Source: Halarcobacter mediterraneus (GTDB taxonomy: Bacteria; Campylobacterota; Campylobacteria; Campylobacterales; Arcobacteraceae). Taken from it: 64,000 nt of DNA. The stretch spans positions 310,001 to 374,000 of the forward strand of contig NZ_NXIE01000002.1 in NCBI RefSeq assembly GCF_004116625.1, written 5' to 3'. Every line of letters starts with the position of its first letter. Within the stretch, counting starts at the first letter, position 1. The notes beneath the pieces are model-generated. The model was not told the DNA's origin, did no database searches, and worked only from the letters and a program-made list of their open reading frames with translations. Position numbers and translations under genes: made by a program. Positions 1 to 64,000 of this stretch are shown here, piece by piece.

Positions 1-1
1 T

Positions 2-433
2 GAAGTTGTAGCAACAGTTCCAGGAACTGACGGAGCTAAAATGTCTAAATCATATGGAAATACAATTGATATGTTTGGAACAAAAAAAGGTGTTAAGAAA
101 CAAGTTATGTCAATCGTAACTGATTCAAAAGAGCTTGATGAACCAAAAGAGTGGGAGAACTGCAATATCTACAAACTTTGTGAACTATTTATGAACGATG
201 AAGAACTAAAAGATTTACAACAAAGATATGCAACTCCTGGTGAAGGTTATGGACATTTTAAATTAACTTTATTAGACAAGATTAATGAGCATTTTGCCCC
301 ATACCAAGAAAGAAGAGAACACTTAATAAATAATCCAAAAGAAGTAAAAGAGATTTTAGAATTTGGAGCAAGCAAAGCAAGAAAAATTGCAAGTGCTAAA
401 ATGGAGAAAATTAGATCAATCGTTGGTCTGTAA
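2..433 (+). CDS. trpS: Tryptophanyl-tRNA synthetase, C-terminal part (5' end outside window)
   Basis: This is the 3' end of a class I aminoacyl-tRNA synthetase that charges tRNA-Trp in the cytoplasm. The frame is open from base 2. The class I signature KMSKS lies at bases 41-55, preceded by PGTDGA as in TrpS, followed by GNTIDMFG and the helical anticodon-recognition region, which ends at IRSIVGL. The N-terminal HIGH half of the Rossmann fold lies upstream of the window. An ATG at 41 is the Met of KMSKS, not a start. Only 9 bases separate its stop from the next gene, so the two are probably co-transcribed. Confidence 0.95.
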   Translation, partial: EVVATVPGTDGAKMSKSYGNTIDMFGTKKGVKKQVMSIVTDSKELDEPKEWENCNIYKLCELFMNDEELKDLQQRYATPGEGYGHFKLTLLDKINEHFAPYQERREHLINNPKEVKEILEFGASKARKIASAKMEKIRSIVGL

Positions 434-442
434 GGAAAAAAT

Positions 443-1786
443 ATGATACCTGAAGTATTAGATATAGCAATTAAAGATATAGTTACTATAGATTCAAATA
501 AAACACTAGAAGAAGCAGTTAAGAAAATGGCAGCTTCAAATCTTAGGACAATTGTTATTGCTAGCTCTTCAGATTATCAAATTCTTACAACTTCACAACT
601 AATTGATTTTAAACTAGAAAGAGTAGACCACACAACTAAACTTAAAGATTTGGGATTAAAAAAAGTTAAAGTTATAAATAAAAACCTTAACTTAATTAAT
701 TTATTAAATCAAATAAATTCTACTGAAGAATATATGGTAATTGTAGATGAAAATAATAAACTAGAAGGAATTCTTTCTTATACTGATATAATCAATAATA
801 TTGACCCTCAAATGCTAATGGAAAGACAAACTCTTGGTAAACTTATTTTAAACTATCAAGCTGTATTTGCATATCAAGATTCGTCTGCACTTCATGCTGT
901 TAAACTTATAAAAAACAGTGGAAATGATGCTGTTATAATCAAAAATAATGATGAAAAAGCTGTAGGAATTTTTACTTCAAAAGATTTTATAAATCTTATT
1001 CACTTAGATTGTGATTTAACACAAAAGATTTCAAAATTTATGACAAGTCCTATTAAAACCCTAAAAGATCATTCTACAATTGCCGATGCTTTGGCTTTCA
1101 TTAGAAAACAAAAATTCAAAAGAATTATTATCGAAAACGATAAAGGTTATGTAACAGGTATAATTTCTCAAAAAGAGCTTTTAAGAATTGTTTATAATAA
1201 GTGGATAGAACTTATGAAAAAAGAAGGAAATAAAATCTCTAAAACAAATGAAGAACTGATTCAGACACAAACAGAGTTAGAAGAAATAGCCTCAACTGAC
1301 TATTTAACTAAAATATATAATAGACAAAAATTTGAATCATTTTTAGAGTATGAAATAAAAAAACTTGATAGATATGAAAATGGTTTATTTACTATTCTTT
1401 TAGTTGATATTGACCACTTTAAAAAGGTAAATGATTCATATGGACACCTTAAAGGAGACTCTGTATTACAAGACTTTGCCAAGATTTTAAATTTTTGTTC
1501 AAGACAAAGTGATGTTGTAGCTAGGTGGGGTGGAGAAGAATTTATAATACTACTTCCACACACTACCATCGAAGAAGCAATTTTAGTTGCAGAAAAAATC
1601 CGCTCAACAGTTGAAATACATGATTTTAGAGATAAACTTTCTTTAACTTGTTCTGTAGGAATTTCTCAATATCATAAAAATGATACAAAAAGAGAAATTT
1701 TTAATAGGGCAGATAATGCTTTGTATAAAGCAAAAGCCTCAGGAAGAAATAAAATTGAAATAGAAGTTTTAAGCTGTAACGTTTAA
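443..1786 (+). CDS. Diguanylate cyclase with four CBS motifs and GGDEF domain
   Basis: Predicted cytoplasmic enzyme making cyclic di-GMP from two GTP. Residues about 1-250 hold four CBS-like motifs (two Bateman modules) that in other proteins bind adenine nucleotides; a short helix (about 252-284) joins them to a GGDEF domain (about 285-445). The active-site loop is GGEEF at 363-367, and the inhibitory I-site RxxD (RQSD) is at 354-357, five residues before it as in product-inhibited cyclases. There are no membrane segments. Start ATG follows AAGGAAAAAAT. The direct link to trpS is not functionally explained. An adenylate-charge or SAM-type sensor input is inference. Confidence 0.9.
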   Translation: MIPEVLDIAIKDIVTIDSNKTLEEAVKKMAASNLRTIVIASSSDYQILTTSQLIDFKLERVDHTTKLKDLGLKKVKVINKNLNLINLLNQINSTEEYMVIVDENNKLEGILSYTDIINNIDPQMLMERQTLGKLILNYQAVFAYQDSSALHAVKLIKNSGNDAVIIKNNDEKAVGIFTSKDFINLIHLDCDLTQKISKFMTSPIKTLKDHSTIADALAFIRKQKFKRIIIENDKGYVTGIISQKELLRIVYNKWIELMKKEGNKISKTNEELIQTQTELEEIASTDYLTKIYNRQKFESFLEYEIKKLDRYENGLFTILLVDIDHFKKVNDSYGHLKGDSVLQDFAKILNFCSRQSDVVARWGGEEFIILLPHTTIEEAILVAEKIRSTVEIHDFRDKLSLTCSVGISQYHKNDTKREIFNRADNALYKAKASGRNKIEIEVLSCNV

Positions 1787-1796
1787 CTTCTATTTC
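1757..1796. terminator. Bidirectional terminator embedded in two convergent gene ends
   Basis: Perfect 12-bp inverted repeat: arm 1757-1768, arm 1785-1796, 16-nt loop. It covers the last codons of the diguanylate cyclase and the stop codon of the convergent methyltransferase, which are only 3 bases apart. T-rich sequence follows on both strands. Confidence 0.65.
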
Positions 1797-2485
1797 TTAC
1801 AGATATAAATTTGCTTATCAGCTTTTTCATCACTATGAAGATTAAAATCTCTTAATTCTTCAAGCTCAAAGCCAACTTTCTTTAGCATTTTTTTTAGTCT
1901 ATCTTTACTATGATAATATTGGGTTATAAAATCACTTTCTTTTTTAAAATTGTTATCTTCTAACTTAGTAAATAAAGTCAAATCAGTAACTAACTTTTCA
2001 TCTTCATAAGTAGCATCAATTGCAATAAACTTCTCATCAGAATCTATAGTTATACAACCTTGTGCTATTTCTTCAAAACCATAAAGAGTATTTACATCAA
2101 ATATAAAATATCCCTTTTCATTTAAAACTTTATAAATATTTTCAAAAAATTCTTTTAAACCATCTTTGGGAATATAATTTATTACATCAAAAATAGCAGT
2201 TGCACAATCATATTTTTCTTTTATATCTTTTAAATCAAGACAAGCAACATTTTCCAAAGCTCTTTGTTTACAAGCTTCAATTTGCTCATTACTTAAATCT
2301 ATTCCAAAAGCTTTTTTATCATTTAAATTAAGGCTCTCTACAAAAAAACCTTGCCCACAACCTACATCTAAAATATTGTCTAATTCTTTATGAAAAACAA
2401 TAGACATAAACTCATTATGTAAATTATAAACCTCATCTTGAAAATCTAAATAAGGTTCAATTTTAGAATATAGATTTAATCCCAT
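1790..2485 (-). CDS. Class I SAM-dependent methyltransferase
   Basis: 231 aa with the class I Rossmann methyltransferase motif I DVGCGQG at about residues 40-46, a motif II-like acidic strand end (FGIDLS) and the IFDVINY motif. The family transfers a methyl group from S-adenosylmethionine, but the substrate cannot be read from sequence. It is the last gene of the leftward unit 110-aa unknown, coaX, hisG, methyltransferase, and its start overlaps the end of hisG by 10 bases, so translational coupling is likely. A link to histidine or CoA synthesis is not implied by the fold. Confidence 0.85.
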   Translation of the reverse strand: MGLNLYSKIEPYLDFQDEVYNLHNEFMSIVFHKELDNILDVGCGQGFFVESLNLNDKKAFGIDLSNEQIEACKQRALENVACLDLKDIKEKYDCATAIFDVINYIPKDGLKEFFENIYKVLNEKGYFIFDVNTLYGFEEIAQGCITIDSDEKFIAIDATYEDEKLVTDLTLFTKLEDNNFKKESDFITQYYHSKDRLKKMLKKVGFELEELRDFNLHSDEKADKQIYICKK

Positions 2486-3093
2486 TGAAGTACAGCTTCT
2501 ATCTTTTCTTTTAAATCGAAAATTACATCTTTTTTAGCATAATAAGCATTTTTATTTGCAATTAAGTGTGCAGAACTTTCCATAATAGTAGGTCCTACCT
2601 CTAAACCATTTTGCTTCATTGTTGCACCTGTTTCAACAATATCAACAATACAATCTGCAAGATTTACTAAAGGTGCTAATTCAATAGAACCATATAGTTT
2701 AATAATATCAACAGCCATTGCTTTTTCTTCAAAATATCTTTTTGCTATTTTTTCATGTTTTGTTGCAACTGTAATTTTACTTTTTGTCATATCAAGTTCT
2801 TGACCTTTTATAAGTCCAAAAGCAACCTTACAACGACCTAATTGTAAATCAAGAAGTTTGATTAAATCATATTCTTTTTCTTCTAGTACATCAAGTCCTA
2901 CTACACCTAAATCAGCTGCTCCATGCATTACATATGTTGGAACATCTTGATTTCTTACATTTAAAAATCTAAATCCTGCTTTTTCTAAAATAAGCTTTCT
3001 ATCTTCAAAAACAAACTCTTCATCAAAAGCTTTTTCAAACTTATCAAGAGTATCTTTTGCAATTCTTCCTTTAGGTAATGCAATCGTTAGCAT
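2476..3093 (-). CDS. hisG: ATP phosphoribosyltransferase, short form
   Basis: First enzyme of histidine synthesis: ATP + PRPP gives phosphoribosyl-ATP. The protein begins MLTIALPKGRIAKDTL, and carries the PRPP-binding stretch IVDIVETGATMK near residue 150. At 205 aa it is the short (HisG-S) form, without the C-terminal ACT-like regulatory domain of the about 290-300 aa long form. Family knowledge says HisG-S works in a hetero-octamer with HisZ, which should be encoded elsewhere. It overlaps coaX upstream by 23 bases and the methyltransferase downstream by 10 bases. Confidence 0.93.
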   Translation of the reverse strand: MLTIALPKGRIAKDTLDKFEKAFDEEFVFEDRKLILEKAGFRFLNVRNQDVPTYVMHGAADLGVVGLDVLEEKEYDLIKLLDLQLGRCKVAFGLIKGQELDMTKSKITVATKHEKIAKRYFEEKAMAVDIIKLYGSIELAPLVNLADCIVDIVETGATMKQNGLEVGPTIMESSAHLIANKNAYYAKKDVIFDLKEKIEAVLQWD

Positions 3094-3697
3094 TAATTAT
3101 CCTTCTCATATTTTCAAAAATTATATCTTTTTTATAAATGCTATTATCAAAAAACTTACTTAAAAGTTCCCCATCTCCACCAGTAAAAGTGAGTTGCTTT
3201 TTTTTACTTACTTTTTTTATTGGTTCTATAATTGATTTTAATATAGCATATGATATTGCATCTTTTGTACAAAGGGGGATTTTATCTAAATTTACCTTTG
3301 TATTTAAGTCAAACTGTAACTTATGTGAAATTTGAGGATAAATCTCTTTATAAGCCTTTAATCCTGGTAAAATAAATCCACCTTTATGCTTGCCTTTTTT
3401 TATGATATCTACTGTAATTGCACTTCCTGCATCAACTAGTATTCCATCTTCAATGAAACAACAAGCAATTTTTCTATCTAAACCCATTCCAACATATTTA
3501 GTTTTAAAGTCGATATATGGTTCTAAATCAACAATATCCTCATTTGTTAATTTTAACTTTGCAGTTGCATTATCATTTACAGAAACATAATATATTTTTT
3601 CTTCAAAATCTGGGATAGAAGAACTTAATAAATATTTTTGTTCCTTTCCATCAATATTAAAGTGAAAAGTTGTATTTCCAATATCACATAAAATCAA
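3071..3697 (-). CDS. coaX: Type III pantothenate kinase
   Basis: Phosphorylates pantothenate in the first step of coenzyme A synthesis. Visible motifs are the N-terminal phosphate-binding DIGNTTF (residues 5-11), the GMGLDR substrate segment and the DAGSAITVD motif of the ASKHA fold, then GGFILPG. At 208 aa it is short compared with many CoaX proteins (about 250 aa), like H. pylori CoaX as I recall it. It overlaps the upstream 110-aa gene by 14 bases and hisG by 23 bases. Confidence 0.93.
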   Translation of the reverse strand: MILCDIGNTTFHFNIDGKEQKYLLSSSIPDFEEKIYYVSVNDNATAKLKLTNEDIVDLEPYIDFKTKYVGMGLDRKIACCFIEDGILVDAGSAITVDIIKKGKHKGGFILPGLKAYKEIYPQISHKLQFDLNTKVNLDKIPLCTKDAISYAILKSIIEPIKKVSKKKQLTFTGGDGELLSKFFDNSIYKKDIIFENMRRIINANDCIT

Positions 3698-4016
3698 CTC
3701 GAACTCTCCACTTATTATCTTCTAATAATTTTTTAGCCTTTGAGCATAAAGCAGAACTTATAAGTAACTCTTTTTTCTTAAAGTTATGCTCTTTGTATTG
3801 TGATAATTGAGATTCTAATAACATCAAGTCTTCTGCATTTTTCCTTATAAATCTACTTTTTGAGTCAACTATAAAAATCGCATAATAATCTCTATTTGTA
3901 GCCGTTGCCACATAAATTTTTATTTTCTTTCTACTTTTTAACTCTTTTGGACTAACTTCTTCTATTTCTTTAAATAAAATCTCTTTATCTAAATAATATT
4001 TTGTTAAATCTTTCAA
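3684..4016 (-). CDS. Conserved-type hypothetical protein upstream of coaX
   Basis: 110 aa, lysine-rich and soluble, with no membrane segment or signal peptide. A central strand pattern (KIYVATATNRDYYAIFIVD, residues about 32-50) is followed by amphipathic helices and a charged C-terminus. I recognise no family. Codon use resembles its neighbours and it leads the leftward unit with coaX and hisG, overlapping coaX by 14 bases, which supports it being a real gene. Function unknown. Confidence 0.65.
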   Translation of the reverse strand: MKDLTKYYLDKEILFKEIEEVSPKELKSRKKIKIYVATATNRDYYAIFIVDSKSRFIRKNAEDLMLLESQLSQYKEHNFKKKELLISSALCSKAKKLLEDNKWRVRVDFM

Positions 4017-4113
4017 AACTTCCCTTGTATTTAATATTTCCTATTATATATAAACATTAGTTAGTATTTAGTAAACCTTTTACTATTAAGCTAAAGTGTA
4101 ATGAAAAAAGAAG

Positions 4114-4119
4114 TATAAT
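4114..4119 (+). promoter_or_regulatory. Putative -10 element for gshB
   Basis: TATAAT, 33 bases before the gshB ATG, in AT-rich DNA without a recognisable -35, as is normal for sigma-70 promoters in this phylum. The start codon is preceded by AAGAAGGATTATAAA. Confidence 0.5.
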
Positions 4120-4151
4120 ATTAAAACTAAATTATAAAGAAGGATTATAAA

Positions 4152-5183
4152 ATGCATGTAGCATTTATTATTGAACATTGGGATAATATTGAACCTCTAA
4201 AAAGTACAACTCTTGCAATCATAAAAGAGTGTATGCAAAGAGGACACAAAGTCTCTATTTTATATACAAATGATTTAACAGTAAGAAATAATATTGTTCA
4301 TGGCTTTGCTAAGACTTTAATATTTGAAGAAAAAATTCCAGAATCAATAACATCATTTTATAAAAAGTGCGATTTTCAAATTAAATTAAAAGCACTACAT
4401 GCTTTTGATTGTATTATGATTAGAAAAGATCCTCCTATTTCTCCAATAGTTTTTAACTTTTTAGATTCAGTAAAAGATGAAACAATAATTATTAATGATG
4501 TAGATGGAATTAGAAAAGCTAATAATAAGCTTTATACAACAACTTTCCATGATCCTACAAATAGCTATCTTCCTAAAACTCACGTTTCAGGTAGTAAAAA
4601 ATATATAAAAAAAATAATTGAAGAGTCTCATGAAGAAAAAATGATTTTAAAACCTCTTGATGGTTCAGGTGGTAGAGGTGTAATTGTATTAGAAAAAAAT
4701 GCAAAATCAAATATAAACTCACTCCTTGATTTTTATATTGATAGTTCAGGAGAAAATTATGTTATCTTACAAGAGTATATTCATGGGGCTCAAGATGGTG
4801 ATGTAAGAGTAATGATGTTAAATGGAAAAGCAATTGGAGCATACCATAGAAAACCAGCAGAAGGAGAAGTTAGAGCAAATATCCAAGCTGGAGGAACAGC
4901 CCATAAATATACTTTAACAGACTCACAAAAAAGAATTTGTGAAAAAGTAGGAAAAAAACTTTTATCTGATGGTATTTATTTTGCAGGACTTGATATGATT
5001 GGAGATAAAATTTTAGAAGTAAATGTTTTAAATCCAGGAGGAATCACAAATATAAATAAACTTTCAAAAGTAAAACTTCATAAAAATGTAGTTGATTTTT
5101 TAGAAGAAAAAGTTCATGAAAAAGTTGAAAAAAGAGCTGAATTAGAATACTTACTTAAAAGACTAAGTGAACTAAGAGAATAA
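4152..5183 (+). CDS. gshB: Glutathione synthetase-like ATP-grasp ligase
   Basis: 343-aa ATP-grasp protein resembling prokaryotic glutathione synthetase (gamma-glutamylcysteine + glycine + ATP). Seen: the ATP-grasp glycine loop DGSGGRGV (about 173-180), GDVRVMMLNGKAIGAYHRKP followed by EVRANIQAGGTA (the FRANI/AGG region of GshB), and the metal-binding end EVNVLNPGG. The N-terminal domain starts HVAFIIEHWDNI and has no signal peptide. It stands alone between divergent and convergent genes; I see no gshA nearby. A ligase using another peptide-like substrate is possible because the N-terminus is less typical. Confidence 0.8.
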   Translation: MHVAFIIEHWDNIEPLKSTTLAIIKECMQRGHKVSILYTNDLTVRNNIVHGFAKTLIFEEKIPESITSFYKKCDFQIKLKALHAFDCIMIRKDPPISPIVFNFLDSVKDETIIINDVDGIRKANNKLYTTTFHDPTNSYLPKTHVSGSKKYIKKIIEESHEEKMILKPLDGSGGRGVIVLEKNAKSNINSLLDFYIDSSGENYVILQEYIHGAQDGDVRVMMLNGKAIGAYHRKPAEGEVRANIQAGGTAHKYTLTDSQKRICEKVGKKLLSDGIYFAGLDMIGDKILEVNVLNPGGITNINKLSKVKLHKNVVDFLEEKVHEKVEKRAELEYLLKRLSELRE

Positions 5184-5202
5184 AAGAGTCTTTTCTTTTA
5201 TT
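5179..5202. terminator. Weak bidirectional terminator
   Basis: 9-bp AT-rich inverted repeat (5179-5187 with 5194-5202) overlapping the gshB stop codon and the end of the convergent 58-aa gene. Being AT-rich it could be chance. Confidence 0.4.
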
Positions 5203-5374
5203 TCTTTTGAAATATTTTATCTGCTAATTTTGCTAAATCTAATTGAGATAATTTTAATGTCTTTTTTGATAATTCACTAATAGTTAATTTATTTTCTATC
5301 ATAATCTGTGCTGCTTTATTAAAATCCTCTTCTTTTTTTATAGCTAAGACAATTTTATTAATTATGGGATTCAT
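5198..5374 (-). CDS. Small protein (58 aa), tandem paralogue of the next upstream gene
   Basis: ATG at 5374, stop at 5198, 58 aa, starting MNPIINKIVLAIKKEEDF. It aligns along its whole length with the C-terminal two thirds of the 76-aa protein encoded just upstream: NPIINKIV with NINIIVFNI, DFNKAAQIMIENK with DFTTAAKMMKENN, and LAKLADKIFQKK with FIKLADILIQSK. The start lies 4 bases after the upstream stop, so they are almost certainly co-transcribed. The predicted structure is all-helical and soluble. No family is recognised; the similarity to its neighbour is the main evidence that it is real. Confidence 0.7.
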   Translation of the reverse strand: MNPIINKIVLAIKKEEDFNKAAQIMIENKLTISELSKKTLKLSQLDLAKLADKIFQKK

Positions 5375-5378
5375 TAAT

Positions 5379-5609
5379 CTATTTACCTTTACTCTGAATA
5401 AGAATATCTGCTAACTTTATAAAATCAATAAAAGATAGTCTAATAGTTCTTGAAGCAATATCCTCTAACTTAATATTATTTTCTTTCATCATTTTAGCAG
5501 CTGTAGTAAAATCATGGGCATATTTAATTTTATTAATAATATTAAATACTATTATATTAATAGGGTTTTCTTCTTTAAAGTTTTTTATCTCATCAAAATA
5601 TTCTGCCAT
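5379..5609 (-). CDS. Small helical hypothetical protein (76 aa)
   Basis: 76 aa, soluble, probably three or four short helices, with no Cys and no signal peptide. Residues about 16-76 match the 58-aa protein encoded immediately downstream, so the pair arose by tandem duplication. The extra N-terminal 17 residues (MAEYFDEIKNFKEENPI) are acidic. The gene is preceded by a 200-base spacer shared with the divergent gene at 5813. Size and charge would suit a small regulator or antitoxin, but nothing in the sequence shows that. Confidence 0.65.
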   Translation of the reverse strand: MAEYFDEIKNFKEENPINIIVFNIINKIKYAHDFTTAAKMMKENNIKLEDIASRTIRLSFIDFIKLADILIQSKGK

Positions 5610-5709
5610 TGCAAAAATTCCAAAATAATTTAATTTTTATAATTATAAACTATAAATTAATGAAAATATATAAAAATATCCTTAAGCCAAAATTACATTT
5701 TACTACTAT

Positions 5710-5724
5710 GCCTATCTAATAGGC
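5710..5724. other. Small perfect hairpin in divergent spacer
   Basis: The 203-base spacer 5610-5812 has no gene that I can find. Its only notable structure is a 6-bp perfect stem, GCCTAT / ATAGGC, with a 3-base loop. It could be an operator or a short transcript terminator for either flanking unit. Confidence 0.3.
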
Positions 5725-5812
5725 TTTACATTCAATTTTATTTTTTATATTTTTTAATGATTACATTATAAAAATTACTATAAAATTTCAAAAAATAAGA
5801 GGAAAATCTACA

Positions 5813-6556
5813 ATGAAATATTTTTTACTAATAATTCTTTTAATCTTTTCAACTAAAAATCTTTTTGCAAAAGAAAAAATTATTGCAAAAATCCCAGAAG
5901 CTTCAGGAATAGTATATTCACAAAAAAGTAATACACTTTTTGTAGTAAATGATGAAGGTTCAATTTATGAAATTACTTTAGAAGGTAGATTATTAAGAGA
6001 AAAAAAATTAGGTGATTTTGATTTAGAAGCTATAACAATTGATGAAGAAAATAATAGATTATTAGTAGCAAATGAAAAAAAAGATGAAATTATAATTTTA
6101 AATTTAAAAAAATTTTCAATAATAAAACAGATGAAAATAAAAGGCAAGTATAAAGGTAATAAAATAATAAAAAAAGGAAAAGATGGAATAGAAGGACTTA
6201 CTTTATATAAAAATAAAATCTATGCCTCAAACCAATCAAATAAGCCCTACCCAAAAGAAGACTCTTCTGTTATTGTTATTTTAGATTATAAAGATAAAAA
6301 GAAACTCGAAATAAAAGATATAATAGACCATGGATACAAAGATATTGCTGGACTTTGTTTTTATAAAGATTACTTGTATTTAGTAAGTGACAAAGGAAAT
6401 CTACTAATAAAATATGATATAAAGTTAAAGAAAGTAATAAAAGAATATAAACTATCTAAAAAGTATGCACAAGAAGGAATTACTTTTGATAAACACAATA
6501 ACCTTTATATAGCAGATGATAAAGGTAAAATAATAAAGATGAAATTTAATGAGTAA
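5813..6556 (+). CDS. Exported SdiA-regulated-type beta-propeller protein
   Basis: 247 aa. The N-terminus MKYFLLIILLIFSTKNLFAKE is a signal peptide with likely cleavage after FA (residue about 19), so the mature protein is periplasmic. The rest shows repeats typical of the SdiA-regulated / esterase-like-phytase propeller family: PEASGIVYS, LFVVNDEGSIYEI, FDLEAITID, GIEGLTLY, QEGITFDK. The biochemical role of the family is poorly known; the SdiA-regulated name comes from distant enterobacterial relatives and should not be read as quorum sensing here. Its end overlaps the next gene by 8 bases, suggesting coupling to the exporter. Confidence 0.75.
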   Translation: MKYFLLIILLIFSTKNLFAKEKIIAKIPEASGIVYSQKSNTLFVVNDEGSIYEITLEGRLLREKKLGDFDLEAITIDEENNRLLVANEKKDEIIILNLKKFSIIKQMKIKGKYKGNKIIKKGKDGIEGLTLYKNKIYASNQSNKPYPKEDSSVIVILDYKDKKKLEIKDIIDHGYKDIAGLCFYKDYLYLVSDKGNLLIKYDIKLKKVIKEYKLSKKYAQEGITFDKHNNLYIADDKGKIIKMKFNE

Positions 6557-7331
6557 AGCATTAAGCTATGAAGAACAAACAAAAATAACTCGAGCTATAA
6601 TTAAAGCAGCTGTTTTAATGCTTGAATTTGGAGCAGAAAGTAAGCTTATAGAAGATATAGCAAAAAGATTAGGTACTGCATTAGGAGTCAGTTCTGTAGA
6701 AGTATCTTTAATCCCCTCAGCAATTGTTTTAACAACTCTAAGTAATAAACAAACACAATCAGTGACAACAACAAGAAGAGCACATCATAAACCAATAAAT
6801 ATGTCAATTGTTTGTGATGTTCAAAAAATGTGTATTGAAGTTGAAAAAAATAAAAAAAATGTAGACTTTGTTTTTCAAACGATAAAAAACATTAGACCAA
6901 ATCATTATAATAAGTGGCTAGTAGTTTTTATGGTTGGTTTATCTTGTGCTTGCTTTGCTTATCTTTATGGAAGTGATATAAATGGTTTTATTATAACTTT
7001 TCTAGCTGCTAGCGTAGGCATGTATATTAGACAAGTTCTTGCAAGAAAAAAGTTTGTTTTAATAATAAGTTTTATAAGCACTGCATTTGTTGCTACTTTG
7101 ATTGCAAGTTTATCTGAAACCTTTAATCTAAGTACTACTCCAAATATCGTAATGTCAGCAAGTGTTATCTTACTAGCTCCAGGTTTTCCTTTTGTTAATT
7201 CTGTGCTTGATGCTGTAAAAGGTTATTTATCAATGGGTTGGGGACGATGGATGCAAGCACTTTTACTAAGTATTGCCACATCAATTGGTATTATTTTAGC
7301 TTTTGCTTTACTAAATGTAAAAGGTTGGTAA
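6549..7331 (+). CDS. ThrE/YjjP-family exporter, large subunit
   Basis: 260 aa, with an N-terminal soluble DUF1212-type domain (residues about 1-115; LEFGAESKLIEDIAKRLG, SLIPSAIVLT) followed by about five transmembrane helices. In the ThrE family one chain holds both halves; here the second half is a separate gene 1 base downstream. E. coli YjjP (about 256 aa) and YjjB (about 157 aa) have the same split, and that pair has been implicated in succinate export. Substrate here may be succinate, threonine/serine or another small acid; unresolved. Confidence 0.85.
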   Translation: MSKALSYEEQTKITRAIIKAAVLMLEFGAESKLIEDIAKRLGTALGVSSVEVSLIPSAIVLTTLSNKQTQSVTTTRRAHHKPINMSIVCDVQKMCIEVEKNKKNVDFVFQTIKNIRPNHYNKWLVVFMVGLSCACFAYLYGSDINGFIITFLAASVGMYIRQVLARKKFVLIISFISTAFVATLIASLSETFNLSTTPNIVMSASVILLAPGFPFVNSVLDAVKGYLSMGWGRWMQALLLSIATSIGIILAFALLNVKGW

Positions 7332-7802
7332 ATGGAAGATATAATTATTAAATATTTACTAAATGCTATTTTTTCAGCAATTCCTGCTGTGGGTTTTGCA
7401 ATGGTTTTTAATGTACCTTCATCTGCATTAAAATTTTGTGCTTTAGGTGGAGCAATAGCTTATACAACAAGATATGCTTTAATGGACTTTAATATACCAA
7501 TAGAACTTGCAACTTTTTTAGCTTCAACCTTAGTAGGAGTTGTTGCTTTATATTGGTCAAGAAAATATATAATTCCAAGACCTGTGTATACTATTGCTTC
7601 TATTATTCCTTTACTTCCAGGGACTTACGCTTTTACAGCAATTATAAATTTAATTCAAATGGATGTTCAAGGGGTAAGCCCTGAACTAATAACTGTTTTT
7701 ATTGATAATGGATTAAAAGCTGTAATTATTTTAAGTGGTATAGGTTTTGGACTTGCATTACCTTCACTGTTTTTTATGCGATACAATAGACCAATAATCT
7801 AA
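7332..7802 (+). CDS. ThrE/YjjB-family exporter, small subunit
   Basis: 156 aa, about four or five transmembrane helices, matching the DUF3815 (ThrE_2/YjjB) half of the exporter: FAMVFNVPSSALKFCALGGAIAYTTRY, RKYIIPRPVYTIASIIPLLPGTYAF. The ATG directly follows the stop codon of the large subunit, so a stoichiometric complex in the inner membrane is likely. It converges with the DUF815 gene after 9 bases; no clear terminator is seen between them. Confidence 0.85.
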   Translation: MEDIIIKYLLNAIFSAIPAVGFAMVFNVPSSALKFCALGGAIAYTTRYALMDFNIPIELATFLASTLVGVVALYWSRKYIIPRPVYTIASIIPLLPGTYAFTAIINLIQMDVQGVSPELITVFIDNGLKAVIILSGIGFGLALPSLFFMRYNRPII

Positions 7803-7811
7803 AATTAATTC

Positions 7812-8567
7812 TCACATAAAGGTATTATAAAACTGTTTTGCAGTTCTAGCACTCTTGCTAGCTCTACTTTGGGAAAACTGTAAAGCTTTTTTATGAACTT
7901 CTTCTTTATTTCCTTTATAATCTTTAAAATAAAAATCTACAACTTTTAGATAATCATTTTGAGTTCCATGATAAAAAGATAACCAAAGTCCAAATCTATC
8001 ACTTAAAGAAATTTTTTCTTCAACACTATCTGAATAATGAATCTCACCATTACTTGCAACTACTGTGCCTTGATTATCTTTATGATATTCTGTAATAAGA
8101 TGTCTTCTATTTGATGTTGCGTATATCTTTATATTTTTAGGAGTTGCTTCAATAGAACCTTCTAAAATACGCTTTAAACCTTTATATCCTTTTTCTCCTT
8201 CTTCAAAGGATAAATCATCACAAAAGATTATAAACTTATAAGGTTCTTCTCTTATTTTGTCAGAGATTTCAATTAAATCGTCTAAATCATCTCTATCCAT
8301 TTCTATTACTCTAAGTCCTTCTTCTTTATACTCATAGAGAAGAGCTTTTATCAAAGAAGATTTCCCTGTTCCCCTTGCACCCCAAAGTAAAACATTATTT
8401 GAAGGTAAATTATTAAGAAATCTTTTTGTATTTTCTATTATGGCTTCTTTTTGTTTATCTATTCCAACTAAATCATTAAACCTAAGTTCATCAATATATT
8501 TAACTGGTTTCAATCTCTCTTGTTTTGCTCTATAAATGCTTGCATATGTATTTTGCCAATCTATCAT
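7812..8567 (-). CDS. DUF815-type AAA+ ATPase
   Basis: 251 aa. Walker A is GARGTGKSS (residues 63-71) and the Walker B-like strand FIIFCDDLSF ends in D117-D118; a sensor-type stretch IYATSNRRH follows, then SLSDRFGLWLSF. This pattern is that of the DUF815 AAA+ family. Function in the cell is not established. It ends a leftward run with a membrane protein, patatin, SDR and DedA genes and starts 1 base after the membrane protein's stop, so it may act on a membrane partner (inference). Confidence 0.85.
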   Translation of the reverse strand: MIDWQNTYASIYRAKQERLKPVKYIDELRFNDLVGIDKQKEAIIENTKRFLNNLPSNNVLLWGARGTGKSSLIKALLYEYKEEGLRVIEMDRDDLDDLIEISDKIREEPYKFIIFCDDLSFEEGEKGYKGLKRILEGSIEATPKNIKIYATSNRRHLITEYHKDNQGTVVASNGEIHYSDSVEEKISLSDRFGLWLSFYHGTQNDYLKVVDFYFKDYKGNKEEVHKKALQFSQSRASKSARTAKQFYNTFM

Positions 8568-8568
8568 C

Positions 8569-9399
8569 TTAAGCCCTTTTCATATTAAAAATAGATTTTA
8601 TAAACCAATATAAAACAAATAAAAAAAGTATTGGTAAAAAAATAGTTTGAAAAATAAAAACTATTATTAAATCAACAATATCTTCACTTGAATTATTCAC
8701 AGCCTTTGTATAACTATCAACTTTTTTTTCATAATAACTTGAATCAAACTTTTCTAACACTTTACCAAAAAATGAATTATTTTCTTTTTGTTCAATAGTC
8801 TCTTCTGTTACTTTTTTTATTTCATCTTTTGTCTCATTTAAATTTTCATTTAGAATTTCAATATTATATTCATTTTTTACAAAGTAATTATATGAAATAT
8901 CATTTACATAGCTTATCATAGGTATTGCAAAACGTAAAAAAAGTAAAACAAAAACAATCTTAAAAAATATCTCTCTTACCTTTTCATCTTTATTAAATCT
9001 TTTAAATAACCAAATATTAAAAATAATAACACAAGTAAAAAGGGTATAGTTATATATTTCATTCGTAACAAAACTTAAAAATATTTTTTGAATCCCTAAA
9101 GAAGTCATACTAGCAAGCATTACTAAAGAAAATTGTTCCACTAAATCATTTATGGGGTCTAAAACTTCCCCTATAGCTACTACTAAAAAAGGTAGACTAA
9201 GTTCTGTTCCTTGAGCTAAAGAAATAACGGCATTTAAAGCCTTTGCACTTCCAAAAACAATAAGTGCTTGAGTAAAAGAATCATCTACAAGTTTTTTTGC
9301 ATTATCATCAATAGTGAAAGTTATTGCAAATAAAACAGCAAGAATAGTAAATATTGATAATAAAATTTTATTCCAATTATTTATTAAAAATCTTTTCAT
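8569..9399 (-). CDS. Hypothetical multi-pass membrane protein with coiled coil
   Basis: 276 aa. Hydrophobic helices lie at about residues 13-30, 60-78, 88-105, 115-132, 146-168 and 248-268; between the last two (about 175-235) is a charged, Glu/Lys/Asn-rich helical segment likely to form a coiled coil. I recognise no family with confidence. It overlaps the patatin gene by 4 bases and is followed by the DUF815 ATPase after 1 base, so the three are almost certainly translated from one mRNA. Confidence 0.7.
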   Translation of the reverse strand: MKRFLINNWNKILLSIFTILAVLFAITFTIDDNAKKLVDDSFTQALIVFGSAKALNAVISLAQGTELSLPFLVVAIGEVLDPINDLVEQFSLVMLASMTSLGIQKIFLSFVTNEIYNYTLFTCVIIFNIWLFKRFNKDEKVREIFFKIVFVLLFLRFAIPMISYVNDISYNYFVKNEYNIEILNENLNETKDEIKKVTEETIEQKENNSFFGKVLEKFDSSYYEKKVDSYTKAVNNSSEDIVDLIIVFIFQTIFLPILFLFVLYWFIKSIFNMKRA

Positions 9400-10262
9400 T
9401 CTAAAACCTCTTTAGCTTCTATTTTACCAACTTCAATCATTTTTTCAGCTTCATTAAACTCATAAAATTCACAAGCATATTTTGAAATATTAATTTCAAT
9501 ATCAGGAGTATGTCCTGCTAATTTATACTTCATAATTGTATTTTGCATAGTATCGATTGTATGCCAAACAATACTATACATTCCCATATTTTCTGGGTCA
9601 ATATCCAAGCTGTCTTTCTCTTCTTCCTCTTTTTTAAAAAAGTCTAAAAATCTTTTATTTATATTAAAAATCTTTTTCTTCTTTGGTTTCTTTATTTTTA
9701 TATTATATTGCTTTTTACTATCACTGTAAAGACCTACAGCAATTGTTAAATCTGTATTATCTGCAATTGTAGGAGCAATAGGTAGAGGATTTAAAATACC
9801 TCCATCTACTAAATAGTTTCCATTTATTTTTTTAGGCGTAAACATTGTAGGAATCGCAATAGAGGCTCTTATCGCATCAATTAACTTACCTTCTTGAATC
9901 CAAACTTCTTTTTGTTTCACAATATCAGAGGCAACAGCAGTAAAGCTAATATCCAAATCTTCTATTTTTACTTCACCTATTAATTCCTCTATTTTTTCAA
10001 GAATCTTTTCACCTTTGATAAGTCCTGTTTTTGAAAAAGACAAATCAAGAAGTTTAATTATTTCAAGGGGATCAATTGTTAAAACCCATTGTTTAAACTC
10101 TTCTAGCTTGCCACAAGCATAAAGCCCTCCAATAAGTGCTCCCATAGAAGTTCCTGAAATAGATTTTATTTCATAATCTTTTAAAAGTAAAACTTCTATA
10201 ACACCTATATGAGCATAACCTCTAGCTCCTCCACTTCCTAATACTAATGATACTGTTTTCAT
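9396..10262 (-). CDS. Patatin-like phospholipase, RssA type
   Basis: 288 aa. The patatin catalytic dyad is visible: oxyanion loop GGARG (11-15), nucleophile S39 in GTSMG, and D153 in VDGG. The family hydrolyses acyl esters of phospholipids. There is no signal peptide, so it should act on the cytoplasmic face of the membrane. Residues about 175-215 form a lysine-rich insertion (KKPKKKK) that could bind anionic lipid. It overlaps the SDR gene by 4 bases and the following membrane protein gene by 4 bases. Confidence 0.88.
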   Translation of the reverse strand: MKTVSLVLGSGGARGYAHIGVIEVLLLKDYEIKSISGTSMGALIGGLYACGKLEEFKQWVLTIDPLEIIKLLDLSFSKTGLIKGEKILEKIEELIGEVKIEDLDISFTAVASDIVKQKEVWIQEGKLIDAIRASIAIPTMFTPKKINGNYLVDGGILNPLPIAPTIADNTDLTIAVGLYSDSKKQYNIKIKKPKKKKIFNINKRFLDFFKKEEEEKDSLDIDPENMGMYSIVWHTIDTMQNTIMKYKLAGHTPDIEINISKYACEFYEFNEAEKMIEVGKIEAKEVLE

Positions 10263-10891
10263 TTTTTCTTTATCTCTAATCTTTGTGGTCTTAAAGTTAT
10301 ATCAGTAATCACTCCATCAAACTCTATTATTTCAAGTACTTGCTTTGCTATATTTTCTGGGTTTAAATAGGCTTGTTTATTTTCACTTGGTTCAAAATTA
10401 AACTCATCAAAAAAGTTTGTTTTTGTAAGGTCTGGATTTATATTTGTAACTTTTACATCAGAACGTCTAAGTTCTTCAAAAAGAGCTAAAGAAAAATTTC
10501 TTAAACCTGCTTTTGTTGCTGTATACAAAGCTGAAAACTTAGAATGTCTTGTTGCTTCAATTGAAGAAATATTTATAATATGCCCTTTTGTTTTTTTCAA
10601 ACTTCTAAGACATAAATTACTTAAGATTATTGGAGCTGTTAAATTCACATCAATAAGCTCTTGGATTTTATCAATACTTATTTCTTCATGGGGTTTAAAA
10701 ACACCTACACCAGCACAATTTATCAATAAATGAATATCTGCTTTTTTTAACTCTTCTTTTAGTTCTTTTTCTAAAGTTTTTTTCTCATTTAGCCTACTTT
10801 TTAAACGAACTACTTCATAAGAATTGTTTTCTAAAAGCTCTGCTATAGCCTGCCCTATTCCAGAACTATATCCTGTAACTATTGCACGCAT
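10259..10891 (-). CDS. Short-chain dehydrogenase/reductase (SDR)
   Basis: 210 aa Rossmann oxidoreductase. The cofactor motif is TGYSSGIG (6-13), the NCAG motif is at about 58-61, and the catalytic pair YxxxK is Y123-K127, with a Ser at 109/110. Using NAD(P)H it should oxidise or reduce a hydroxyl or carbonyl; the substrate is unknown. Its place between DedA and patatin genes suggests a lipid-related job, as inference only. The start overlaps the DedA gene by 13 bases. Confidence 0.88.
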
Positions 10892-11481
10892 GATTTTTTT
10901 CTCTTATAATACCAATATCCCATTATTGCAAGACCTATTAAAATAGCAAAAATGATATATCTTAAATACTCTTTTATTAAAGCTTCATTTCCACCAATAA
11001 AGTAACCTAAAAGAGTAAGAATAATAACCCAGATTCCAGCACCTAAACTTGTATATATACAAAAAGTAAACAGGTTCATTTTTGCTAAACCAGCAGGGAA
11101 AGAGATATATTGTCTAACAGCAGGAATAAGTCTTCCTGAAAAAGTAGAAATATGACCATGTTCTTTGAAAAAATCTTCTACTTTTAATATTGTATTTTCA
11201 CTTATAAAAAAATATTTACCATACTTAATTAAAAAAGCTCTACCATATTTTATTGCTAAAAAATAATTAAATAAAGCCCCACCTAAACTTCCTATAATTC
11301 CAACAAAAATAGCTATAAAAATATTCATTTCTCCCTTATAAGCTAAATAACCCGCAGGAACCATAACTACTTCACTAGGAAAAGGGAAAAAAGAGCTTTC
11401 AAGAAACATCATTAAAAATATCCCTATATAGCCTAAATTCCCTACTAAATCAACAATAAAATTTACAATATCTTGCAACAT
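10879..11481 (-). CDS. DedA-family inner membrane protein
   Basis: 200 aa with the DedA/SNARE-associated signature: E-rich re-entrant region [22 protein letters not shown] (from about residue 26), the [20 protein letters not shown] segment with conserved Arg residues, and four or more membrane helices. DedA proteins are linked to undecaprenyl phosphate or phospholipid flipping and envelope homeostasis. It is the first gene of the five-gene leftward unit and its end overlaps the SDR gene by 13 bases. Confidence 0.9.
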
Positions 11482-11528
11482 AAATTAACTTCCAAATTCT
11501 AAGATATCTAATTCTATCGTTTTATTTT

Positions 11529-14045
11529 TTAAACTCCTACTATATCTTTTCCTGCAAACTCTTTTTTATTTGCATCATCTACAATTTGTTTTGAAATAGT
11601 ATCTGTTTCTTGTGCTATTTCATTTGTATTTTGTGCAACAAAGGCATTTTCTTGAGTCTGTTTATCAAGTTTTGCAATAGTTTCTGTTATTTGAGAAACT
11701 CCTTGTTGTTGTTCTTTTGAAGAAATTGAAACTGATTCTATTAATTCTATGGTATGTGAAATATTATCTTTTAGTCCTGAATACCCTTCAATCATTGAAT
11801 CAGCTATTGTTTTTCCTTCATTTGCTTTTACATTTGCAGTTTCAACTAAAGACTTAATCTCTTTTGCAGCTTCTGCTGATCTTGACGCTAAGTTTCTAAC
11901 TTCTTGTGCAACAACTGCAAAACCTTGTCCTGCTTCTCCAGCTGTTGCTGCTTCTACTGCTGCATTTAATGATAAAATATTTGTTTGGAATGCTATTTGA
12001 TCTATTACTGTTATTGCTTCATTTATAGCACTTACTTGAGTATTAATCTCATCCATTGCCAAAGTTGTTTTATTAGCCAATTCTCCTCCATGCTCTACTG
12101 AGTTTGTAACTTCATGGGCATAAGATGCCATTTTTTGCACATTTTCATTACTTGAAATGATATTGCTATTTATCTCTTCTATTGATGCTGATGTTTCTTC
12201 TATTGAAACTGCTGCTTCATTTACATTATTTGATAAGGTACTTACACTTTTAAGTAAAGTATTTGAACTTTTATTTAATTTTAGACCATTTGTCTTATTT
12301 TCAATTAACATTTCAGTAACAGAATCCCCTAAAATATTTACACCATTTGCTAATTTAAACAAATGCTCTTTTAATCCTTGATTATCAACTTTATTTAAAT
12401 AATTATAATAGGTATATTCATTTAAAACTTTTAAAATATTGTCAATGTTTTTTTCAAGATTATCAGCCATATTATTAAGTACATTTTTTAGTTCATTTAA
12501 AGTAGGATTAGAAGAATTGACTGTTATTCTTTTGCTTAAATCTCCACTTTCAAAATCTGATAAAACCTTTACTGTCTCATTTATTAAACTCTTATCCTCT
12601 TCTAGGTTCTCTTTTACCCTTTCAATATTTTCATTAACAACTTTTGACATTTTTCCTATTTCATCTTTTTTAGAATCATCTAATTTATTAATATCTTGCG
12701 TTTCATTGTTTAAATAAGAGAAGAAAGCTAATAAACCATTTTGAAAAACATTTAAAGGTTTTATAATAGAAGTTCTAAGTAACCATAAAGAAAAGAATAC
12801 AATTATAAGTAATAAACCTGATGAAATACCTACTAACAAAAGATTTAAAGAGTATATATTTCTTAAAGCTTCACTCTCTTTTATTTGAGAAACTATTGCC
12901 CAAGTATTACCAAAAATATTCAAACTAGAATAGGCACTTAAAACTTTTTGACCATCTTTATCTACTATAATTTGTCTTCCTTCTTCTTTATTTAAAGCTT
13001 TCTTCACAGAAGAATTGTCAATCTTATAAGTTAATATTGTTGTTCCTAAATTTTTTACTGCTTCTTCTTGGATATCCTTTGTAAACCTATGATTATTTCT
13101 CATTTTATAATCACTTCCAACTAAGAAAGTTACTCCCGTTTCACCTAAACCAGCATCTTCAAAATTTCCACCAAAATTCATAATTCCATCAATAATATCT
13201 ATAGGAAACTGCATAATTATATTTCCTATTCTTTTTTCATCTTTAAATACAGGTGTTGCAATAAATGAAGCAGGAGCATTATAACTTGGTTCATAATATT
13301 TAAAATCAGAAAAGGCAACTTCTCCTAAATTAAGTCTATATGCTTTTTCATTTACCTTAGCAATTCCACTTTTTGAATATGGTCCATTTTTTAAGTTTGT
13401 TGCAAAATCTTTTTCTTTAAAGGTGCTATAAATAATTGAACCTTGCATATCAACAAGAAAAATATCATATAAAGAAAACTTTCTTAAAACTGTATTAAAA
13501 GTATCATGATACTTTCCATGAATATCTGTATAACGGGTAAGAAATGATGTAGAGTCTATCATCTTATTTTTTTCACCGATTTTAGAACTATTTTTTACAA
13601 TATAAATATATTGAGCAAGTAAAGCATTTAAATTTTTAGGTAGATATTTTTCTGTTGCTTTTTTTGATTCAACTTCAGAAATATTAAAATTTATATTATT
13701 TACATAATAATTATCATAGTGTTCTTTTAACTCACTTTTCATAGCTTCTATATCTAAATTCTCTGATTCATCAACTAAAGAATAAAAATATTTAGACATA
13801 TAATCTAAAGCTTCAATAGTAGAAGATGAATTTGCAGAAGAAACAATCAAGCCTTCAATACTTTTAAAATAATCAAAAATATGTTGCTTTTTACCTGAAG
13901 TTATTGATTTTAATTGTTCAAGTTTGTCTTTTTCTGTATTTTTTACACTCTCTTTAAAGCTAAAAGCTACAATCGTAAAAGATAAAAATACTAAACTTCC
14001 CACAATCAAAATTATTAATTTTTTGTTTATACTTAAAGATTTCAT
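11529..14045 (-). CDS. Methyl-accepting chemotaxis protein
   Basis: Transmembrane chemoreceptor. I place the start at 14045 ([10 protein letters not shown], 838 aa) because AAGGTGAG lies four bases before it; an ATG seven codons upstream would include that ribosome binding site. Membrane helix 1 is at about residues 9-29, then a large periplasmic sensor region (about 30-390, double-Cache-like: [23 protein letters not shown]), membrane helix 2 (about 400-425), HAMP and linker, and the signalling hairpin whose tip reads [20 protein letters not shown]. No CheR-binding pentapeptide at the C-terminus. The ligand is not predictable. Confidence 0.93.
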
Positions 14046-14103
14046 TTTCTCACCTTTATATTTCAAATATGTGAAATCTTATCAATATATAATATTATAA
14101 TAG

Positions 14104-14119
14104 TATTACAAATGTAATA
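14104..14119. promoter_or_regulatory. 16-bp palindrome, candidate operator of the chemoreceptor gene
   Basis: TATTACA-AA-TGTAATA, a perfect 7-bp inverted repeat with 2-base spacer, 59 bases upstream of the chemoreceptor start in the 223-base divergent spacer 14046-14268. Size and symmetry fit a dimeric transcription factor site. The rest of the spacer is AT-rich promoter-like DNA with no gene that I can see. Confidence 0.4.
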
Positions 14120-14268
14120 TTTGATATTTTTTTATTTGAAAATCAAATTATTAATAACTTCTACTTATAATACAACTATTTCTGGTTAAAACACTAAAAA
14201 TAACTTATATATATAAGATATTATAAAGTAAATACGTGTAAAATTTCCAAAAAAATTTAGGAAATATA

Positions 14269-15009
14269 ATGATTAAAAAAATTGATATAGAAAGTGATGA
14301 GTTTCAAACGCAATTAGAATTAACAAAACAATATACGGATAAAGTATGTGAAAATTATAATTTTGTGTATAACCCAGAAAATGATGTAAATGAATCAATT
14401 CAATTAGGACTTACTAGAAATAAAATGATTTATGGGAAAAGGTATTGTCCCTGTTTTATGGTAATAGGCGAAACAACAGAAGAAAGAGAAAAAGAAGATA
14501 ATAGACTTTGTCCCTGTACCCCTGCTCTAGAGAAAGAAATACCTTCTTTAGGGCATTGTCACTGTGCAATCTTTTGTACACCTGAATATGTAAAACAAAA
14601 CACACAAGAAAAAGTTAACGAAGAAAACCAACACTCATTAGGTCTTACAAAAAAACAGTGTGAAGAACTATTAGAAAAAGAACAAGTAAATGCAAAAGAA
14701 CTAGAAGCCCTACTTGAAGCAAGAGAATTAGGTTATTTAAATTTTCTATTAGTTGACACAAGAGAATGGATGGAATGGGTAGGCTCAAGAATAAAAGGAA
14801 CTGATTACTTAGTACCAACAACATCTTTTTATCAAGCTTTAGAACAAATTGAAGATAAAAAAGATATACCTATTATTGTTTACTGTCATAGTGGAAGTAG
14901 AAGTGCATACTGCCAAAAAGTTATGTTAAATTCAAACTATAAAAATGTAATAAATCTTGATTATGGAATTATGACTTATCAAGGAGATATTATTTCAGGG
15001 GAAGAATAG
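14269..15009 (+). CDS. Ferredoxin-thioredoxin reductase catalytic domain fused to rhodanese
   Basis: 246 aa, two domains. Residues about 10-105 carry the FTR catalytic-chain signature as three Cys pairs: C60-P-C62, C81-P-C83 and C97-H-C99. In FTR four of these ligate a [4Fe-4S] cluster and two form the redox disulfide. Spacings are 18 and 13 residues against the classical 16 and 8, so the loops are longer. Residues about 140-243 are a rhodanese domain with VDTREW and active-site C206 in CHSGSRS. A cytoplasmic role in thiol or sulfane-sulfur transfer powered by ferredoxin is inference. I see no partner ferredoxin or FTR variable chain beside it. Confidence 0.85.
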   Translation: MIKKIDIESDEFQTQLELTKQYTDKVCENYNFVYNPENDVNESIQLGLTRNKMIYGKRYCPCFMVIGETTEEREKEDNRLCPCTPALEKEIPSLGHCHCAIFCTPEYVKQNTQEKVNEENQHSLGLTKKQCEELLEKEQVNAKELEALLEARELGYLNFLLVDTREWMEWVGSRIKGTDYLVPTTSFYQALEQIEDKKDIPIIVYCHSGSRSAYCQKVMLNSNYKNVINLDYGIMTYQGDIISGEE

Positions 15010-15020
15010 ACTCTCTTCCC
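14999..15020. terminator. Bidirectional terminator between FTR-rhodanese and SPL-like genes
   Basis: 7-bp stem GGGAAGA (14999-15005) with TCTTCCC (15014-15020), overlapping the stop codon of the rightward gene and abutting the stop of the leftward one. Confidence 0.6.
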
Positions 15021-16268
15021 TTATTTAATTGCAGTTATCTTATCAAAATAAGATGTTTTCATCTCATTTTCCATTTCATCATTTGTAGCATATTCATACC
15101 CAAAAACATCTTTCCATAAAGAGTGGTCTTCCATACAAAGATAAAAATATACTTTATCATGCCAAGGTTTAAAAGTATTATAAGCATGGGAAAACATTTC
15201 TCTTTTTATTTCAAGAGGATAAGACTGTTTTCCATTAGCATCTACCATAGGCATTTGTAAAATCTTTGATTTAAAATTTCTATTCCTAATTTTTTGAATT
15301 ACGGGTTTTATAAAAGTAAGCGTTCCCATACTTACTAATGCAACTTTATTTGGTTCAAAATTTGATATAAGAGTCTTATAAACTTCTTCATACTCTTCTA
15401 AATAATTTTCATAATGAACAATTGGATGGAAGTGAAAGCCTACTAAAACACCTTTTTGACTTACTTTTTTTGCTGCTTCTATTCTTTTTTCTAAACTTGC
15501 AGCAAGATGTTCTTCATTATCAATTATTGTAGGTGTATTTAAAGACCAAGTACAAATTATATTTTTGGGAACATCATTTTCTAAAAAATACTTTATATTG
15601 TTTGACTTTGTTTTAAACTCTAAAATAACATTCTCATTTCTTCTTGCAAAATCAAAAAGTGCATCTAAAACTCCCTCCTTATTCCCCCACATCAAAGAAT
15701 CAGAGCTTTGTCCAGTTCCTATATGATAAGTTTTATTAGGGTCTAGTTTTAAATTTTTTAGGTTTTCTTTAAAATTTACATCAAAGCCTATTTTATCTTG
15801 ATTATAAAAAGATTGAATAGAACAGTAAGAACAATCAAAGCCACAAGATTGAACTGCATCAAGAGTCATTAAATTACAACATCTAGTATTTGGACTTGCA
15901 ACAGGACATGAACCTAAAGCTGCCTTAGGAGCTTCATATTGAGTGAATTTAAATCTTCTTACATCATCTTTATATAAATCTTTTGAAAAGTTATTATAAG
16001 AATTTGGTTTATTTTTTAACTCAATCCATTTATTTCTTATATCATTAAAACACTGTTTTCTATTTGAATATTCCTCTTTAAAAATATCTTTTAACTCTTT
16101 TTCATGCCACATTTTAAAATCAATTGCAAAATCGATAAGTTGCTTTAATTCTTGGAATGAAAATTCATATTTTAAAGAAATGTTTTCTATAAACTGTTTA
16201 TTCTCTTCATCTAAATTATTATAATTTGTTTTCTCAATATTTGTTTTAAATTTTTCAACATAACTCAT
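15021..16268 (-). CDS. Spore photoproduct lyase-like radical SAM protein
   Basis: 415 aa. The radical SAM cluster motif is C142-x3-C146-x2-C149, within SCGFDCSYCSIQSFY, as in the SPL family (CxxxCxYC followed by an aromatic). Downstream family features are GTGQSSDSLMW, LEFKTKSNNI, WSLN and GFHFHPIVHY. In spore formers SPL repairs the thymine dimer spore photoproduct; this organism should not form spores, so the substrate is probably different or repair of another photoproduct. Extra cysteines C121, C130 and C131 lie just before the cluster. It overlaps the nucleosidase gene upstream by 4 bases. Confidence 0.85.
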   Translation of the reverse strand: MSYVEKFKTNIEKTNYNNLDEENKQFIENISLKYEFSFQELKQLIDFAIDFKMWHEKELKDIFKEEYSNRKQCFNDIRNKWIELKNKPNSYNNFSKDLYKDDVRRFKFTQYEAPKAALGSCPVASPNTRCCNLMTLDAVQSCGFDCSYCSIQSFYNQDKIGFDVNFKENLKNLKLDPNKTYHIGTGQSSDSLMWGNKEGVLDALFDFARRNENVILEFKTKSNNIKYFLENDVPKNIICTWSLNTPTIIDNEEHLAASLEKRIEAAKKVSQKGVLVGFHFHPIVHYENYLEEYEEVYKTLISNFEPNKVALVSMGTLTFIKPVIQKIRNRNFKSKILQMPMVDANGKQSYPLEIKREMFSHAYNTFKPWHDKVYFYLCMEDHSLWKDVFGYEYATNDEMENEMKTSYFDKITAIK

Positions 16269-16795
16269 AGGTAATTCTTTATTTTAGGGTATACATTTTG
16301 TATAAGTTCTATTACAAAAGATTTTTTTGGGATTTGTGTATCTAAATAATCAGAAACAACTTTAAAAACATAAATATCACTACAATATTTTTTTGAAAAT
16401 TCTATAAAATATTTAGCTTCCATATCAACTAATATTGTTTCTAAATCTTCATCACTATCTAATGGTTTATCAACAGTAGTAATTGAAGCAAAATTTATAT
16501 TTGGAAGTAGTTTATTAGTACAAAATAAAGTTCCAATCTTAATAGATGCATCACAGCAACCAGCGATACCAATATTAAATGCTTTTTTTATCTTATAGTT
16601 TTCAAATACAAAAGTTAAAGCCTTAATGGTATTCTCTTTTCCAATTCCGGATATAACTAAAATAATATCATCATTTTCATATATTTTTGTACTGTTTGGA
16701 ATATTTGTAATTGAAGTATTCTGTGTTAATTTTAGAAAATTAATAAAAGATTGTGCTTCACAAAGAAGTGCACAGTGGATTAAAATTTTATTCAT
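16265..16795 (-). CDS. Nucleoside phosphorylase/MTAN-superfamily nucleosidase
   Basis: 176 aa of the PNP/UDP phosphorylase fold: start CALLCEAQSF, ligand loop ISGIGKENT, FNIGIAGCCDASIKIGTL, the ribose-binding MEA of VDMEAKYF and the catalytic-type Asp of VSDYLD. It is shorter than MTA/SAH nucleosidase (about 230 aa). The 4-base overlap with the radical SAM gene suggests joint work; such enzymes can cleave 5'-deoxyadenosine, which radical SAM catalysis may release, but this is inference. A futalosine hydrolase or purine phosphorylase role is not excluded. Confidence 0.75.
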   Translation of the reverse strand: MNKILIHCALLCEAQSFINFLKLTQNTSITNIPNSTKIYENDDIILVISGIGKENTIKALTFVFENYKIKKAFNIGIAGCCDASIKIGTLFCTNKLLPNINFASITTVDKPLDSDEDLETILVDMEAKYFIEFSKKYCSDIYVFKVVSDYLDTQIPKKSFVIELIQNVYPKIKNYL

Positions 16796-16800
16796 GTAAG

Positions 16801-16826
16801 TAAAACTAAGGCTTTTGCCCTAGTTC
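16801..16826 (-). terminator. Terminator downstream of rplS
   Basis: On the minus strand an 8-bp stem (with one G-U pair) at 16817-16824 and 16805-16812, loop AAAA, followed by TTTTAC. It would end the trmD-rplS transcript before the nucleosidase gene. Confidence 0.6.
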
Positions 16827-16828
16827 TA

Positions 16829-17185
16829 TTACTTTTTAAGTTCTTTAATTCTTGCAGCTTTACCTGTAAGACCTCTAAGGTAATGTAATTTAGCTCTTCT
16901 TACTCTACCTCTTCTTGTTACTTCAAAAGACTTTAAAGACTCTGAATATAATGGGAAGATTCTTTCAACTCCAACAGAGTTAGCTCCAATTTTTCTAACA
17001 GTAAAAGTTGCATCAACACCGTTACCTTGTCTTGCAATTACTATACCTTCGAAAGTTTGAACTCTTTTTTTCTCACCTTCTTTAATTTCAACACCAAGTC
17101 TAACGTTATCCCCTGCTCTAAACTGAGGAATTTCTTTTTCTGCAATTTGCGCTGCTTCAAAGCTTGCAATGTATCTATTTTTCAT
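16829..17185 (-). CDS. rplS: 50S ribosomal protein L19
   Basis: 118 aa, normal length for bL19, a 50S subunit protein at the 30S-50S interface. Typical stretches: [78 protein letters not shown]. It follows trmD by 54 bases, as in many bacteria. A ribosome binding site AAAGGG lies just before the ATG, immediately after a strong hairpin (17201-17239), which suggests translational control. Confidence 0.98.
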
Positions 17186-17200
17186 TTTTTCCCTTTGGTG

Positions 17201-17239
17201 AAAGTGCCCGCCTTTGCAAGACGCGGGGTATCACACTTT
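17201..17239 (-). ncRNA. Structured leader between trmD and rplS (candidate L19 autoregulatory element)
   Basis: The trmD-rplS spacer, read on the minus strand, folds into an irregular stem: 6 bp (17234-17239 with 17201-17206), a one-sided 6-base bulge (17228-17233), 5 G-C pairs (17223-17227 with 17207-17211), a 2-base bulge and 3 more pairs (17218-17220 with 17212-17214) around a GCA loop. Total 14 pairs, much more G+C-rich than its surroundings. It ends 15 bases before the rplS ATG, beside the Shine-Dalgarno sequence. Ribosomal proteins often repress their own mRNA through such leaders; binding by L19 is inference. Confidence 0.5.
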
Positions 17240-17929
17240 TTATTTTGTTTTTTTATTTGTAACTAAACTTGGTCTAAAGTATTTTGTCTTGCATATAGCC
17301 AAGTTATATTTTAAGGTGGCAATTTTACTATGGTTTCCCTTTAAGAATTCTTTAACAACGCTTAAATTTTCAAATTTTTCTGGTTTACTAAAAGAAGGTG
17401 CTTCCAAAAGGTCATTTTCATAACTCTCTTCAACTAAAGAGTCAGCATTACCTAGAACTCCGTCTACATTTCTAGCAATTGCATCTGCCATTACTAAAGA
17501 TGGTAACTCTCCACCTGTTAAAATAAACTCTCCAATAGAAAATACTTCATTTGCATACTTTTCTATAACCCTTTCATCTATTCCTTCATATCTACCTGAA
17601 ACAAAAACTATATTTTGTTTCTTTGCTAATCTTTTTGCATCATTTTGTTTAAAAGGTTTTGCAGCAGCTAAAGGAAATATGATATATGCATCAGGATTCT
17701 TTCTTTTTATTTCATCTAAACAATCAAAAAGTGGTTGAGTAGTCATTAACATTCCTGCTCCACCACCTATCATTTGTTTATCTACTTTTTTGTGCTTGTT
17801 TTTAGTAAAATCTCTTGGATTAAAAAATTCATAAGTTATAAAATTTGATTCAACTGCCCTTTTTAATATTGAATCATAAAAATATGGTTCTATTAAATTG
17901 GGAAATAAAGTTACAAAAATAAATTTCAA
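17240..17929 (-). CDS. trmD: tRNA (guanine-N1)-methyltransferase
   Basis: 229-aa SPOUT-class enzyme that methylates G37 of tRNAs using SAM, preventing frameshifting. Motifs: [34 protein letters not shown] and the knot [21 protein letters not shown], ending with the [10 protein letters not shown] family segment. rplS follows. The usual upstream partners rpsP and rimM are absent: the DNA upstream holds a divergent gene. Confidence 0.97.
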
Positions 17930-18025
17930 AGCCAGCCTTAAACTTTTTTATCATGTTATCCTATTTTTATTTAAGTTCATATTTGCTAAGTTTCCAAATA
18001 ATAAATTAAAATGAAAGGAGGGTAA

Positions 18026-18373
18026 ATGATGAAAGCACCAAAAGGTTTTGGAAAAAAATACTTTACATTTGCTAGTATTCTAGCTTATGCTGTTGAAAAC
18101 AAATTGCAAAGACTTGTCATTGTTTCAAAATACGCTTTTACTAACAAATCATCAAATCAAGAAGATGAATTTGAAGAAAATGACCCTCCTTTAGATAATT
18201 TAACTTTATGTCTAGTATCAGCTGTTAATAAGCCTTGTCATTGTGACTGCTTTTTTAAAAGTAAAACTAGACTTGCTGTTGCACTCTTCAAATTTATACC
18301 AAGATGCCCTTACTATTGCAAATTTTTTGCATTTAGAAGAACAGGCGTTCATCCTCCACTAATTATTCTTTAA
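18026..18373 (+). CDS. Cysteine-rich hypothetical protein with very strong RBS
   Basis: 115 aa, basic, no signal peptide. Start ATG is preceded by GAAAGGAGG, an almost complete complement to the 16S rRNA 3' end and the strongest ribosome binding site I saw in the window. Residues about 70-105 are Cys- and aromatic-rich: C72, then KPCHCDCFF and RCPYYCKFF, which could bind zinc or another metal. The N-terminal half is plain, with an acidic linker (NQEDEFEENDPP). I recognise no family. Codon choice is like the neighbours. It is divergent from trmD and 121 bases before metE. Confidence 0.6.
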   Translation: MMKAPKGFGKKYFTFASILAYAVENKLQRLVIVSKYAFTNKSSNQEDEFEENDPPLDNLTLCLVSAVNKPCHCDCFFKSKTRLAVALFKFIPRCPYYCKFFAFRRTGVHPPLIIL

Positions 18374-18453
18374 AATAAAAAAATATTAATCAGTACCAAA
18401 ATTTTAGGTTTTACAAATTTTTTTTAATTAATTTGTAAATAATTAATTATCAA

Positions 18454-18475
18454 ATAGTTCATATATAAGAACTAT
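18454..18475. promoter_or_regulatory. Inverted repeat upstream of metE, candidate operator
   Basis: ATAGTTC (18454-18460) and GAACTAT (18469-18475), a perfect 7-bp inverted repeat with 8-base spacer, 19 bases before the metE ATG. It could bind a regulator or form a hairpin close to the ribosome binding site GAAGGA. I found no SAM-type riboswitch features in the 121-base spacer. Confidence 0.35.
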
Positions 18476-18494
18476 ATATTTTGAAGGATAAATA

Positions 18495-20771
18495 ATGTCA
18501 AAATCATATGTAATAGGTTTTCCAAGAATTGGAGAACAAAGAGAATTAAAAAAAGTATTAGAACAATACTGGTCAAAAAATTGTTCATTTAAAGAAGTTG
18601 AGAACGTCTCAAAACAATTAAGACTAAAACATTGGAAGTACCAAAAAGATGCAGGAATAGAATATATTTCATCAAATGACTTTTCTTATTATGATAATGT
18701 ACTAGATACTTGCATTATGTTAAATGCAATTCCAAAAAGATTTAAAAACTTAGAAAATGAAGAATTATATTTTTCTATGGCAAGGGGAAACAAAAATAGT
18801 GTTGCTATGGAAATGACAAAATGGTTTAATACAAACTACCACTATATAGTTCCTGAATTATCGCTAGAAGATGAGTATAAATTAAATGCTACAAAAATTA
18901 TTAATGAATTTAAAGAAGCAAAAGAAAATGGAATAAAAACTAAAATCAATCTTATTGGTCCAATAACATTTTTAGGATTATCAAAAAGAGTTGATAGAGG
19001 AGATACTTATGAACTTCATTCTAAGATTCTTCCTATTTATGAAGAGTTATTAAAAGAAATTTCTAAACTTGATGAAGAGATTATTGTTCAAATAGATGAG
19101 CCTATTTTTGTAAAAGATAACGAACAAAAAGTATTAAGTCTAATCAAACCTACTTATGATAAATTAGCAAAAGTTTCATCTAAATTAAAAATAGTAGTTG
19201 CCACTTATTTTGAACACTCTATTGAAGCAACAAAAATTTTAGTAAACACTCCAATTTTTGGTTTAGCTTTAGACTTTTTATATGGGAAGAAAAACTTAGA
19301 AAGCTTAGAAGCAATAGCAGAAAGTAATAAAAAATTAATCGTGGGATTAGTAGATGGAAGAAATATTTGGAAAAATGATATAGAAAAAAGTATCAATATT
19401 TTAGAAGAAATTTCAAAAAAAGTTGAAAAAGAAAATATCTTAGTTTCTTCTTCTTGTTCACTTCTTCATACTCCATTTACTTTAAGATATGAAACAAAAA
19501 TGGATGAACAAATAAAAACTTGGTTAAGTTATGCAGAAGAGAAACTAGATGAAATTCATTTGATTTCAAAACTATTTTTCCATGGAAAAGAGAATTTAAA
19601 TGAAATAGAAAATAAAGATTTTGAAAAGAATATTCAAGCAAATGAAAATAGAAAATCATCAACATTAATCCATGATGAAACAGTAAAACAAAGAGTTCAA
19701 GATTTTAAAAAACTATCAAGAGATGAAAAATTTGAAGATAGAATTAAAATTCAAAGAGAACTTCTTAAATATGAAGATTTGGCAACTACTACAATTGGTT
19801 CTTTTCCACAAACTCCTGAAGTTAGAAAATCAAGAAGAGATTTTAAAAAAGGTGAAATTTCATATGAAACATATGAAAAAGACATGAAAACATATATTGA
19901 TTATTGTATTGCTTTCCAAGAAGAGTGTGGAATTGAAGTATTAGTTCATGGAGAGCCAGAAAGAAATGATATGGTTGAATATTTTGGAGAACAACTTAAA
20001 GGTTATGGCTTTTCTCAAAATGGATGGGTTCAATCATATGGAAGTAGATGTGTAAAACCACCATTTATTTTTGGAGATATCAGTAGACCAAAGGCTATGA
20101 CAGTTGATTGGATTACATATGCACAAAGTAAAACAGATAAAATAATGAAAGGAATGCTAACTGGTCCTGTTACTATTCTTAACTGGTCATTTGTAAGAGA
20201 TGACAAACCAAGAGATGAAGTATCAAAACAAATAGCAGTTGCCTTAAGTGATGAAATAGATGACTTACAAAATGCAGGAATTAAAATCATTCAAGTTGAT
20301 GAAGCTGCTTTTAAAGAGGGATATCCACTAAGAGAAGAAAATATTAAAACTTATGAAGATTGGGCAGTAAGAGACTTTAAAATTGCAGTAAGTAGCGCAA
20401 AACCTGAAACACAAATTCATACACACATGTGTTATAGTGAATTTAATGATATCATTAAAACAATAGAAGCAATGGATGCAGATGTTATCTCTATTGAAAC
20501 AGCAAGAAGTGGAAATGAATTACTTAAAATCTTTAAAGAAGTAGGATATAAACAAGAAGTAGGTCCTGGAATTTATGATATTCATAGTCCAAGAATTCCA
20601 AGCGTAGAAGAACTTGTAACACAAATTAAACTTTTACTTGAAGTTTTACCAAAAGAACAATTATGGATTAATCCTGATTGTGGTTTAAAAACAAGAAAAT
20701 GGGAAGAAGTTAAACCTAGTTTAAAAAATATGGTAGAAGCGGTAAATCAAGTAAGAGAAGAACTTAAATAA
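18495..20771 (+). CDS. metE: Cobalamin-independent methionine synthase
   Basis: 758 aa, full length. Transfers a methyl group from 5-methyltetrahydropteroyltri-glutamate to homocysteine in the last step of methionine synthesis. N-terminal domain begins YVIGFPRIGEQRELKK; the C-terminal catalytic barrel has zinc ligands in HTHMCYSEF and NPDCGLKTR, with TTIGSFPQT at its start. It is free-standing, with a candidate operator upstream and a strong terminator downstream. Confidence 0.97.
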   Translation: MSKSYVIGFPRIGEQRELKKVLEQYWSKNCSFKEVENVSKQLRLKHWKYQKDAGIEYISSNDFSYYDNVLDTCIMLNAIPKRFKNLENEELYFSMARGNKNSVAMEMTKWFNTNYHYIVPELSLEDEYKLNATKIINEFKEAKENGIKTKINLIGPITFLGLSKRVDRGDTYELHSKILPIYEELLKEISKLDEEIIVQIDEPIFVKDNEQKVLSLIKPTYDKLAKVSSKLKIVVATYFEHSIEATKILVNTPIFGLALDFLYGKKNLESLEAIAESNKKLIVGLVDGRNIWKNDIEKSINILEEISKKVEKENILVSSSCSLLHTPFTLRYETKMDEQIKTWLSYAEEKLDEIHLISKLFFHGKENLNEIENKDFEKNIQANENRKSSTLIHDETVKQRVQDFKKLSRDEKFEDRIKIQRELLKYEDLATTTIGSFPQTPEVRKSRRDFKKGEISYETYEKDMKTYIDYCIAFQEECGIEVLVHGEPERNDMVEYFGEQLKGYGFSQNGWVQSYGSRCVKPPFIFGDISRPKAMTVDWITYAQSKTDKIMKGMLTGPVTILNWSFVRDDKPRDEVSKQIAVALSDEIDDLQNAGIKIIQVDEAAFKEGYPLREENIKTYEDWAVRDFKIAVSSAKPETQIHTHMCYSEFNDIIKTIEAMDADVISIETARSGNELLKIFKEVGYKQEVGPGIYDIHSPRIPSVEELVTQIKLLLEVLPKEQLWINPDCGLKTRKWEEVKPSLKNMVEAVNQVREELK

Positions 20772-20787
20772 AATAATTTATATACTA

Positions 20788-20825
20788 AAAAAGAGTTTTC
20801 ATTTATCATTCTGAAAACTCTTTTT
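20788..20825 (+). terminator. Rho-independent terminator after metE
   Basis: 13-bp perfect stem (20788-20800 with 20813-20825), 12-base loop, ending in a run of T. The A-rich upstream arm lets it work on both strands. Confidence 0.8.
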
Positions 20826-20860
20826 AGATATCATTTCAAAAATTAATATAAAGAAGTGCC

Positions 20861-22066
20861 ATGATTACCTTAGATAATATAAAAGAAGCAAAAGAAAATT
20901 TAAAAGATGTAGCACAAAATACTCCCTTAACAAAAGCTCCTATTTTAAGTGAATTATTTAATAGTGAAATATATTTAAAAAAAGAAAACTTACAATTAAC
21001 AGGAAGCTTTAAAGTAAGAGGAGCTTATAATAGAATTGCAAAACTTCCTCAAGAAAAAAGAGACAAAGGAGTAGTTGCAGCAAGTGCTGGAAACCATGCA
21101 CAAGGTCTTGCTTATGCAGCAAAACAGTTTAATTGTGAAGCAACAATTTTTATGCCAGAAGCAACTCCATTAACAAAAGTAAGTGGAGTAAAATCACATG
21201 GAGCGAATGTAGTACTTACAGGTGAAAATTTTGATGAAGCTTATGCTGCAGCAATGAAGTATAAGGAAGAAAAAAACTGTGAATTTATTCATCCATTTGC
21301 AGATGATGATGTTATTGCAGGTCAAGGAACAATTACATTAGAAGTACTAGAAAAAGTTCCTGATTTAAAACAACTTATTATACCAGTTGGTGGAGGTGGT
21401 TTGATTGCAGGAATTGCAATTGCTGCAAAAACAATAAATCCTGATATTAAAATAATTGGTGTTGTTGCTAGTGGAGCAAGAGGAATGAAAGAATCATATA
21501 AATCTCAAACACCTATTGATTCTACTTCTGTAAAAACAATTGCTGATGGAATTGCAGTTAGAGATGTAACTCCTAAATTACTAGATATTATTATTGATTA
21601 TGTTGATGATATTGTAGAAGTGAGTGATAATGAAATAGCAAATGCCATTCTTTTCTTACTAGAAAAACACAAACTTGTAGTAGAAGGAGCTGGTGCTGTA
21701 CCAACAGCAGCTATAATGCATGAAAAAGTTGATATAGAAGATTCAAAGGTTTGTGCTTTAGTTTCTGGTGGAAACATTGACGTTACTATGATTTCTCAAA
21801 TTATTGAAAAAGGTTTAGTTAAATCTTATAGAAAAATGAATTTAATTATAAAACTAATAGATAAACCTGGTTCTTTAACTCATCTAACAGAAATCTTTAA
21901 AGAGTGTTCTGCAAATATTGTACAAATAGATTATGATAGAGATTCAGTTAAACTAGAGTTCGGAGAAGCCCAAATAACAATCTCTTTAGAAACAAAAGGT
22001 GAAGAACACCAAAAAGAGATTGGGGAAAAATTGAAACAAAATGGTTACAGATTTAAACAAATTTAA
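20861..22066 (+). CDS. ilvA: Threonine ammonia-lyase (threonine deaminase) with ACT domain
   Basis: 401 aa PLP enzyme giving 2-oxobutanoate for isoleucine synthesis. The PLP lysine lies in GSFKVRGAYNR (K about 50), followed by SAGNHAQGLAYAA and the phosphate-binding VGGGGLIAGIA. Residues about 330-401 form a C-terminal ACT domain (IDKPGSLTHLTEIFKE). At this length it resembles the short IlvA/TdcB-like form with one ACT domain rather than the 514-aa E. coli biosynthetic enzyme. The start is 35 bases after the metE terminator, so it probably has its own promoter. Confidence 0.92.
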   Translation: MITLDNIKEAKENLKDVAQNTPLTKAPILSELFNSEIYLKKENLQLTGSFKVRGAYNRIAKLPQEKRDKGVVAASAGNHAQGLAYAAKQFNCEATIFMPEATPLTKVSGVKSHGANVVLTGENFDEAYAAAMKYKEEKNCEFIHPFADDDVIAGQGTITLEVLEKVPDLKQLIIPVGGGGLIAGIAIAAKTINPDIKIIGVVASGARGMKESYKSQTPIDSTSVKTIADGIAVRDVTPKLLDIIIDYVDDIVEVSDNEIANAILFLLEKHKLVVEGAGAVPTAAIMHEKVDIEDSKVCALVSGGNIDVTMISQIIEKGLVKSYRKMNLIIKLIDKPGSLTHLTEIFKECSANIVQIDYDRDSVKLEFGEAQITISLETKGEEHQKEIGEKLKQNGYRFKQI

Positions 22067-22108
22067 TTTAAAAATATCACATTTATTAAGATTTTAGTAA
22101 AGACTATA

Positions 22109-22114
22109 TATAAT
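22109..22114 (+). promoter_or_regulatory. Putative -10 element for atpB
   Basis: TATAAT, 40 bases before the chosen atpB start, within the sequence ACTATATATAATCTG; no -35 evident. Confidence 0.5.
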
Positions 22115-22154
22115 CTGCTTTATATTTTAGTCATCAATGAAAAAAAGGAAGAAA

Positions 22155-22841
22155 ATGGAAGGAAGACTGTTTACATTCTTAGGTACTATAGGTGGTCACG
22201 GACAAGAATGGATTATCTTATCTCACTTTATTTTAGTTGTGGGAGTTGTTTTTCTACTTGCAAGAACTGCTACTAGAAAAATGCAATTAGTTCCAACAGG
22301 TACACAAAATATTTTAGAAGCATATATCCAAGGTGTTGTTTCAATGGGTGCAGACACAATGGGAGAAGAGAATTCTAGAAGATATTTACCATTAATTGGT
22401 TCTTTAGGTTTAGTGATTTTTTTAAGTAATATGACTGGTATTATTCCAGGATTTGAATCACCAACTGCTAATATTAACTTTACTTTATCTTTAGCACTTA
22501 TTGTTTTTATTTACTATAATTATTTAGGTATTAAGAAAAATGGTTTTGTAAATTACTTTAAACATTTTATGGGGCCTATGCCAGTTTTAGCACCATTAAT
22601 GTTCCCTATTGAGATTATTTCTCATATTTCAAGAATTATTTCATTATCATTCAGACTTTTTGGTTCTATTAGAGGTGATGATATGTTCTTAATGGTATTA
22701 TTAATGTTAGTTCCTTGGCTAGTTCCATTAGCTGGTTTCTTTATGTTATTTGCTTTTGGTTTCTTACAAGCATTTATTTTTATGATTTTAACTTATGTTT
22801 ATATTGCAGGTTCAATCATGTTAGAACATGAAGATCATTAA
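22155..22841 (+). CDS. atpB: F1Fo ATP synthase subunit a
   Basis: 228 aa, integral membrane proton-channel subunit of ATP synthase. I chose ATG 22155 (MEGRLFTFLG) because AAAGGAAG sits right before it; an in-frame ATG at 22137 lies before that site. Conserved parts: RRYLPLIGSLGLVIFLSNMTGIIPGF, PIEIISHISRIISLSFRLFGSIRGDD with the essential-type Arg in the SFRLF helix, and the last two helices. No other atp gene is adjacent, as in other Campylobacterota where atpB is separated from the main operon. Confidence 0.96.
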   Translation: MEGRLFTFLGTIGGHGQEWIILSHFILVVGVVFLLARTATRKMQLVPTGTQNILEAYIQGVVSMGADTMGEENSRRYLPLIGSLGLVIFLSNMTGIIPGFESPTANINFTLSLALIVFIYYNYLGIKKNGFVNYFKHFMGPMPVLAPLMFPIEIISHISRIISLSFRLFGSIRGDDMFLMVLLMLVPWLVPLAGFFMLFAFGFLQAFIFMILTYVYIAGSIMLEHEDH

Positions 22842-22887
22842 TCTTTTAGATTAATAGTCTTTTAAATTAATAATTTTATAAAATATT

Positions 22888-22924
22888 AAAAAGGGGAAGA
22901 GTTAAATTACTCTTCCCCTTTTTT
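22888..22924 (+). terminator. Strong rho-independent terminator after atpB
   Basis: Perfect stem of at least 12 bp (22891-22902 with 22909-22920), including GGGG/CCCC, 6-base loop, followed by a T run. The clearest terminator in the window. Confidence 0.9.
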
Positions 22925-22945
22925 AGTTAAAAAAAAGGTATAGAA

Positions 22946-23512
22946 GTGAGAGAAGATTTAATTAGTTATCTAATTACTCACCCCGAATATTATTCAAATG
23001 ACCCTACTCTTTTTGAAAGAAATTTAAGAAAAGTTTTAGAAACAAAAAAAGTTAATATGGCTTGTTTTAGAGATAAAACTTCTTTAAACTATGAAGAATT
23101 AGCTACACTCTTTGTAAATATATGTAAAGAGTTTAATATAGAAAGAGTTTTACTAAATGAAAACTACCAACTAGCAAAAAAAATAAATGCTCATGGTGTT
23201 CATTTAACTTCAAAACAATTTAATGATATTCAAAAAGCTAAAGACTTAGACCTTTATACAATTATTTCATGTCATAACTTTACAGATATTGAAAACGCAC
23301 AAAAAAAACATATTAATGCTGTTACATATTCTCCTATTTTTATAAGTCCTAACAAAGGTGAACCAAAAGGAATAGCTGAACTTAGAGAACTTGTTCGAGC
23401 ATATGAAGACTTAGATATTATTGCTTTAGGGGGAATAATATCTAAAGAAAGTATCGAGTTAATTTCGAAAACAAAAGCATATGGATTTGCTTCTATTCGA
23501 TATTTTGTTTAA
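22946..23512 (+). CDS. ThiE/TenI-like thiamine phosphate synthase family protein
   Basis: 188-aa TIM-barrel protein starting with GTG after AAAAGG. Family motifs: FRDKT (pyrophosphate contact), LAKKINAHGVHLTS, TIISCHN, TYSPIFISPNKGEPKGI and IIALGGI. True ThiE joins the thiazole and pyrimidine halves of thiamine; TenI homologues aromatise the thiazole. The motif set favours ThiE-type phosphate binding, but the length is short and no thi genes are adjacent, so a TenI-like role is possible. Its end overlaps the convergent helicase gene by 4 bases. Confidence 0.75.
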   Translation: MREDLISYLITHPEYYSNDPTLFERNLRKVLETKKVNMACFRDKTSLNYEELATLFVNICKEFNIERVLLNENYQLAKKINAHGVHLTSKQFNDIQKAKDLDLYTIISCHNFTDIENAQKKHINAVTYSPIFISPNKGEPKGIAELRELVRAYEDLDIIALGGIISKESIELISKTKAYGFASIRYFV

Positions 23513-26235
23513 ACTTTTTTTAGTTTTATATTATTCTCATTTAAATAAATTATATATGAATAAACCTCATCACTAGATACAATACTTTTTATGGCTTCTT
23601 TATAAAAATTTACTTGTTCTATATGCTCTTGTAACTCATCTTTCGTTGTTTTATAATCAAAAATATAATACTTACCATCTTTTTCTACAAGTAGGTCTAT
23701 TATTTTCAACTCATCTTTATAAAATAATGATTGTTCTTTACTAAAAGTTCCATTTTGAATCAAAGAAATAAACTCTTCATTAGAAACTAGCTTAGACACT
23801 CTAGTTTTTATCTTTTGGATATCTTCTTTATTTAGATAGATTGAAAATCTATTTTCCACTAAATTTATTGCTAAAAGTAAAGAGTTTTCATCAAACTCAT
23901 TCATCATCTCCAAACAATAATGAGTTGCTATTCCAAAATATTTTGCATGTAAAGTATATGTTTCATTATTATCTTGGATATTTAAAGGTTTTTCTTGTTT
24001 ACCAATTTGTTTTGGAATATAAACTACTTTTTTTGTTTTCTCATAATTTTTACTTTTATTTTCACTAGCAATTATTTCACCAGAAGAAAACTCTTTTAAA
24101 GAGAGTAAATCAAAGACAGATTTTTCTTTCTTCTTAAAAACAATCATATTTTTTCTTGCTCTTGTCAAAGCCACATATAAAATATTTAATTCATCTTCAA
24201 ATTCTAAAGTTTTTTCTTTTTGTAAAGCCTCTTTATACTCTTGACTATAATTATCTAAACCACCTATTTTATAATAAATATTTTTCAAATTAACATCATC
24301 ATATTCAAATAAGAGAGAGTTTCTATTAGGAACTTTTTGCTTAACCCTATCAAGTAGTAAAACTGTATGAAACTCTAAACCTTTTGACTTAAATATTGTT
24401 AGAATTTGAAGCCCTATCTTTTCTGAATTTTCTATAGAAGCATCTAAATTATCTACTTCATAAATAAAATCAACAATATTTTTATAAGAAGAAGCCAATT
24501 CAATAAACTTAATTATATTGTCATCCGTAATTTCTAAATAATCTGCAATTTTTAAAATTACTTCTTGTACACTTTTATATTTTAAATCCGTTTCATACTC
24601 AAAAGAACTTTTAGGCTCTTTTCCTATTATAGCATTCAAATTTTCTTTATAAATATCTTCTTTAAAGTATAAATACTTTATTGCATTTATAACAGCTTTT
24701 ACATTTTCTTGATTAATTAATTTAGAAGTCATTTCTGTACTAATTTTCAAAGAAGGAAACATCCTTTTTAAGTATGAATAAATATTTAATACATCATCAT
24801 TTGTATACGTTAAAATAGCTATATCGTTACTATTTACACCTTTTTGCATAAGTTCTGATATCTTTTTTGCTAAATTTACAAACTTATCATCATCTAATAA
24901 TGCTTCATCTTCATATACTTCAACATAACCATCTTGATGTATTGCTAATTGATCATAATACTCATAAAAAGGTAAAGAGTTGAAAGATTTATTTACAAAG
25001 TTTACAACTTCTTCACAAGATCTATAATTAGTATTTAAAACTTCTACATTAATCATATCATTTGTTTTTAATACATAATCAAAAAGCTCTCTCTTCCCTC
25101 CCCTAAATCTATATATTGATTGCTTTGTATCACCAACATAAAAAAATGTTTTAAAATCAGTACTAGAAAGAATCTCTTCAATTAAAGGTTTTAATATTTT
25201 ATACTGAAGCAAAGAAGTATCTTGAAACTCATCAATTAAGATATGAGAGAAATTAGAATCTAATCTAAAATATAAGAACTCTTTATCAATTTTGGAACTT
25301 AATAACTCATAGCAAATATTAGAAATATCATCAAAATGTAAATAGTTTTTACTACTATTATATCTTCTTTTATAAGCTTTAAAAAGCTTATATAATTCAA
25401 ACAATCTACTAAGAGAGAAAGCAGATCTTAACTTATAATAATTTCCCACTTCTTCTTTTGTTTTTTGGAAATATTTTTCTAATAAGTCATTTGAACATTT
25501 TTTAAAATATGAATAATCTTGCGCACTTTCCTTTTCAAGCCATTTTTTAGATATAAGCTCCTCAAAATTTTCATAATCTACAGCTTTTTTAGCACTATTT
25601 GAAGCTACTTCACAAGAGAGAATAAACTCTTTTATTTTTAAAGCTTCATCTAAAGCCTCTTTTTTTTGAAGTTCAATTAAAGATAAATCTATATTAACGG
25701 TTTCAATATCTTCACCCTTTTCAAAAATATTCTTAAAAATTTCAAAAAGTGAATTATATTTTTTATTCTCAAAAAGAGAAAAATCAATTAGTTTATCAAA
25801 GTTTTCTAAATCTAAAGACTTCAAAAACTTACTACTAATTTTTTCAATATCATCTTCTTTTATTTCAAAGTCATCATTAACTCCTGCATATCCACTGAAT
25901 TCTCTTAAAATTTTATTTATAAATTTATCAATCGTAAAAATTGATAAAGTTGCATTACTAAATAAATCAATTAAATAATCTTTTTTTTCAAATATTTTTT
26001 CTTCTGAGAAACCTGATTGTGTAATAATTGCAGATAAATAAGCTTTATCTTCACCTAATGATAAAAGAGTATTATAAATTCTTTCACTCATTTCATTTGC
26101 AGCTTTATTTGTAAAAGTAAGGGTTAAAATTTCTTTAGGGTTTGCCCCTTTTAATAATAGTGTTATATATCGAACTGTTAATGCAAAAGTTTTTCCACTT
26201 CCTGCACTGGCTTTTAATGCTAAATATTTTTTCAT
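23509..26235 (-). CDS. addA: AddA/RecB-like UvrD-family helicase-nuclease
   Basis: 908 aa. Superfamily 1 helicase: Walker A ASAGSGKT (9-16), TFTNKAANEM, LIDEFQDTS (motif II), GDTKQSIYRFRGG (motif III), LNTNYRS, QILTIFKSKGLEF (motif V) and YVALTRA (motif VI). The C-terminus (about 850-890) carries a PD-(D/E)XK nuclease with IDLLVE and DYKTT. It would process double-strand breaks for RecA recombination, together with AddB, which is not next to it here. It is shorter than B. subtilis AddA (about 1230 aa), as usual in this phylum. Confidence 0.88.
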   Translation of the reverse strand: MKKYLALKASAGSGKTFALTVRYITLLLKGANPKEILTLTFTNKAANEMSERIYNTLLSLGEDKAYLSAIITQSGFSEEKIFEKKDYLIDLFSNATLSIFTIDKFINKILREFSGYAGVNDDFEIKEDDIEKISSKFLKSLDLENFDKLIDFSLFENKKYNSLFEIFKNIFEKGEDIETVNIDLSLIELQKKEALDEALKIKEFILSCEVASNSAKKAVDYENFEELISKKWLEKESAQDYSYFKKCSNDLLEKYFQKTKEEVGNYYKLRSAFSLSRLFELYKLFKAYKRRYNSSKNYLHFDDISNICYELLSSKIDKEFLYFRLDSNFSHILIDEFQDTSLLQYKILKPLIEEILSSTDFKTFFYVGDTKQSIYRFRGGKRELFDYVLKTNDMINVEVLNTNYRSCEEVVNFVNKSFNSLPFYEYYDQLAIHQDGYVEVYEDEALLDDDKFVNLAKKISELMQKGVNSNDIAILTYTNDDVLNIYSYLKRMFPSLKISTEMTSKLINQENVKAVINAIKYLYFKEDIYKENLNAIIGKEPKSSFEYETDLKYKSVQEVILKIADYLEITDDNIIKFIELASSYKNIVDFIYEVDNLDASIENSEKIGLQILTIFKSKGLEFHTVLLLDRVKQKVPNRNSLLFEYDDVNLKNIYYKIGGLDNYSQEYKEALQKEKTLEFEDELNILYVALTRARKNMIVFKKKEKSVFDLLSLKEFSSGEIIASENKSKNYEKTKKVVYIPKQIGKQEKPLNIQDNNETYTLHAKYFGIATHYCLEMMNEFDENSLLLAINLVENRFSIYLNKEDIQKIKTRVSKLVSNEEFISLIQNGTFSKEQSLFYKDELKIIDLLVEKDGKYYIFDYKTTKDELQEHIEQVNFYKEAIKSIVSSDEVYSYIIYLNENNIKLKKV

Positions 26236-26348
26236 AAATGTATAATACAGAAACTATTATTATAATTTAATTGTTATAATTATTATACTTTTTATTAAAT
26301 TATAGATATAATTAAAAAAATTAAGTTTTAGAGAAGAAGAGAGAAGAT

Positions 26349-28175
26349 ATGAAAACTAAAAATAAAATTATTTTACTTGTGATTTCAATAATTTCATTTA
26401 CCTTTTTTCTAATTACAATAGATATGATCTATAATTTTAGAAGTTATGGTATTAAATCAATAGATGACAAAGCAAAAGCAATTGCCAAAACAGTTGAACA
26501 CTCATTAACTTCTCAAATGGTAAGTGGAGTAATAGATGATAGAGAACTCTTCTTAGGGCAATTAGAGGATATTCCAAATATTGATAAAATATGGTTAAGC
26601 CGTGGACAAAAAGTAATTGATATGTATGGAAAAGGATTAAACAATGAAACAGCAAGAGATGAAGTTGATAGACAAGTTTTAGAAACAGGAGAAACTAAAA
26701 AAGTTGTTAATGACCATATTTTTTCTCAGAGTACTTATAGAATAACTATTCCATATAATGCAACAAGCAAAGGGAAAATAGACTGTATGAGTTGTCATAC
26801 AAATGCCCAAGAAGGAGATACTCTTGGAGCAATTTCAATACAAATGTCAATAGATGATTCAAAACAAATAGGAATAAAAACAATTACAGATACACTGTTA
26901 ATAGCTTTAGTCTTAATGATAGTAATTATATTTCTATTAAATTTTTTAATTTCTCCATTTTTATCATTATTTGATTCTATTAAAAAAGTAATGAATAAAG
27001 CTCAACAAGGGGATTACTCTTATAGAATAAAAAATCCTAGTGGAAAAGAAGCAAAAGATGTTGCCCTTTGGATAAATGGCTTACTTGAAAAACTTGAGAT
27101 TACCCTTGAAGCAATTGATTCTAAAATCTCAATCTTTCTTTCTGAAAATCATAAAATTACTGATAAAGATCATTTAATTAATGTAAAAAATACTGTAGAT
27201 AGATTATCAGATGTCTATAAATTTAGAAAAACAATAGAATATGATGAAACGATTGATGATGTATATAATAGACTTGCTGAAGTATTAAAAATAAAGCTAG
27301 GTATTACAAAATTTAATTTCTTTGAAATAAGTACAATTTCAAATGAATGTAAACTTGTTCATAATGAAGCAAAAATTATTTGTAAAATATTTGAAGAAGG
27401 ATGTAGAGCAGATAGAACAAATACAATTATTGATTCTACTCAATTTAAAGATATATGCCCTTCATGCAAAGCCTGTGATAAACAGAATTATTTTTGTGTT
27501 CCTTATGCGATATCAAATGAATTAGACTTAATTATTTCTATCTATACAGATACTGTTACACAAACAGTTAAAGTTAGAGAAATGATTCCTTATATTCAAG
27601 ATTATGTAGATGCAGCAAAAACCGTAATAGTTAGTAAAAAACTAATGAATATACTTGAACACAATGCCCAGACTGATGCCTTAACAGGATTAAAAAATAG
27701 AAAATATCTTGAAGACATTACACCAAAAGTTACTTCCCAAACCAAAAGATCAGGAATTACTTATGGAGTACTTTTATTAGATATTGATTTCTTTAAAATG
27801 GTAAATGATACTTATGGCCATGATGTAGGAGATAATGCTATTAAAATAGTTTCACAAACTTTAAATGAAAATATTAGAGAATCAGATATTGCTGTTAGAT
27901 ATGGAGGAGAAGAGTTTGTAGTTTTACTCTACAATTGTGATGAACAAGGAGCAATAGATGTTGCCCAAAAAATCAGAACAAATTTTTCTAAAAAAAATAT
28001 TCCAACAGGTGGTACAAACTTTATTCAAAAAACTATGAGTATCGGAGTTTCTATCTTTCCTAATGACACTTTGGAACTTGAAGAAAGTATTAAATTTGCA
28101 GACTTAGCTTTATATGAAGCTAAAAACTCAGGAAGAAATAAAGTAGTTAGGTTTGATAAAACATTAGTTAATTAA
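26349..28175 (+). CDS. Membrane diguanylate cyclase with periplasmic heme-c motif and Cys-rich domain
   Basis: 608 aa. Membrane helix at 7-26, periplasmic region (27-176) with a single CXXCH, C146-MS-C149-H150, in a Tll0287-like sensor context; second membrane helix 182-202; HAMP-like segment (203-255); cytoplasmic region (300-410) with seven cysteines (334, 345, 352, 370, 373, 376, 383); GGDEF domain 440-605 with GGEEF at 519-523 and I-site RESD at 510-513. It should make cyclic di-GMP in response to a redox or gas signal read by covalent heme and possibly by a cytoplasmic metal or disulfide centre; the signal itself is inference. Confidence 0.88.
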   Translation: MKTKNKIILLVISIISFTFFLITIDMIYNFRSYGIKSIDDKAKAIAKTVEHSLTSQMVSGVIDDRELFLGQLEDIPNIDKIWLSRGQKVIDMYGKGLNNETARDEVDRQVLETGETKKVVNDHIFSQSTYRITIPYNATSKGKIDCMSCHTNAQEGDTLGAISIQMSIDDSKQIGIKTITDTLLIALVLMIVIIFLLNFLISPFLSLFDSIKKVMNKAQQGDYSYRIKNPSGKEAKDVALWINGLLEKLEITLEAIDSKISIFLSENHKITDKDHLINVKNTVDRLSDVYKFRKTIEYDETIDDVYNRLAEVLKIKLGITKFNFFEISTISNECKLVHNEAKIICKIFEEGCRADRTNTIIDSTQFKDICPSCKACDKQNYFCVPYAISNELDLIISIYTDTVTQTVKVREMIPYIQDYVDAAKTVIVSKKLMNILEHNAQTDALTGLKNRKYLEDITPKVTSQTKRSGITYGVLLLDIDFFKMVNDTYGHDVGDNAIKIVSQTLNENIRESDIAVRYGGEEFVVLLYNCDEQGAIDVAQKIRTNFSKKNIPTGGTNFIQKTMSIGVSIFPNDTLELEESIKFADLALYEAKNSGRNKVVRFDKTLVN

Positions 28176-28180
28176 AATTT

Positions 28181-28233
28181 TAATCTTAAGATTATTTTAG
28201 ATAAAATATTATCCTTTAAAAATAATCTTAGGA
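28181..28233 (+). promoter_or_regulatory. Nested inverted repeats in argB leader; possible RBS-sequestering hairpin or operator
   Basis: A 14-bp palindrome TAATCTTAAGATTA (28181-28194) is followed by AATAATCTTA (28221-28230). Arm 28187-28198 pairs perfectly (12 bp) with 28219-28230, and flanking bases extend the stem over AGGA (28230-28233), the likely Shine-Dalgarno sequence of argB. A -10-like TAAAAT lies in the loop (28203-28208), so the repeats may instead be DNA sites flanking a promoter. Confidence 0.45.
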
Positions 28234-28239
28234 ATTTTT

Positions 28240-29142
28240 ATGCAGAAAAAACAACACAAAGTTCAAACACTCCTTGATGCAATTCCTCATATTAAAAAAT
28301 TTTATGGAAAAACTATTGTTATAAAATATGGTGGTTCTGCACAAACAAGCCCTGAACTAAAAGATAAATTTGCAGAAGATATTGTTTTATTATCTTTAGT
28401 AGGAATAAAACCTGTAATTGTTCATGGTGGTGGAGCTAGAATTTCAGAACTATTAGAAAAATTACAAATTCACTCAGAATTTATAGATGGACATAGAGTT
28501 ACATCTGAAGAAACAATGAGAGTAGTGGAAATGGTTCTAAGTGGAGAGATTAATAAGAATATCACTTCTTTATTAAATCACCATGGAGCTAAAGCAATTG
28601 GAATTTCAGGTAAAGACTCAGCTATTATAAAAGCAAAACCAAAAGATGATGGAAAATTTGGTTACACAGGTGTAATAACAGAAGTAAATGGTTCAATGAT
28701 AAACAACCTAATAAAAGAAGGATTTATTCCAGTTATTGCACCAATTGCAGATAGTGCAAAACCTAATCATCCAGGATTTAATATAAATGCAGACGTTGCA
28801 GCTAGCAAAATTGCTCAAGCAATCGGAGCTCAAAAAGTTTTATTCCTAACAGATACAATTGGAGTACTTGACAAAGAAAAAAATCTTCTAAACTCTTTAG
28901 ATAAAGAAGATGTAGAAAAATATAAAGAAAACGAAACTATTGCAGGAGGAATGATACCAAAAGTTGATTCTTGCATAGATGCAATTTATAATGGAGTTAA
29001 TAAAGCACATATCATTGATGGAAGAGTTGAACACTCTATTTTATTAGAACTTTTTACAAGTGATGGAATTGGCACTCAATTTTTAAGAAAAGATAATCCA
29101 AACAATGGTATTGATATGGAAAAATTATTAAATGAAAAATAA
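28240..29142 (+). CDS. argB: Acetylglutamate kinase
   Basis: 300-aa amino acid kinase: phosphorylates N-acetylglutamate, the second step of arginine synthesis. Motifs: VIKYGGSAQTS (about 28-38), VIVHGGGARIS, GHRVTSEETMRVVEMVL, and the C-terminal TIAGGMIPKVDSC, DGRVEHSILLELFT. The N-terminal helix plus the C-terminal region is typical of arginine-inhibited hexameric forms, but inhibition is not proven by sequence. thrC follows 41 bases later without a clear terminator. Confidence 0.95.
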   Translation: MQKKQHKVQTLLDAIPHIKKFYGKTIVIKYGGSAQTSPELKDKFAEDIVLLSLVGIKPVIVHGGGARISELLEKLQIHSEFIDGHRVTSEETMRVVEMVLSGEINKNITSLLNHHGAKAIGISGKDSAIIKAKPKDDGKFGYTGVITEVNGSMINNLIKEGFIPVIAPIADSAKPNHPGFNINADVAASKIAQAIGAQKVLFLTDTIGVLDKEKNLLNSLDKEDVEKYKENETIAGGMIPKVDSCIDAIYNGVNKAHIIDGRVEHSILLELFTSDGIGTQFLRKDNPNNGIDMEKLLNEK

Positions 29143-29183
29143 AAGTTCTATCAAAAACTAGGACAAATTATAAGGAAAATATA

Positions 29184-30662
29184 ATGAATTTTATAGAAAC
29201 AAGAGGAAATAACGGCATAAAACCTAAAGAAGTTAGTTTTTCTCACGCAATTTTAAACCCAAGTGCTTCATTTGGAGGTTTATATGTTCCAAAATATTTA
29301 CCTGAACTTGAAGAAAACTTCATAGAAAATCATTTAAATTGTTCATATAAACAATTAGCTTATGACATTTTAAAAGCCTTTGAAATAGATATTGATGATA
29401 AAGAAATACATAAAGCTTTAGACCTTTATGATAACTTTGATGATAAAGACAATCCTTGTCCAGTAGTGAAAGTAAAAGATGATTTATTTGTCCATGAACA
29501 ATATCATGGACCTACGAGAGCTTTTAAAGATATGGCTTTACAACCATTTGGTTCAATACTTTCATCCCTTGCAAAGCAAAGAAATGAAAAATATCTTATC
29601 TTAGCAGCAACATCAGGAGATACTGGACCAGCAGCATTAAATACTTTTAAAAATAAAGAAAATATAAAAATTGCTTGTATGTACCCTGATGGAGGAACAT
29701 CTGATGTTCAAAGACTTCAAATGGTATGTGAAGATGGTAATAATCAAAAAATAATCGGAATAAAAGGAAATTTTGATGATGCACAAACAGCATTAAAAAA
29801 TCTTTTAGCTTCAGATTCTTTTAAAGAAGAATTAGAAAAAGATGGTATTAAACTTAGTGCCGCAAACTCAGTAAATTTTGGAAGAATTATTTTCCAAATA
29901 ATCTATCATTTCTGGTCATATATTCAATTAATAAAACAAAATGAAATCACTTATTCAGAAAAAATCTATTTAAGTGTTCCAAGTGGGAACTTTGGTAATG
30001 TTTTAGGTGCTTTTTATGCAAAAAAAATGGGATTACCAATTGAAAAGATGTTAGTTGCTTCTAATGAAAATAATATTCTTACAGAGTGGATAAATACTGG
30101 TATTTATGATATTAGAGAAAAGAAATTAATACTTACAAAGTCACCAGCAATGGATATTTTGAAATCATCTAATATTGAAAGAATAATGTTCTCTTTATTT
30201 GGTTCGGCAAGAACAAAAGAGCTATTTGAAGAATTAAATGAAAATAATATTTTTGAATTAACAGAAGAAGAAACAAAACTTTTACAAGAAGAGTTTTCTG
30301 CAATTAATTCAGATGATAAATATGGAACAAAAACAATTAAAAGTTATTTAGACAATGGTTATTTAATGGACCCACATACTGCGACTTGTATAAAAGCTTA
30401 TGAAAATTTAAAAGAAAAAGATTTAAAAACAGTTATTTATTCAACAGCTGAATGGACAAAATTTTCTCCTACTGTTTTAAATGCATTAAATGAAAATGAA
30501 AAAAAATATTCAGACAAAGAAGCTTTAGAAGAAATTTCTTCAAAATACAATGCTAATCTTCCTCACTCAATTGCTTCACTTTTTAACTCAAAAATCAACC
30601 ATAATATAGTAATCGAAAAAGATAAAATAGAAGAAGAAATTATCAAATTTATCAAGGAATAA
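29184..30662 (+). CDS. thrC: Threonine synthase
   Basis: 492 aa PLP enzyme converting O-phosphohomoserine to threonine. It starts MNFIETRGNNGIKPKEVSFSHAI, with PLP lysine in GPTRAFKDMALQ (about residue 115), and TSGDTGPAALNTF. Length fits the long (yeast/E. coli-type) class. The product of thrB (56645-57526) would supply its substrate. Its end overlaps a terminator hairpin. Confidence 0.94.
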   Translation: MNFIETRGNNGIKPKEVSFSHAILNPSASFGGLYVPKYLPELEENFIENHLNCSYKQLAYDILKAFEIDIDDKEIHKALDLYDNFDDKDNPCPVVKVKDDLFVHEQYHGPTRAFKDMALQPFGSILSSLAKQRNEKYLILAATSGDTGPAALNTFKNKENIKIACMYPDGGTSDVQRLQMVCEDGNNQKIIGIKGNFDDAQTALKNLLASDSFKEELEKDGIKLSAANSVNFGRIIFQIIYHFWSYIQLIKQNEITYSEKIYLSVPSGNFGNVLGAFYAKKMGLPIEKMLVASNENNILTEWINTGIYDIREKKLILTKSPAMDILKSSNIERIMFSLFGSARTKELFEELNENNIFELTEEETKLLQEEFSAINSDDKYGTKTIKSYLDNGYLMDPHTATCIKAYENLKEKDLKTVIYSTAEWTKFSPTVLNALNENEKKYSDKEALEEISSKYNANLPHSIASLFNSKINHNIVIEKDKIEEEIIKFIKE

Positions 30663-30675
30663 ATATTCCTTTGAT
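30651..30675 (+). terminator. Terminator-like hairpin after thrC
   Basis: ATCAAGGAAT (30651-30660) pairs with ATTCC and TTGAT (30665-30675) with one bulged base; the stem includes the last codons and stop of thrC. The 148-base spacer to petA carries no other gene. Confidence 0.55.
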
Positions 30676-30772
30676 AAGTTTGTCTTATAATTCTTTTGTG
30701 TAATTTAAGCACACATCCTTGAAATTATAGGTATTTTTGACCTTAGTCATCATTATTTAAGAAAATTAATTA

Positions 30773-30778
30773 TATAAT
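30773..30778 (+). promoter_or_regulatory. Putative -10 element for petABC
   Basis: TATAAT, 33 bases before the petA ATG, in AATTATATAATCT; no convincing -35. Confidence 0.5.
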
Positions 30779-30810
30779 CTATAAATTTAATTTTAAAATA
30801 AGGAAGCTAA

Positions 30811-31311
30811 ATGTCTAACGAAACAAATAGACGGGATTTTCTAGGTTACACATTTGCAGCTGTTGCAGCTGTTGGTGGAGCAGCTTCACTTGTTGGTATG
30901 AAACAAGTGTGGGATCCATTACCAAGTGTATTAGCTGGTGGATTTACAACAGTAGAACTTAGTGGACTAAAAGCGGGAGAGCCTCAAACATTTATGTGGA
31001 GAGGTAAACCAATTTTTGTACTTAAGAAAACTACTGATATGGAAGATAATAGTAGAGACTTATTAATTGGTGATGATAGATTCACTGTTGCAATTGGTCT
31101 TTGTACTCACTTAGGATGTATTCCTGCATGGAAGAAAAATATGTGGAAATGTGCATGTCACGGTGGAGAGTTCAACCCTAGTGCTGAACAAGTTTTTGGA
31201 CCTCCTCCTAGACCTCTTGATTTACCTCCATTTAGTGTAAAAGGAACTTCTATCGTTTTAGGAGAAGAAGGACCTGAATACAAAAAAATCGCTGCTGCGA
31301 TGATGGCATAA
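30811..31311 (+). CDS. petA: Ubiquinol/menaquinol-cytochrome c reductase, Rieske iron-sulfur subunit
   Basis: 166 aa. A twin-arginine start NRRDFLGYTF and hydrophobic helix (about 11-29) anchor it and direct Tat export. Rieske [2Fe-2S] ligands are visible: C98-T-H100 with C103 in box I (CTHLGC) and C114, H117 with C116 in box II (CACHGG); C103 and C116 would form the disulfide. It carries electrons from quinol to cytochrome c1 in complex III. First gene of petABC; a strong RBS AAGGAAG precedes it. Confidence 0.97.
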   Translation: MSNETNRRDFLGYTFAAVAAVGGAASLVGMKQVWDPLPSVLAGGFTTVELSGLKAGEPQTFMWRGKPIFVLKKTTDMEDNSRDLLIGDDRFTVAIGLCTHLGCIPAWKKNMWKCACHGGEFNPSAEQVFGPPPRPLDLPPFSVKGTSIVLGEEGPEYKKIAAAMMA

Positions 31312-31321
31312 GGAGAGGTAA

Positions 31322-32569
31322 ATGGCAAAATTTGAAAAAGCTAATTCTGTAGGTGAATGGTTAGATCAAAGACTTAACACTACAGCTTTAACAAAAGTTT
31401 TAATGACTGAATATTGGATTCCAAAAGATATTAACTTCTTATGGGCTATGGGTGTTCTTTTAGCAGTAACGTTCAAAATCTTAGTAATTTCTGGTTTATT
31501 CTTAATGATGTACTACAAACCAGATGTAAATTTAGCATTTGATTCTGTAAACTATACAATTATGCAAGAAGTTGCATATGGTTGGTTATTTAGACACATG
31601 CATGGTGTTGCAGCCTCTGTAGTATTCTTAATTATTTATATTCACATGTTTACAGGAATTTATTATGGTTCTTATAAACAAGGTAGAGAAATGATTTGGA
31701 TTTCTGGTATGTTATTATTTATGACATTCTCAGCAGCTGGTTTCTCTGGTTATATGCTACCATGGGGACAAATGTCATATTGGGCAGCAATGGTTATTAC
31801 AAACTTATTTGGTGGTGTTCCAGTTATTGGTGATGCATTAGTTGTGTGGATTAGAGGTGACTTTAATGTTGCAGATGCTACATTAACTAGATTCTTTATG
31901 TTACACGTATTCTTATTACCAATTGTTATTATGGGTATCATTGGATTACACTTTTATACATTAAGAATTCCTCACGTTAACAATCAAAAAGGTGAAGAAA
32001 TTGATTATGATGCAGAAGCAGAAAAATATTTAACTGGAAATAAAAAAGAAGCTAAAGTTATTCCTTTCTGGCCAGTATTTATTTCAAAAGATTTTGCAAT
32101 TTTAGGTATTTTCTTAATTTTCTATTTCTATTTAGTATTCTTCCATTATAACTTTGCAATGGATCCAGTAAACTTTGATCCAGCAGACAATATGGTTACA
32201 CCTGCACATATTTATCCAGAATGGTATTTCTTATGGTCATATGAAGTATTAAGAGGTTTCTTCTTTGATGTTGGTCCTGTTAAGGCATTTGATATTGGGT
32301 TAGCAGCATTTGGATTTGCAAACGTAATTTTCTTATTATTACCATGGTTAGATAGAGATACAAAAATTTTACCAGCACATAAAAGACCTATGTTCTTTAT
32401 TTGGTTCTGGGTATTAATGGCTGACTTGATTGTATTAACAATTTGGGGTAAACTACCTCCAACAGGTACTAATGCGTGGATTGGATTTGCAGCAGCAATG
32501 CTATTTATTATCTTATTCTTAGTACTTCCAATTGTTACAAAAATTGATGCAAAAAAGAGAGGTGAGTAA
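31322..32569 (+). CDS. petB: Cytochrome b of the bc1 complex
   Basis: 415 aa, about eight membrane helices, binding the two b hemes and both quinone sites. Seen: AYGWLFRHMHGVAASVVF and HVFLLPIVIMGIIGLHFYTLR with the heme histidines, PWGQMSYWAAMVITNLFGGVPVIG (Qo site) and PEWYFLWSYEVLR, the conserved PEWY loop. Short extra loop KYLTGNKKEAK lies between the two halves. SD AAGGAGAGG; its stop codon overlaps the petC start (TAATG). Confidence 0.97.
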   Translation: MAKFEKANSVGEWLDQRLNTTALTKVLMTEYWIPKDINFLWAMGVLLAVTFKILVISGLFLMMYYKPDVNLAFDSVNYTIMQEVAYGWLFRHMHGVAASVVFLIIYIHMFTGIYYGSYKQGREMIWISGMLLFMTFSAAGFSGYMLPWGQMSYWAAMVITNLFGGVPVIGDALVVWIRGDFNVADATLTRFFMLHVFLLPIVIMGIIGLHFYTLRIPHVNNQKGEEIDYDAEAEKYLTGNKKEAKVIPFWPVFISKDFAILGIFLIFYFYLVFFHYNFAMDPVNFDPADNMVTPAHIYPEWYFLWSYEVLRGFFFDVGPVKAFDIGLAAFGFANVIFLLLPWLDRDTKILPAHKRPMFFIWFWVLMADLIVLTIWGKLPPTGTNAWIGFAAAMLFIILFLVLPIVTKIDAKKRGE

Positions 32570-33597
32570 TGAGAGAATTAAAAATATTAGCAGTAGTAGT
32601 AGTTTTAACACTTGTTACATACTGGGGAGTTGAACCTTTTGCTCACTCTCAAATGCATCCACATGTAGAACCAGCAAATTATAATTTTGCTGAAGCAGAT
32701 AAAGAAACAACAAAAGAAGCAGTAACTGTTGCTAAAGAAGCTTTAGAAGAAGCACAAAAAGAAAATAACGAAAAAGATATTCATCTTGCACAAGTAGAGT
32801 ATGATAATGCAGTGGCATTTGAAAAAACAATGACTGATTTTTGGACTGCAAATGAAGAAGTTACTTCATTAACTGGAAATGCTGAAAATGGTGCTGTTTT
32901 AGTACAATCAAATTGTACAGCGTGTCACTCTATTGAAAAGCAAGGTTTCCCTCAATTAATGGATAATGCAAGTGCAGCAGCAGCTTATGGTGTAGTTCCT
33001 CCAGATTTAAGTACCGCAGGAAAGATTTATACAAAAGACTATCTAGTTGCATTTATTAAAGACCCTGCTTTAGCATCAAAAGTATCTCATAAATTTGTTG
33101 ATGGTAAAATTCATCCAATGCCAGGTTATGGTTGGATGCAACCACAAGAAATTGCAGATATGGTAGCTTACTTACAATCAATTTCTCCAAAAGAAATGAC
33201 AAATAAGGAAGTATTTACTGATGCTTGTCAAAGATGTCATGGTATTAAATATGGAGATATGCAAGGTGGTACAATGGCTGCTAAAACTCCAAATGAAAAT
33301 ATCAAAGCATACATGGGGAAACTTCCTCCAGATTTATCACAATATATTAGATCAAGAGGAGAATCATACTTACATACATTTGTTAATGACCCTCAAAAAC
33401 ACTTAGAAGGTACTGCTATGCCTAGAGTTGGTTTAACTAATGATGCAGAAGTTCAAGTTGTAAAATATATGCAAGAAGTTGGTGATTCTAAAAAAGAGCA
33501 AAGAGAAGCTTTAGGTCCTAAGTTCTTAATTTATCTAGTAATTTTTGCAATTTTCGCTTGGCTATGGAAAGCAAGTAAATGGAGAGATGTTCATTAA
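32569..33597 (+). CDS. petC: Diheme cytochrome c1 of the bc1 complex
   Basis: 342 aa. N-terminal hydrophobic helix (4-19), two covalent heme motifs CTACH (116-120) and CQRCH (220-224), and a C-terminal membrane anchor (317-333). Diheme c1 is usual for this phylum, unlike the monoheme c1 of mitochondria. Residues about 42-90 form a highly charged, Ala/Glu/Lys-rich helix before the first heme. It accepts electrons from the Rieske protein in the periplasm. Start overlaps petB stop by 1 base. Confidence 0.95.
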   Translation: MRELKILAVVVVLTLVTYWGVEPFAHSQMHPHVEPANYNFAEADKETTKEAVTVAKEALEEAQKENNEKDIHLAQVEYDNAVAFEKTMTDFWTANEEVTSLTGNAENGAVLVQSNCTACHSIEKQGFPQLMDNASAAAAYGVVPPDLSTAGKIYTKDYLVAFIKDPALASKVSHKFVDGKIHPMPGYGWMQPQEIADMVAYLQSISPKEMTNKEVFTDACQRCHGIKYGDMQGGTMAAKTPNENIKAYMGKLPPDLSQYIRSRGESYLHTFVNDPQKHLEGTAMPRVGLTNDAEVQVVKYMQEVGDSKKEQREALGPKFLIYLVIFAIFAWLWKASKWRDVH

Positions 33598-33638
33598 GAA
33601 CATCTTTTCATAATATATAAAAAGAGGGAGAATATAAT

Positions 33639-34034
33639 ATGAAATTAATTAAAATCTTAGCTGCATTAGCACTTACAGCCTGTATTAGCTCGGCACAAGA
33701 TGTAATGCAAAAATCAATGAACATTATGGAACAAGGTATGACAGAAATTCAAAAAGGTTTTTTAAACAACAATATTGAATTAATTAAAAGTGGTACTCAA
33801 AAAGTTAGAGAAGGGAATACTCTTTTTTCTGATGAAAAAGTAATTGCTCAATATTTACCAGAAAATAAAAAGCATATGGTAAATATTGCATCAAATGCAG
33901 CAAAAAGAATTTCTCTTGATGCAAATGTTTTAGAATTGAATTTAGAAAACAAAGCATATATTGATGCAGCAAATGCTTACTCAGACATGATGAATGCCTG
34001 TGCTAGATGTCATTCTATTGTAAGAGCTTGGTAG
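33639..34034 (+). CDS. Small periplasmic c-type cytochrome, cytochrome c'/c556-like
   Basis: 131 aa. Signal peptide MKLIKILAALALTACISSA with likely cleavage after residue 19. The mature part looks like a four-helix bundle and ends in a single heme motif C121-AR-C124-H125 seven residues from the C-terminus, as in class II cytochromes. It lies 41 bases after petC, before a shared terminator, so it probably belongs to the bc1 transcript and may be an electron acceptor or gas-binding cytochrome; which is unresolved. Confidence 0.82.
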   Translation: MKLIKILAALALTACISSAQDVMQKSMNIMEQGMTEIQKGFLNNNIELIKSGTQKVREGNTLFSDEKVIAQYLPENKKHMVNIASNAAKRISLDANVLELNLENKAYIDAANAYSDMMNACARCHSIVRAW

Positions 34035-34043
34035 TTATACATT

Positions 34044-34073
34044 AAAAAGATAAACTTTTTTGTTTATCTTTTT
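34044..34073. terminator. Bidirectional terminator after the cytochrome gene and rsmE
   Basis: 12-bp perfect stem (34044-34055 with 34062-34073), 6-T loop, T run on one strand and A run on the other; ends the pet unit and the convergent rsmE unit. Confidence 0.8.
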
Positions 34074-34080
34074 ATAAAAT

Positions 34081-34752
34081 TTATACAATAATTTTAGAAA
34101 CTGCACTTATAGCAGCTGTTTCGCTTCTTAATATCAATTTAGAATCAAATCCTACTATTTTATTTTCTTCAAAATAATCCCTTTCTTTTTTAGAAAAACC
34201 ACCTTCACAACCTAAAACTAAAGTTTTAATTTCATCTTTTTTTGAATCAATACTTTTAGAAGAGAAGTCCAAAAAGTATACATTATCATTTTGCTTTAAA
34301 AAATCTTCTATACCATTTGAGCTTTCTAATTTAATAATAGAAGATCTTCCACATTGAGAAGAAGAATTAATCAATATTTTTTCTAATTTATCCATATTTA
34401 TTTTAAAATTGTTTTGAGAATATTCACAATAAATAAAAGTGATTTTATCTACACCCAATTCATTTAAAGAAGCTATATATTTTTCTACTATTTTCGGATC
34501 AATTAAACACCACCCTAAATGTATTTTTTTATCATTTTCAATTATCTTTTCTTCAAAAGACAATAATTGTAATTTAGCATCTTTTTTTGTAATATCAATT
34601 ACCCTATATAAATAAATATTTTTATCATTCAAGTTTCTAAAATAAATTTCATCATTAATTTTTTGTCGTCTAGCTTTAAATAGATATTTGTAAGTTTCAT
34701 TATCAACAGTTAAAATTTCTTGCGAAGCTTCCTTATGATAAGTAAATTGCAT
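34081..34752 (-). CDS. rsmE: 16S rRNA (uracil-1498-N3)-methyltransferase
   Basis: 223-aa SPOUT methyltransferase that modifies U1498 of 16S rRNA. I use ATG 34752 (MQFTYHKEASQ), one base after the stop codon of the upstream gene; a start ten codons earlier would overlap that gene. Motifs: YKYLFKARRQKINDEI (PUA-like N-terminal domain), SSQCGRSSIIKLE, LVLGCEGGFSKKERDYF and LRSETAAISAVSKI at the knot. No independent strong RBS, so translation is probably coupled to the upstream gene. Confidence 0.9.
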   Translation of the reverse strand: MQFTYHKEASQEILTVDNETYKYLFKARRQKINDEIYFRNLNDKNIYLYRVIDITKKDAKLQLLSFEEKIIENDKKIHLGWCLIDPKIVEKYIASLNELGVDKITFIYCEYSQNNFKINMDKLEKILINSSSQCGRSSIIKLESSNGIEDFLKQNDNVYFLDFSSKSIDSKKDEIKTLVLGCEGGFSKKERDYFEENKIVGFDSKLILRSETAAISAVSKIIV

Positions 34753-34753
34753 T

Positions 34754-35158
34754 TTAAAAAATCTTTGAAATAATATAAACAAAAATCAAAACACAGATTT
34801 CTATAGTATATATTTTTTTAGAATAGACTCTAAAATCTTCTTGAAGCTTTATATCTTTACTTTTAATTACTCTCATCCTCTTATATCTTTTTATTTCTAT
34901 TACTAACAAAAAAATTGCTGCTGCTATCATAAAAAATACAGTAAATGAAAAATGTTGAGCATATGCAGATACAATTGCTCCTGTATACATAACAATTGCA
35001 TTTGTTAAATGATATAAAGGTGTCATAAACTTTAATCTCTTTGCAAGAGGTATAAATTCCTTAACAGTATATACAGAATATAGGTTAAAAAGCATTATTG
35101 CCAAAAAAAAGTATATTGTATAAACGTGTGTCTGTATCGCACCACTCATTAGTTCCAT
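34754..35158 (-). CDS. Hypothetical four-helix inner membrane protein
   Basis: 134 aa with four predicted membrane helices (about 11-30, 45-64, 70-88, 115-132) and a basic loop between helices 3 and 4 (EIKRYKRMRVIKSKD). Histidines H11, H50 and H69 lie near membrane edges, which would allow heme or metal binding, but no known motif is met. Leads the rsmE unit, separated by one base. I do not recognise the family. Confidence 0.65.
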   Translation of the reverse strand: MELMSGAIQTHVYTIYFFLAIMLFNLYSVYTVKEFIPLAKRLKFMTPLYHLTNAIVMYTGAIVSAYAQHFSFTVFFMIAAAIFLLVIEIKRYKRMRVIKSKDIKLQEDFRVYSKKIYTIEICVLIFVYIISKIF

Positions 35159-35231
35159 GTTAATCTCACTTTTAAAAAATTTTGGTATTATATCTTATTT
35201 GTCATAAGGTATTAGTAAAGAAGGATAATTC

Positions 35232-36455
35232 ATGGCCTTAAATGTAAAAGAAGTATTAACTATACTAACAAATTTAGAAATCAAACATAAATATGAAATT
35301 TTCCCCATAGAAGAAAGTATTAATAGAATTTGTGCTGAAAATATACTTAGCACAATTGCTCTTCCTAAATTCAATAACTCTGCAATGGATGGATATGCTT
35401 TAAGATATGAAGATATTAATTCAGAACTATCTATTTGTGAAACAATTTTTGCAGGAGATAATAAAAATGTCAAATTAAAAGATAATGAGTGTACTAAAAT
35501 TATGACAGGGGCAAAAATTCCTGAAAATGCTACATTAATTGTTCCAAAAGAAGAATGTATTATAAAAGATGAAAAGATTATTATAAGTAATAAAAATCTT
35601 AAAAAATATTCACATATTAGATTCATTGGAGAAGATATAGGTTTAAATCAAGTACTCATTGAAGAAGGCACTTTATTAAATTCTTCTCATATAACTTTAT
35701 TAAGCTCTCAAGGTATTTCTCATATAAAACTTTATAAAAAACCAAAGATTGTTGTTTTCGCAAGTGGAGAAGAACTTAAACTACACTATGAAAAGATTGA
35801 AGACTACCAAATTTATAATTCAAATACCCCTACTTTAATAGCAAAATGTAAAGAATTAGATTGTGAAGTTCATTTTATAGGACAAGCTAAAGATTCAGTT
35901 AAATCCTTACAAAACTTAATCAATAACTCTTTAGACTCAGATTTAATTATTACTTCAGGTGGAGTTTCTGTAGGAGATGCAGACTTTACTAATGAAGCTT
36001 TTAAAGGATTAGGATTTAAAGAGATCTTTAAAGGTATTGAAATAAAACCAGGAAAACCAACAATATTTGGAAAAATAGAAAAAACTTTTATCTTAAATTT
36101 ACCAGGAAACCCTTTAGCCTCAAGTCTAATTTTTGAATTATTTGGAAAAACTTTAATTCAAAAACTTTTAGGAGAAAAATCAATTTACCAAAATTATATA
36201 AATGCAAAAATAGGAATTGATTTAAAAATAAAAAAAGGAAGAATCACTATAATTCCAGGATTATTTGATGGAGAATATTTTTATCCTGAAGAAAAAAGAT
36301 TACCAGGAATGGTTAGTACTTTGAGTAAATGCAACGCAATGATTGTTGTAGATAAAGATTTATCAAAACTTGAAAAAAACTCTAAAATAAAGATACTTCC
36401 ACTTAATTGGAAGTTTTTTTCAAAAGAGTATAAGGATTTTATAACTTATGAATAA
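35232..36455 (+). CDS. moeA: Molybdopterin molybdenumtransferase
   Basis: 407 aa. Inserts molybdate into molybdopterin to make molybdenum cofactor. MoeA signature regions: [12 protein letters not shown] (about 48-59), [51 protein letters not shown] and [11 protein letters not shown]. Its end overlaps queC by 8 bases, so it leads a moeA-queC-queD-queE unit. Both pathways start from GTP, which may or may not matter. Confidence 0.95.
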
Positions 36456-37125
36456 AGCTTCAAAAAAAGCAGTTTGTATTTTAAGTGGAGGAATGGACTC
36501 TACTTTAGCTTCCTATATTGCAAAAAAAGAAGGATATGAAATAATTGCTGTTCATTTTAATTATGGACAAAGAACAGAAAAAAAAGAACTTCAAGCTTTT
36601 AGAAATATTTGTAATGATTTACAAATAAAAGAAAAATACGAGATTGATATTCCTTTTTTTACCCAAATAGGAGCTAGTGCTCTTACTGATAATAGTATTG
36701 ATATTCCAATAAATGGTATAGAAGAAGGTGTTCCTATTACTTATGTACCTTTTAGAAATGGTATTTTTTTATCAATTGCAAGTGCTATTGCAGAAAAAGA
36801 AGAAGCAAATGCCTTATTTATAGGGGTAGTAGAAGAAGATAGTTCAGGATATCCAGATTGTACAGATGAATTTATCTCTAAAATGACAAATGCCATTAAT
36901 CAAGGAACAAAAGAGTCTACAAAAATAGAAATAAAAACACCCCTAGTTCACTTAATGAAAGATGAAATTGTAAAAAAATCTCTTGAGTTAAATGTCCCTT
37001 TAGAACATACTTGGTCTTGTTATCAAGAAGAAGAAAGTGCCTGTGGAGTCTGTGATTCTTGTAGACTAAGACTAAATGGATTTGAAAAAGCAAATAGTAA
37101 AGATCCAATAAAATATAAGGAATAA
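36448..37125 (+). CDS. queC: 7-cyano-7-deazaguanine synthase
   Basis: 225 aa, converts 7-carboxy-7-deazaguanine to preQ0 with ammonia and ATP in queuosine synthesis. ATP-pyrophosphatase loop SGGMDST (about 15-21), [12 protein letters not shown], and the zinc-binding end [19 protein letters not shown] with four cysteines. Overlaps moeA by 8 bases; queD follows after 3 bases. Confidence 0.97.
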
Positions 37126-37128
37126 ATT

Positions 37129-37662
37129 TTGACATGGAAAATATCTAAATCTTTTGACTTTTGTTATGGACATAGAGTTTGGTCACAAACCTTGAATAGT
37201 GAATACTCTTTAGATCCATGTTTAAAATGTAGACACCTTCATGGACACCAAGGGAAAATTGTAATTTTTTTAGAAGCAAGTGAATTAAAAGATGGAATGG
37301 TAACAGATTTTAAACACTTAAATTGGTTTAAACAGTTTCTAGATGATGTTTTAGATCATAAATTTATCATTGATATAAATGACCCTTTATACCCTACTTT
37401 ACTACCCCATATAAAAAAAGAAGACTTAATATTTTTTGAGCAAGGATATTATATTCCTAATATGGACAAATTAAAAGATGAACCACTTCATATAAAAGAG
37501 ATGTATGAAGGGTATGTAATTGTTGAATTTGTACCTACAAGTGAAAATCTTTCTGCATGGTTCTTAGAAATTGCAAGTAAAAAAATGCAAAAAATAGGAA
37601 TAAAAGTTGCAAGTGTTCAATTTGAGGAAACTCCAAAAAGTAAAAGTCATGTCTTTGCTTGA
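37129..37662 (+). CDS. queD: 6-carboxy-5,6,7,8-tetrahydropterin synthase
   Basis: 177 aa with TTG start (RBS AAGG eight bases before). Makes 6-carboxytetrahydropterin from dihydroneopterin triphosphate. Zinc histidines: H15 in CYGHRVW, H36/H38/H40 in CRHLHGHQGK, with C31 and C34 nearby as catalytic candidates; DFKHLNW and DHKFIIDIND follow. It is about 50 residues longer than E. coli QueD because of an insertion around residues 92-130 (FEQGYYIPNMDKLKDEP). Confidence 0.92.
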   Translation: MTWKISKSFDFCYGHRVWSQTLNSEYSLDPCLKCRHLHGHQGKIVIFLEASELKDGMVTDFKHLNWFKQFLDDVLDHKFIIDINDPLYPTLLPHIKKEDLIFFEQGYYIPNMDKLKDEPLHIKEMYEGYVIVEFVPTSENLSAWFLEIASKKMQKIGIKVASVQFEETPKSKSHVFA

Positions 37663-38404
37663 AATTAATGAAATCTTTGGACCAACAATACAAGGAGAAG
37701 GTAAATTAGTAGGTAGCCCTTCAATATTTATACGAGTAGGAAAATGTAACTTTAGATGTGAAGGCTTTAATGTAGAATATGAAACTCCAAGTGGTATAAA
37801 AAAATGTTCATGTGATACTTACTATGCTGTAGATCCTGCATTTAAAGATCAATGGCAAAAAATGTCAGCTGAAAATATTATTAATAAAATTTCTAAAATT
37901 GAACCAAAATATAAAATAGATATTGTAATAACAGGTGGAGAACCTCTATTATATTGGAAAAATGACGAATTTCAAAAACTTCTAAGATATTATATAGAAA
38001 ACAACTACAAAGTTACAATTGAAACCAATGCTTCTTTAGATATAACTTTAGATAAGTCTTATCAAAAAGAAATAATTTTTTCTATGAGTGTAAAGTTATC
38101 AAACTCTTTAGAACCTTTAAAAAAAAGAGTAAATACAACTACACTAAATACTATTATAGATAAAACAAAAAACTCTTATTTAAAGTTTGTTGTGGATAAA
38201 AACTTTAAAAAACAAGCAGAAGAAGAAATAAAAAATATACTTTTACAAATTCCCAGAACAGAAGTTTACTTAATGCCTATGGGAGATACAGCTGAACAAA
38301 TAAATCAAAATAGTGAAGCAGTTATTAACCTTGCTATTAAAAATGGATTTAAATATTGTGACAGATTACATATTAGAGTTTGGGACAATAAAAGAGGTGT
38401 TTAA
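37649..38404 (+). CDS. queE: 7-carboxy-7-deazaguanine synthase
   Basis: 251 aa radical SAM enzyme. Start ATG 37649 (MSLLEINEIFGPTIQGEG) matches family N-termini and overlaps queD by 14 bases; an upstream in-frame ATG would add 14 residues deep inside queD. The cluster motif is unusual: C33-x3-C37, then a 15-residue insert, then C53-S-C55-D, where canonical enzymes have a compact CxxxCxxCD. VITGGEPLLYW and IETNASLDI follow as in QueE. Confidence 0.92.
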   Translation: MSLLEINEIFGPTIQGEGKLVGSPSIFIRVGKCNFRCEGFNVEYETPSGIKKCSCDTYYAVDPAFKDQWQKMSAENIINKISKIEPKYKIDIVITGGEPLLYWKNDEFQKLLRYYIENNYKVTIETNASLDITLDKSYQKEIIFSMSVKLSNSLEPLKKRVNTTTLNTIIDKTKNSYLKFVVDKNFKKQAEEEIKNILLQIPRTEVYLMPMGDTAEQINQNSEAVINLAIKNGFKYCDRLHIRVWDNKRGV

Positions 38405-38415
38405 CTAATTATAGA

Positions 38416-38421
38416 TATAAT
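38416..38421 (+). promoter_or_regulatory. Putative -10 element for fabG
   Basis: TATAAT, 67 bases before the fabG start, in the 84-base spacer after queE. Confidence 0.45.
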
Positions 38422-38488
38422 ATTATCTTAAAAAAGAAACTTTTATTAGAGATTTATTTACTCAATTAAATGACAAAGGATTAATGAA

Positions 38489-39232
38489 GTGAAATTTACT
38501 GGATCAAATGTATTAGTAACAGGTGCAAGTAGAGGTATTGGCGCACAAATTGCAAAAACTCTTGCAAGTTATGGTTTAAAAGTATGGATTAACTACAGAA
38601 ATGGAATAGAAGCTGCAGAAAAAATCAAAGAAGAAATTGAATCAAACGGTGGAACTGCAGCAATTGTTAAAGCTGATGTAACAAAAGAAGATGAATTTAC
38701 AGCAGCAATTAAAACTATTGTAGATGCAGATGGGCAACTTTCATATTTAGTAAATAATGCAGGAATTACAAAAGATAAACTTGCACTAAGAATGTCAGTA
38801 GAAGACTTTAATGATGTAATTACTGCAAATTTAACTTCAGCATTTATTGGCTGTAAAGGTGCTTTAAAAGCAATGGGAAAAAAGAAATTTGGTTCAATTG
38901 TAAATATTTCTTCAATTGTTGGAGAAATGGGTAACCCAGGTCAAACAAATTACTCTGCTTCAAAAGGTGGATTAAATGCAATGACTAAATCATTTGCTAA
39001 AGAAGCTGCTGCAAGAGATATTAGATATAATGCAGTAACACCTGGTTTTATTCAAACAGATATGACAGATGAATTAAAAGATGAAGTTAAAGCAGAATAT
39101 GAAAAGAATATTCCTTTAAGTAGATTTGGTCAACCTAGTGAGATTGCTGATGCTGTGGCATTTCTACTTAGTGATCATGCTTCATATATAACAGGTGAAA
39201 TCTTAAAAGTAAATGGTGGATTATACGTTTAA
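38489..39232 (+). CDS. fabG: 3-oxoacyl-ACP reductase
   Basis: 247 aa SDR with GTG start (RBS AAAGGA). NADPH site TGASRGIG (10-17), NNAG, and catalytic YSASKGG; ends with the FabG-typical ITGEILKVNGGLYV. Reduces 3-oxoacyl-ACP in fatty acid elongation. Upstream of acpP, fabF and accA, but with its own promoter and terminator. ATG-like alternatives would remove part of the cofactor strand. Confidence 0.95.
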   Translation: MKFTGSNVLVTGASRGIGAQIAKTLASYGLKVWINYRNGIEAAEKIKEEIESNGGTAAIVKADVTKEDEFTAAIKTIVDADGQLSYLVNNAGITKDKLALRMSVEDFNDVITANLTSAFIGCKGALKAMGKKKFGSIVNISSIVGEMGNPGQTNYSASKGGLNAMTKSFAKEAAARDIRYNAVTPGFIQTDMTDELKDEVKAEYEKNIPLSRFGQPSEIADAVAFLLSDHASYITGEILKVNGGLYV

Positions 39233-39253
39233 AAAGATTTATTAAATCTTTTT
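39231..39253 (+). terminator. Terminator overlapping the fabG stop codon
   Basis: 10-bp stem AAAAAGATTT / AAATCTTTTT (39231-39240 with 39244-39253), 3-base loop, ending in T run. Confidence 0.7.
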
Positions 39254-39254
39254 G

Positions 39255-39263
39255 TGTTATAAT
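39255..39263 (+). promoter_or_regulatory. Extended -10 promoter of acpP
   Basis: TGTTATAAT: a TATAAT box with an upstream TG, 30 bases before the acpP ATG and immediately after the fabG terminator. The best-looking promoter in the window. Confidence 0.65.
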
Positions 39264-39293
39264 ATTGCGACAATTTTAAAAAAGGAAAAGAAT

Positions 39294-39524
39294 ATGGCAT
39301 TATTAGATGATGTAAAAGAAGTAGTTGTAGAACAACTAGATTGCGATCCGGCAGAAGTAAAAGAAGAGTCTAAATTTATTGAAGATTTAGGTGCAGACTC
39401 ACTAGATGTTGTAGAGTTAGTTATGGCATTAGAGGAAAAATTCGATATCGAAATTCCTGATGAAGATGCTGAAGGTATTTTAACTGTGGCGGATGCAATT
39501 AAATACATCGAAGATAACGCGTAA
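39294..39524 (+). CDS. acpP: Acyl carrier protein
   Basis: 76 aa, normal ACP size. Start ATG 39294 ([11 protein letters not shown]) has AAAAGGAAAAG upstream. The phosphopantetheine serine is in [12 protein letters not shown] (S about 37), and the acidic helices and end [13 protein letters not shown] are typical. Carries acyl chains for fatty acid and lipid A synthesis. Own promoter and terminator, consistent with high expression. Confidence 0.98.
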
Positions 39525-39545
39525 TTTTACGCTTTTTAATAATGT

Positions 39546-39573
39546 AAAGCCAGTAATCGTTACTGGCTTTTTT
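39546..39573 (+). terminator. Rho-independent terminator after acpP
   Basis: 11-bp perfect stem (39546-39556 with 39560-39570), loop TCG, followed by T run. Confidence 0.88.
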
Positions 39574-39651
39574 AATACAGTATTTAAATTATTGAATTTT
39601 TAATTAATAAGAATTGAATTATTTAAATTTTTAGATTTTGGAGCAAATTTG

Positions 39652-40911
39652 ATGAAAAGAGTTGTTATAACAGGTTTAGGAACAATAAATTCGATAGGAC
39701 ACAATGTAGAGGATTCATTTAACGCTGCTGTAGAAGGTAAATGTGGAATTGAAACTATCACATTATTTGATGCAAGTGAATATCCTGTACAATTTGCAGG
39801 AGAAGTTAAAGACTTTGATCCAACAACAGTAATGGATAAAAAAGAAGTAAAAAAAGCTGATAGATTTATACAATTAGGAATAAAAGCTGCAAATGAAGCG
39901 ATGAAAGATGCAGGTTTTATTAATGATGAAAATAAAAAAGTTGACGATTCATTATCAGAAAGATTTGGTTTAATTTCGGCTTCAGGAATTGGTGGATTAA
40001 CAACAATTGAAAAAAACTCTGTAACGTGTGCGAATAGAGGCCCAAAAAGAATTTCACCTTTCTTTATCCCTTCATCTTTAGTAAATATGTTAGGTGGATT
40101 TATTTCTATTGAACATGGATTAAAAGGTCCTTCTTTATCTCATGTTACTGCTTGTGCTGCTTCAACACATGCTTTGGCAGATGCAGTAAAAACTATTGTA
40201 ACTAATGGCGCAGATAAAGTATTAGTTGTAGGTGCTGAAAGTGCTATTTGTGGTGCAGGAATTGGTGGTTTTGCTTCAATGAAAGCTTTATCAACAAGAA
40301 ATGATGAACCACAAAAAGCATCAAGACCATTTGATAAAGATAGAGATGGATTTGTTATGGGAGAAGGTGCAGGAGCACTTGTTGTTGAAACTTTAGAGTC
40401 AGCGAAAGAAAGAGGTGCTAAGATTTATTGTGAAATCATTGGTTTTGGAGAATCAAGTGATGCAAATCACATAACTGCACCAGTAATGGAAGGACCATTA
40501 AGAGCTATGAAAGCTGCTTTATCAATGGCACAAACAAATATAGGGGAAAGCATTAAAATTGATTATATTAATGCTCATGGTACTTCTACTCCAGTTGGTG
40601 ATGCAAATGAATCAAAAGCAATAGTTGAATTATTTAATGGTGTAGAAAATTGTCCTCCTGTTACATCTACAAAAGGTCAAGTTGGTCATTGTTTAGGTGC
40701 TGCTGGAGCGATTGAAGCAATTTTTACAATTAAAGCATTAAATGAAGGAATTATTCCTCCAACTATAAATTTAGAAAACCTAGATGAAGGATGTAACCTT
40801 GATTATGTTCCAAATAAAGCGAAAAAAGCTCAACTAAATATAGTGATGAGTAATAATTTCGGTTTTGGTGGAACAAATGGTTCTATAATATTTAAAAAAC
40901 TAGAAGATTAA
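39652..40911 (+). CDS. fabF: 3-oxoacyl-ACP synthase II
   Basis: 419 aa condensing enzyme of fatty acid elongation. I start at ATG 39652 (MKRVVITGLGTI) with GGAG eight bases upstream; the TTG just before adds nothing. Active-site Cys in VTACAASTHALADA (about 170), His in INAHGTSTPVGDA and GHCLGAAGA; ends NNFGFGGTNGSIIF. accA follows after 36 bases. Confidence 0.97.
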   Translation: MKRVVITGLGTINSIGHNVEDSFNAAVEGKCGIETITLFDASEYPVQFAGEVKDFDPTTVMDKKEVKKADRFIQLGIKAANEAMKDAGFINDENKKVDDSLSERFGLISASGIGGLTTIEKNSVTCANRGPKRISPFFIPSSLVNMLGGFISIEHGLKGPSLSHVTACAASTHALADAVKTIVTNGADKVLVVGAESAICGAGIGGFASMKALSTRNDEPQKASRPFDKDRDGFVMGEGAGALVVETLESAKERGAKIYCEIIGFGESSDANHITAPVMEGPLRAMKAALSMAQTNIGESIKIDYINAHGTSTPVGDANESKAIVELFNGVENCPPVTSTKGQVGHCLGAAGAIEAIFTIKALNEGIIPPTINLENLDEGCNLDYVPNKAKKAQLNIVMSNNFGFGGTNGSIIFKKLED

Positions 40912-40947
40912 TATTAGAGTAAAAACTCTTTTCGAAAAGGAAATTAT

Positions 40948-41889
40948 TTGGCAACTTATTTAGATTTTGAAGACAAAATAAAAAAAATTGAAGAAGATAT
41001 TACAGTTGCAAAAACAAAAAATGATGAACATGCGGTAGAAATTCTAGAAAGAAAACTAGAAAAAGAAGTTGAAAAAACCTTTAAAAACTTAAGTGATTAT
41101 CAAAAACTTCAATTAGCTAGACATCCAGATAGACCATATGCAATGGATTATATAAAAGGTCTTATGCATGACTATTATGAAATTCATGGAGATAGACATT
41201 ATGATGATGATAATGCAATTGTATGTTTCCTAGGATATATTGGTAATGAAAAAGTTGTGGTTATTGGTGAACAAAAAGGAAGAGGAACTAAAGATAAATT
41301 AAAAAGAAACTTTGGTATGCCAAGTCCGCAAGGTTATAGAAAAGCCTTAAGAGCAGCAAGATTAGCTGAAAAATTTAATTTGCCAGTTCTTATGCTTGTA
41401 GACACTCCCGGTGCTTATCCAGGAATTGGAGCAGAAGAAAGAAACCAATCTGAAGCAATTGCTAAAAACTTATATGAATTTTCAGAATTAACAACTCCTA
41501 CAATATCTGTTGTTATAGGAGAAGGTGGTTCAGGAGGAGCTCTTGCAATATCTGTAGCAGATAAACTTGCTATGATGAGATATTCTGTATATGCAGTTAT
41601 CTCGCCAGAAGGATGTTCTGCAATTTTATGGAATGATCCTGCTAAAGTTGAAACAGCAGCAAATGCACTTAAAATAACTGCTGAATCATTAAAAGACTTA
41701 GGTTTAGTTGATGATGTGGTAAATGAGCCTTTAATTGGTGCACATAGAAAAAAAGAAGAAGCAATTAAAGCTTTAGGAGACTATTTTTTATCTTCTCTTG
41801 AGGAATTAAAACAATTATCTAAAGAAGAAAGATATGAAAAAAAATATGAAAAACTTATGAGCTTAGGAAAATTCCAAGAAGGAAAATAA
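40948..41889 (+). CDS. accA: Acetyl-CoA carboxylase carboxyltransferase subunit alpha
   Basis: 313 aa, TTG start with AAAAGGAAAT upstream. Together with AccD it transfers CO2 from biotin to acetyl-CoA. Typical regions: [65 protein letters not shown] and [11 protein letters not shown]. Grouped with acpP and fabF as in C. jejuni (from memory). Confidence 0.97.
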
Positions 41890-41893
41890 GTTG

Positions 41894-41918
41894 AGTTGTA
41901 GTATTAATAACTACAACT
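41894..41918. terminator. Bidirectional terminator between accA and HIT gene
   Basis: 9-bp perfect stem AGTTGTAGT / ACTACAACT (41894-41902 with 41910-41918) between two convergent stop codons. Confidence 0.6.
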
Positions 41919-42250
41919 TAATCTCGAACTAATCTACCTACTGGTTCTCCACCCAAAATATGAAAATGTAAATGAGAAACTTCTTGTCCTCCATTTTTAC
42001 CAATATTTGTAATCATTCTATAACCTGTTTCTCTTATTCCTAATTTTTCTACAACCTTATGAATAAATGTAGTCATTTCTGACATTATTTCAGGAGGAAT
42101 TACATCAAAAGAATCATAATGCTCTTTAGGAATAACCAATACATGAATTTTTTTAGCAGGATTAATATCATTAAAAGCTAAAAAATTTTCATCTTCTAAT
42201 ACTGTTTGATTAGGAATTTCACCTTTTACAATTTTACAAAAAATACACAT
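41918..42250 (-). CDS. HIT-family nucleotide-binding protein
   Basis: 110 aa, Hint branch of the HIT superfamily. Zinc-type start CIFCKIV, then the histidine triad HLHFHILGG near the C-terminus; family members hydrolyse nucleoside phosphoramidates such as AMP-lysine. Divergent from pheS with about 100 bases between, the same neighbourhood as in H. pylori and C. jejuni (from memory). Confidence 0.93.
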   Translation of the reverse strand: MCIFCKIVKGEIPNQTVLEDENFLAFNDINPAKKIHVLVIPKEHYDSFDVIPPEIMSEMTTFIHKVVEKLGIRETGYRMITNIGKNGGQEVSHLHFHILGGEPVGRLVRD

Positions 42251-42307
42251 ATTATTACCTTTTAAAGTTTAAAAAAAATTATAACCAAACTCTAATAAAT
42301 TTTAAAG

Positions 42308-42313
42308 TATAAT
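42308..42313 (+). promoter_or_regulatory. Putative -10 element for the pheS operon
   Basis: TATAAT, 35 bases before the pheS GTG. No attenuator-like leader peptide with Phe codons is visible in the short spacer. Confidence 0.5.
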
Positions 42314-42348
42314 CCACTTCCTTAGAAAAAAACAACAGGAGAATAAAA

Positions 42349-43341
42349 GTGAAAGAATGGCTTGACAAGATTAATAATGCTGATTCACTTGAAGTTCTAG
42401 AAAATTTAAGAATTGAAACTTTAGGTAAAAAAGGTATTATTCCTGCGCAGTTTGCAAAAATGAAAGATATTCCAGGGCCAGAGAAAAAAGCATTTGCTGA
42501 AAATTTAAATAAGCAAAAAACTGAAATAACTGAGGCTTTAGAAAATAAAAAACAAGTATTAGAAAAAAAAGCACTTGAAGAAAAGTTAAAAGAAGAAAAA
42601 ATTGATGTAACAAAATTTAATAATGAATTAACATGTGGTGCAGCACATCCTGTAACATTAACTATGGATAGAATAATTACTTATTTTCAAAATCTTAATT
42701 TTGCAGTAGAAGAAGGACCTTTAGTAGAAGATGATTTTCATAACTTTGAAGCATTAAACCTTCCTAAATACCATCCAGCAAGAGATATGCAAGATACATT
42801 CTATAATAAAGATTATACTTTACTTAGAACACATACATCTCCTGTTCAAATTAGAACAATGTTAGAACAAAAAACACCAATTAGAATGATTGCACCAGGA
42901 ACAGTTTTTAGAAGAGATTATGATATTACACATACGCCAATGTTCCACCAAATTGAAGCACTTGTAGTAGATGATGCAGATAAAATTTCTTTTGCTAATT
43001 TAAAACATGTCTTAGTTGAATTTTTACAACATATTTTTGGGGAAGTAGATGTTCGATTTAGACCTTCATTCTTCCCATTTACAGAACCTTCTGCTGAAGT
43101 AGATATTTCATGTGTATTCTGTAAAGGTGATGGATGTAGAGTATGTTCTCACACAGGATGGATAGAAATACTTGGTTGTGGAATTGTAGATCAAAATGTT
43201 TTTAATGCAGTTGGATATGAAAATAAATCAGGATATGCATTTGGTCTAGGAATAGAAAGAGTTGCTATGTTAACTCATGATATAGGAGATTTAAGATCAC
43301 TATTTGAAAGTGATCTAAGATTATTAGGACAGTTTAAATGA
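42349..43341 (+). CDS. pheS: Phenylalanyl-tRNA synthetase alpha subunit
   Basis: 330 aa, GTG start with AGGAGA six bases upstream. Class II catalytic subunit: [10 protein letters not shown] (motif entry), [34 protein letters not shown] (motif 2), [16 protein letters not shown] and [10 protein letters not shown] (motif 3). N-terminal coiled-coil (about 1-85) contacts tRNA-Phe. Overlaps pheT by 4 bases. Confidence 0.97.
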
Positions 43342-45659
43342 TAATAACAAGATCGTGGATACAAGAATATATAGATATTTCAAAAATATCAACTGAAGAT
43401 ATTTGTAAAACTTTAAACTCTATAGGATTAGAAGTAGATAGTGTCGAAGAAAAAAGAATAGTTCCTAAAGTAGTAATAGGAAAAGTTTTAGAAAAAGAAA
43501 AACATCCAGATGCTGACAAATTAAATATTTGCCAAGTTGACATTGGAAATGAAACAGTACAAATAGTCTGTGGTGCAAAAAATGTTGATGCAGGACAATA
43601 TGTTCCTGTTGCTGTAGTTGGTTGTAAACTTAGTGAAGATTTTAAAATTAAAAAAGCTAAACTTCGAGGTATAGAGTCAAATGGTATGATTTGTTCTTCT
43701 ACAGAAATAGGTTTAGCAAAATTAAATGATGGTATCTTAGAACTTGATAATTCTATTGGAGAACTTGTAACAGGAAGAGAATTAAGAGAATATAATCTAT
43801 TAAATGATGATATTATTGAAATTGAACTTACTGCAAATAGAGGAGACTGTTTAAGCATAAATGGAGTTGCTAGAGAACTTAGTGCTTTTTATTCAATCCC
43901 TTTCAAAGAGCAAGAATTTAAAATTAACTACAATGATTTAGGAATTGGACAAATACTAGAAGTAGAAAGTCAAAGTAATATAGAAACAAAATTTATTTAT
44001 ACAGTAATAAATTCTGAAAACTTTTCTTTACCAGTTTTACAAAAAATAAGAGTTGGAATCATTGACAAATATAAAGAAAATGATTTAAGTGATGCTATTT
44101 CATACATCACTCACTCTTCAGGAGTAATTTTAAATGCCTATGCAAAGAAAGATGCAGAAGTAGTAAATAATTTATCAACAATACATATTCAAAAAGACAA
44201 ACAAGGTTTTGATGTAGTAATTGGAAATAAAAAATTAAGTACTCTATGCGTAGAGCAAAATAATACAGAAAAAGATGAAAGTAATGAATATATTATAGAA
44301 GCTTCTTATATAAACCCTGAAACATTAGCAAAAAAAGTTTTTGAAACAAAAAAAGAAACAGGAGAAGTTTATTATAGAAGTTCAAGAGGTAGTGAACCAG
44401 CAATTGAGTTAGGAATGAAACAATTTTGTTCATTAATTTCAACTTTTGGTGCAGAAGTTTATAATGGAAATGAATCTTTTATTGATTATGAAGAAAAAAT
44501 TACTATTGATGCAAGTATAAAAAAAATCAATGCAATAATTGGGCAAGAAGTAGAAAAAGTTAAAATTGATAAAATACTTAGTGGTTTAGGATTTGAAGTA
44601 AAAGACAACTCCTCTGATGTATTATCAATTAAAGTACCATATTATAGACATGACATAAAAAATATTGCTGATATTACGGAAGAAATTGTAAGAATCATTG
44701 GTATTGATAATATTCAAGCAAAACCTTTAGCAATTGATGAAGTAAATAGATCAAATAAAACTTCTTATGATTTAATTAAAAAAAATAAATTAAGAGCTAA
44801 AGCAATAGAAAATGGCTTCTTTGAAACTGTGACTTATATTTTTGCAGATAAACAAAAGTTAGAAAAATATTCTCTAGCAACAGTTCAAGAAAGTCTTGAC
44901 ATTTTAAATCCAATTGTAAAAGAGCTAGATACTTTTAGAACAACTATCTCTTTAAACCTAATTGAAGCTTGTTCAAACAATGCTAAACTTGGTTTTAAAT
45001 CAGCAGCATTTTTTGAAATCGGGAAAATATTTAACTTAAGAAGAGAAGAAAAAACAGTAATTTCTTTTGTATTTTCAGGGCAAAAAGAACTTGAAGAAAT
45101 TACAAATTCTGGAAAACCAGAAAATATTGATTTCTTCTCTTTCTCTAAAAAAGTATTAAATACGGTTGGAAAATTTGATTTAGAACCAATGAATAAAATT
45201 TCTAATGATTTAATTCACCCATACCAAAATGCAAATGTAATTGTAGATGGTCAAACAGTAGGATTTATTTCAAAACTACATCCAAGTGTTGCAGCCCAAT
45301 ATGATTTAGCTGATACATTTATCGCTGAAATTGATTTTGAAACAATTGCAAATGATTTAATCAAAGTAGAAAGTTACTCTAAGTTCCAAGCTTCTAAAAA
45401 AGACTTAAGCCTTATTGTTCCACAAGATATGGAATTTAAGAAAATTAAAGATGTAATTAACTCTTTAGAGAATAAAACAATTAAACAATATAACCTAATA
45501 GATATCTATAAAGATGAAAACTTAGGTGAAAATGAGAGTTTAACTATTAGATTTGTTCTTCAAAATGATGATAAAACACTTGAAGAAGAAGATATTACTT
45601 CAACAATGAATAGTATTTTAGAAGCATTGAAAGAAAAATTAAATATTGAATTAAGATAA
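43338..45659 (+). CDS. pheT: Phenylalanyl-tRNA synthetase beta subunit
   Basis: 773 aa, full-length bacterial type. N-terminal tRNA-binding OB domain (about 40-150: [23 protein letters not shown]), B3/B4 editing region, B5 region with [17 protein letters not shown], catalytic-like B6/B7 and C-terminal anticodon-binding FDX domain (about 685-773: [15 protein letters not shown]). Forms an alpha2beta2 enzyme with PheS. aroA follows after 10 bases. Confidence 0.97.
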
Positions 45660-45669
45660 GGAAACAAAA

Positions 45670-46947
45670 GTGGAAACATTTGACATTAAAAAACTATCTA
45701 AGCCTTTTGACATAGAAATTGACTCAATTGCAAGTGATAAATCAATATCACATAGATGTGCAATGTTTTCACTATTTTCTAATGAAACTTCATATATTAA
45801 AAATTACCTTACAGCAGAAGACACATTAAATACTTTAAGTATAGTAGAACAATTAGGTGCTAAAATCACACGAGATGGTTCTACTGTAGAAATTACACCA
45901 ACTAATAAACTAACTGAACCAAAAGATATTCTTGATTGTGGTAACTCAGGAACTGCAATGAGACTGTTTTGTGGACTATTAGCCTCTGTTGATGGTGCGT
46001 TTACTTTAACTGGTGATAAATACCTTAAAGAGCGACCAATGAAAAGAGTGGCAGACCCGCTAAGAAGTATTGGTGCAAATATTGATGGTAGAGAAGAAGG
46101 TAATAAAGCTCCTTTATTTATTAGAGGAGTAAAAGAGTTAAAACCTTTTACTTATATTTCGCCTGTTGATTCTGCACAAGTAAAATCAGCAATGATACTT
46201 GCTGCACTTAGAGCTAATGGTGTATCAAAGTATAAGGAGAATGAACTAACACGTGACCATACAGAAAGAATGCTAAAAGGTATGGGAGCTAAGTTAGAGA
46301 CAGATGATGAAGGGTTTATAAATATTCATCCTTTAGAAGGTCATTTAAAGCCATTAAATATTACAGTTCCAACAGATCCAAGTTCTGGGTTCTTTTTTGC
46401 AGTAGCAGCTGCAATTACAAAAGACTCAAGAGTTGTAATAAAAAATGTGTCATTAAACCCTACAAGAATTGAAGCATACCAAGTTTTAAAAAGAATGGGT
46501 GCAGAAGTTAATTTTATAGAAAAAGAGAATATTTATGAGCCTATTGGAGATATTGAAGTAAAACACAAAGAACTAAATGGTGTTGTGGTTGAAAATAATA
46601 TCTCTTGGTTAATTGATGAACTTCCAGCACTTTCAATTGCTATGTCAATTGCAAATGGAAAGTCATTAGTAAAAAATGCAAAAGAGTTAAGAGTAAAAGA
46701 GTCAGATAGAATTAAAGCTGTTGTTTCAAACCTTGAAAAGTGTGGTGTATCTTACACTGAATTTGAAGATGGTTATGAAATAGTAGGAGGAACAATAATT
46801 AAAGCCTCTATAGACTCTCATGGAGACCATAGAATTGCAATGAGCTTTGCAATAGCTGGTACTTTATGTGATATGGAAATAAATGATGTTGATTGTATTT
46901 TAACTTCATTTCCAAACTTCAAAGAAATCCTTGACTCTTTATATTAA
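45670..46947 (+). CDS. aroA: 3-phosphoshikimate 1-carboxyvinyltransferase (EPSP synthase)
   Basis: 425 aa, GTG start with AAGGAAAC before it. Sixth step of the shikimate pathway, adding PEP to shikimate-3-phosphate. Motifs: [58 protein letters not shown] and [13 protein letters not shown]. Feeds phenylalanine synthesis, sitting behind pheT; order as in H. pylori. Confidence 0.97.
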
Positions 46948-46977
46948 AAAATTGAGATAATTTTAAGGATCTAAATA

Positions 46978-47811
46978 ATGAAAGTAAAACTAGCATCAAG
47001 CTACGGTTTTTGTTTTGGAGTAAAAAGAGCTATAAAAATTGCAGAAGGATATGAAGACTCTGCAACAATGGGTCCATTAATTCATAATCAAAATGAAATT
47101 GATAGATTAAAAACTGATTATAATGTAGGTTTATATAATAATCTCACTGATGTAAAACCCAAAGATACAATTATTATTAGAACACATGGTATTCCTAAAA
47201 ATGACTTAAAAGATTTAAGAAAAAAAGATGCAAAAGTCATTAATGCTACCTGTCCATTTGTTACTACACCACAACAAATAGTAAAAAAAATGTCCCAAGA
47301 AAATTATTCGATTTTAATATTTGGTGATGAGGCTCACCCAGAAGTCAAAGGGGTAAAGTCATATGGAGAAGACCAAGAAGATGTTCATGTTATTCTATCA
47401 ATATCAGAACTTGATAATATCAATTTTAAGTATGACAAAATTGCTACTGTTGCCCAAACAACTAAGAAAAAAGAGACTTATTTAGAAATTGTAAATGCTT
47501 TAATTTTAAAAAATAAAGAAGTAAGAGTATTCAATACCATTTGTGATGCAACTTTTGAAAATCAAGATGCTGCAAGAGAACTTTCTAAAGAAGTTGATGT
47601 AATGGTTGTCATTGGAGGTAAAAACTCTTCAAATACAAAACAGCTACATAGTATTTGTCTAGAAAATTGTCAAGATTCTTACTTAATTGAAAATGCAAAA
47701 GAACTTGATCCAAATTGGTTTAAAAATAAAAATTTATGTGGAATAACAGCGGGAGCAAGCACTCCTGATTGGATTATACAACAAGTTGTTGATGAAATAG
47801 AAAAATACTAA
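46978..47811 (+). CDS. ispH: 4-hydroxy-3-methylbut-2-enyl diphosphate reductase
   Basis: 277 aa, last step of the MEP isoprenoid pathway, a [4Fe-4S] enzyme. Cluster cysteines appear in GFCFGVKRA (C12), NATCPFVTTPQ and the third in NTICDAT; MGPLIHNQNE, RTHGIP and GEAHPEVKG-type (DEAHPEVKG) histidines bind diphosphate; the end has ITAGASTPDWII. A probable rpsA promoter lies just downstream. Confidence 0.96.
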   Translation: MKVKLASSYGFCFGVKRAIKIAEGYEDSATMGPLIHNQNEIDRLKTDYNVGLYNNLTDVKPKDTIIIRTHGIPKNDLKDLRKKDAKVINATCPFVTTPQQIVKKMSQENYSILIFGDEAHPEVKGVKSYGEDQEDVHVILSISELDNINFKYDKIATVAQTTKKKETYLEIVNALILKNKEVRVFNTICDATFENQDAARELSKEVDVMVVIGGKNSSNTKQLHSICLENCQDSYLIENAKELDPNWFKNKNLCGITAGASTPDWIIQQVVDEIEKY

Positions 47812-47838
47812 ATACTCTTTCTTTAAGTATTAATCCGA

Positions 47839-47844
47839 TATAAT
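47839..47844 (+). promoter_or_regulatory. Putative -10 element for rpsA
   Basis: TATAAT at 47839-47844, with a second TATAAT at 47855-47860; either could serve the rpsA start at 47886, giving a leader of roughly 20-40 bases. Confidence 0.45.
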
Positions 47845-47885
47845 AATAGCCATTTATAATAAAACGGTTAAAATGAAGGAATAAA

Positions 47886-49538
47886 ATGGCTATCGATGAT
47901 ATTGAATTAGGTGAAGACTTTGATTTTGAGAAAATGCTTAACGAGTCTTTTGAGAATGCTGAAAACAACTCTGTAGTAAATGGTGTAATTGTTGAAATTA
48001 CTAATGATAATGTTCTTGTAGATGTAGGTCAAAAAATAGAAGGTAGACTAAATATCTCTGAAATTACAATCGGTGGAGAAGTACAATTTAAAGCTGGTGA
48101 CACAATTTCTGTAATGTTAATGGGAAATAAAGGTGAAAGACCAAATATTTCTTATAAAAAAGTTCTACAAAAAGAAAAATTTGATAACTTTGTAAAAGAA
48201 CATGGTGAAAATGTTGAAGATATTACAATTGAAGGTAAAATTGTTTCTGTAAAAAACAGAGGTGGTTTTATTATTGAAGATGATTCTGGTCTAGAATATT
48301 TTATGCCAATGGCACAATCATATTTAAAAACTCATGGAGCTATCGGTAAAAAAGTTAAAGCAAAAGTTTTAAAAATAAACGAAGCTCAAAACTCAATTAT
48401 AGTTTCTAGAAAAAAACTTATTGAAGAAGCAAAAGTAGAAAAAGACTCTAAAGTAAATGAAATTTTAGAAAAAAACGAACCTGTAAATGGTATTGTTAAA
48501 AAAATAACTTCTTATGGAATGTTTATTGACCTAGGTGGAATTGATGGTTTAGTAAACTACAATGAAATCTCTTATAAAGGTCCTGTTAACCCTGCAAACT
48601 ACTATAATGAAGGTGATGAAGTATCTGTTGTAGTATTATCTTATGATAAAGCTAAACAACACTTATCATTATCTATTAAAGCAGCACTTCCAAATCCTTG
48701 GGATGAAATTAAAGATGAACTAGAAGTAGGAGATACTATTACTGTTACAGTTTCAAACTTTGAATCTTATGGAGCATTTGTAGATTTAGGAAATGATATT
48801 GAAGGTTTATTACACATTTCAGAAATTTCTTGGAATAAAAACCTTAAAAATCCAAAAGACTTATTAACATTAGGTGAAGAAGTTAATGTTGAAGTTATTG
48901 AATTAAATGTAGATAAAAAAAGATTAAGAGTAAGTCTAAAAAATCTACAAGAGAAACCTTTTGCAAAATTTACAAAAGAGCATAAAGTTGGAGATGTAGT
49001 TAAAGGTAAAATTGCTACTTTAACTGATTTTGGTGCATTTGTTACAATTGGAGAAGTTGATGGTTTATTACACAATGAAGAAGCTTCTTGGGAATCAAAT
49101 GCAAAATGTAAATCACTTTATAAAAAAGGTGATGAAGTTGAAGTTAAAATTATCAAAATAGATAGAGAAAAAGAAAATATTTCTTTATCAATTAAAGAAA
49201 TTTCTGATTCACCTGCGCAAAAATTCCAAAACTCTCATAACCTTGGAGATATTGTAAAAGGTGCAGTAAAAGATAAAAAAGATTTTGGTATTTTTATTAA
49301 ATTAGAAGACAATTTAGATGGTTTAATTAGAAATGAAGACTTTGGACCACTTAATGCTGAAGAAGTTAATATTGGCGATGAACTAGAAGCAGTTGTAGTT
49401 AATATTGATACTAAAAGAAATAGAGTTAGATTATCTATTAAAAGATTAGAACAACAACAAGAAAGAGAAGTTTTAAAAGCTGTTAATGATGATACATCTA
49501 TGACTTTAGGTGATTTATTAAAAGACCAAATTAAATAA
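47886..49538 (+). CDS. rpsA: 30S ribosomal protein S1
   Basis: 550 aa with six S1 OB-fold repeats in tandem; repeats 3-6 are clearest (GIVKKITSYGMFIDLGGIDG, VTVSNFESYGAFVDLGNDIEG, GKIATLTDFGAFVTIGEVDG, GAVKDKKDFGIFIKLEDNLDG). Binds mRNA and helps initiation on the 30S subunit. Strong RBS GAAGGAAT. serA is 12 bases downstream. Confidence 0.97.
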   Translation: MAIDDIELGEDFDFEKMLNESFENAENNSVVNGVIVEITNDNVLVDVGQKIEGRLNISEITIGGEVQFKAGDTISVMLMGNKGERPNISYKKVLQKEKFDNFVKEHGENVEDITIEGKIVSVKNRGGFIIEDDSGLEYFMPMAQSYLKTHGAIGKKVKAKVLKINEAQNSIIVSRKKLIEEAKVEKDSKVNEILEKNEPVNGIVKKITSYGMFIDLGGIDGLVNYNEISYKGPVNPANYYNEGDEVSVVVLSYDKAKQHLSLSIKAALPNPWDEIKDELEVGDTITVTVSNFESYGAFVDLGNDIEGLLHISEISWNKNLKNPKDLLTLGEEVNVEVIELNVDKKRLRVSLKNLQEKPFAKFTKEHKVGDVVKGKIATLTDFGAFVTIGEVDGLLHNEEASWESNAKCKSLYKKGDEVEVKIIKIDREKENISLSIKEISDSPAQKFQNSHNLGDIVKGAVKDKKDFGIFIKLEDNLDGLIRNEDFGPLNAEEVNIGDELEAVVVNIDTKRNRVRLSIKRLEQQQEREVLKAVNDDTSMTLGDLLKDQIK

Positions 49539-49550
49539 GGATTTGTGCAA

Positions 49551-51137
49551 ATGAGTAAACATACAATTGTAGTTTGTGACCATATTCATGAAGATGGATT
49601 AAACATCTTAAAAACTACAGAAGACATAAATTATGTATATGCAGCAGATATAGATAAAGTATCTTTATTAGATGTAATAAAAGATGCAGATGTTGCTATT
49701 ACTAGATCTTCAACAGATGTAGATGAAAAGTTTTTAAATGCAGCAACAAATCTAAAAGCAATTATTAGAGCTGGTGTTGGTTATGATAATGTAGATATGG
49801 AAGCTTGTAGCAAAAGAGGTATCATTGCTATGAATGTTCCAACTGCAAATACAATTGCAGCCGTTGAGCTTACTATGGCTCATATGCTATCTTGTATGAG
49901 AAAATTTCCTTATGCACACAATCAATTAAAAAATGAAAGAATTTGGAAAAGAGAAGACTGGTATGGTAATGAACTTTTTGGTAAAAAGTTAGGAGTCATT
50001 GGTTTTGGTAATATAGGGCATAGAGTTGCATTAAGAGCTAAGTCTTTTGAAATGGATGTTCTTACATATGACCCATATATTCCATCAACTAAAGCAACAG
50101 ACTTAGGCGTTGAATATACAACAAACTTTGATGACATTTTAGCTTGTGATATAATTACTATACATACTCCTAAAAATCAAGAAACAATTGATATGATTGG
50201 TGAGAATGAAATTGCAAAAATGAAAGATGGTGTAATTTTAATAAATTGTGCAAGGGGTGGATTATATAATGAAGAAGCTCTTTACAATAACTTAAAATCT
50301 GGGAAAATTGCAATGGCAGGAATTGATGTTTTCAAAAAAGAGCCAGCAACAGATCACCCGCTTTTAGATTTAAATAATATAACTGTAACAGCCCACCTAG
50401 GAGCAAATACAAAAGAATCTCAAAAAAAGATTGCTACTCAAGCCGCTGAAAATGCAATTGAGTCTGCAAGAGGAATTGCATACCCTAATGCACTAAATCT
50501 ACCAATTGATGAAAATAAGATTCCTTCATTTGTAAAACCGTATATTGAATTAACTCAGAAAATAGCATTCCTATCAGCACAATTAGATAAATCTGCAATT
50601 AGATCTATCTCTGTTTGTGCTCAAGGAGAAATAAAAGAATATTTAGATTCTTTATCAACATTTGCAACAGTAGGTGCATTAACAGCTTCTAGTGATAAAG
50701 ATGAAATAAACTATGTAAATGCAAAATTTATAGCTGAAGAAAAAGGTATTAAATTTGATACTTGTGAAATAAATCATTCTTCAGGATATAGCAATAAAAT
50801 CACAATAACTATTACTACAGAAAAAAGAGTAAATACAATTTCTGGTACAGTATTTGATGATGATGTTCAAAGAATTGTTGAACTTGATGGTTTTGATTTT
50901 GATATTGAACCAAAAGGTAAAATGATAATGATGAGAAACAATGATGTTCCTGGAGTAATTGGACAAGTTGGTAAATTGTTAGGAGATAATAATATTAATA
51001 TTTCTGACTTCAGATTAGCAAGAGGTAAAAACTCTGCTTTAGCTGTAATCCTTGTTGATGAATCTATTTCTCATAAAGTTTTAGAACAAATAAATAATTT
51101 AGAAGCTGCAATTTCTGTAGCTTATGCAGAAATATAA
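49551..51137 (+). CDS. serA: D-3-phosphoglycerate dehydrogenase
   Basis: 528 aa long-form SerA: substrate/NAD domain (LGVIGFGNIGHRVA, about 145-158), catalytic residues in INCARGGLYNEEAL and TAHLGANTKES, an intervening domain (about 315-455) and a C-terminal ACT domain (IMMRNNDVPGVIGQVGKLL). First step of serine synthesis. I use ATG 49551; a GTG two codons earlier is possible because RBS AAGGA lies 3 bases before it and 9 before the ATG. Confidence 0.95.
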   Translation: MSKHTIVVCDHIHEDGLNILKTTEDINYVYAADIDKVSLLDVIKDADVAITRSSTDVDEKFLNAATNLKAIIRAGVGYDNVDMEACSKRGIIAMNVPTANTIAAVELTMAHMLSCMRKFPYAHNQLKNERIWKREDWYGNELFGKKLGVIGFGNIGHRVALRAKSFEMDVLTYDPYIPSTKATDLGVEYTTNFDDILACDIITIHTPKNQETIDMIGENEIAKMKDGVILINCARGGLYNEEALYNNLKSGKIAMAGIDVFKKEPATDHPLLDLNNITVTAHLGANTKESQKKIATQAAENAIESARGIAYPNALNLPIDENKIPSFVKPYIELTQKIAFLSAQLDKSAIRSISVCAQGEIKEYLDSLSTFATVGALTASSDKDEINYVNAKFIAEEKGIKFDTCEINHSSGYSNKITITITTEKRVNTISGTVFDDDVQRIVELDGFDFDIEPKGKMIMMRNNDVPGVIGQVGKLLGDNNINISDFRLARGKNSALAVILVDESISHKVLEQINNLEAAISVAYAEI

Positions 51138-51150
51138 GATGATAATTAAT

Positions 51151-51174
51151 TAAGAAGTGATTTTTCACTTCTTA
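51151..51174. terminator. Hairpin between serA and efp
   Basis: 10-bp perfect stem (51151-51160 with 51165-51174), 4-T loop. It lacks a good T tail, so termination may be partial; it also lies 35 bases upstream of efp. Confidence 0.5.
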
Positions 51175-51208
51175 AAATTCTATATATAAAAACATAATCG
51201 GAGAATAA

Positions 51209-51772
51209 ATGGCAAATATTTCAATGAGTGAACTAAAAAAGGGATTGAAAATTGAAATTGATGGTGTTCCTTATAAAATAACAGAATATCAGCATGTAAA
51301 ACCTGGTAAAGGAGCAGCATTTGTAAGATGTAAAATTAAATCCTTTTTAAATGGTAAGGTAATTGAAAAAACATTTCATGCTGGTGATAAATGTACTACA
51401 CCAGATTTACAACAAAAAACAATGCAATACCTATATGATGATGGTGAGATGCTACAATTTATGGATACAAATACTTATGAACAAATTGGTTTAACATACG
51501 ATCAAGTTGGAGATACTGCAGATTGGATAATTGATGGAATGAACGTAGATATGATGTTCTTCAATGGTGATGCAATCACAGTTGAGCCTCCTATGGTAGT
51601 TGAACTTAAAATTGTAGAAACACCTCCTAACTTTAAAGGAGATTCACAAGGTGGTAAAAAACCTGCTACTTTAGAAAGTGGAGCCGTTGTACAAATTCCT
51701 TTCCATTTAGTAGAAGATGATGTAATAAAAGTTGATACTAGAACAGGTGAATACCTAGAGAAAGTAAAATAA
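51209..51772 (+). CDS. efp: Translation elongation factor P
   Basis: 187 aa three-domain EF-P that rescues ribosomes stalled at polyproline. The tip lysine lies in [12 protein letters not shown] (K about 34), the position modified in many bacteria; no modification gene is in the window. Domain III end: [22 protein letters not shown]. Own RBS CGGAGAAT. Confidence 0.97.
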
Positions 51773-51776
51773 TATT

Positions 51777-51802
51777 AAAAGAGTGGATAGCTTCACTCTT
51801 TT
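51777..51802. terminator. Bidirectional terminator between efp and ribD
   Basis: 9-bp perfect stem AAAAGAGTG / CACTCTTTT (51777-51785 with 51794-51802) between convergent genes, A run on one side and T run on the other. Confidence 0.75.
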
Positions 51803-51810
51803 ATGTAAAA

Positions 51811-52818
51811 CTAACTCTTTTTTTTCAAATAAATAATTTTTTCATCCCCAATATAATTCTCATGAACTATTTCAAAATCAATATCAATATCGTTTAAAGC
51901 ATTAATTCCATTTCTAATTTTTGGGCTTACAAGTAACACTATGAAATCTAATTTTTCTTTAAGAATATTTAACAAATTATAGACTCCTTCTACCATCACA
52001 ATTTTGTAATCTAGAAGCTTAAATAAATCATTACTTATAGTAACTTTTCTATTTGCTACTTTAAAAAGTGGAATATTTGTATCAAATATTCTATTTTTAG
52101 AATAAATCATTATATCAGGGGCACGTCCAGCTATATATCTTGCATCTAATGTAGGTTTATCATTTCGAACTGTATTTCCTCCAATAAGCATTAAGTCGAT
52201 TTTATCTCTAAGTGCGTGAACATATGCTTTTGCAGAGTTTGAAGAAATATTACCATCAATAGAGCCATTTAATGTTTGTGCCATTTTATAAAATATAAAT
52301 GTACCACTTGTCCATTTTATAAAAGGATATAATAGATCATATGCCTCTTTTCTCATACAATCAAGGTCAACCTTAATCTTTGCCTTTAAAAGAGTTTCTA
52401 TACCACCTGAGGCTTCTTTATTAATATCCTTATGAGCAATTATTACTCTTTTTGGTTTTAGTTCTTTTAAAAGATTCGAACAAGCAGGAGTTTTTCCTTC
52501 ATGATTACATGGTTCTAATGTAACAAAAACTTCACAATCATTAAAAAACCCCTTATGGTTTTCAATTAAGTATTTATGTATATCATGGCTTGAATTTTTT
52601 GCTTTAATTACATCATTTGGATATTTTTTTAAATAAGCAGCTTTTAATGCATTTACTTCTGCATGAGCTTTACCTGCTTCTTTATGTGCTTCTATTGATA
52701 AAATCTCACCATTCTTTACAATTAAACAGCCAACTGCAGGATTTGGATAAGTTAACAACTGATATTTCCATGCTTCATCAATTGCTAATTTCATAAAAAA
52801 GTTGTCATCTATTTTCAT
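51811..52818 (-). CDS. ribD: Bifunctional riboflavin deaminase/reductase
   Basis: 335 aa from ATG 52818 (MKIDDNFFMKLAIDEAW); an upstream in-frame ATG would put the start in the rimP terminator. N-terminal deaminase: zinc ligands HAEVNAL and PCNHEGKTPACSNL. C-terminal reductase: DLMLIGGNTVRNDKPTLDAR. Performs the second and third steps of riboflavin synthesis. It lies alone after a terminator, so it is separate from the rimP unit. Its length is slightly short for RibD (about 360). Confidence 0.92.
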   Translation of the reverse strand: MKIDDNFFMKLAIDEAWKYQLLTYPNPAVGCLIVKNGEILSIEAHKEAGKAHAEVNALKAAYLKKYPNDVIKAKNSSHDIHKYLIENHKGFFNDCEVFVTLEPCNHEGKTPACSNLLKELKPKRVIIAHKDINKEASGGIETLLKAKIKVDLDCMRKEAYDLLYPFIKWTSGTFIFYKMAQTLNGSIDGNISSNSAKAYVHALRDKIDLMLIGGNTVRNDKPTLDARYIAGRAPDIMIYSKNRIFDTNIPLFKVANRKVTISNDLFKLLDYKIVMVEGVYNLLNILKEKLDFIVLLVSPKIRNGINALNDIDIDFEIVHENYIGDEKIIYLKKKS

Positions 52819-52833
52819 TTTTTCTTCTTTAAA

Positions 52834-52872
52834 GTAAAAAAAAAGGAAGTTGAAAATCAACTTCCTTTCTTA
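52834..52872 (-). terminator. Terminator downstream of rimP
   Basis: On the minus strand, stem AAGGAAGTTG / CAACTTCCTT around an ATTTT loop (centre near 52855), followed by a run of nine or more T. It closes the nadA-to-rimP unit before ribD. Confidence 0.85.
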
Positions 52873-52890
52873 ATTTATTATAAATTTATA

Positions 52891-53319
52891 TTACCATTCA
52901 AAATATGTTGAAGCAGAAGAAATTTCATCATATGTAATTATTTCTTCTCCATGTTCTGTTTTAATTTTGATTTCATTATCATCAGCACTTAATAATTCAC
53001 CCTTGATTGAATTCTTATCAAAGTCTTTTAATTTAATTTTTTCACCAAGAGAAGCTTTAAAATGCCTAGGATTTTTTAGTTTTCTTTCTATTCCAGGTGA
53101 ACTAACTTCAAGATTATATTTACCATTCATAGGCTCATCTAAATCCAAGATAGGAGATATCATTCTAGAAATTTCTGCACATTTATCAAGATTAATTCCC
53201 TCTTTTGATGTAACATAAACTCTGAAAATATTCATATCATTTTCTTTCAAAGATACAATATCATAAACTTCTGCACCACAACCTTGTACTGCAATTTCAA
53301 TTGATTCTTCTAAATTCAT
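52891..53319 (-). CDS. rimP: Ribosome maturation factor RimP
   Basis: 142 aa, helps 30S assembly. Family stretches: [71 protein letters not shown]. Last gene of the leftward unit, overlapping rbfA by 4 bases. The usual neighbour nusA is absent, as in C. jejuni (from memory). Confidence 0.95.
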
Positions 53320-53675
53320 GAGTCACTCTTTTTATCTTTTTCAATTTTTCTAAATAAATCTTCAATATTTTTTGACTTCTCTAAAGATTTATCATTTTCA
53401 AATTTAAAGGTAGGACACTTATACCAACCTGTTGCACTTAAAACATATGATTTTATTCTACCACTTGCTTTAGTTAATGCAGAAACTACACCTGGTATTT
53501 CTTTATCCTCGAAGTCACTTCCATCAAAATATACAATTGCATCATACTTTCCATTTTTACAGTTTATACCTGTTATAGGAAGAGAACGAATTCTATGATC
53601 ATTCATACTTGATAAAGCTTCAGGAACAAGTTCCATTAATAATGATTCAGTTCTTTGAAGATTAATACTTTTCAC
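53316..53675 (-). CDS. rbfA: Ribosome-binding factor A
   Basis: 119 aa KH-like protein binding immature 30S subunits. Family residues: [14 protein letters not shown] at the start and [27 protein letters not shown]; slightly divergent from E. coli RbfA but in the canonical infB-rbfA-rimP order. Nine bases after infB, 4-base overlap with rimP. Confidence 0.9.
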
Positions 53676-53684
53676 ACTAAAACC

Positions 53685-56348
53685 TTAAGCCTTAATTTCT
53701 CTTTTTTCTTCAATCTGAATGAATGTTTCAATATAATCTCCAACTTTAATATCATTAAACTTGTCAAACATAATACCACATTCATAGCCATTAGATACTT
53801 CTTTAACATCATCTTTAAATCTTTTAAGAGATGAAATCTTACCAGTATAAGTAACAACACCATCTCTAATAATTCTTGCATGTCCACCTCTAATAACTTT
53901 ACCATCAGTAACAAAACAACCTGCAACAGTTCCTACCTTTGGAACAACAAAAGTATCTCTTACTTCTGCCTGACCAGTATTTTCTTCTCTAATAACAGCA
54001 CTCATCATACCAGATAGTGTATCTTTAATATCATCAATTAAATCATAAATAATTGAATAAGTATTAATAGTAATTCCATCAGCTTTAGCTTTATTTTTTA
54101 CACTACCAGTTGGTCTTACATTAAATCCTAAAATTATACAACCTTCACTGGCACTTGCTAAAATTAAATCAGACTCAGTAATTCCCCCCACTCCAGAGTG
54201 AATCACTTTAACTTTAACTTCTTCATTTTGGATTTTTTCTAGTGAACCTTTAATTGCTTCTAAAGAACCACCTACATCAGTTTTAATAATCACAGGAAGT
54301 TGTTTAATTTTACCCTCTGCAATTAATCCACTCATTTCTTCTAAAGAAACTTTTGTTGATTTAGACAATTCTTTAGCTCTAGCATGTTCAGCTCTTTTTG
54401 TGGCAATTTCTCTTGCTTCTTTATCAGAATCTTGAGCAACCATTACAGTTCCAGCATCAGGTACTTCATTTAAACCTAAAATAGAACCTGTTTCAGAAAG
54501 TCCTAAAGATTTTACAGGTTTACCTAAATCATTAGTAATAGCTTTAACTCTACCAAAAGTAGTATCACAAACTACATTATCTCCTACTTTTAATTCACCA
54601 TTTTGAACAATTACAGTAGCAACAGGACCTCTTCCTTTTTCTAGTGAAGATTCAACAACAGTTGCTTTTGCTTTTGCATTTGGATCAGCTTTTAATTCCA
54701 AAATTTCTGATTGAAGAAGAATATTTTCTAATAAATCATCAATACCTTCTCCTGTTTTAGCAGAAACTCCAATAAATTCAATTTCTCCACCCCAATCAAC
54801 AGGAGTCATTTCTCTCTCAGCCATTTGAGATTTTACCATATCCATATTTGCTGCTTCTTTATCGATTTTATTAACAGCAACAATAATAGGACATCCACTC
54901 TCTTTTGCATGGGAAATAACTTCTTCTGTTTGTTGTTTAACACCATCATCTGCTGCTACAACAATAATTACGATATCAGTAACACTTGCACCTCTTGCTC
55001 TCATGGCAGAGAAAGCGGCATGCCCTGGAGTATCTACAAAAGTAATTTTTTGATTATTTTGCTTAATTGTATATGCAGAAATATGTTGAGTAATTCCTCC
55101 TGCTTCAGCTGAAGCAATTTTAGAAGATCTAATCTTATCAAGTAATGATGTTTTACCATGATCAACATGCCCCATAATTGTAACTACTGGAGGTCTTGTC
55201 TCAAAATTAGATTCATCTATTTCTTCTTCTTGATAATCTTCTACATAGTTTGCATCTTCTAAAGCATCTTTAACTGTTACTTCTATTCCAAACTCTTCAC
55301 CAAGAATTTCTAATTCATCTTGTTTTAAAAAGTCATTTTTTGTAACCATCATGCCAAGACCAAATAATACAGTTATAACCTCTGCTGGTGATTTACCACA
55401 AGCTTCTGCAAATTCATAAACCCTAACGTCTTCTGGAATTGTTACTTCAGTAATATCAATTTCTTCGACTTCTCTTCTAATTCTTTTCTTTCTTTTCTTT
55501 CTCTTTAAACCTTGAGGTCTATTTCCAAACGCTGCAGGTCTAGAAGATCTTGTTTGTTTTTTATCTTTATCATTTTTTGTATTATTCTTAGCAGGTTCAT
55601 CAAAAAGCTTAGAAGTATCTGCTAAATCCATATCAAGTAAAACAACTTCTTCACCTAAAAGAGATTCATCACTTGCATTTGAAAAATTATTTTCACTTCC
55701 TCTTTCAAATTCTATAACCTTTCCATGCTCATGAGCTTTCGGAGGTTGTTTCTTTTTCTCTTTTTTCTTTTGTTTTAAAGCAGCTGTTTGCTCTTGACTT
55801 ACTTTTGTTTGTTCATTAGAATTTGAATTTTCATTTCCACCTAAAATTTCACTTAATGATTTCATTGCTTTTTTAGGTTGGTTATCTATATTATTTGAAA
55901 TTGTAGGTTCTTTTTCTTCTCTAGGCTTTTTCTTTTTAATGATCTTAAGCCCTCTTCTTTTTGGAACAACCCTTTTTGGAGCTACACTTTTAACGCTAGT
56001 TTCTTTTTCTAAACTTTTTTCTTCTTGCTTCTCAGGTGTTTCTTCCTGTTTAGTTTCAACTGTTTTCTCAGTTTTTACTTCTTTTTCAGCTTTTTCTTCT
56101 TCTTTTGGTGTTTCTTCTTCTTTCTTAGGTGCTTCTTTTTTCTTTACTACTTTTGTAACTGTTTTTTTTACAAGTTTTGAACTTTTACCAGTCATTATAT
56201 AGTTTGTAATCTCTTCTGCATCTTCAAAAGAAACTGCTGTTTGAGGTGATTTAAGTTCTATCCCTAAATCTTTAGCTTTAGCAATTACTTCATTACTACT
56301 TGCTCCTGCTTCTTCAGCAATTTCATATACTCTTACATTATCTGACAT
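53685..56348 (-). CDS. infB: Translation initiation factor IF-2
   Basis: 887 aa GTPase placing fMet-tRNA on the 30S subunit. The N-terminal small fold (1-50) is followed by a long Lys/Glu-rich disordered region (about 60-300), a second IF2-N-like fold (about 302-360), then the G domain: GHVDHGKT (393-400), DTPGH and NKID, and the C-terminal domains that bind fMet-tRNA. Overlaps the YlxR-like gene by 11 bases. Confidence 0.98.
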   Translation of the reverse strand: MSDNVRVYEIAEEAGASSNEVIAKAKDLGIELKSPQTAVSFEDAEEITNYIMTGKSSKLVKKTVTKVVKKKEAPKKEEETPKEEEKAEKEVKTEKTVETKQEETPEKQEEKSLEKETSVKSVAPKRVVPKRRGLKIIKKKKPREEKEPTISNNIDNQPKKAMKSLSEILGGNENSNSNEQTKVSQEQTAALKQKKKEKKKQPPKAHEHGKVIEFERGSENNFSNASDESLLGEEVVLLDMDLADTSKLFDEPAKNNTKNDKDKKQTRSSRPAAFGNRPQGLKRKKRKKRIRREVEEIDITEVTIPEDVRVYEFAEACGKSPAEVITVLFGLGMMVTKNDFLKQDELEILGEEFGIEVTVKDALEDANYVEDYQEEEIDESNFETRPPVVTIMGHVDHGKTSLLDKIRSSKIASAEAGGITQHISAYTIKQNNQKITFVDTPGHAAFSAMRARGASVTDIVIIVVAADDGVKQQTEEVISHAKESGCPIIVAVNKIDKEAANMDMVKSQMAEREMTPVDWGGEIEFIGVSAKTGEGIDDLLENILLQSEILELKADPNAKAKATVVESSLEKGRGPVATVIVQNGELKVGDNVVCDTTFGRVKAITNDLGKPVKSLGLSETGSILGLNEVPDAGTVMVAQDSDKEAREIATKRAEHARAKELSKSTKVSLEEMSGLIAEGKIKQLPVIIKTDVGGSLEAIKGSLEKIQNEEVKVKVIHSGVGGITESDLILASASEGCIILGFNVRPTGSVKNKAKADGITINTYSIIYDLIDDIKDTLSGMMSAVIREENTGQAEVRDTFVVPKVGTVAGCFVTDGKVIRGGHARIIRDGVVTYTGKISSLKRFKDDVKEVSNGYECGIMFDKFNDIKVGDYIETFIQIEEKREIKA

Positions 56349-56610
56349 GCGTTAAAATCTCCTTAAGTTGTCCTACGTAGTTATCTTTGTTTCTACACTC
56401 TCTAAAAAGTGCTTTTTCAAGTTTTTTATAATTTTTTGAGTTTATATCTTCCAAAAAGGAAATACACTCTTTACATATATAAAAACTTCTTCCACTATTG
56501 TCATAAGTGGAAAGTTTTTTATTTTCACATTTCAATCTTATTAACACATCTTGTTCAAATTTTCTCCTACAAACAACACATGTTCTGATTGGTTTTTTCA
56601 AAATAGTCAA
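56338..56610 (-). CDS. YlxR-like (DUF448) nucleic-acid-binding protein
   Basis: 90 aa. Signature RTCVVCRRKFEQDVLIRL at the start and GRSFYICKECI later, as in the DUF448/YlxR family commonly encoded between nusA and infB. YlxR has been proposed as an RNA-binding or nucleoid-associated regulator. Start codon appears to be TTG (56610); a second TTG three codons later is possible. 34 bases after thrB, 11-base overlap with infB. Confidence 0.82.
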   Translation of the reverse strand: MTILKKPIRTCVVCRRKFEQDVLIRLKCENKKLSTYDNSGRSFYICKECISFLEDINSKNYKKLEKALFRECRNKDNYVGQLKEILTHVR

Positions 56611-56644
56611 TATAATACCTAATTTTTACTTAAACTTATTATTT

Positions 56645-57526
56645 TTAATCTTCTATTCTCACACCAGAATTATCAAAATTTCTTGTTAATACCCTAAAAT
56701 GTGGGAATCTCTTTTTAAGAGAACTTTCTATCCTTTGAGAATCTTCTTTATAGCATAAAGAAAATAAAGTAGAACCTGAACCTGATAAAGTACTCATTAG
56801 TGCACCATTATTTAATGCAGTTTTTTGAACATCAAATAATTCAGGCATTTGTTTCATTCGATATTTCTGATGAACAATATCTTTTGATGCAGTCTTTAGC
56901 ATTTCCCAGTTTTCTGTCATAAAAGCAGCAGTTAGTAAAGAGGAATGAGCTATATTAAAAATAGTATCTTCTTTAGAATATTTAAAAGGCAAAGCTTTTC
57001 TAGCAAGTTGTGTTGAAATAGGTCTGTTAGGAATTACAACAACTGCTTTTAAAAAACGAGGTAACTCTTTTCTTATAGATTTCACTTCATTATCTTGAAC
57101 ACTTGCAACATTGAAACCACCCATTACTGCAGGGGTAATATTATCAGGGTGATTTTCATAAGCAAGAGCTAAATTTAATAACTTTTCTTTTTCAAGTTTT
57201 ACACCCTCAATAGCATATGCACTAGCAATTGCAGAAACAATTACCGCCGAAGAACTACCAAGACCCCTTGATAGTGGTACTTCATTTGTAAATTCAAATC
57301 TAAAATTTCTTTTTTTCTTTGCTAAATTAAAATAGAAATCATTAAATATAGCAATAAACATATTATTATCTTTAAGCATTGGGTTATTTGAACCTTCTCC
57401 TCTTAAAGAAACACTATGAAATTTTGATGGTCTAATTACTACTTGATTATATAATGATATTGCTAATCCTAAACTATCAAATCCAGGTCCTAAATTAGCA
57501 CTAGTTGCGGGAACACTTATTCTCAA
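56645..57526 (-). CDS. thrB: Homoserine kinase
   Basis: 293-aa GHMP kinase phosphorylating homoserine for threonine synthesis. Motifs: [17 protein letters not shown] (5-21), [19 protein letters not shown] (ATP loop, about 88-106) and [14 protein letters not shown] near the end. Its product is the ThrC substrate (29184). Ten bases after the tsaB-like gene. Confidence 0.96.
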
Positions 57527-57536
57527 TTATTTTCCT

Positions 57537-57989
57537 TTATACGGCAGGTAAATTATATATTGGTAAAGTTTCTAAAGAGAAATTAATTTCTTTTAAAGAC
57601 TTTGGCAATTTAAAATCTTGTATTTTAGTATTATTATCTAAAAAATCTACTTTAATAGTATCATTTTCATTTATAAAGTATTTTTTTCCTAAAGCTTTTA
57701 TAGGAGTATTGCCATTAAATTCAAAGCCACTACATGCATAAAATTCAATATCTTTACTTATAGAGAGTGTTTTTAAAAATACATACGCTACCTTTATAGC
57801 CATATATGATCCAGGTGTATTTACATAATTTATTCTATTAATATTATATTTTTTAATAATTTTGTTAAAAGTAAGAGGAAGAAAATCTGAGGTCATACCT
57901 TCAACTTCAAATTCTTCAATTAAGTCTTTGTTTTTATAAATCCCTATTAAAAGAGGTTTTGAAATACTAACCACTAAAACTTCTGTCAA
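57537..57989 (-). CDS. tsaB: Short TsaB/YeaZ-like protein
   Basis: 150 aa. In E. coli TsaB (about 231 aa) is a scaffold for TsaD in tRNA t6A37 synthesis. Here NTPGSYMAIKVAYVFLKTL matches the family GPGSFTGxRxG helix entry, but the first strand and the second ASKHA lobe are reduced. Position between lpxC and thrB equals that of the TsaB-like gene in C. jejuni (from memory). Overlaps lpxC by 4 bases. Assignment is moderate because sequence is divergent. Confidence 0.65.
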   Translation of the reverse strand: MTEVLVVSISKPLLIGIYKNKDLIEEFEVEGMTSDFLPLTFNKIIKKYNINRINYVNTPGSYMAIKVAYVFLKTLSISKDIEFYACSGFEFNGNTPIKALGKKYFINENDTIKVDFLDNNTKIQDFKLPKSLKEINFSLETLPIYNLPAV

Positions 57990-58891
57990 GCTTGTATCCT
58001 AGAATATGCAAGTTCAAATACATGAGCTTCTGCATCTGCTTTTTCTAAATCAATAATTTCATAATTTTCTTTATCTTCATAAACTTTTTTTGTAAGTAAA
58101 TGATTTAAATGATGACTTCCTGCATGGGCATCATATTCTCCAACTAAAGTATAACCCAATAAAGCCATATCTCCAATTGCATCTAAAATCTTATGCCTTA
58201 CAAATTCATCACTATATCTTAAACCTTCAGGGTTTAAGACTTTTGATTGGTCTAAAACAATTGCATTTTCCAAACTTCCACCTTGAGCTAAGCCAATACT
58301 TCTTAAATATTGAACTTCATGTAAAAAACCAAAAGTTCGTGCCTTACTAATATTTTCTTTATACTCTTCTATTGAATAATCAAATCTAAAGTTTTGTTCT
58401 CCAATAACAGGATGTTCAAAATTAATAGAAAAATCATAAATAATATGATTTGAAGGTTTTAAACTAACTCTTTTACCATCATCTGTTTCTATTTTTATAT
58501 CTTGTCTTATTTTTATAGCTTTTTTAGATTTTTCAAGTTCTTTTATTCCAGCTTCTTCTATAAGCATACAATACCCTGCAGAACTACCATCTAAAACAGG
58601 AACTTCATCATTATCAATAACAACACGTAAATTATCTATTCCATAAGCATATACAGCAGATAGTAAATGTTCTATTGTAGATATGACAACATCATCTTTT
58701 CCAATTACTGTTGCCATTTTTGTATCTACTACATTTTCAATTTTTAAGGGAATAGAAACTGCTTTATCAGATCTATAAAAAACTATTCCCATATCTGAAT
58801 CTAAAGGTTCAAGTTTCATCTTTACAGGAACACCTTTATGTAATCCTATCCCTACAATTTCAACACTATTTGCTATAGTTCTTTGTTTCAT
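57986..58891 (-). CDS. lpxC: UDP-3-O-acyl-N-acetylglucosamine deacetylase
   Basis: 301 aa zinc amidase, the committed step of lipid A synthesis. Motifs: TIANSVEIVGIGLHKG, STIEHLLSAVYAYGIDN (zinc His), VLDGSSAGYC, RTFGFLHEVQYLR, RHKILDAIGDMALLG and HAGSHHLNHLL (zinc and catalytic His). Overlaps the M23 peptidase and tsaB-like genes by 4 bases each. Confidence 0.97.
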   Translation of the reverse strand: MKQRTIANSVEIVGIGLHKGVPVKMKLEPLDSDMGIVFYRSDKAVSIPLKIENVVDTKMATVIGKDDVVISTIEHLLSAVYAYGIDNLRVVIDNDEVPVLDGSSAGYCMLIEEAGIKELEKSKKAIKIRQDIKIETDDGKRVSLKPSNHIIYDFSINFEHPVIGEQNFRFDYSIEEYKENISKARTFGFLHEVQYLRSIGLAQGGSLENAIVLDQSKVLNPEGLRYSDEFVRHKILDAIGDMALLGYTLVGEYDAHAGSHHLNHLLTKKVYEDKENYEIIDLEKADAEAHVFELAYSRIQA

Positions 58892-60261
58892 TTTCCACTA
58901 CTTTTTATAATATAATTAGCTTCATCTAGAATATTGGTAATTCTTGTTTTTATCCAATTTCTATCCATCCACTCTAAAGGGTTAACCTCAATTCCTTGAA
59001 CTAATACTCCAAAGTGTAAATGGTCTCCAAAAACTGCTCCTGTACTTCCAGTTAATGCAATTTTATCACCTGCTTTTATATAATCACTATTTTGAACAAA
59101 AGATTTACTAGTATGGGCATATAATGATTGTACTCCAAAACCATGGTCAAGAATTAAGGTATTTCCATAAATACCTAAATAATCATTAAAGATAACCTTT
59201 CCTTCGTTAGAAGTTGTTATTTTTGCATGTTTAATACTTGCCCAGTCCATTCCTAAATGCCATGCTTCATCTATTTTCTCACCATTATAATAATAATGTC
59301 TTCTTTCTGCAAAACCTGCAAATGTTTTAGAACCATTTAATCTTCTAAAAGGTTTAATATCAAATTTATTTAACATCTCTTTTGACATTTTATTAACAGA
59401 TTCACTTCTTATAGTTCCAACATTATTTACTCTTAAATCTCTATTTTGTTTAAGAAAGATATCAATTTCATTTGTTGGTACTTCTATTTCACTTTTTTGT
59501 AAAACAGGTATAGAAACATTTTGAATAAAACTTGTACTAATTTTTATATCATCATTTTTTATTTTTAAATCTTTTATATATAAAGGTACTTTAGTAATAG
59601 TTTTATTACTTGCTTTATCTTCAGCAACTAAATTAACTCTATTAAAATCTTCTTCCCAAACTGGCCAGGCTATAATTGCTACATAAAAATTCTCTTTTTT
59701 ATATGGAAGTAACTCAAATCTGTATTCATTATTAAAAGTGATATATTTATCACTTAAATTTTCATCTTTTACCTCAACTACTACTACAGCACTTCCACCT
59801 TGTCTAATATTATATGAATTTGCAACAACATTTGCTATAGGACTTCTTTTATCAATGTCAATTACAAATTCTTTTTTAGAACTATTCCCTTGGAAAAAAT
59901 TCCAACTACTTCTATCAGTAGTTTCTACTACAATCTTTGCACTTTTAGCATTTGGATCAAGTCTTATATTAGCTAGATTAAACGTTACATTTGTTTGCTT
60001 TGACGATAAGTTTTGACTATTAATAACAACTGGACCATTTTTACTTACATAATAAGCACTATAAGATTTTATACCACTTTCATCATATAATGAAATTGCA
60101 AACTCATCTTTTGTATTCCAAAAAAGACTATTTTCTGTGCTTATTTTAGGTGCTTGTTTTTCAAATTGAGGAGAAAAGTAAACAAAAACTATACCCACAA
60201 TAACAACTGCTAAAACTAAAAAGATAACTATTTTTCCAAAACTATTTTTTTGTCGTCTCAA
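58888..60261 (-). CDS. Membrane-anchored M23 peptidase (peptidoglycan endopeptidase)
   Basis: 457 aa. N-terminal anchor (9-28) and a large periplasmic region ending in a LytM domain (about 325-435) with zinc ligands H335-LGM-D339 and H414-L-H416, plus catalytic H383. In C. jejuni the protein beside lpxC is, to my recollection, the cell-shape peptidase Pgp3; the position and domain order here agree. It should cut peptide cross-links and help set cell curvature. It overlaps the DHH gene by 20 bases and lpxC by 4. Confidence 0.9.
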   Translation of the reverse strand: MRRQKNSFGKIVIFLVLAVVIVGIVFVYFSPQFEKQAPKISTENSLFWNTKDEFAISLYDESGIKSYSAYYVSKNGPVVINSQNLSSKQTNVTFNLANIRLDPNAKSAKIVVETTDRSSWNFFQGNSSKKEFVIDIDKRSPIANVVANSYNIRQGGSAVVVVEVKDENLSDKYITFNNEYRFELLPYKKENFYVAIIAWPVWEEDFNRVNLVAEDKASNKTITKVPLYIKDLKIKNDDIKISTSFIQNVSIPVLQKSEIEVPTNEIDIFLKQNRDLRVNNVGTIRSESVNKMSKEMLNKFDIKPFRRLNGSKTFAGFAERRHYYYNGEKIDEAWHLGMDWASIKHAKITTSNEGKVIFNDYLGIYGNTLILDHGFGVQSLYAHTSKSFVQNSDYIKAGDKIALTGSTGAVFGDHLHFGVLVQGIEVNPLEWMDRNWIKTRITNILDEANYIIKSSGK

Positions 60262-61231
60262 GAACTTCCTTTAAAACTTTTTTTCTTGCTTTTTCTATAT
60301 CAATTGTATTTAAGCTACAACCTGCTGCATTGAAATGTCCACCACCTCCAAAACAAGCAGCTACTTTTGATACATCAATTTTTTCTTTTGAACGTAATGA
60401 AATTCTACTAACTTCATTTACAACTCTTACAAAAAAAGCAACTTTAACTATTTGCATACTCATAATCATATCAAGTGCATCTTCACAATCTCTATTATGA
60501 GCTCCCGTTTCCTTAAACCATTCTTCTTTAGCATAAATTGTAGCAACTTTACCTTCATCGTATAGTTCTAAACTTTCTAAAACTTTAGGAATAATTCTAT
60601 ATTTAGCTAAAGAATCTCTTCTTAAAAGTTTATTTGCTATATCAGAAGGATTTGCTCCATATTCAACCAAATGGTTAACCTTATCAAATGTTAGTTCATC
60701 ACATCTACCTAAAGAGAAAGCTAAAGAATCATCATATATTCCTACATAAAGTGCTGTTGCACTAGCTTTTGTAATATACAAGCCATTGTGTCTGAAAAAA
60801 TCATAAACAATCTCTGCTGTTGAACCTTTCATAGGGTCAACTATATTTACCTCTCCAAAATCATCATTTGATTTATGATGATCAAAATTAATAAGAGGTA
60901 TGTCTTTAGGAAGAGTAATTCCTAATCTACCATAACTTCCACAATCAACAGAAATTGCTAAATCATAAAATTTAGGTAATTGGTCAGTAATTTTATCAAA
61001 CCTTGGAATAAAATCTAAATTTTGCGGCAAATCAGAACTTACATTAAAAACCTTATGCTTTATTCTATTTTCATAAAGAAAATTAGACAAGGCTAAAGCT
61101 GAACCGATAGAATCTGGGTCTGGATTTACATGAGTTATAATAAGAATATACCTACTCTTCTCTATCAGACGTAAAGCCCTTGCATAATCTGTCATATTTA
61201 TTTTATTATTTAGGATAAAGTCTTTTTTCAT
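60242..61231 (-). CDS. DHH-family phosphoesterase, NrnA-like
   Basis: 329 aa. Metal sites HVNPDPDSIGSA (about 34-45), DHHKS (117-121) and DHHA1 domain end FGGGGHFNAAGC. The NrnA family degrades short oligoribonucleotides (including pGpG from cyclic di-GMP turnover) and/or 3'-phosphoadenosine 5'-phosphate. Two diguanylate cyclases in the window make a pGpG role attractive, but this is inference. 38 bases after nadC. Confidence 0.9.
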   Translation of the reverse strand: MKKDFILNNKINMTDYARALRLIEKSRYILIITHVNPDPDSIGSALALSNFLYENRIKHKVFNVSSDLPQNLDFIPRFDKITDQLPKFYDLAISVDCGSYGRLGITLPKDIPLINFDHHKSNDDFGEVNIVDPMKGSTAEIVYDFFRHNGLYITKASATALYVGIYDDSLAFSLGRCDELTFDKVNHLVEYGANPSDIANKLLRRDSLAKYRIIPKVLESLELYDEGKVATIYAKEEWFKETGAHNRDCEDALDMIMSMQIVKVAFFVRVVNEVSRISLRSKEKIDVSKVAACFGGGGHFNAAGCSLNTIDIEKARKKVLKEVLETTKK

Positions 61232-61269
61232 AAGTCAACTATATTATAAAACTATTAACCAATAGTAAA

Positions 61270-62091
61270 TTAGTCAAATTTCATTGAAAAATCAAGCCAA
61301 GTTGCCTGGTGTATAATACTTCCTGAACTTAAAGCATCAACTCCTGTTAAAGCATAATCCCTAACCGTATCAAGATTAATATTTCCACTTGCTTCTAATA
61401 AAACATGAGGATGTTCTTCATCTCTAAACTTAACCACTTTTTTTATCTGTTCTGGTTCCATATTATCACACATAATAATATCTGCTCCTGCTTCCATTGC
61501 AGTTTTTACTTGCTCAAAAGTTTCACACTCAATCTCTATTTTTGTAACCCAAGAGATTCTTTTTCTTGCTTTTTTAATAAACTCTGCAAGATCAGGTATT
61601 GTTTTCATATGAGTATCTTTAATCATCAAACAATCATCAAGTCCAAGCCTATGATTAATAGCTCCACCTATTCTACTTGCATACTTTTCAAAATCTCTAA
61701 GTTGTGGTCTTGTTTTTCTTGTATCTAATAAAGCTACTTCTAAGTCCTCAATCTTACTTGCAAACTTATTTGCCATAGTTGCAATTCCAGATGCATGTTG
61801 AAGCATATTTAAAAAAGTTCTCTCACTTGATAAAAGAATTGAAGCTTTACCTTCAAGTTTTGCTATTACATCACCTTTTTTTAAAACATCACCATCATGC
61901 TTTAAAAACTTACAATCAAACTTTTCTGTTTTTGCTAATGCTTTTGCATAAAGTTCACCTGCTAAAATACCATCATCTTTTGCAATAGCACGTGCTGTAA
62001 ACTTACCCTTAGGAGCTACATCAAAAAACAAATCTCCTCTTCCATTATCTTCTATAATAGCATTTTTAACAAACTTCTTAATATTTATCAT
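61270..62091 (-). CDS. nadC: Nicotinate-nucleotide pyrophosphorylase (quinolinate phosphoribosyltransferase)
   Basis: 273 aa, turns quinolinate and PRPP into nicotinate mononucleotide. Motifs: ERTFLNMLQHASGIAT, LLDTRKTRPQLRDFEKYA, GGAINHRLGLDDCLMIKDTH, IEIECETFEQ and DIIMCDNM, ending LSSGSIIH. Overlaps nadA by 4 bases: NAD synthesis heads this leftward unit. Confidence 0.97.
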   Translation of the reverse strand: MINIKKFVKNAIIEDNGRGDLFFDVAPKGKFTARAIAKDDGILAGELYAKALAKTEKFDCKFLKHDGDVLKKGDVIAKLEGKASILLSSERTFLNMLQHASGIATMANKFASKIEDLEVALLDTRKTRPQLRDFEKYASRIGGAINHRLGLDDCLMIKDTHMKTIPDLAEFIKKARKRISWVTKIEIECETFEQVKTAMEAGADIIMCDNMEPEQIKKVVKFRDEEHPHVLLEASGNINLDTVRDYALTGVDALSSGSIIHQATWLDFSMKFD

Positions 62092-63089
62092 ACTTCAAGC
62101 ATCCTCTCTAAAGCAACTCTTGCCCATTTTATTGTTTCATCATTTACTTTTATTAATGTTTCTTCATTTATATTATTGTCTTTTATAGATTTCAGTGTTT
62201 TATAAACATCTTCTAAAGTTGTTTCATTCATTGTTGGACACTCTGGTTTTGTAGAACTTAAAATATAAGTATTTTTCTCTCTAAGTCTATTAACCATATT
62301 AAATTCAGTTCCTACAACAACTTTTTGATCAATAGGTAAATCTTTTATATATTTTATAAGTTGAGAAGTAGAACCAACAAAATCCGCAGCATCACAAACA
62401 CTTGGATCACACTCTGGGTGAACTGCAACTAAAATATCTGGATATTTTTCTCTATAAAACTCTACATCATCCACAGTAAATAGCTGATGTACAGAACAAA
62501 AACCGTTATAACAAATAATATCTGCTTCTTTTAAATCACTTCCATCACCAACAACTGCTGATTTTAGACTCATCTGTTTTGCAAAATTTTGACCAAGGCA
62601 TCTATCTGGTACAAAGAAAATCTTCTTTCCAGACTCTAAACCTTTTTCAATAATTTTATAAGCATTTGAAGAAGTACAAACCATACCTCCCATTTCACCA
62701 ACTTTTGCTTTTACTGCTGCACTTGAGTTGATATAAGTAATTGGCAAGATATCTTCATTTGGTATTCCAGCTTCATTTATCTGTTTTAGGTTTTGCTCAT
62801 AATAACCCTCATCAATCATTCTAGCCATAGCACAACAGGCTACTTTAGGCATCAAAACTGTTTTTTCTGGGCTTAATACTTTTACACTTTCTCCCATAAA
62901 ACCAACACCACAGAAGACTACATACTTAGAATCAGTATTCTTAGCTTTTTTTGCAAGCTCTAAAGAATCTCCTGTGATATCAGCTAACTCAAAGACCTCA
63001 TCCCTTTGATAAAAGTGTGCAACTAAAGTTACATCTAATTGCTCTTTTAATCTTAAAATTTCTTTTTTATAATCTATTTTTAAATTCAA
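62088..63089 (-). CDS. nadA: Quinolinate synthase
   Basis: 333 aa [4Fe-4S] enzyme condensing iminoaspartate and dihydroxyacetone phosphate. Cluster cysteines are in the segments VFCGVGFMGES/CCAMA, MVCTSSNA and KPECPTMNETTL; VAHPECDPSV binds substrate. First gene of the nadA-to-rimP unit, divergent from plsY; the 164-base spacer has only AT-rich promoter-like sequence. No nadB is adjacent. Confidence 0.97.
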   Translation of the reverse strand: MNLKIDYKKEILRLKEQLDVTLVAHFYQRDEVFELADITGDSLELAKKAKNTDSKYVVFCGVGFMGESVKVLSPEKTVLMPKVACCAMARMIDEGYYEQNLKQINEAGIPNEDILPITYINSSAAVKAKVGEMGGMVCTSSNAYKIIEKGLESGKKIFFVPDRCLGQNFAKQMSLKSAVVGDGSDLKEADIICYNGFCSVHQLFTVDDVEFYREKYPDILVAVHPECDPSVCDAADFVGSTSQLIKYIKDLPIDQKVVVGTEFNMVNRLREKNTYILSSTKPECPTMNETTLEDVYKTLKSIKDNNINEETLIKVNDETIKWARVALERMLEV

Positions 63090-63216
63090 TTTAAACCTTT
63101 TATATGTCTCTTTTCATTTTTATATTTAAATCATATCTACTTTATAATATCTTTTGGAATATATCAAAATTTTTGTTATAACTTATTAAAAATAAAAGCA
63201 TTAAATAAAATTTAGC

Positions 63217-63222
63217 TATAAT
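63217..63222 (+). promoter_or_regulatory. Putative -10 element for plsY
   Basis: TATAAT, 32 bases before the plsY ATG in the divergent spacer; RBS-like CAAGG follows. Confidence 0.5.
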
Positions 63223-63253
63223 TTTATCTTCAAAATAAATTTCAAGGTTTTAA

Positions 63254-63877
63254 ATGGATTATTTTTTAAATTTCAATATTCTTTTTTATATAGTGGCTTA
63301 TTTAGCAGGTTCTATTCCTTTTGGTCTTCTTCTTGCAAAAATATTTGCAGGTGTTAATATAAAAGAACAAGGTAGTCACTCAATAGGAGCAACAAATGTT
63401 CTTAGGGTAGTAAAAGAAACAAACCCTTCTTTAGCAAAGAAATTAAGTGTTGCAACTGTTATTTTAGATGCCCTAAAAGGAACAATTGTTATTTTAATTG
63501 CTATGGCATTAGATGCTTCACAGTCTACCTTATGGGCTATAGGAGTACTTGCAGTTTTAGGACACTGTTACTCTATTTTTTTGAGCCTAGAAGGTGGAAA
63601 AGGCGTAGCAACTGGACTTGGAGTATTCTTAGTTTTACTTCCTATACCTACATTAATAGGTGCTCTTGTTTGGATTATTTGTGCAAAAGTTTTAAAAGTA
63701 TCTTCTTTATCTTCTTTATTAGGTTTAACAGCAACTGTAATTGCTGCTTTATTTTTAAATAATGGTTTAGGAGTAAATAGCAATGCTCCAATGTATTTAA
63801 TTGCTTTTATAATTTATTATAAACACATCCCCAATATTGTTAGACTTATTAGAGGGGAAGAGAAAAAATTAGTTTAA
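63254..63877 (+). CDS. plsY: Acyl-phosphate:glycerol-3-phosphate acyltransferase
   Basis: 207 aa integral membrane enzyme making lysophosphatidate from acyl-phosphate. PlsY motifs: GSIPFGLLLAK (about 18-28), GSHSIGATNVLRV, and GGKGVATGLGVFL; five to six membrane helices. folB follows 5 bases downstream. Confidence 0.97.
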   Translation: MDYFLNFNILFYIVAYLAGSIPFGLLLAKIFAGVNIKEQGSHSIGATNVLRVVKETNPSLAKKLSVATVILDALKGTIVILIAMALDASQSTLWAIGVLAVLGHCYSIFLSLEGGKGVATGLGVFLVLLPIPTLIGALVWIICAKVLKVSSLSSLLGLTATVIAALFLNNGLGVNSNAPMYLIAFIIYYKHIPNIVRLIRGEEKKLV

Positions 63878-63882
63878 ATTTT

Positions 63883-64000
63883 ATGAAAATAAATATTGAG
63901 AATTTAAGCTTTAAATGTATTATTGGTATACTTGACTTTGAAAGAATAAAAAAACAAAAAGTTAATATTAATATCTTTTTTGAATATGACTTTAAAAAAG
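63883..64000 (+). CDS. folB: Dihydroneopterin aldolase, N-terminal part (cut by window end)
   Basis: Open frame from ATG 63883 to the window end, 39 codons seen. It starts MKINIENLSFKCIIGILDFE and then RIKKQKVNINIFFEY, the FolB N-terminus (short strand, GIxxxER-type loop, QxVxxxI strand). FolB makes 6-hydroxymethyl-dihydropterin for folate. Five bases after plsY, so co-transcribed. Confidence 0.85.
   Translation, partial: MKINIENLSFKCIIGILDFERIKKQKVNINIFFEYDFKK

Follow-up and report, generated by a model that had tools for sequence, protein, structure and literature searches.

The definition of periplasmic Cache domains with a covalently bound c-type haem as a large family dates only from a 2026 preprint (PMC12889525), which reports NO binding in a member fused to a signalling output and redox-like behaviour in a stand-alone one. 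In the haem-containing MCP sensors of Geobacter, the reduced haem has Met60 as a ligand, which CO or NO displaces (PMC8396549). The characterised relatives of the haem domain thus indicate NO no less than redox potential as the signal (PMC12889525, PMC8396549). On the cytoplasmic side, metal centres associated with GAF domains have been described in CSK/Hik2, whose [3Fe-4S] centre has a potential near -15 mV (PMC6949291), in AirS, where peroxide and a nitrosating agent react with a [2Fe-2S] cluster on C-X7-C-X-C-X17-C (PMC4601167), and in MtPrpR, another iron-sulfur precedent (PMC6765138). Among redox- or O2-sensing diguanylate cyclases, DgcO and VcBhr-DGC place the GGDEF domain under the control of a metal cofactor (PMC8846402). 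The enzymes of this kind covered in the same review are single-site sensors built on protoglobin, PAS or hemerythrin domains, and its text contains no match for "iron-sulfur" or "c-type".

The window analysed here, i.e., the whole stretch of 64,000 nucleotides of Halarcobacter mediterraneus DNA, encodes a protein which, by alignment, profile and fold comparison, is a haem-c Cache diguanylate cyclase with an extra, widespread and unnamed cysteine GAF domain, hereafter Cys-GAF (Table 1). An earlier, sequence-only reading had placed a CMSCH motif (residues 146-150) on the periplasmic side, and this description holds: the frame encodes 608 amino acids, with the motif between two predicted transmembrane helices. 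It had further called for a domain search of both sensor regions: Pfam finds nothing there in the window protein, whereas a fold search recognises a Cache and a GAF domain. Pfam HAMP gives no match in the window protein itself and matches 11 of 71 family members. The first homologue set, gathered in a single scan of genomes from bacteria and archaea, comprised 80 relatives that are 31-87% identical, i.e., 81 sequences with the query.

Table 1 Features of the predicted two-site diguanylate cyclase, in window coordinates.
Feature	Residues	Position	Strand	Basis
Whole ORF, haem-c Cache / HAMP-like / Cys-GAF / GGDEF diguanylate cyclase	608 aa	26349..28175	+	Direct reading and model
TM1	~6-30	26364..26438	+	Hydrophobic sequence; model helix 2-59
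Periplasmic single-Cache, predicted covalent c-type haem	27-180	26427..26888	+	Fold alignment, hhalign, weak Pfam across members
Candidate distal axial haem ligand	Met57	26517..26519	+	Conservation; alignment with Mcp40H Met
CMSCH haem-attachment motif	Cys146-Met-Ser-Cys149-His150	26784..26798	+	Direct reading; 78/78 homologues covering the site
TM2	~179-201	26883..26951	+	Hydrophobic sequence; model helix 169-219
HAMP-like linker	~202-264	26952..27140	+	Two long model helices
Cys-GAF	286-434	27204..27650	+	GAF fold match
Fourth putative ligand	Cys345	27381..27383	+	120/132 relatives
Putative core ligand, CRA-x-RT motif	Cys352	27402..27404	+	130/132
Putative core ligand	Cys370	27456..27458	+	130/132
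Alternative fourth putative ligand	Cys373	27465..27467	+	In 8 relatives without Cys345 but with four Cys
Putative core ligand, C-h-P motif on GAF strand	Cys383	27495..27497	+	130/132
GGDEF diguanylate cyclase	440-598; GGEEF 519-523, I-site RESD 510-513	27666..28142	+	Pfam PF00990, E 1.8e-45

Residues 27-180 of the window protein carry no Pfam name, and neither PF11845 nor PF21563 matches it at the curated cut-off. Across family members both models match weakly, the best member reaching E 0.019 and 7e-5, respectively. When a profile of the haem domain was run against the PDB, cytochrome c3 was the only match, around the CXXCH (E 0.028), and a fold search was needed. For this, residues 25-436 were folded anew; a search with the whole model had been dominated by the GGDEF domain. 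In VIA-align, the predicted Cache superimposes on the haem protein Tll0287 (5b82; Z 10.5, rmsd 3.6, 122 residues) and on the Cache of the WalK ectodomain (4ywz; Z 12.0). In hhalign, the haem-domain profile matches, at 99.0% (E 7.8e-18) and with CXXCH aligned on CXXCH, MCP sensors that score above the cut-off of PF21563 (Mcp40H-20). Judging by its name, PF21563 is the family to which the haem-containing MCP sensors of Geobacter belong. The same profile also matches CXXCH domains encoded in the same genome, those of an MCP (98%) and a GGDEF-EAL protein (97%). These two proteins (L087:96-2288 and L088:17-2578, both on the - strand) have related periplasmic CXXCH domains, which match PF11845 below the cut-off in both and PF21563 below the cut-off in the MCP.

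The CMSCH motif is more than a chance occurrence, because composition predicts only 0.002 CXXCH in the protein. Met57 is invariant in the first alignment and is kept in 109 of the 113 haem-bearing relatives with a residue at this position, the exceptions being three Phe and one Val. It aligns with the conserved Met of PF21563-positive proteins and is presumably the counterpart of GSU0935 Met60. A cytochrome c assembly gene is present in the genome, and the predicted attachment of haem to CMSCH is well supported by homology. As a prediction, the covalent-haem periplasmic sensor proposed in the sequence-only reading is strongly supported by a Tll0287-like Cache fold, a Mcp40H profile match, an invariant CXXCH and a near-invariant Met57. 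On the same evidence the haem part is classed as a divergent relative of the known haem-c Cache class, outside PF11845/PF21563 membership.

With the sCache_heme (DUF3365, Tll0287-like; PF11845) sensors, as the preprint passages present them (PMC12889525), the protein shares the periplasmic Cache fold, a CXXCH near the C-terminal strands and GGDEF among the outputs. It differs from them in falling below the PF11845 cut-off and in a distal ligand that is probably Met rather than Cys, and those passages mention no cytoplasmic cysteine domain. GSU0582/GSU0935 (PF21563; PMC8396549) share the CXXCH and the Met at the Met60 position, their relatives being those matched by the profile above, but they have a chemotaxis output and no GAF domain, whereas the window protein ends in a GGDEF output.

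The fold search places the cysteine region in a GAF domain, with matches to 3eea (Z 12.7, 133 residues), 3cit (Z 12.2) and many other GAF structures; the model was built without cofactors and has a confidence of about 68-75 at residues 340-380. No Pfam or NCBIfam model matches this region of the window protein, and no solved structure was found for it by sequence. Weak GAF_2 or GAF_3 matches occur in a few relatives (GAF_2 in 3 of 49, best E 0.0014). Profile searches located the Cys-GAF in 48 of 200 Campylobacterota genomes; for the phylum to which a Magnetospirillum relative belongs, the count was 71 of 398 genomes. By these searches it is a separate module, coupled to GGDEF in Campylobacterota and Pseudomonadota, and no Pfam model covers it in the window protein. 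No description of it was found in the literature searched, subscription papers being mostly outside reach. A weak profile match was also seen in L154, an open frame of 659 amino acids on the - strand, where a GAF domain of the type C-W-G-L-R-R-G / C-G-H / C-F-P precedes GGDEF. The Cys-GAF of the window may thus be one branch of a wider family in which GAF domains bear cysteines.

Seven cytoplasmic cysteines had been singled out in the earlier reading (334, 345, 352, 370, 373, 376 and 383). All are present in the protein, but C334 and C376 are not conserved: in the first set, C334 occurs in 1 and C376 in 11 of the 81 sequences, compared to 72 for C345, 65 for C373 and all 81, at identities down to 31%, for C352, C370 and C383. 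A ferredoxin-like CX2CX2C reading of residues 370-376 was ruled out by the scarcity of C376. As judged from the alignment, four or five of the seven matter and the meaningful set is C345/C352/C370/C373/C383. C530 in the GGDEF domain, the sole further cysteine outside the CXXCH, is unconserved.

The core trio C352/C370/C383 is found in 130 of 132 relatives, and at least four cysteines at the five positions in 128. Spacing between C352 and C370 (C-X17-C) is exact in 129 of the 130, and the ligand spacing in the family is C-X5-14-C-X17-C-X10-20-C. C345 is absent from 10 of the core-bearing relatives; 8 of these have C373 and 2 do not. The fourth cysteine is not obligatory, since these two relatives have the trio alone at the five positions. 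Only L106 and L107 lack the core; the two are sisters in the tree, and the core set is gone from both, with no cysteine left in the GAF domain of L106. Joint loss of the set together with one exchangeable position fits the pattern of metal ligands.

As to the nature of such a metal, we lean slightly towards an iron-sulfur cluster. CSK/Hik2, AirS and MtPrpR likewise carry Cys ligands in or beside a GAF fold ahead of the signalling output, although their outputs are kinases or a transcription factor and their Cys-ligand arrangement is unlike that of the window protein. No sequence match to these proteins was found for the Cys-GAF, and the C-X17-C spacing it has in common with AirS is a lead and not a test of homology. 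The cysteines could instead form a structural zinc site, in which case the haem alone would sense and the GAF domain would act as a stabilised signal relay. Zinc is bound just as well by four cysteines, the near-fixed spacing and the loss of all of them together would suit it equally, and a movable fourth ligand (C345 or C373) is common in structural sites. We nevertheless consider zinc unlikely: the module persists without a haem sensor or under sCache_2, as if it did some sensing by itself, and the published precedents considered here for metal-bearing GAF domains are iron-sulfur or mononuclear iron (PMC6949291, PMC4601167).

Less probable still is a metal-free thiol switch, in which a disulfide, persulfide or S-nitrosation would report cytoplasmic redox state or reactive sulfur. 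Many hosts oxidise or reduce sulfur (Sulfurimonas, Sulfurospirillum), and disulfide switching is known in c-di-GMP enzymes, albeit periplasmic (PMC8846402). Two cysteines would suffice for such a switch, however, whereas here three are nearly always present and one of two positions supplies a fourth. The second, cytoplasmic centre of the earlier reading is supported as a conserved Cys-ligand set in a GAF domain, with a cofactor that may be iron-sulfur, zinc or none.

INDEPENDENCE of the two sites emerges from the tree of the Cys-GAF-GGDEF core, a quick, midpoint-rooted tree with long branches in which haem loss and gain are indistinguishable: the haem label switches at least four times. The cysteines are retained in three of these switches, and the fourth (L107) lies within the pair that lost them. 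Cys-GAF-GGDEF proteins without a haem domain occur in one Campylobacterota family (L102, L103, L104, L111), others lie beneath sCache_2 (L150, L161 and, by similarity, L152) and others have membrane helices alone (L131, L144, L146). Conversely, L106 retains the haem motif and GGDEF but has lost the GAF cysteines, as might be expected if the protein were an ordinary haem-c Cache diguanylate cyclase responding to NO or redox state, with the GAF domain binding a small ligand, as GAF domains usually do, and the cysteines being fold constraints that play no part in sensing. We regard this as highly improbable, given that the cysteines, across two phyla and under different input architectures, are better conserved than the remainder of the domain (mean column identity 47%). 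By domain content, haem and Cys sites are separable modules, and most carriers keep both. The presence of two sensory sites in one predicted protein is well supported, and a two-input redox or gas sensor is likely because the pairing of haem domain and Cys-GAF is kept across two phyla.

For the output, the GGDEF domain noted earlier was confirmed by Pfam. Residues of the A-site (GGEEF) and the I-site (RESD) are invariant or nearly so in the family alignment, and the protein should, on this basis, make cyclic di-GMP. Two loci, L108 (927.. + and 1253.. -) and L109 (844.. + and 1258.. -), each hold an adjoining opposite-strand pair of divergent Cys-GAF diguanylate cyclases, one partner per pair having a degraded GGDEF signature (YSGDTF, LSGDEF).

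The best explanation, to which we give somewhat better than even credence, is a one-component, two-site sensor diguanylate cyclase that combines a haem-c Cache with a metal-GAF. Haem c would be attached covalently to the Cache via C146 and C149, with His150 as proximal and, by homology, Met57 as probable exchangeable distal ligand. Redox state or NO would swap the distal ligand, as in Geobacter GSU0582/GSU0935, and the movement would pass via TM2 and the HAMP-like linker. In the cytoplasm, C352, C370, C383 and C345 (or C373) would hold a metal centre where GAF domains usually bind their ligand. An iron-sulfur cluster is the most likely such centre, and its state (O2, NO, iron supply or redox) may set the conformation of the domain. 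Judging from the family, both inputs would converge on the helix preceding GGDEF and alter dimer geometry and thereby cyclic di-GMP output, which the I-site would limit. In line with the earlier proposal, both centres may be redox sensors which the protein integrates, and both may regulate cyclic di-GMP synthesis.

The gene sits between addA and argB-thrC, and cytochrome bc1 genes then follow (Rieske, cytochrome b and cytochrome c1-like; window 30811-33597), downstream past argB and thrC. Gene order says little on the signal, because no more than the six nearest relatives (L001-L006) share addA-dgc-argB-thrC-petA; the operon was discarded as a clue, the order being one of housekeeping genes. 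Among these neighbours no link to a respiratory or NO operon was seen. Elsewhere in the genome, a second copy of the haem-Cache/Cys-GAF/GGDEF architecture with its own CXXCH lies on contig C1 (L089:3802-5655). A CXXCH-bearing histidine-kinase-like protein (L090:2-1282, - strand) passes PF11845 and adjoins a response regulator whose C-terminal part is HD-GYP-like.

What is new here, as far as domain comparison goes, is the Cys-GAF as a module of its own, found under haem-Cache, sCache_2 or bare membrane inputs. Only tentatively, it may represent a new iron-sulfur sensor domain devoted to the synthesis of cyclic di-GMP in Campylobacterota and Pseudomonadota, mostly paired with haem c, so that the enzyme would compare electron or NO status across the inner membrane. 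Natural single-input controls exist, with haem but no cysteines in L106 and cysteines but no haem in L102, L131 and L161. A cluster in the cysteine GAF, if there is one, would give cyclic di-GMP signalling a further class of input and would offer a natural one-protein test of the comparison of periplasmic and cytoplasmic redox or NO status.
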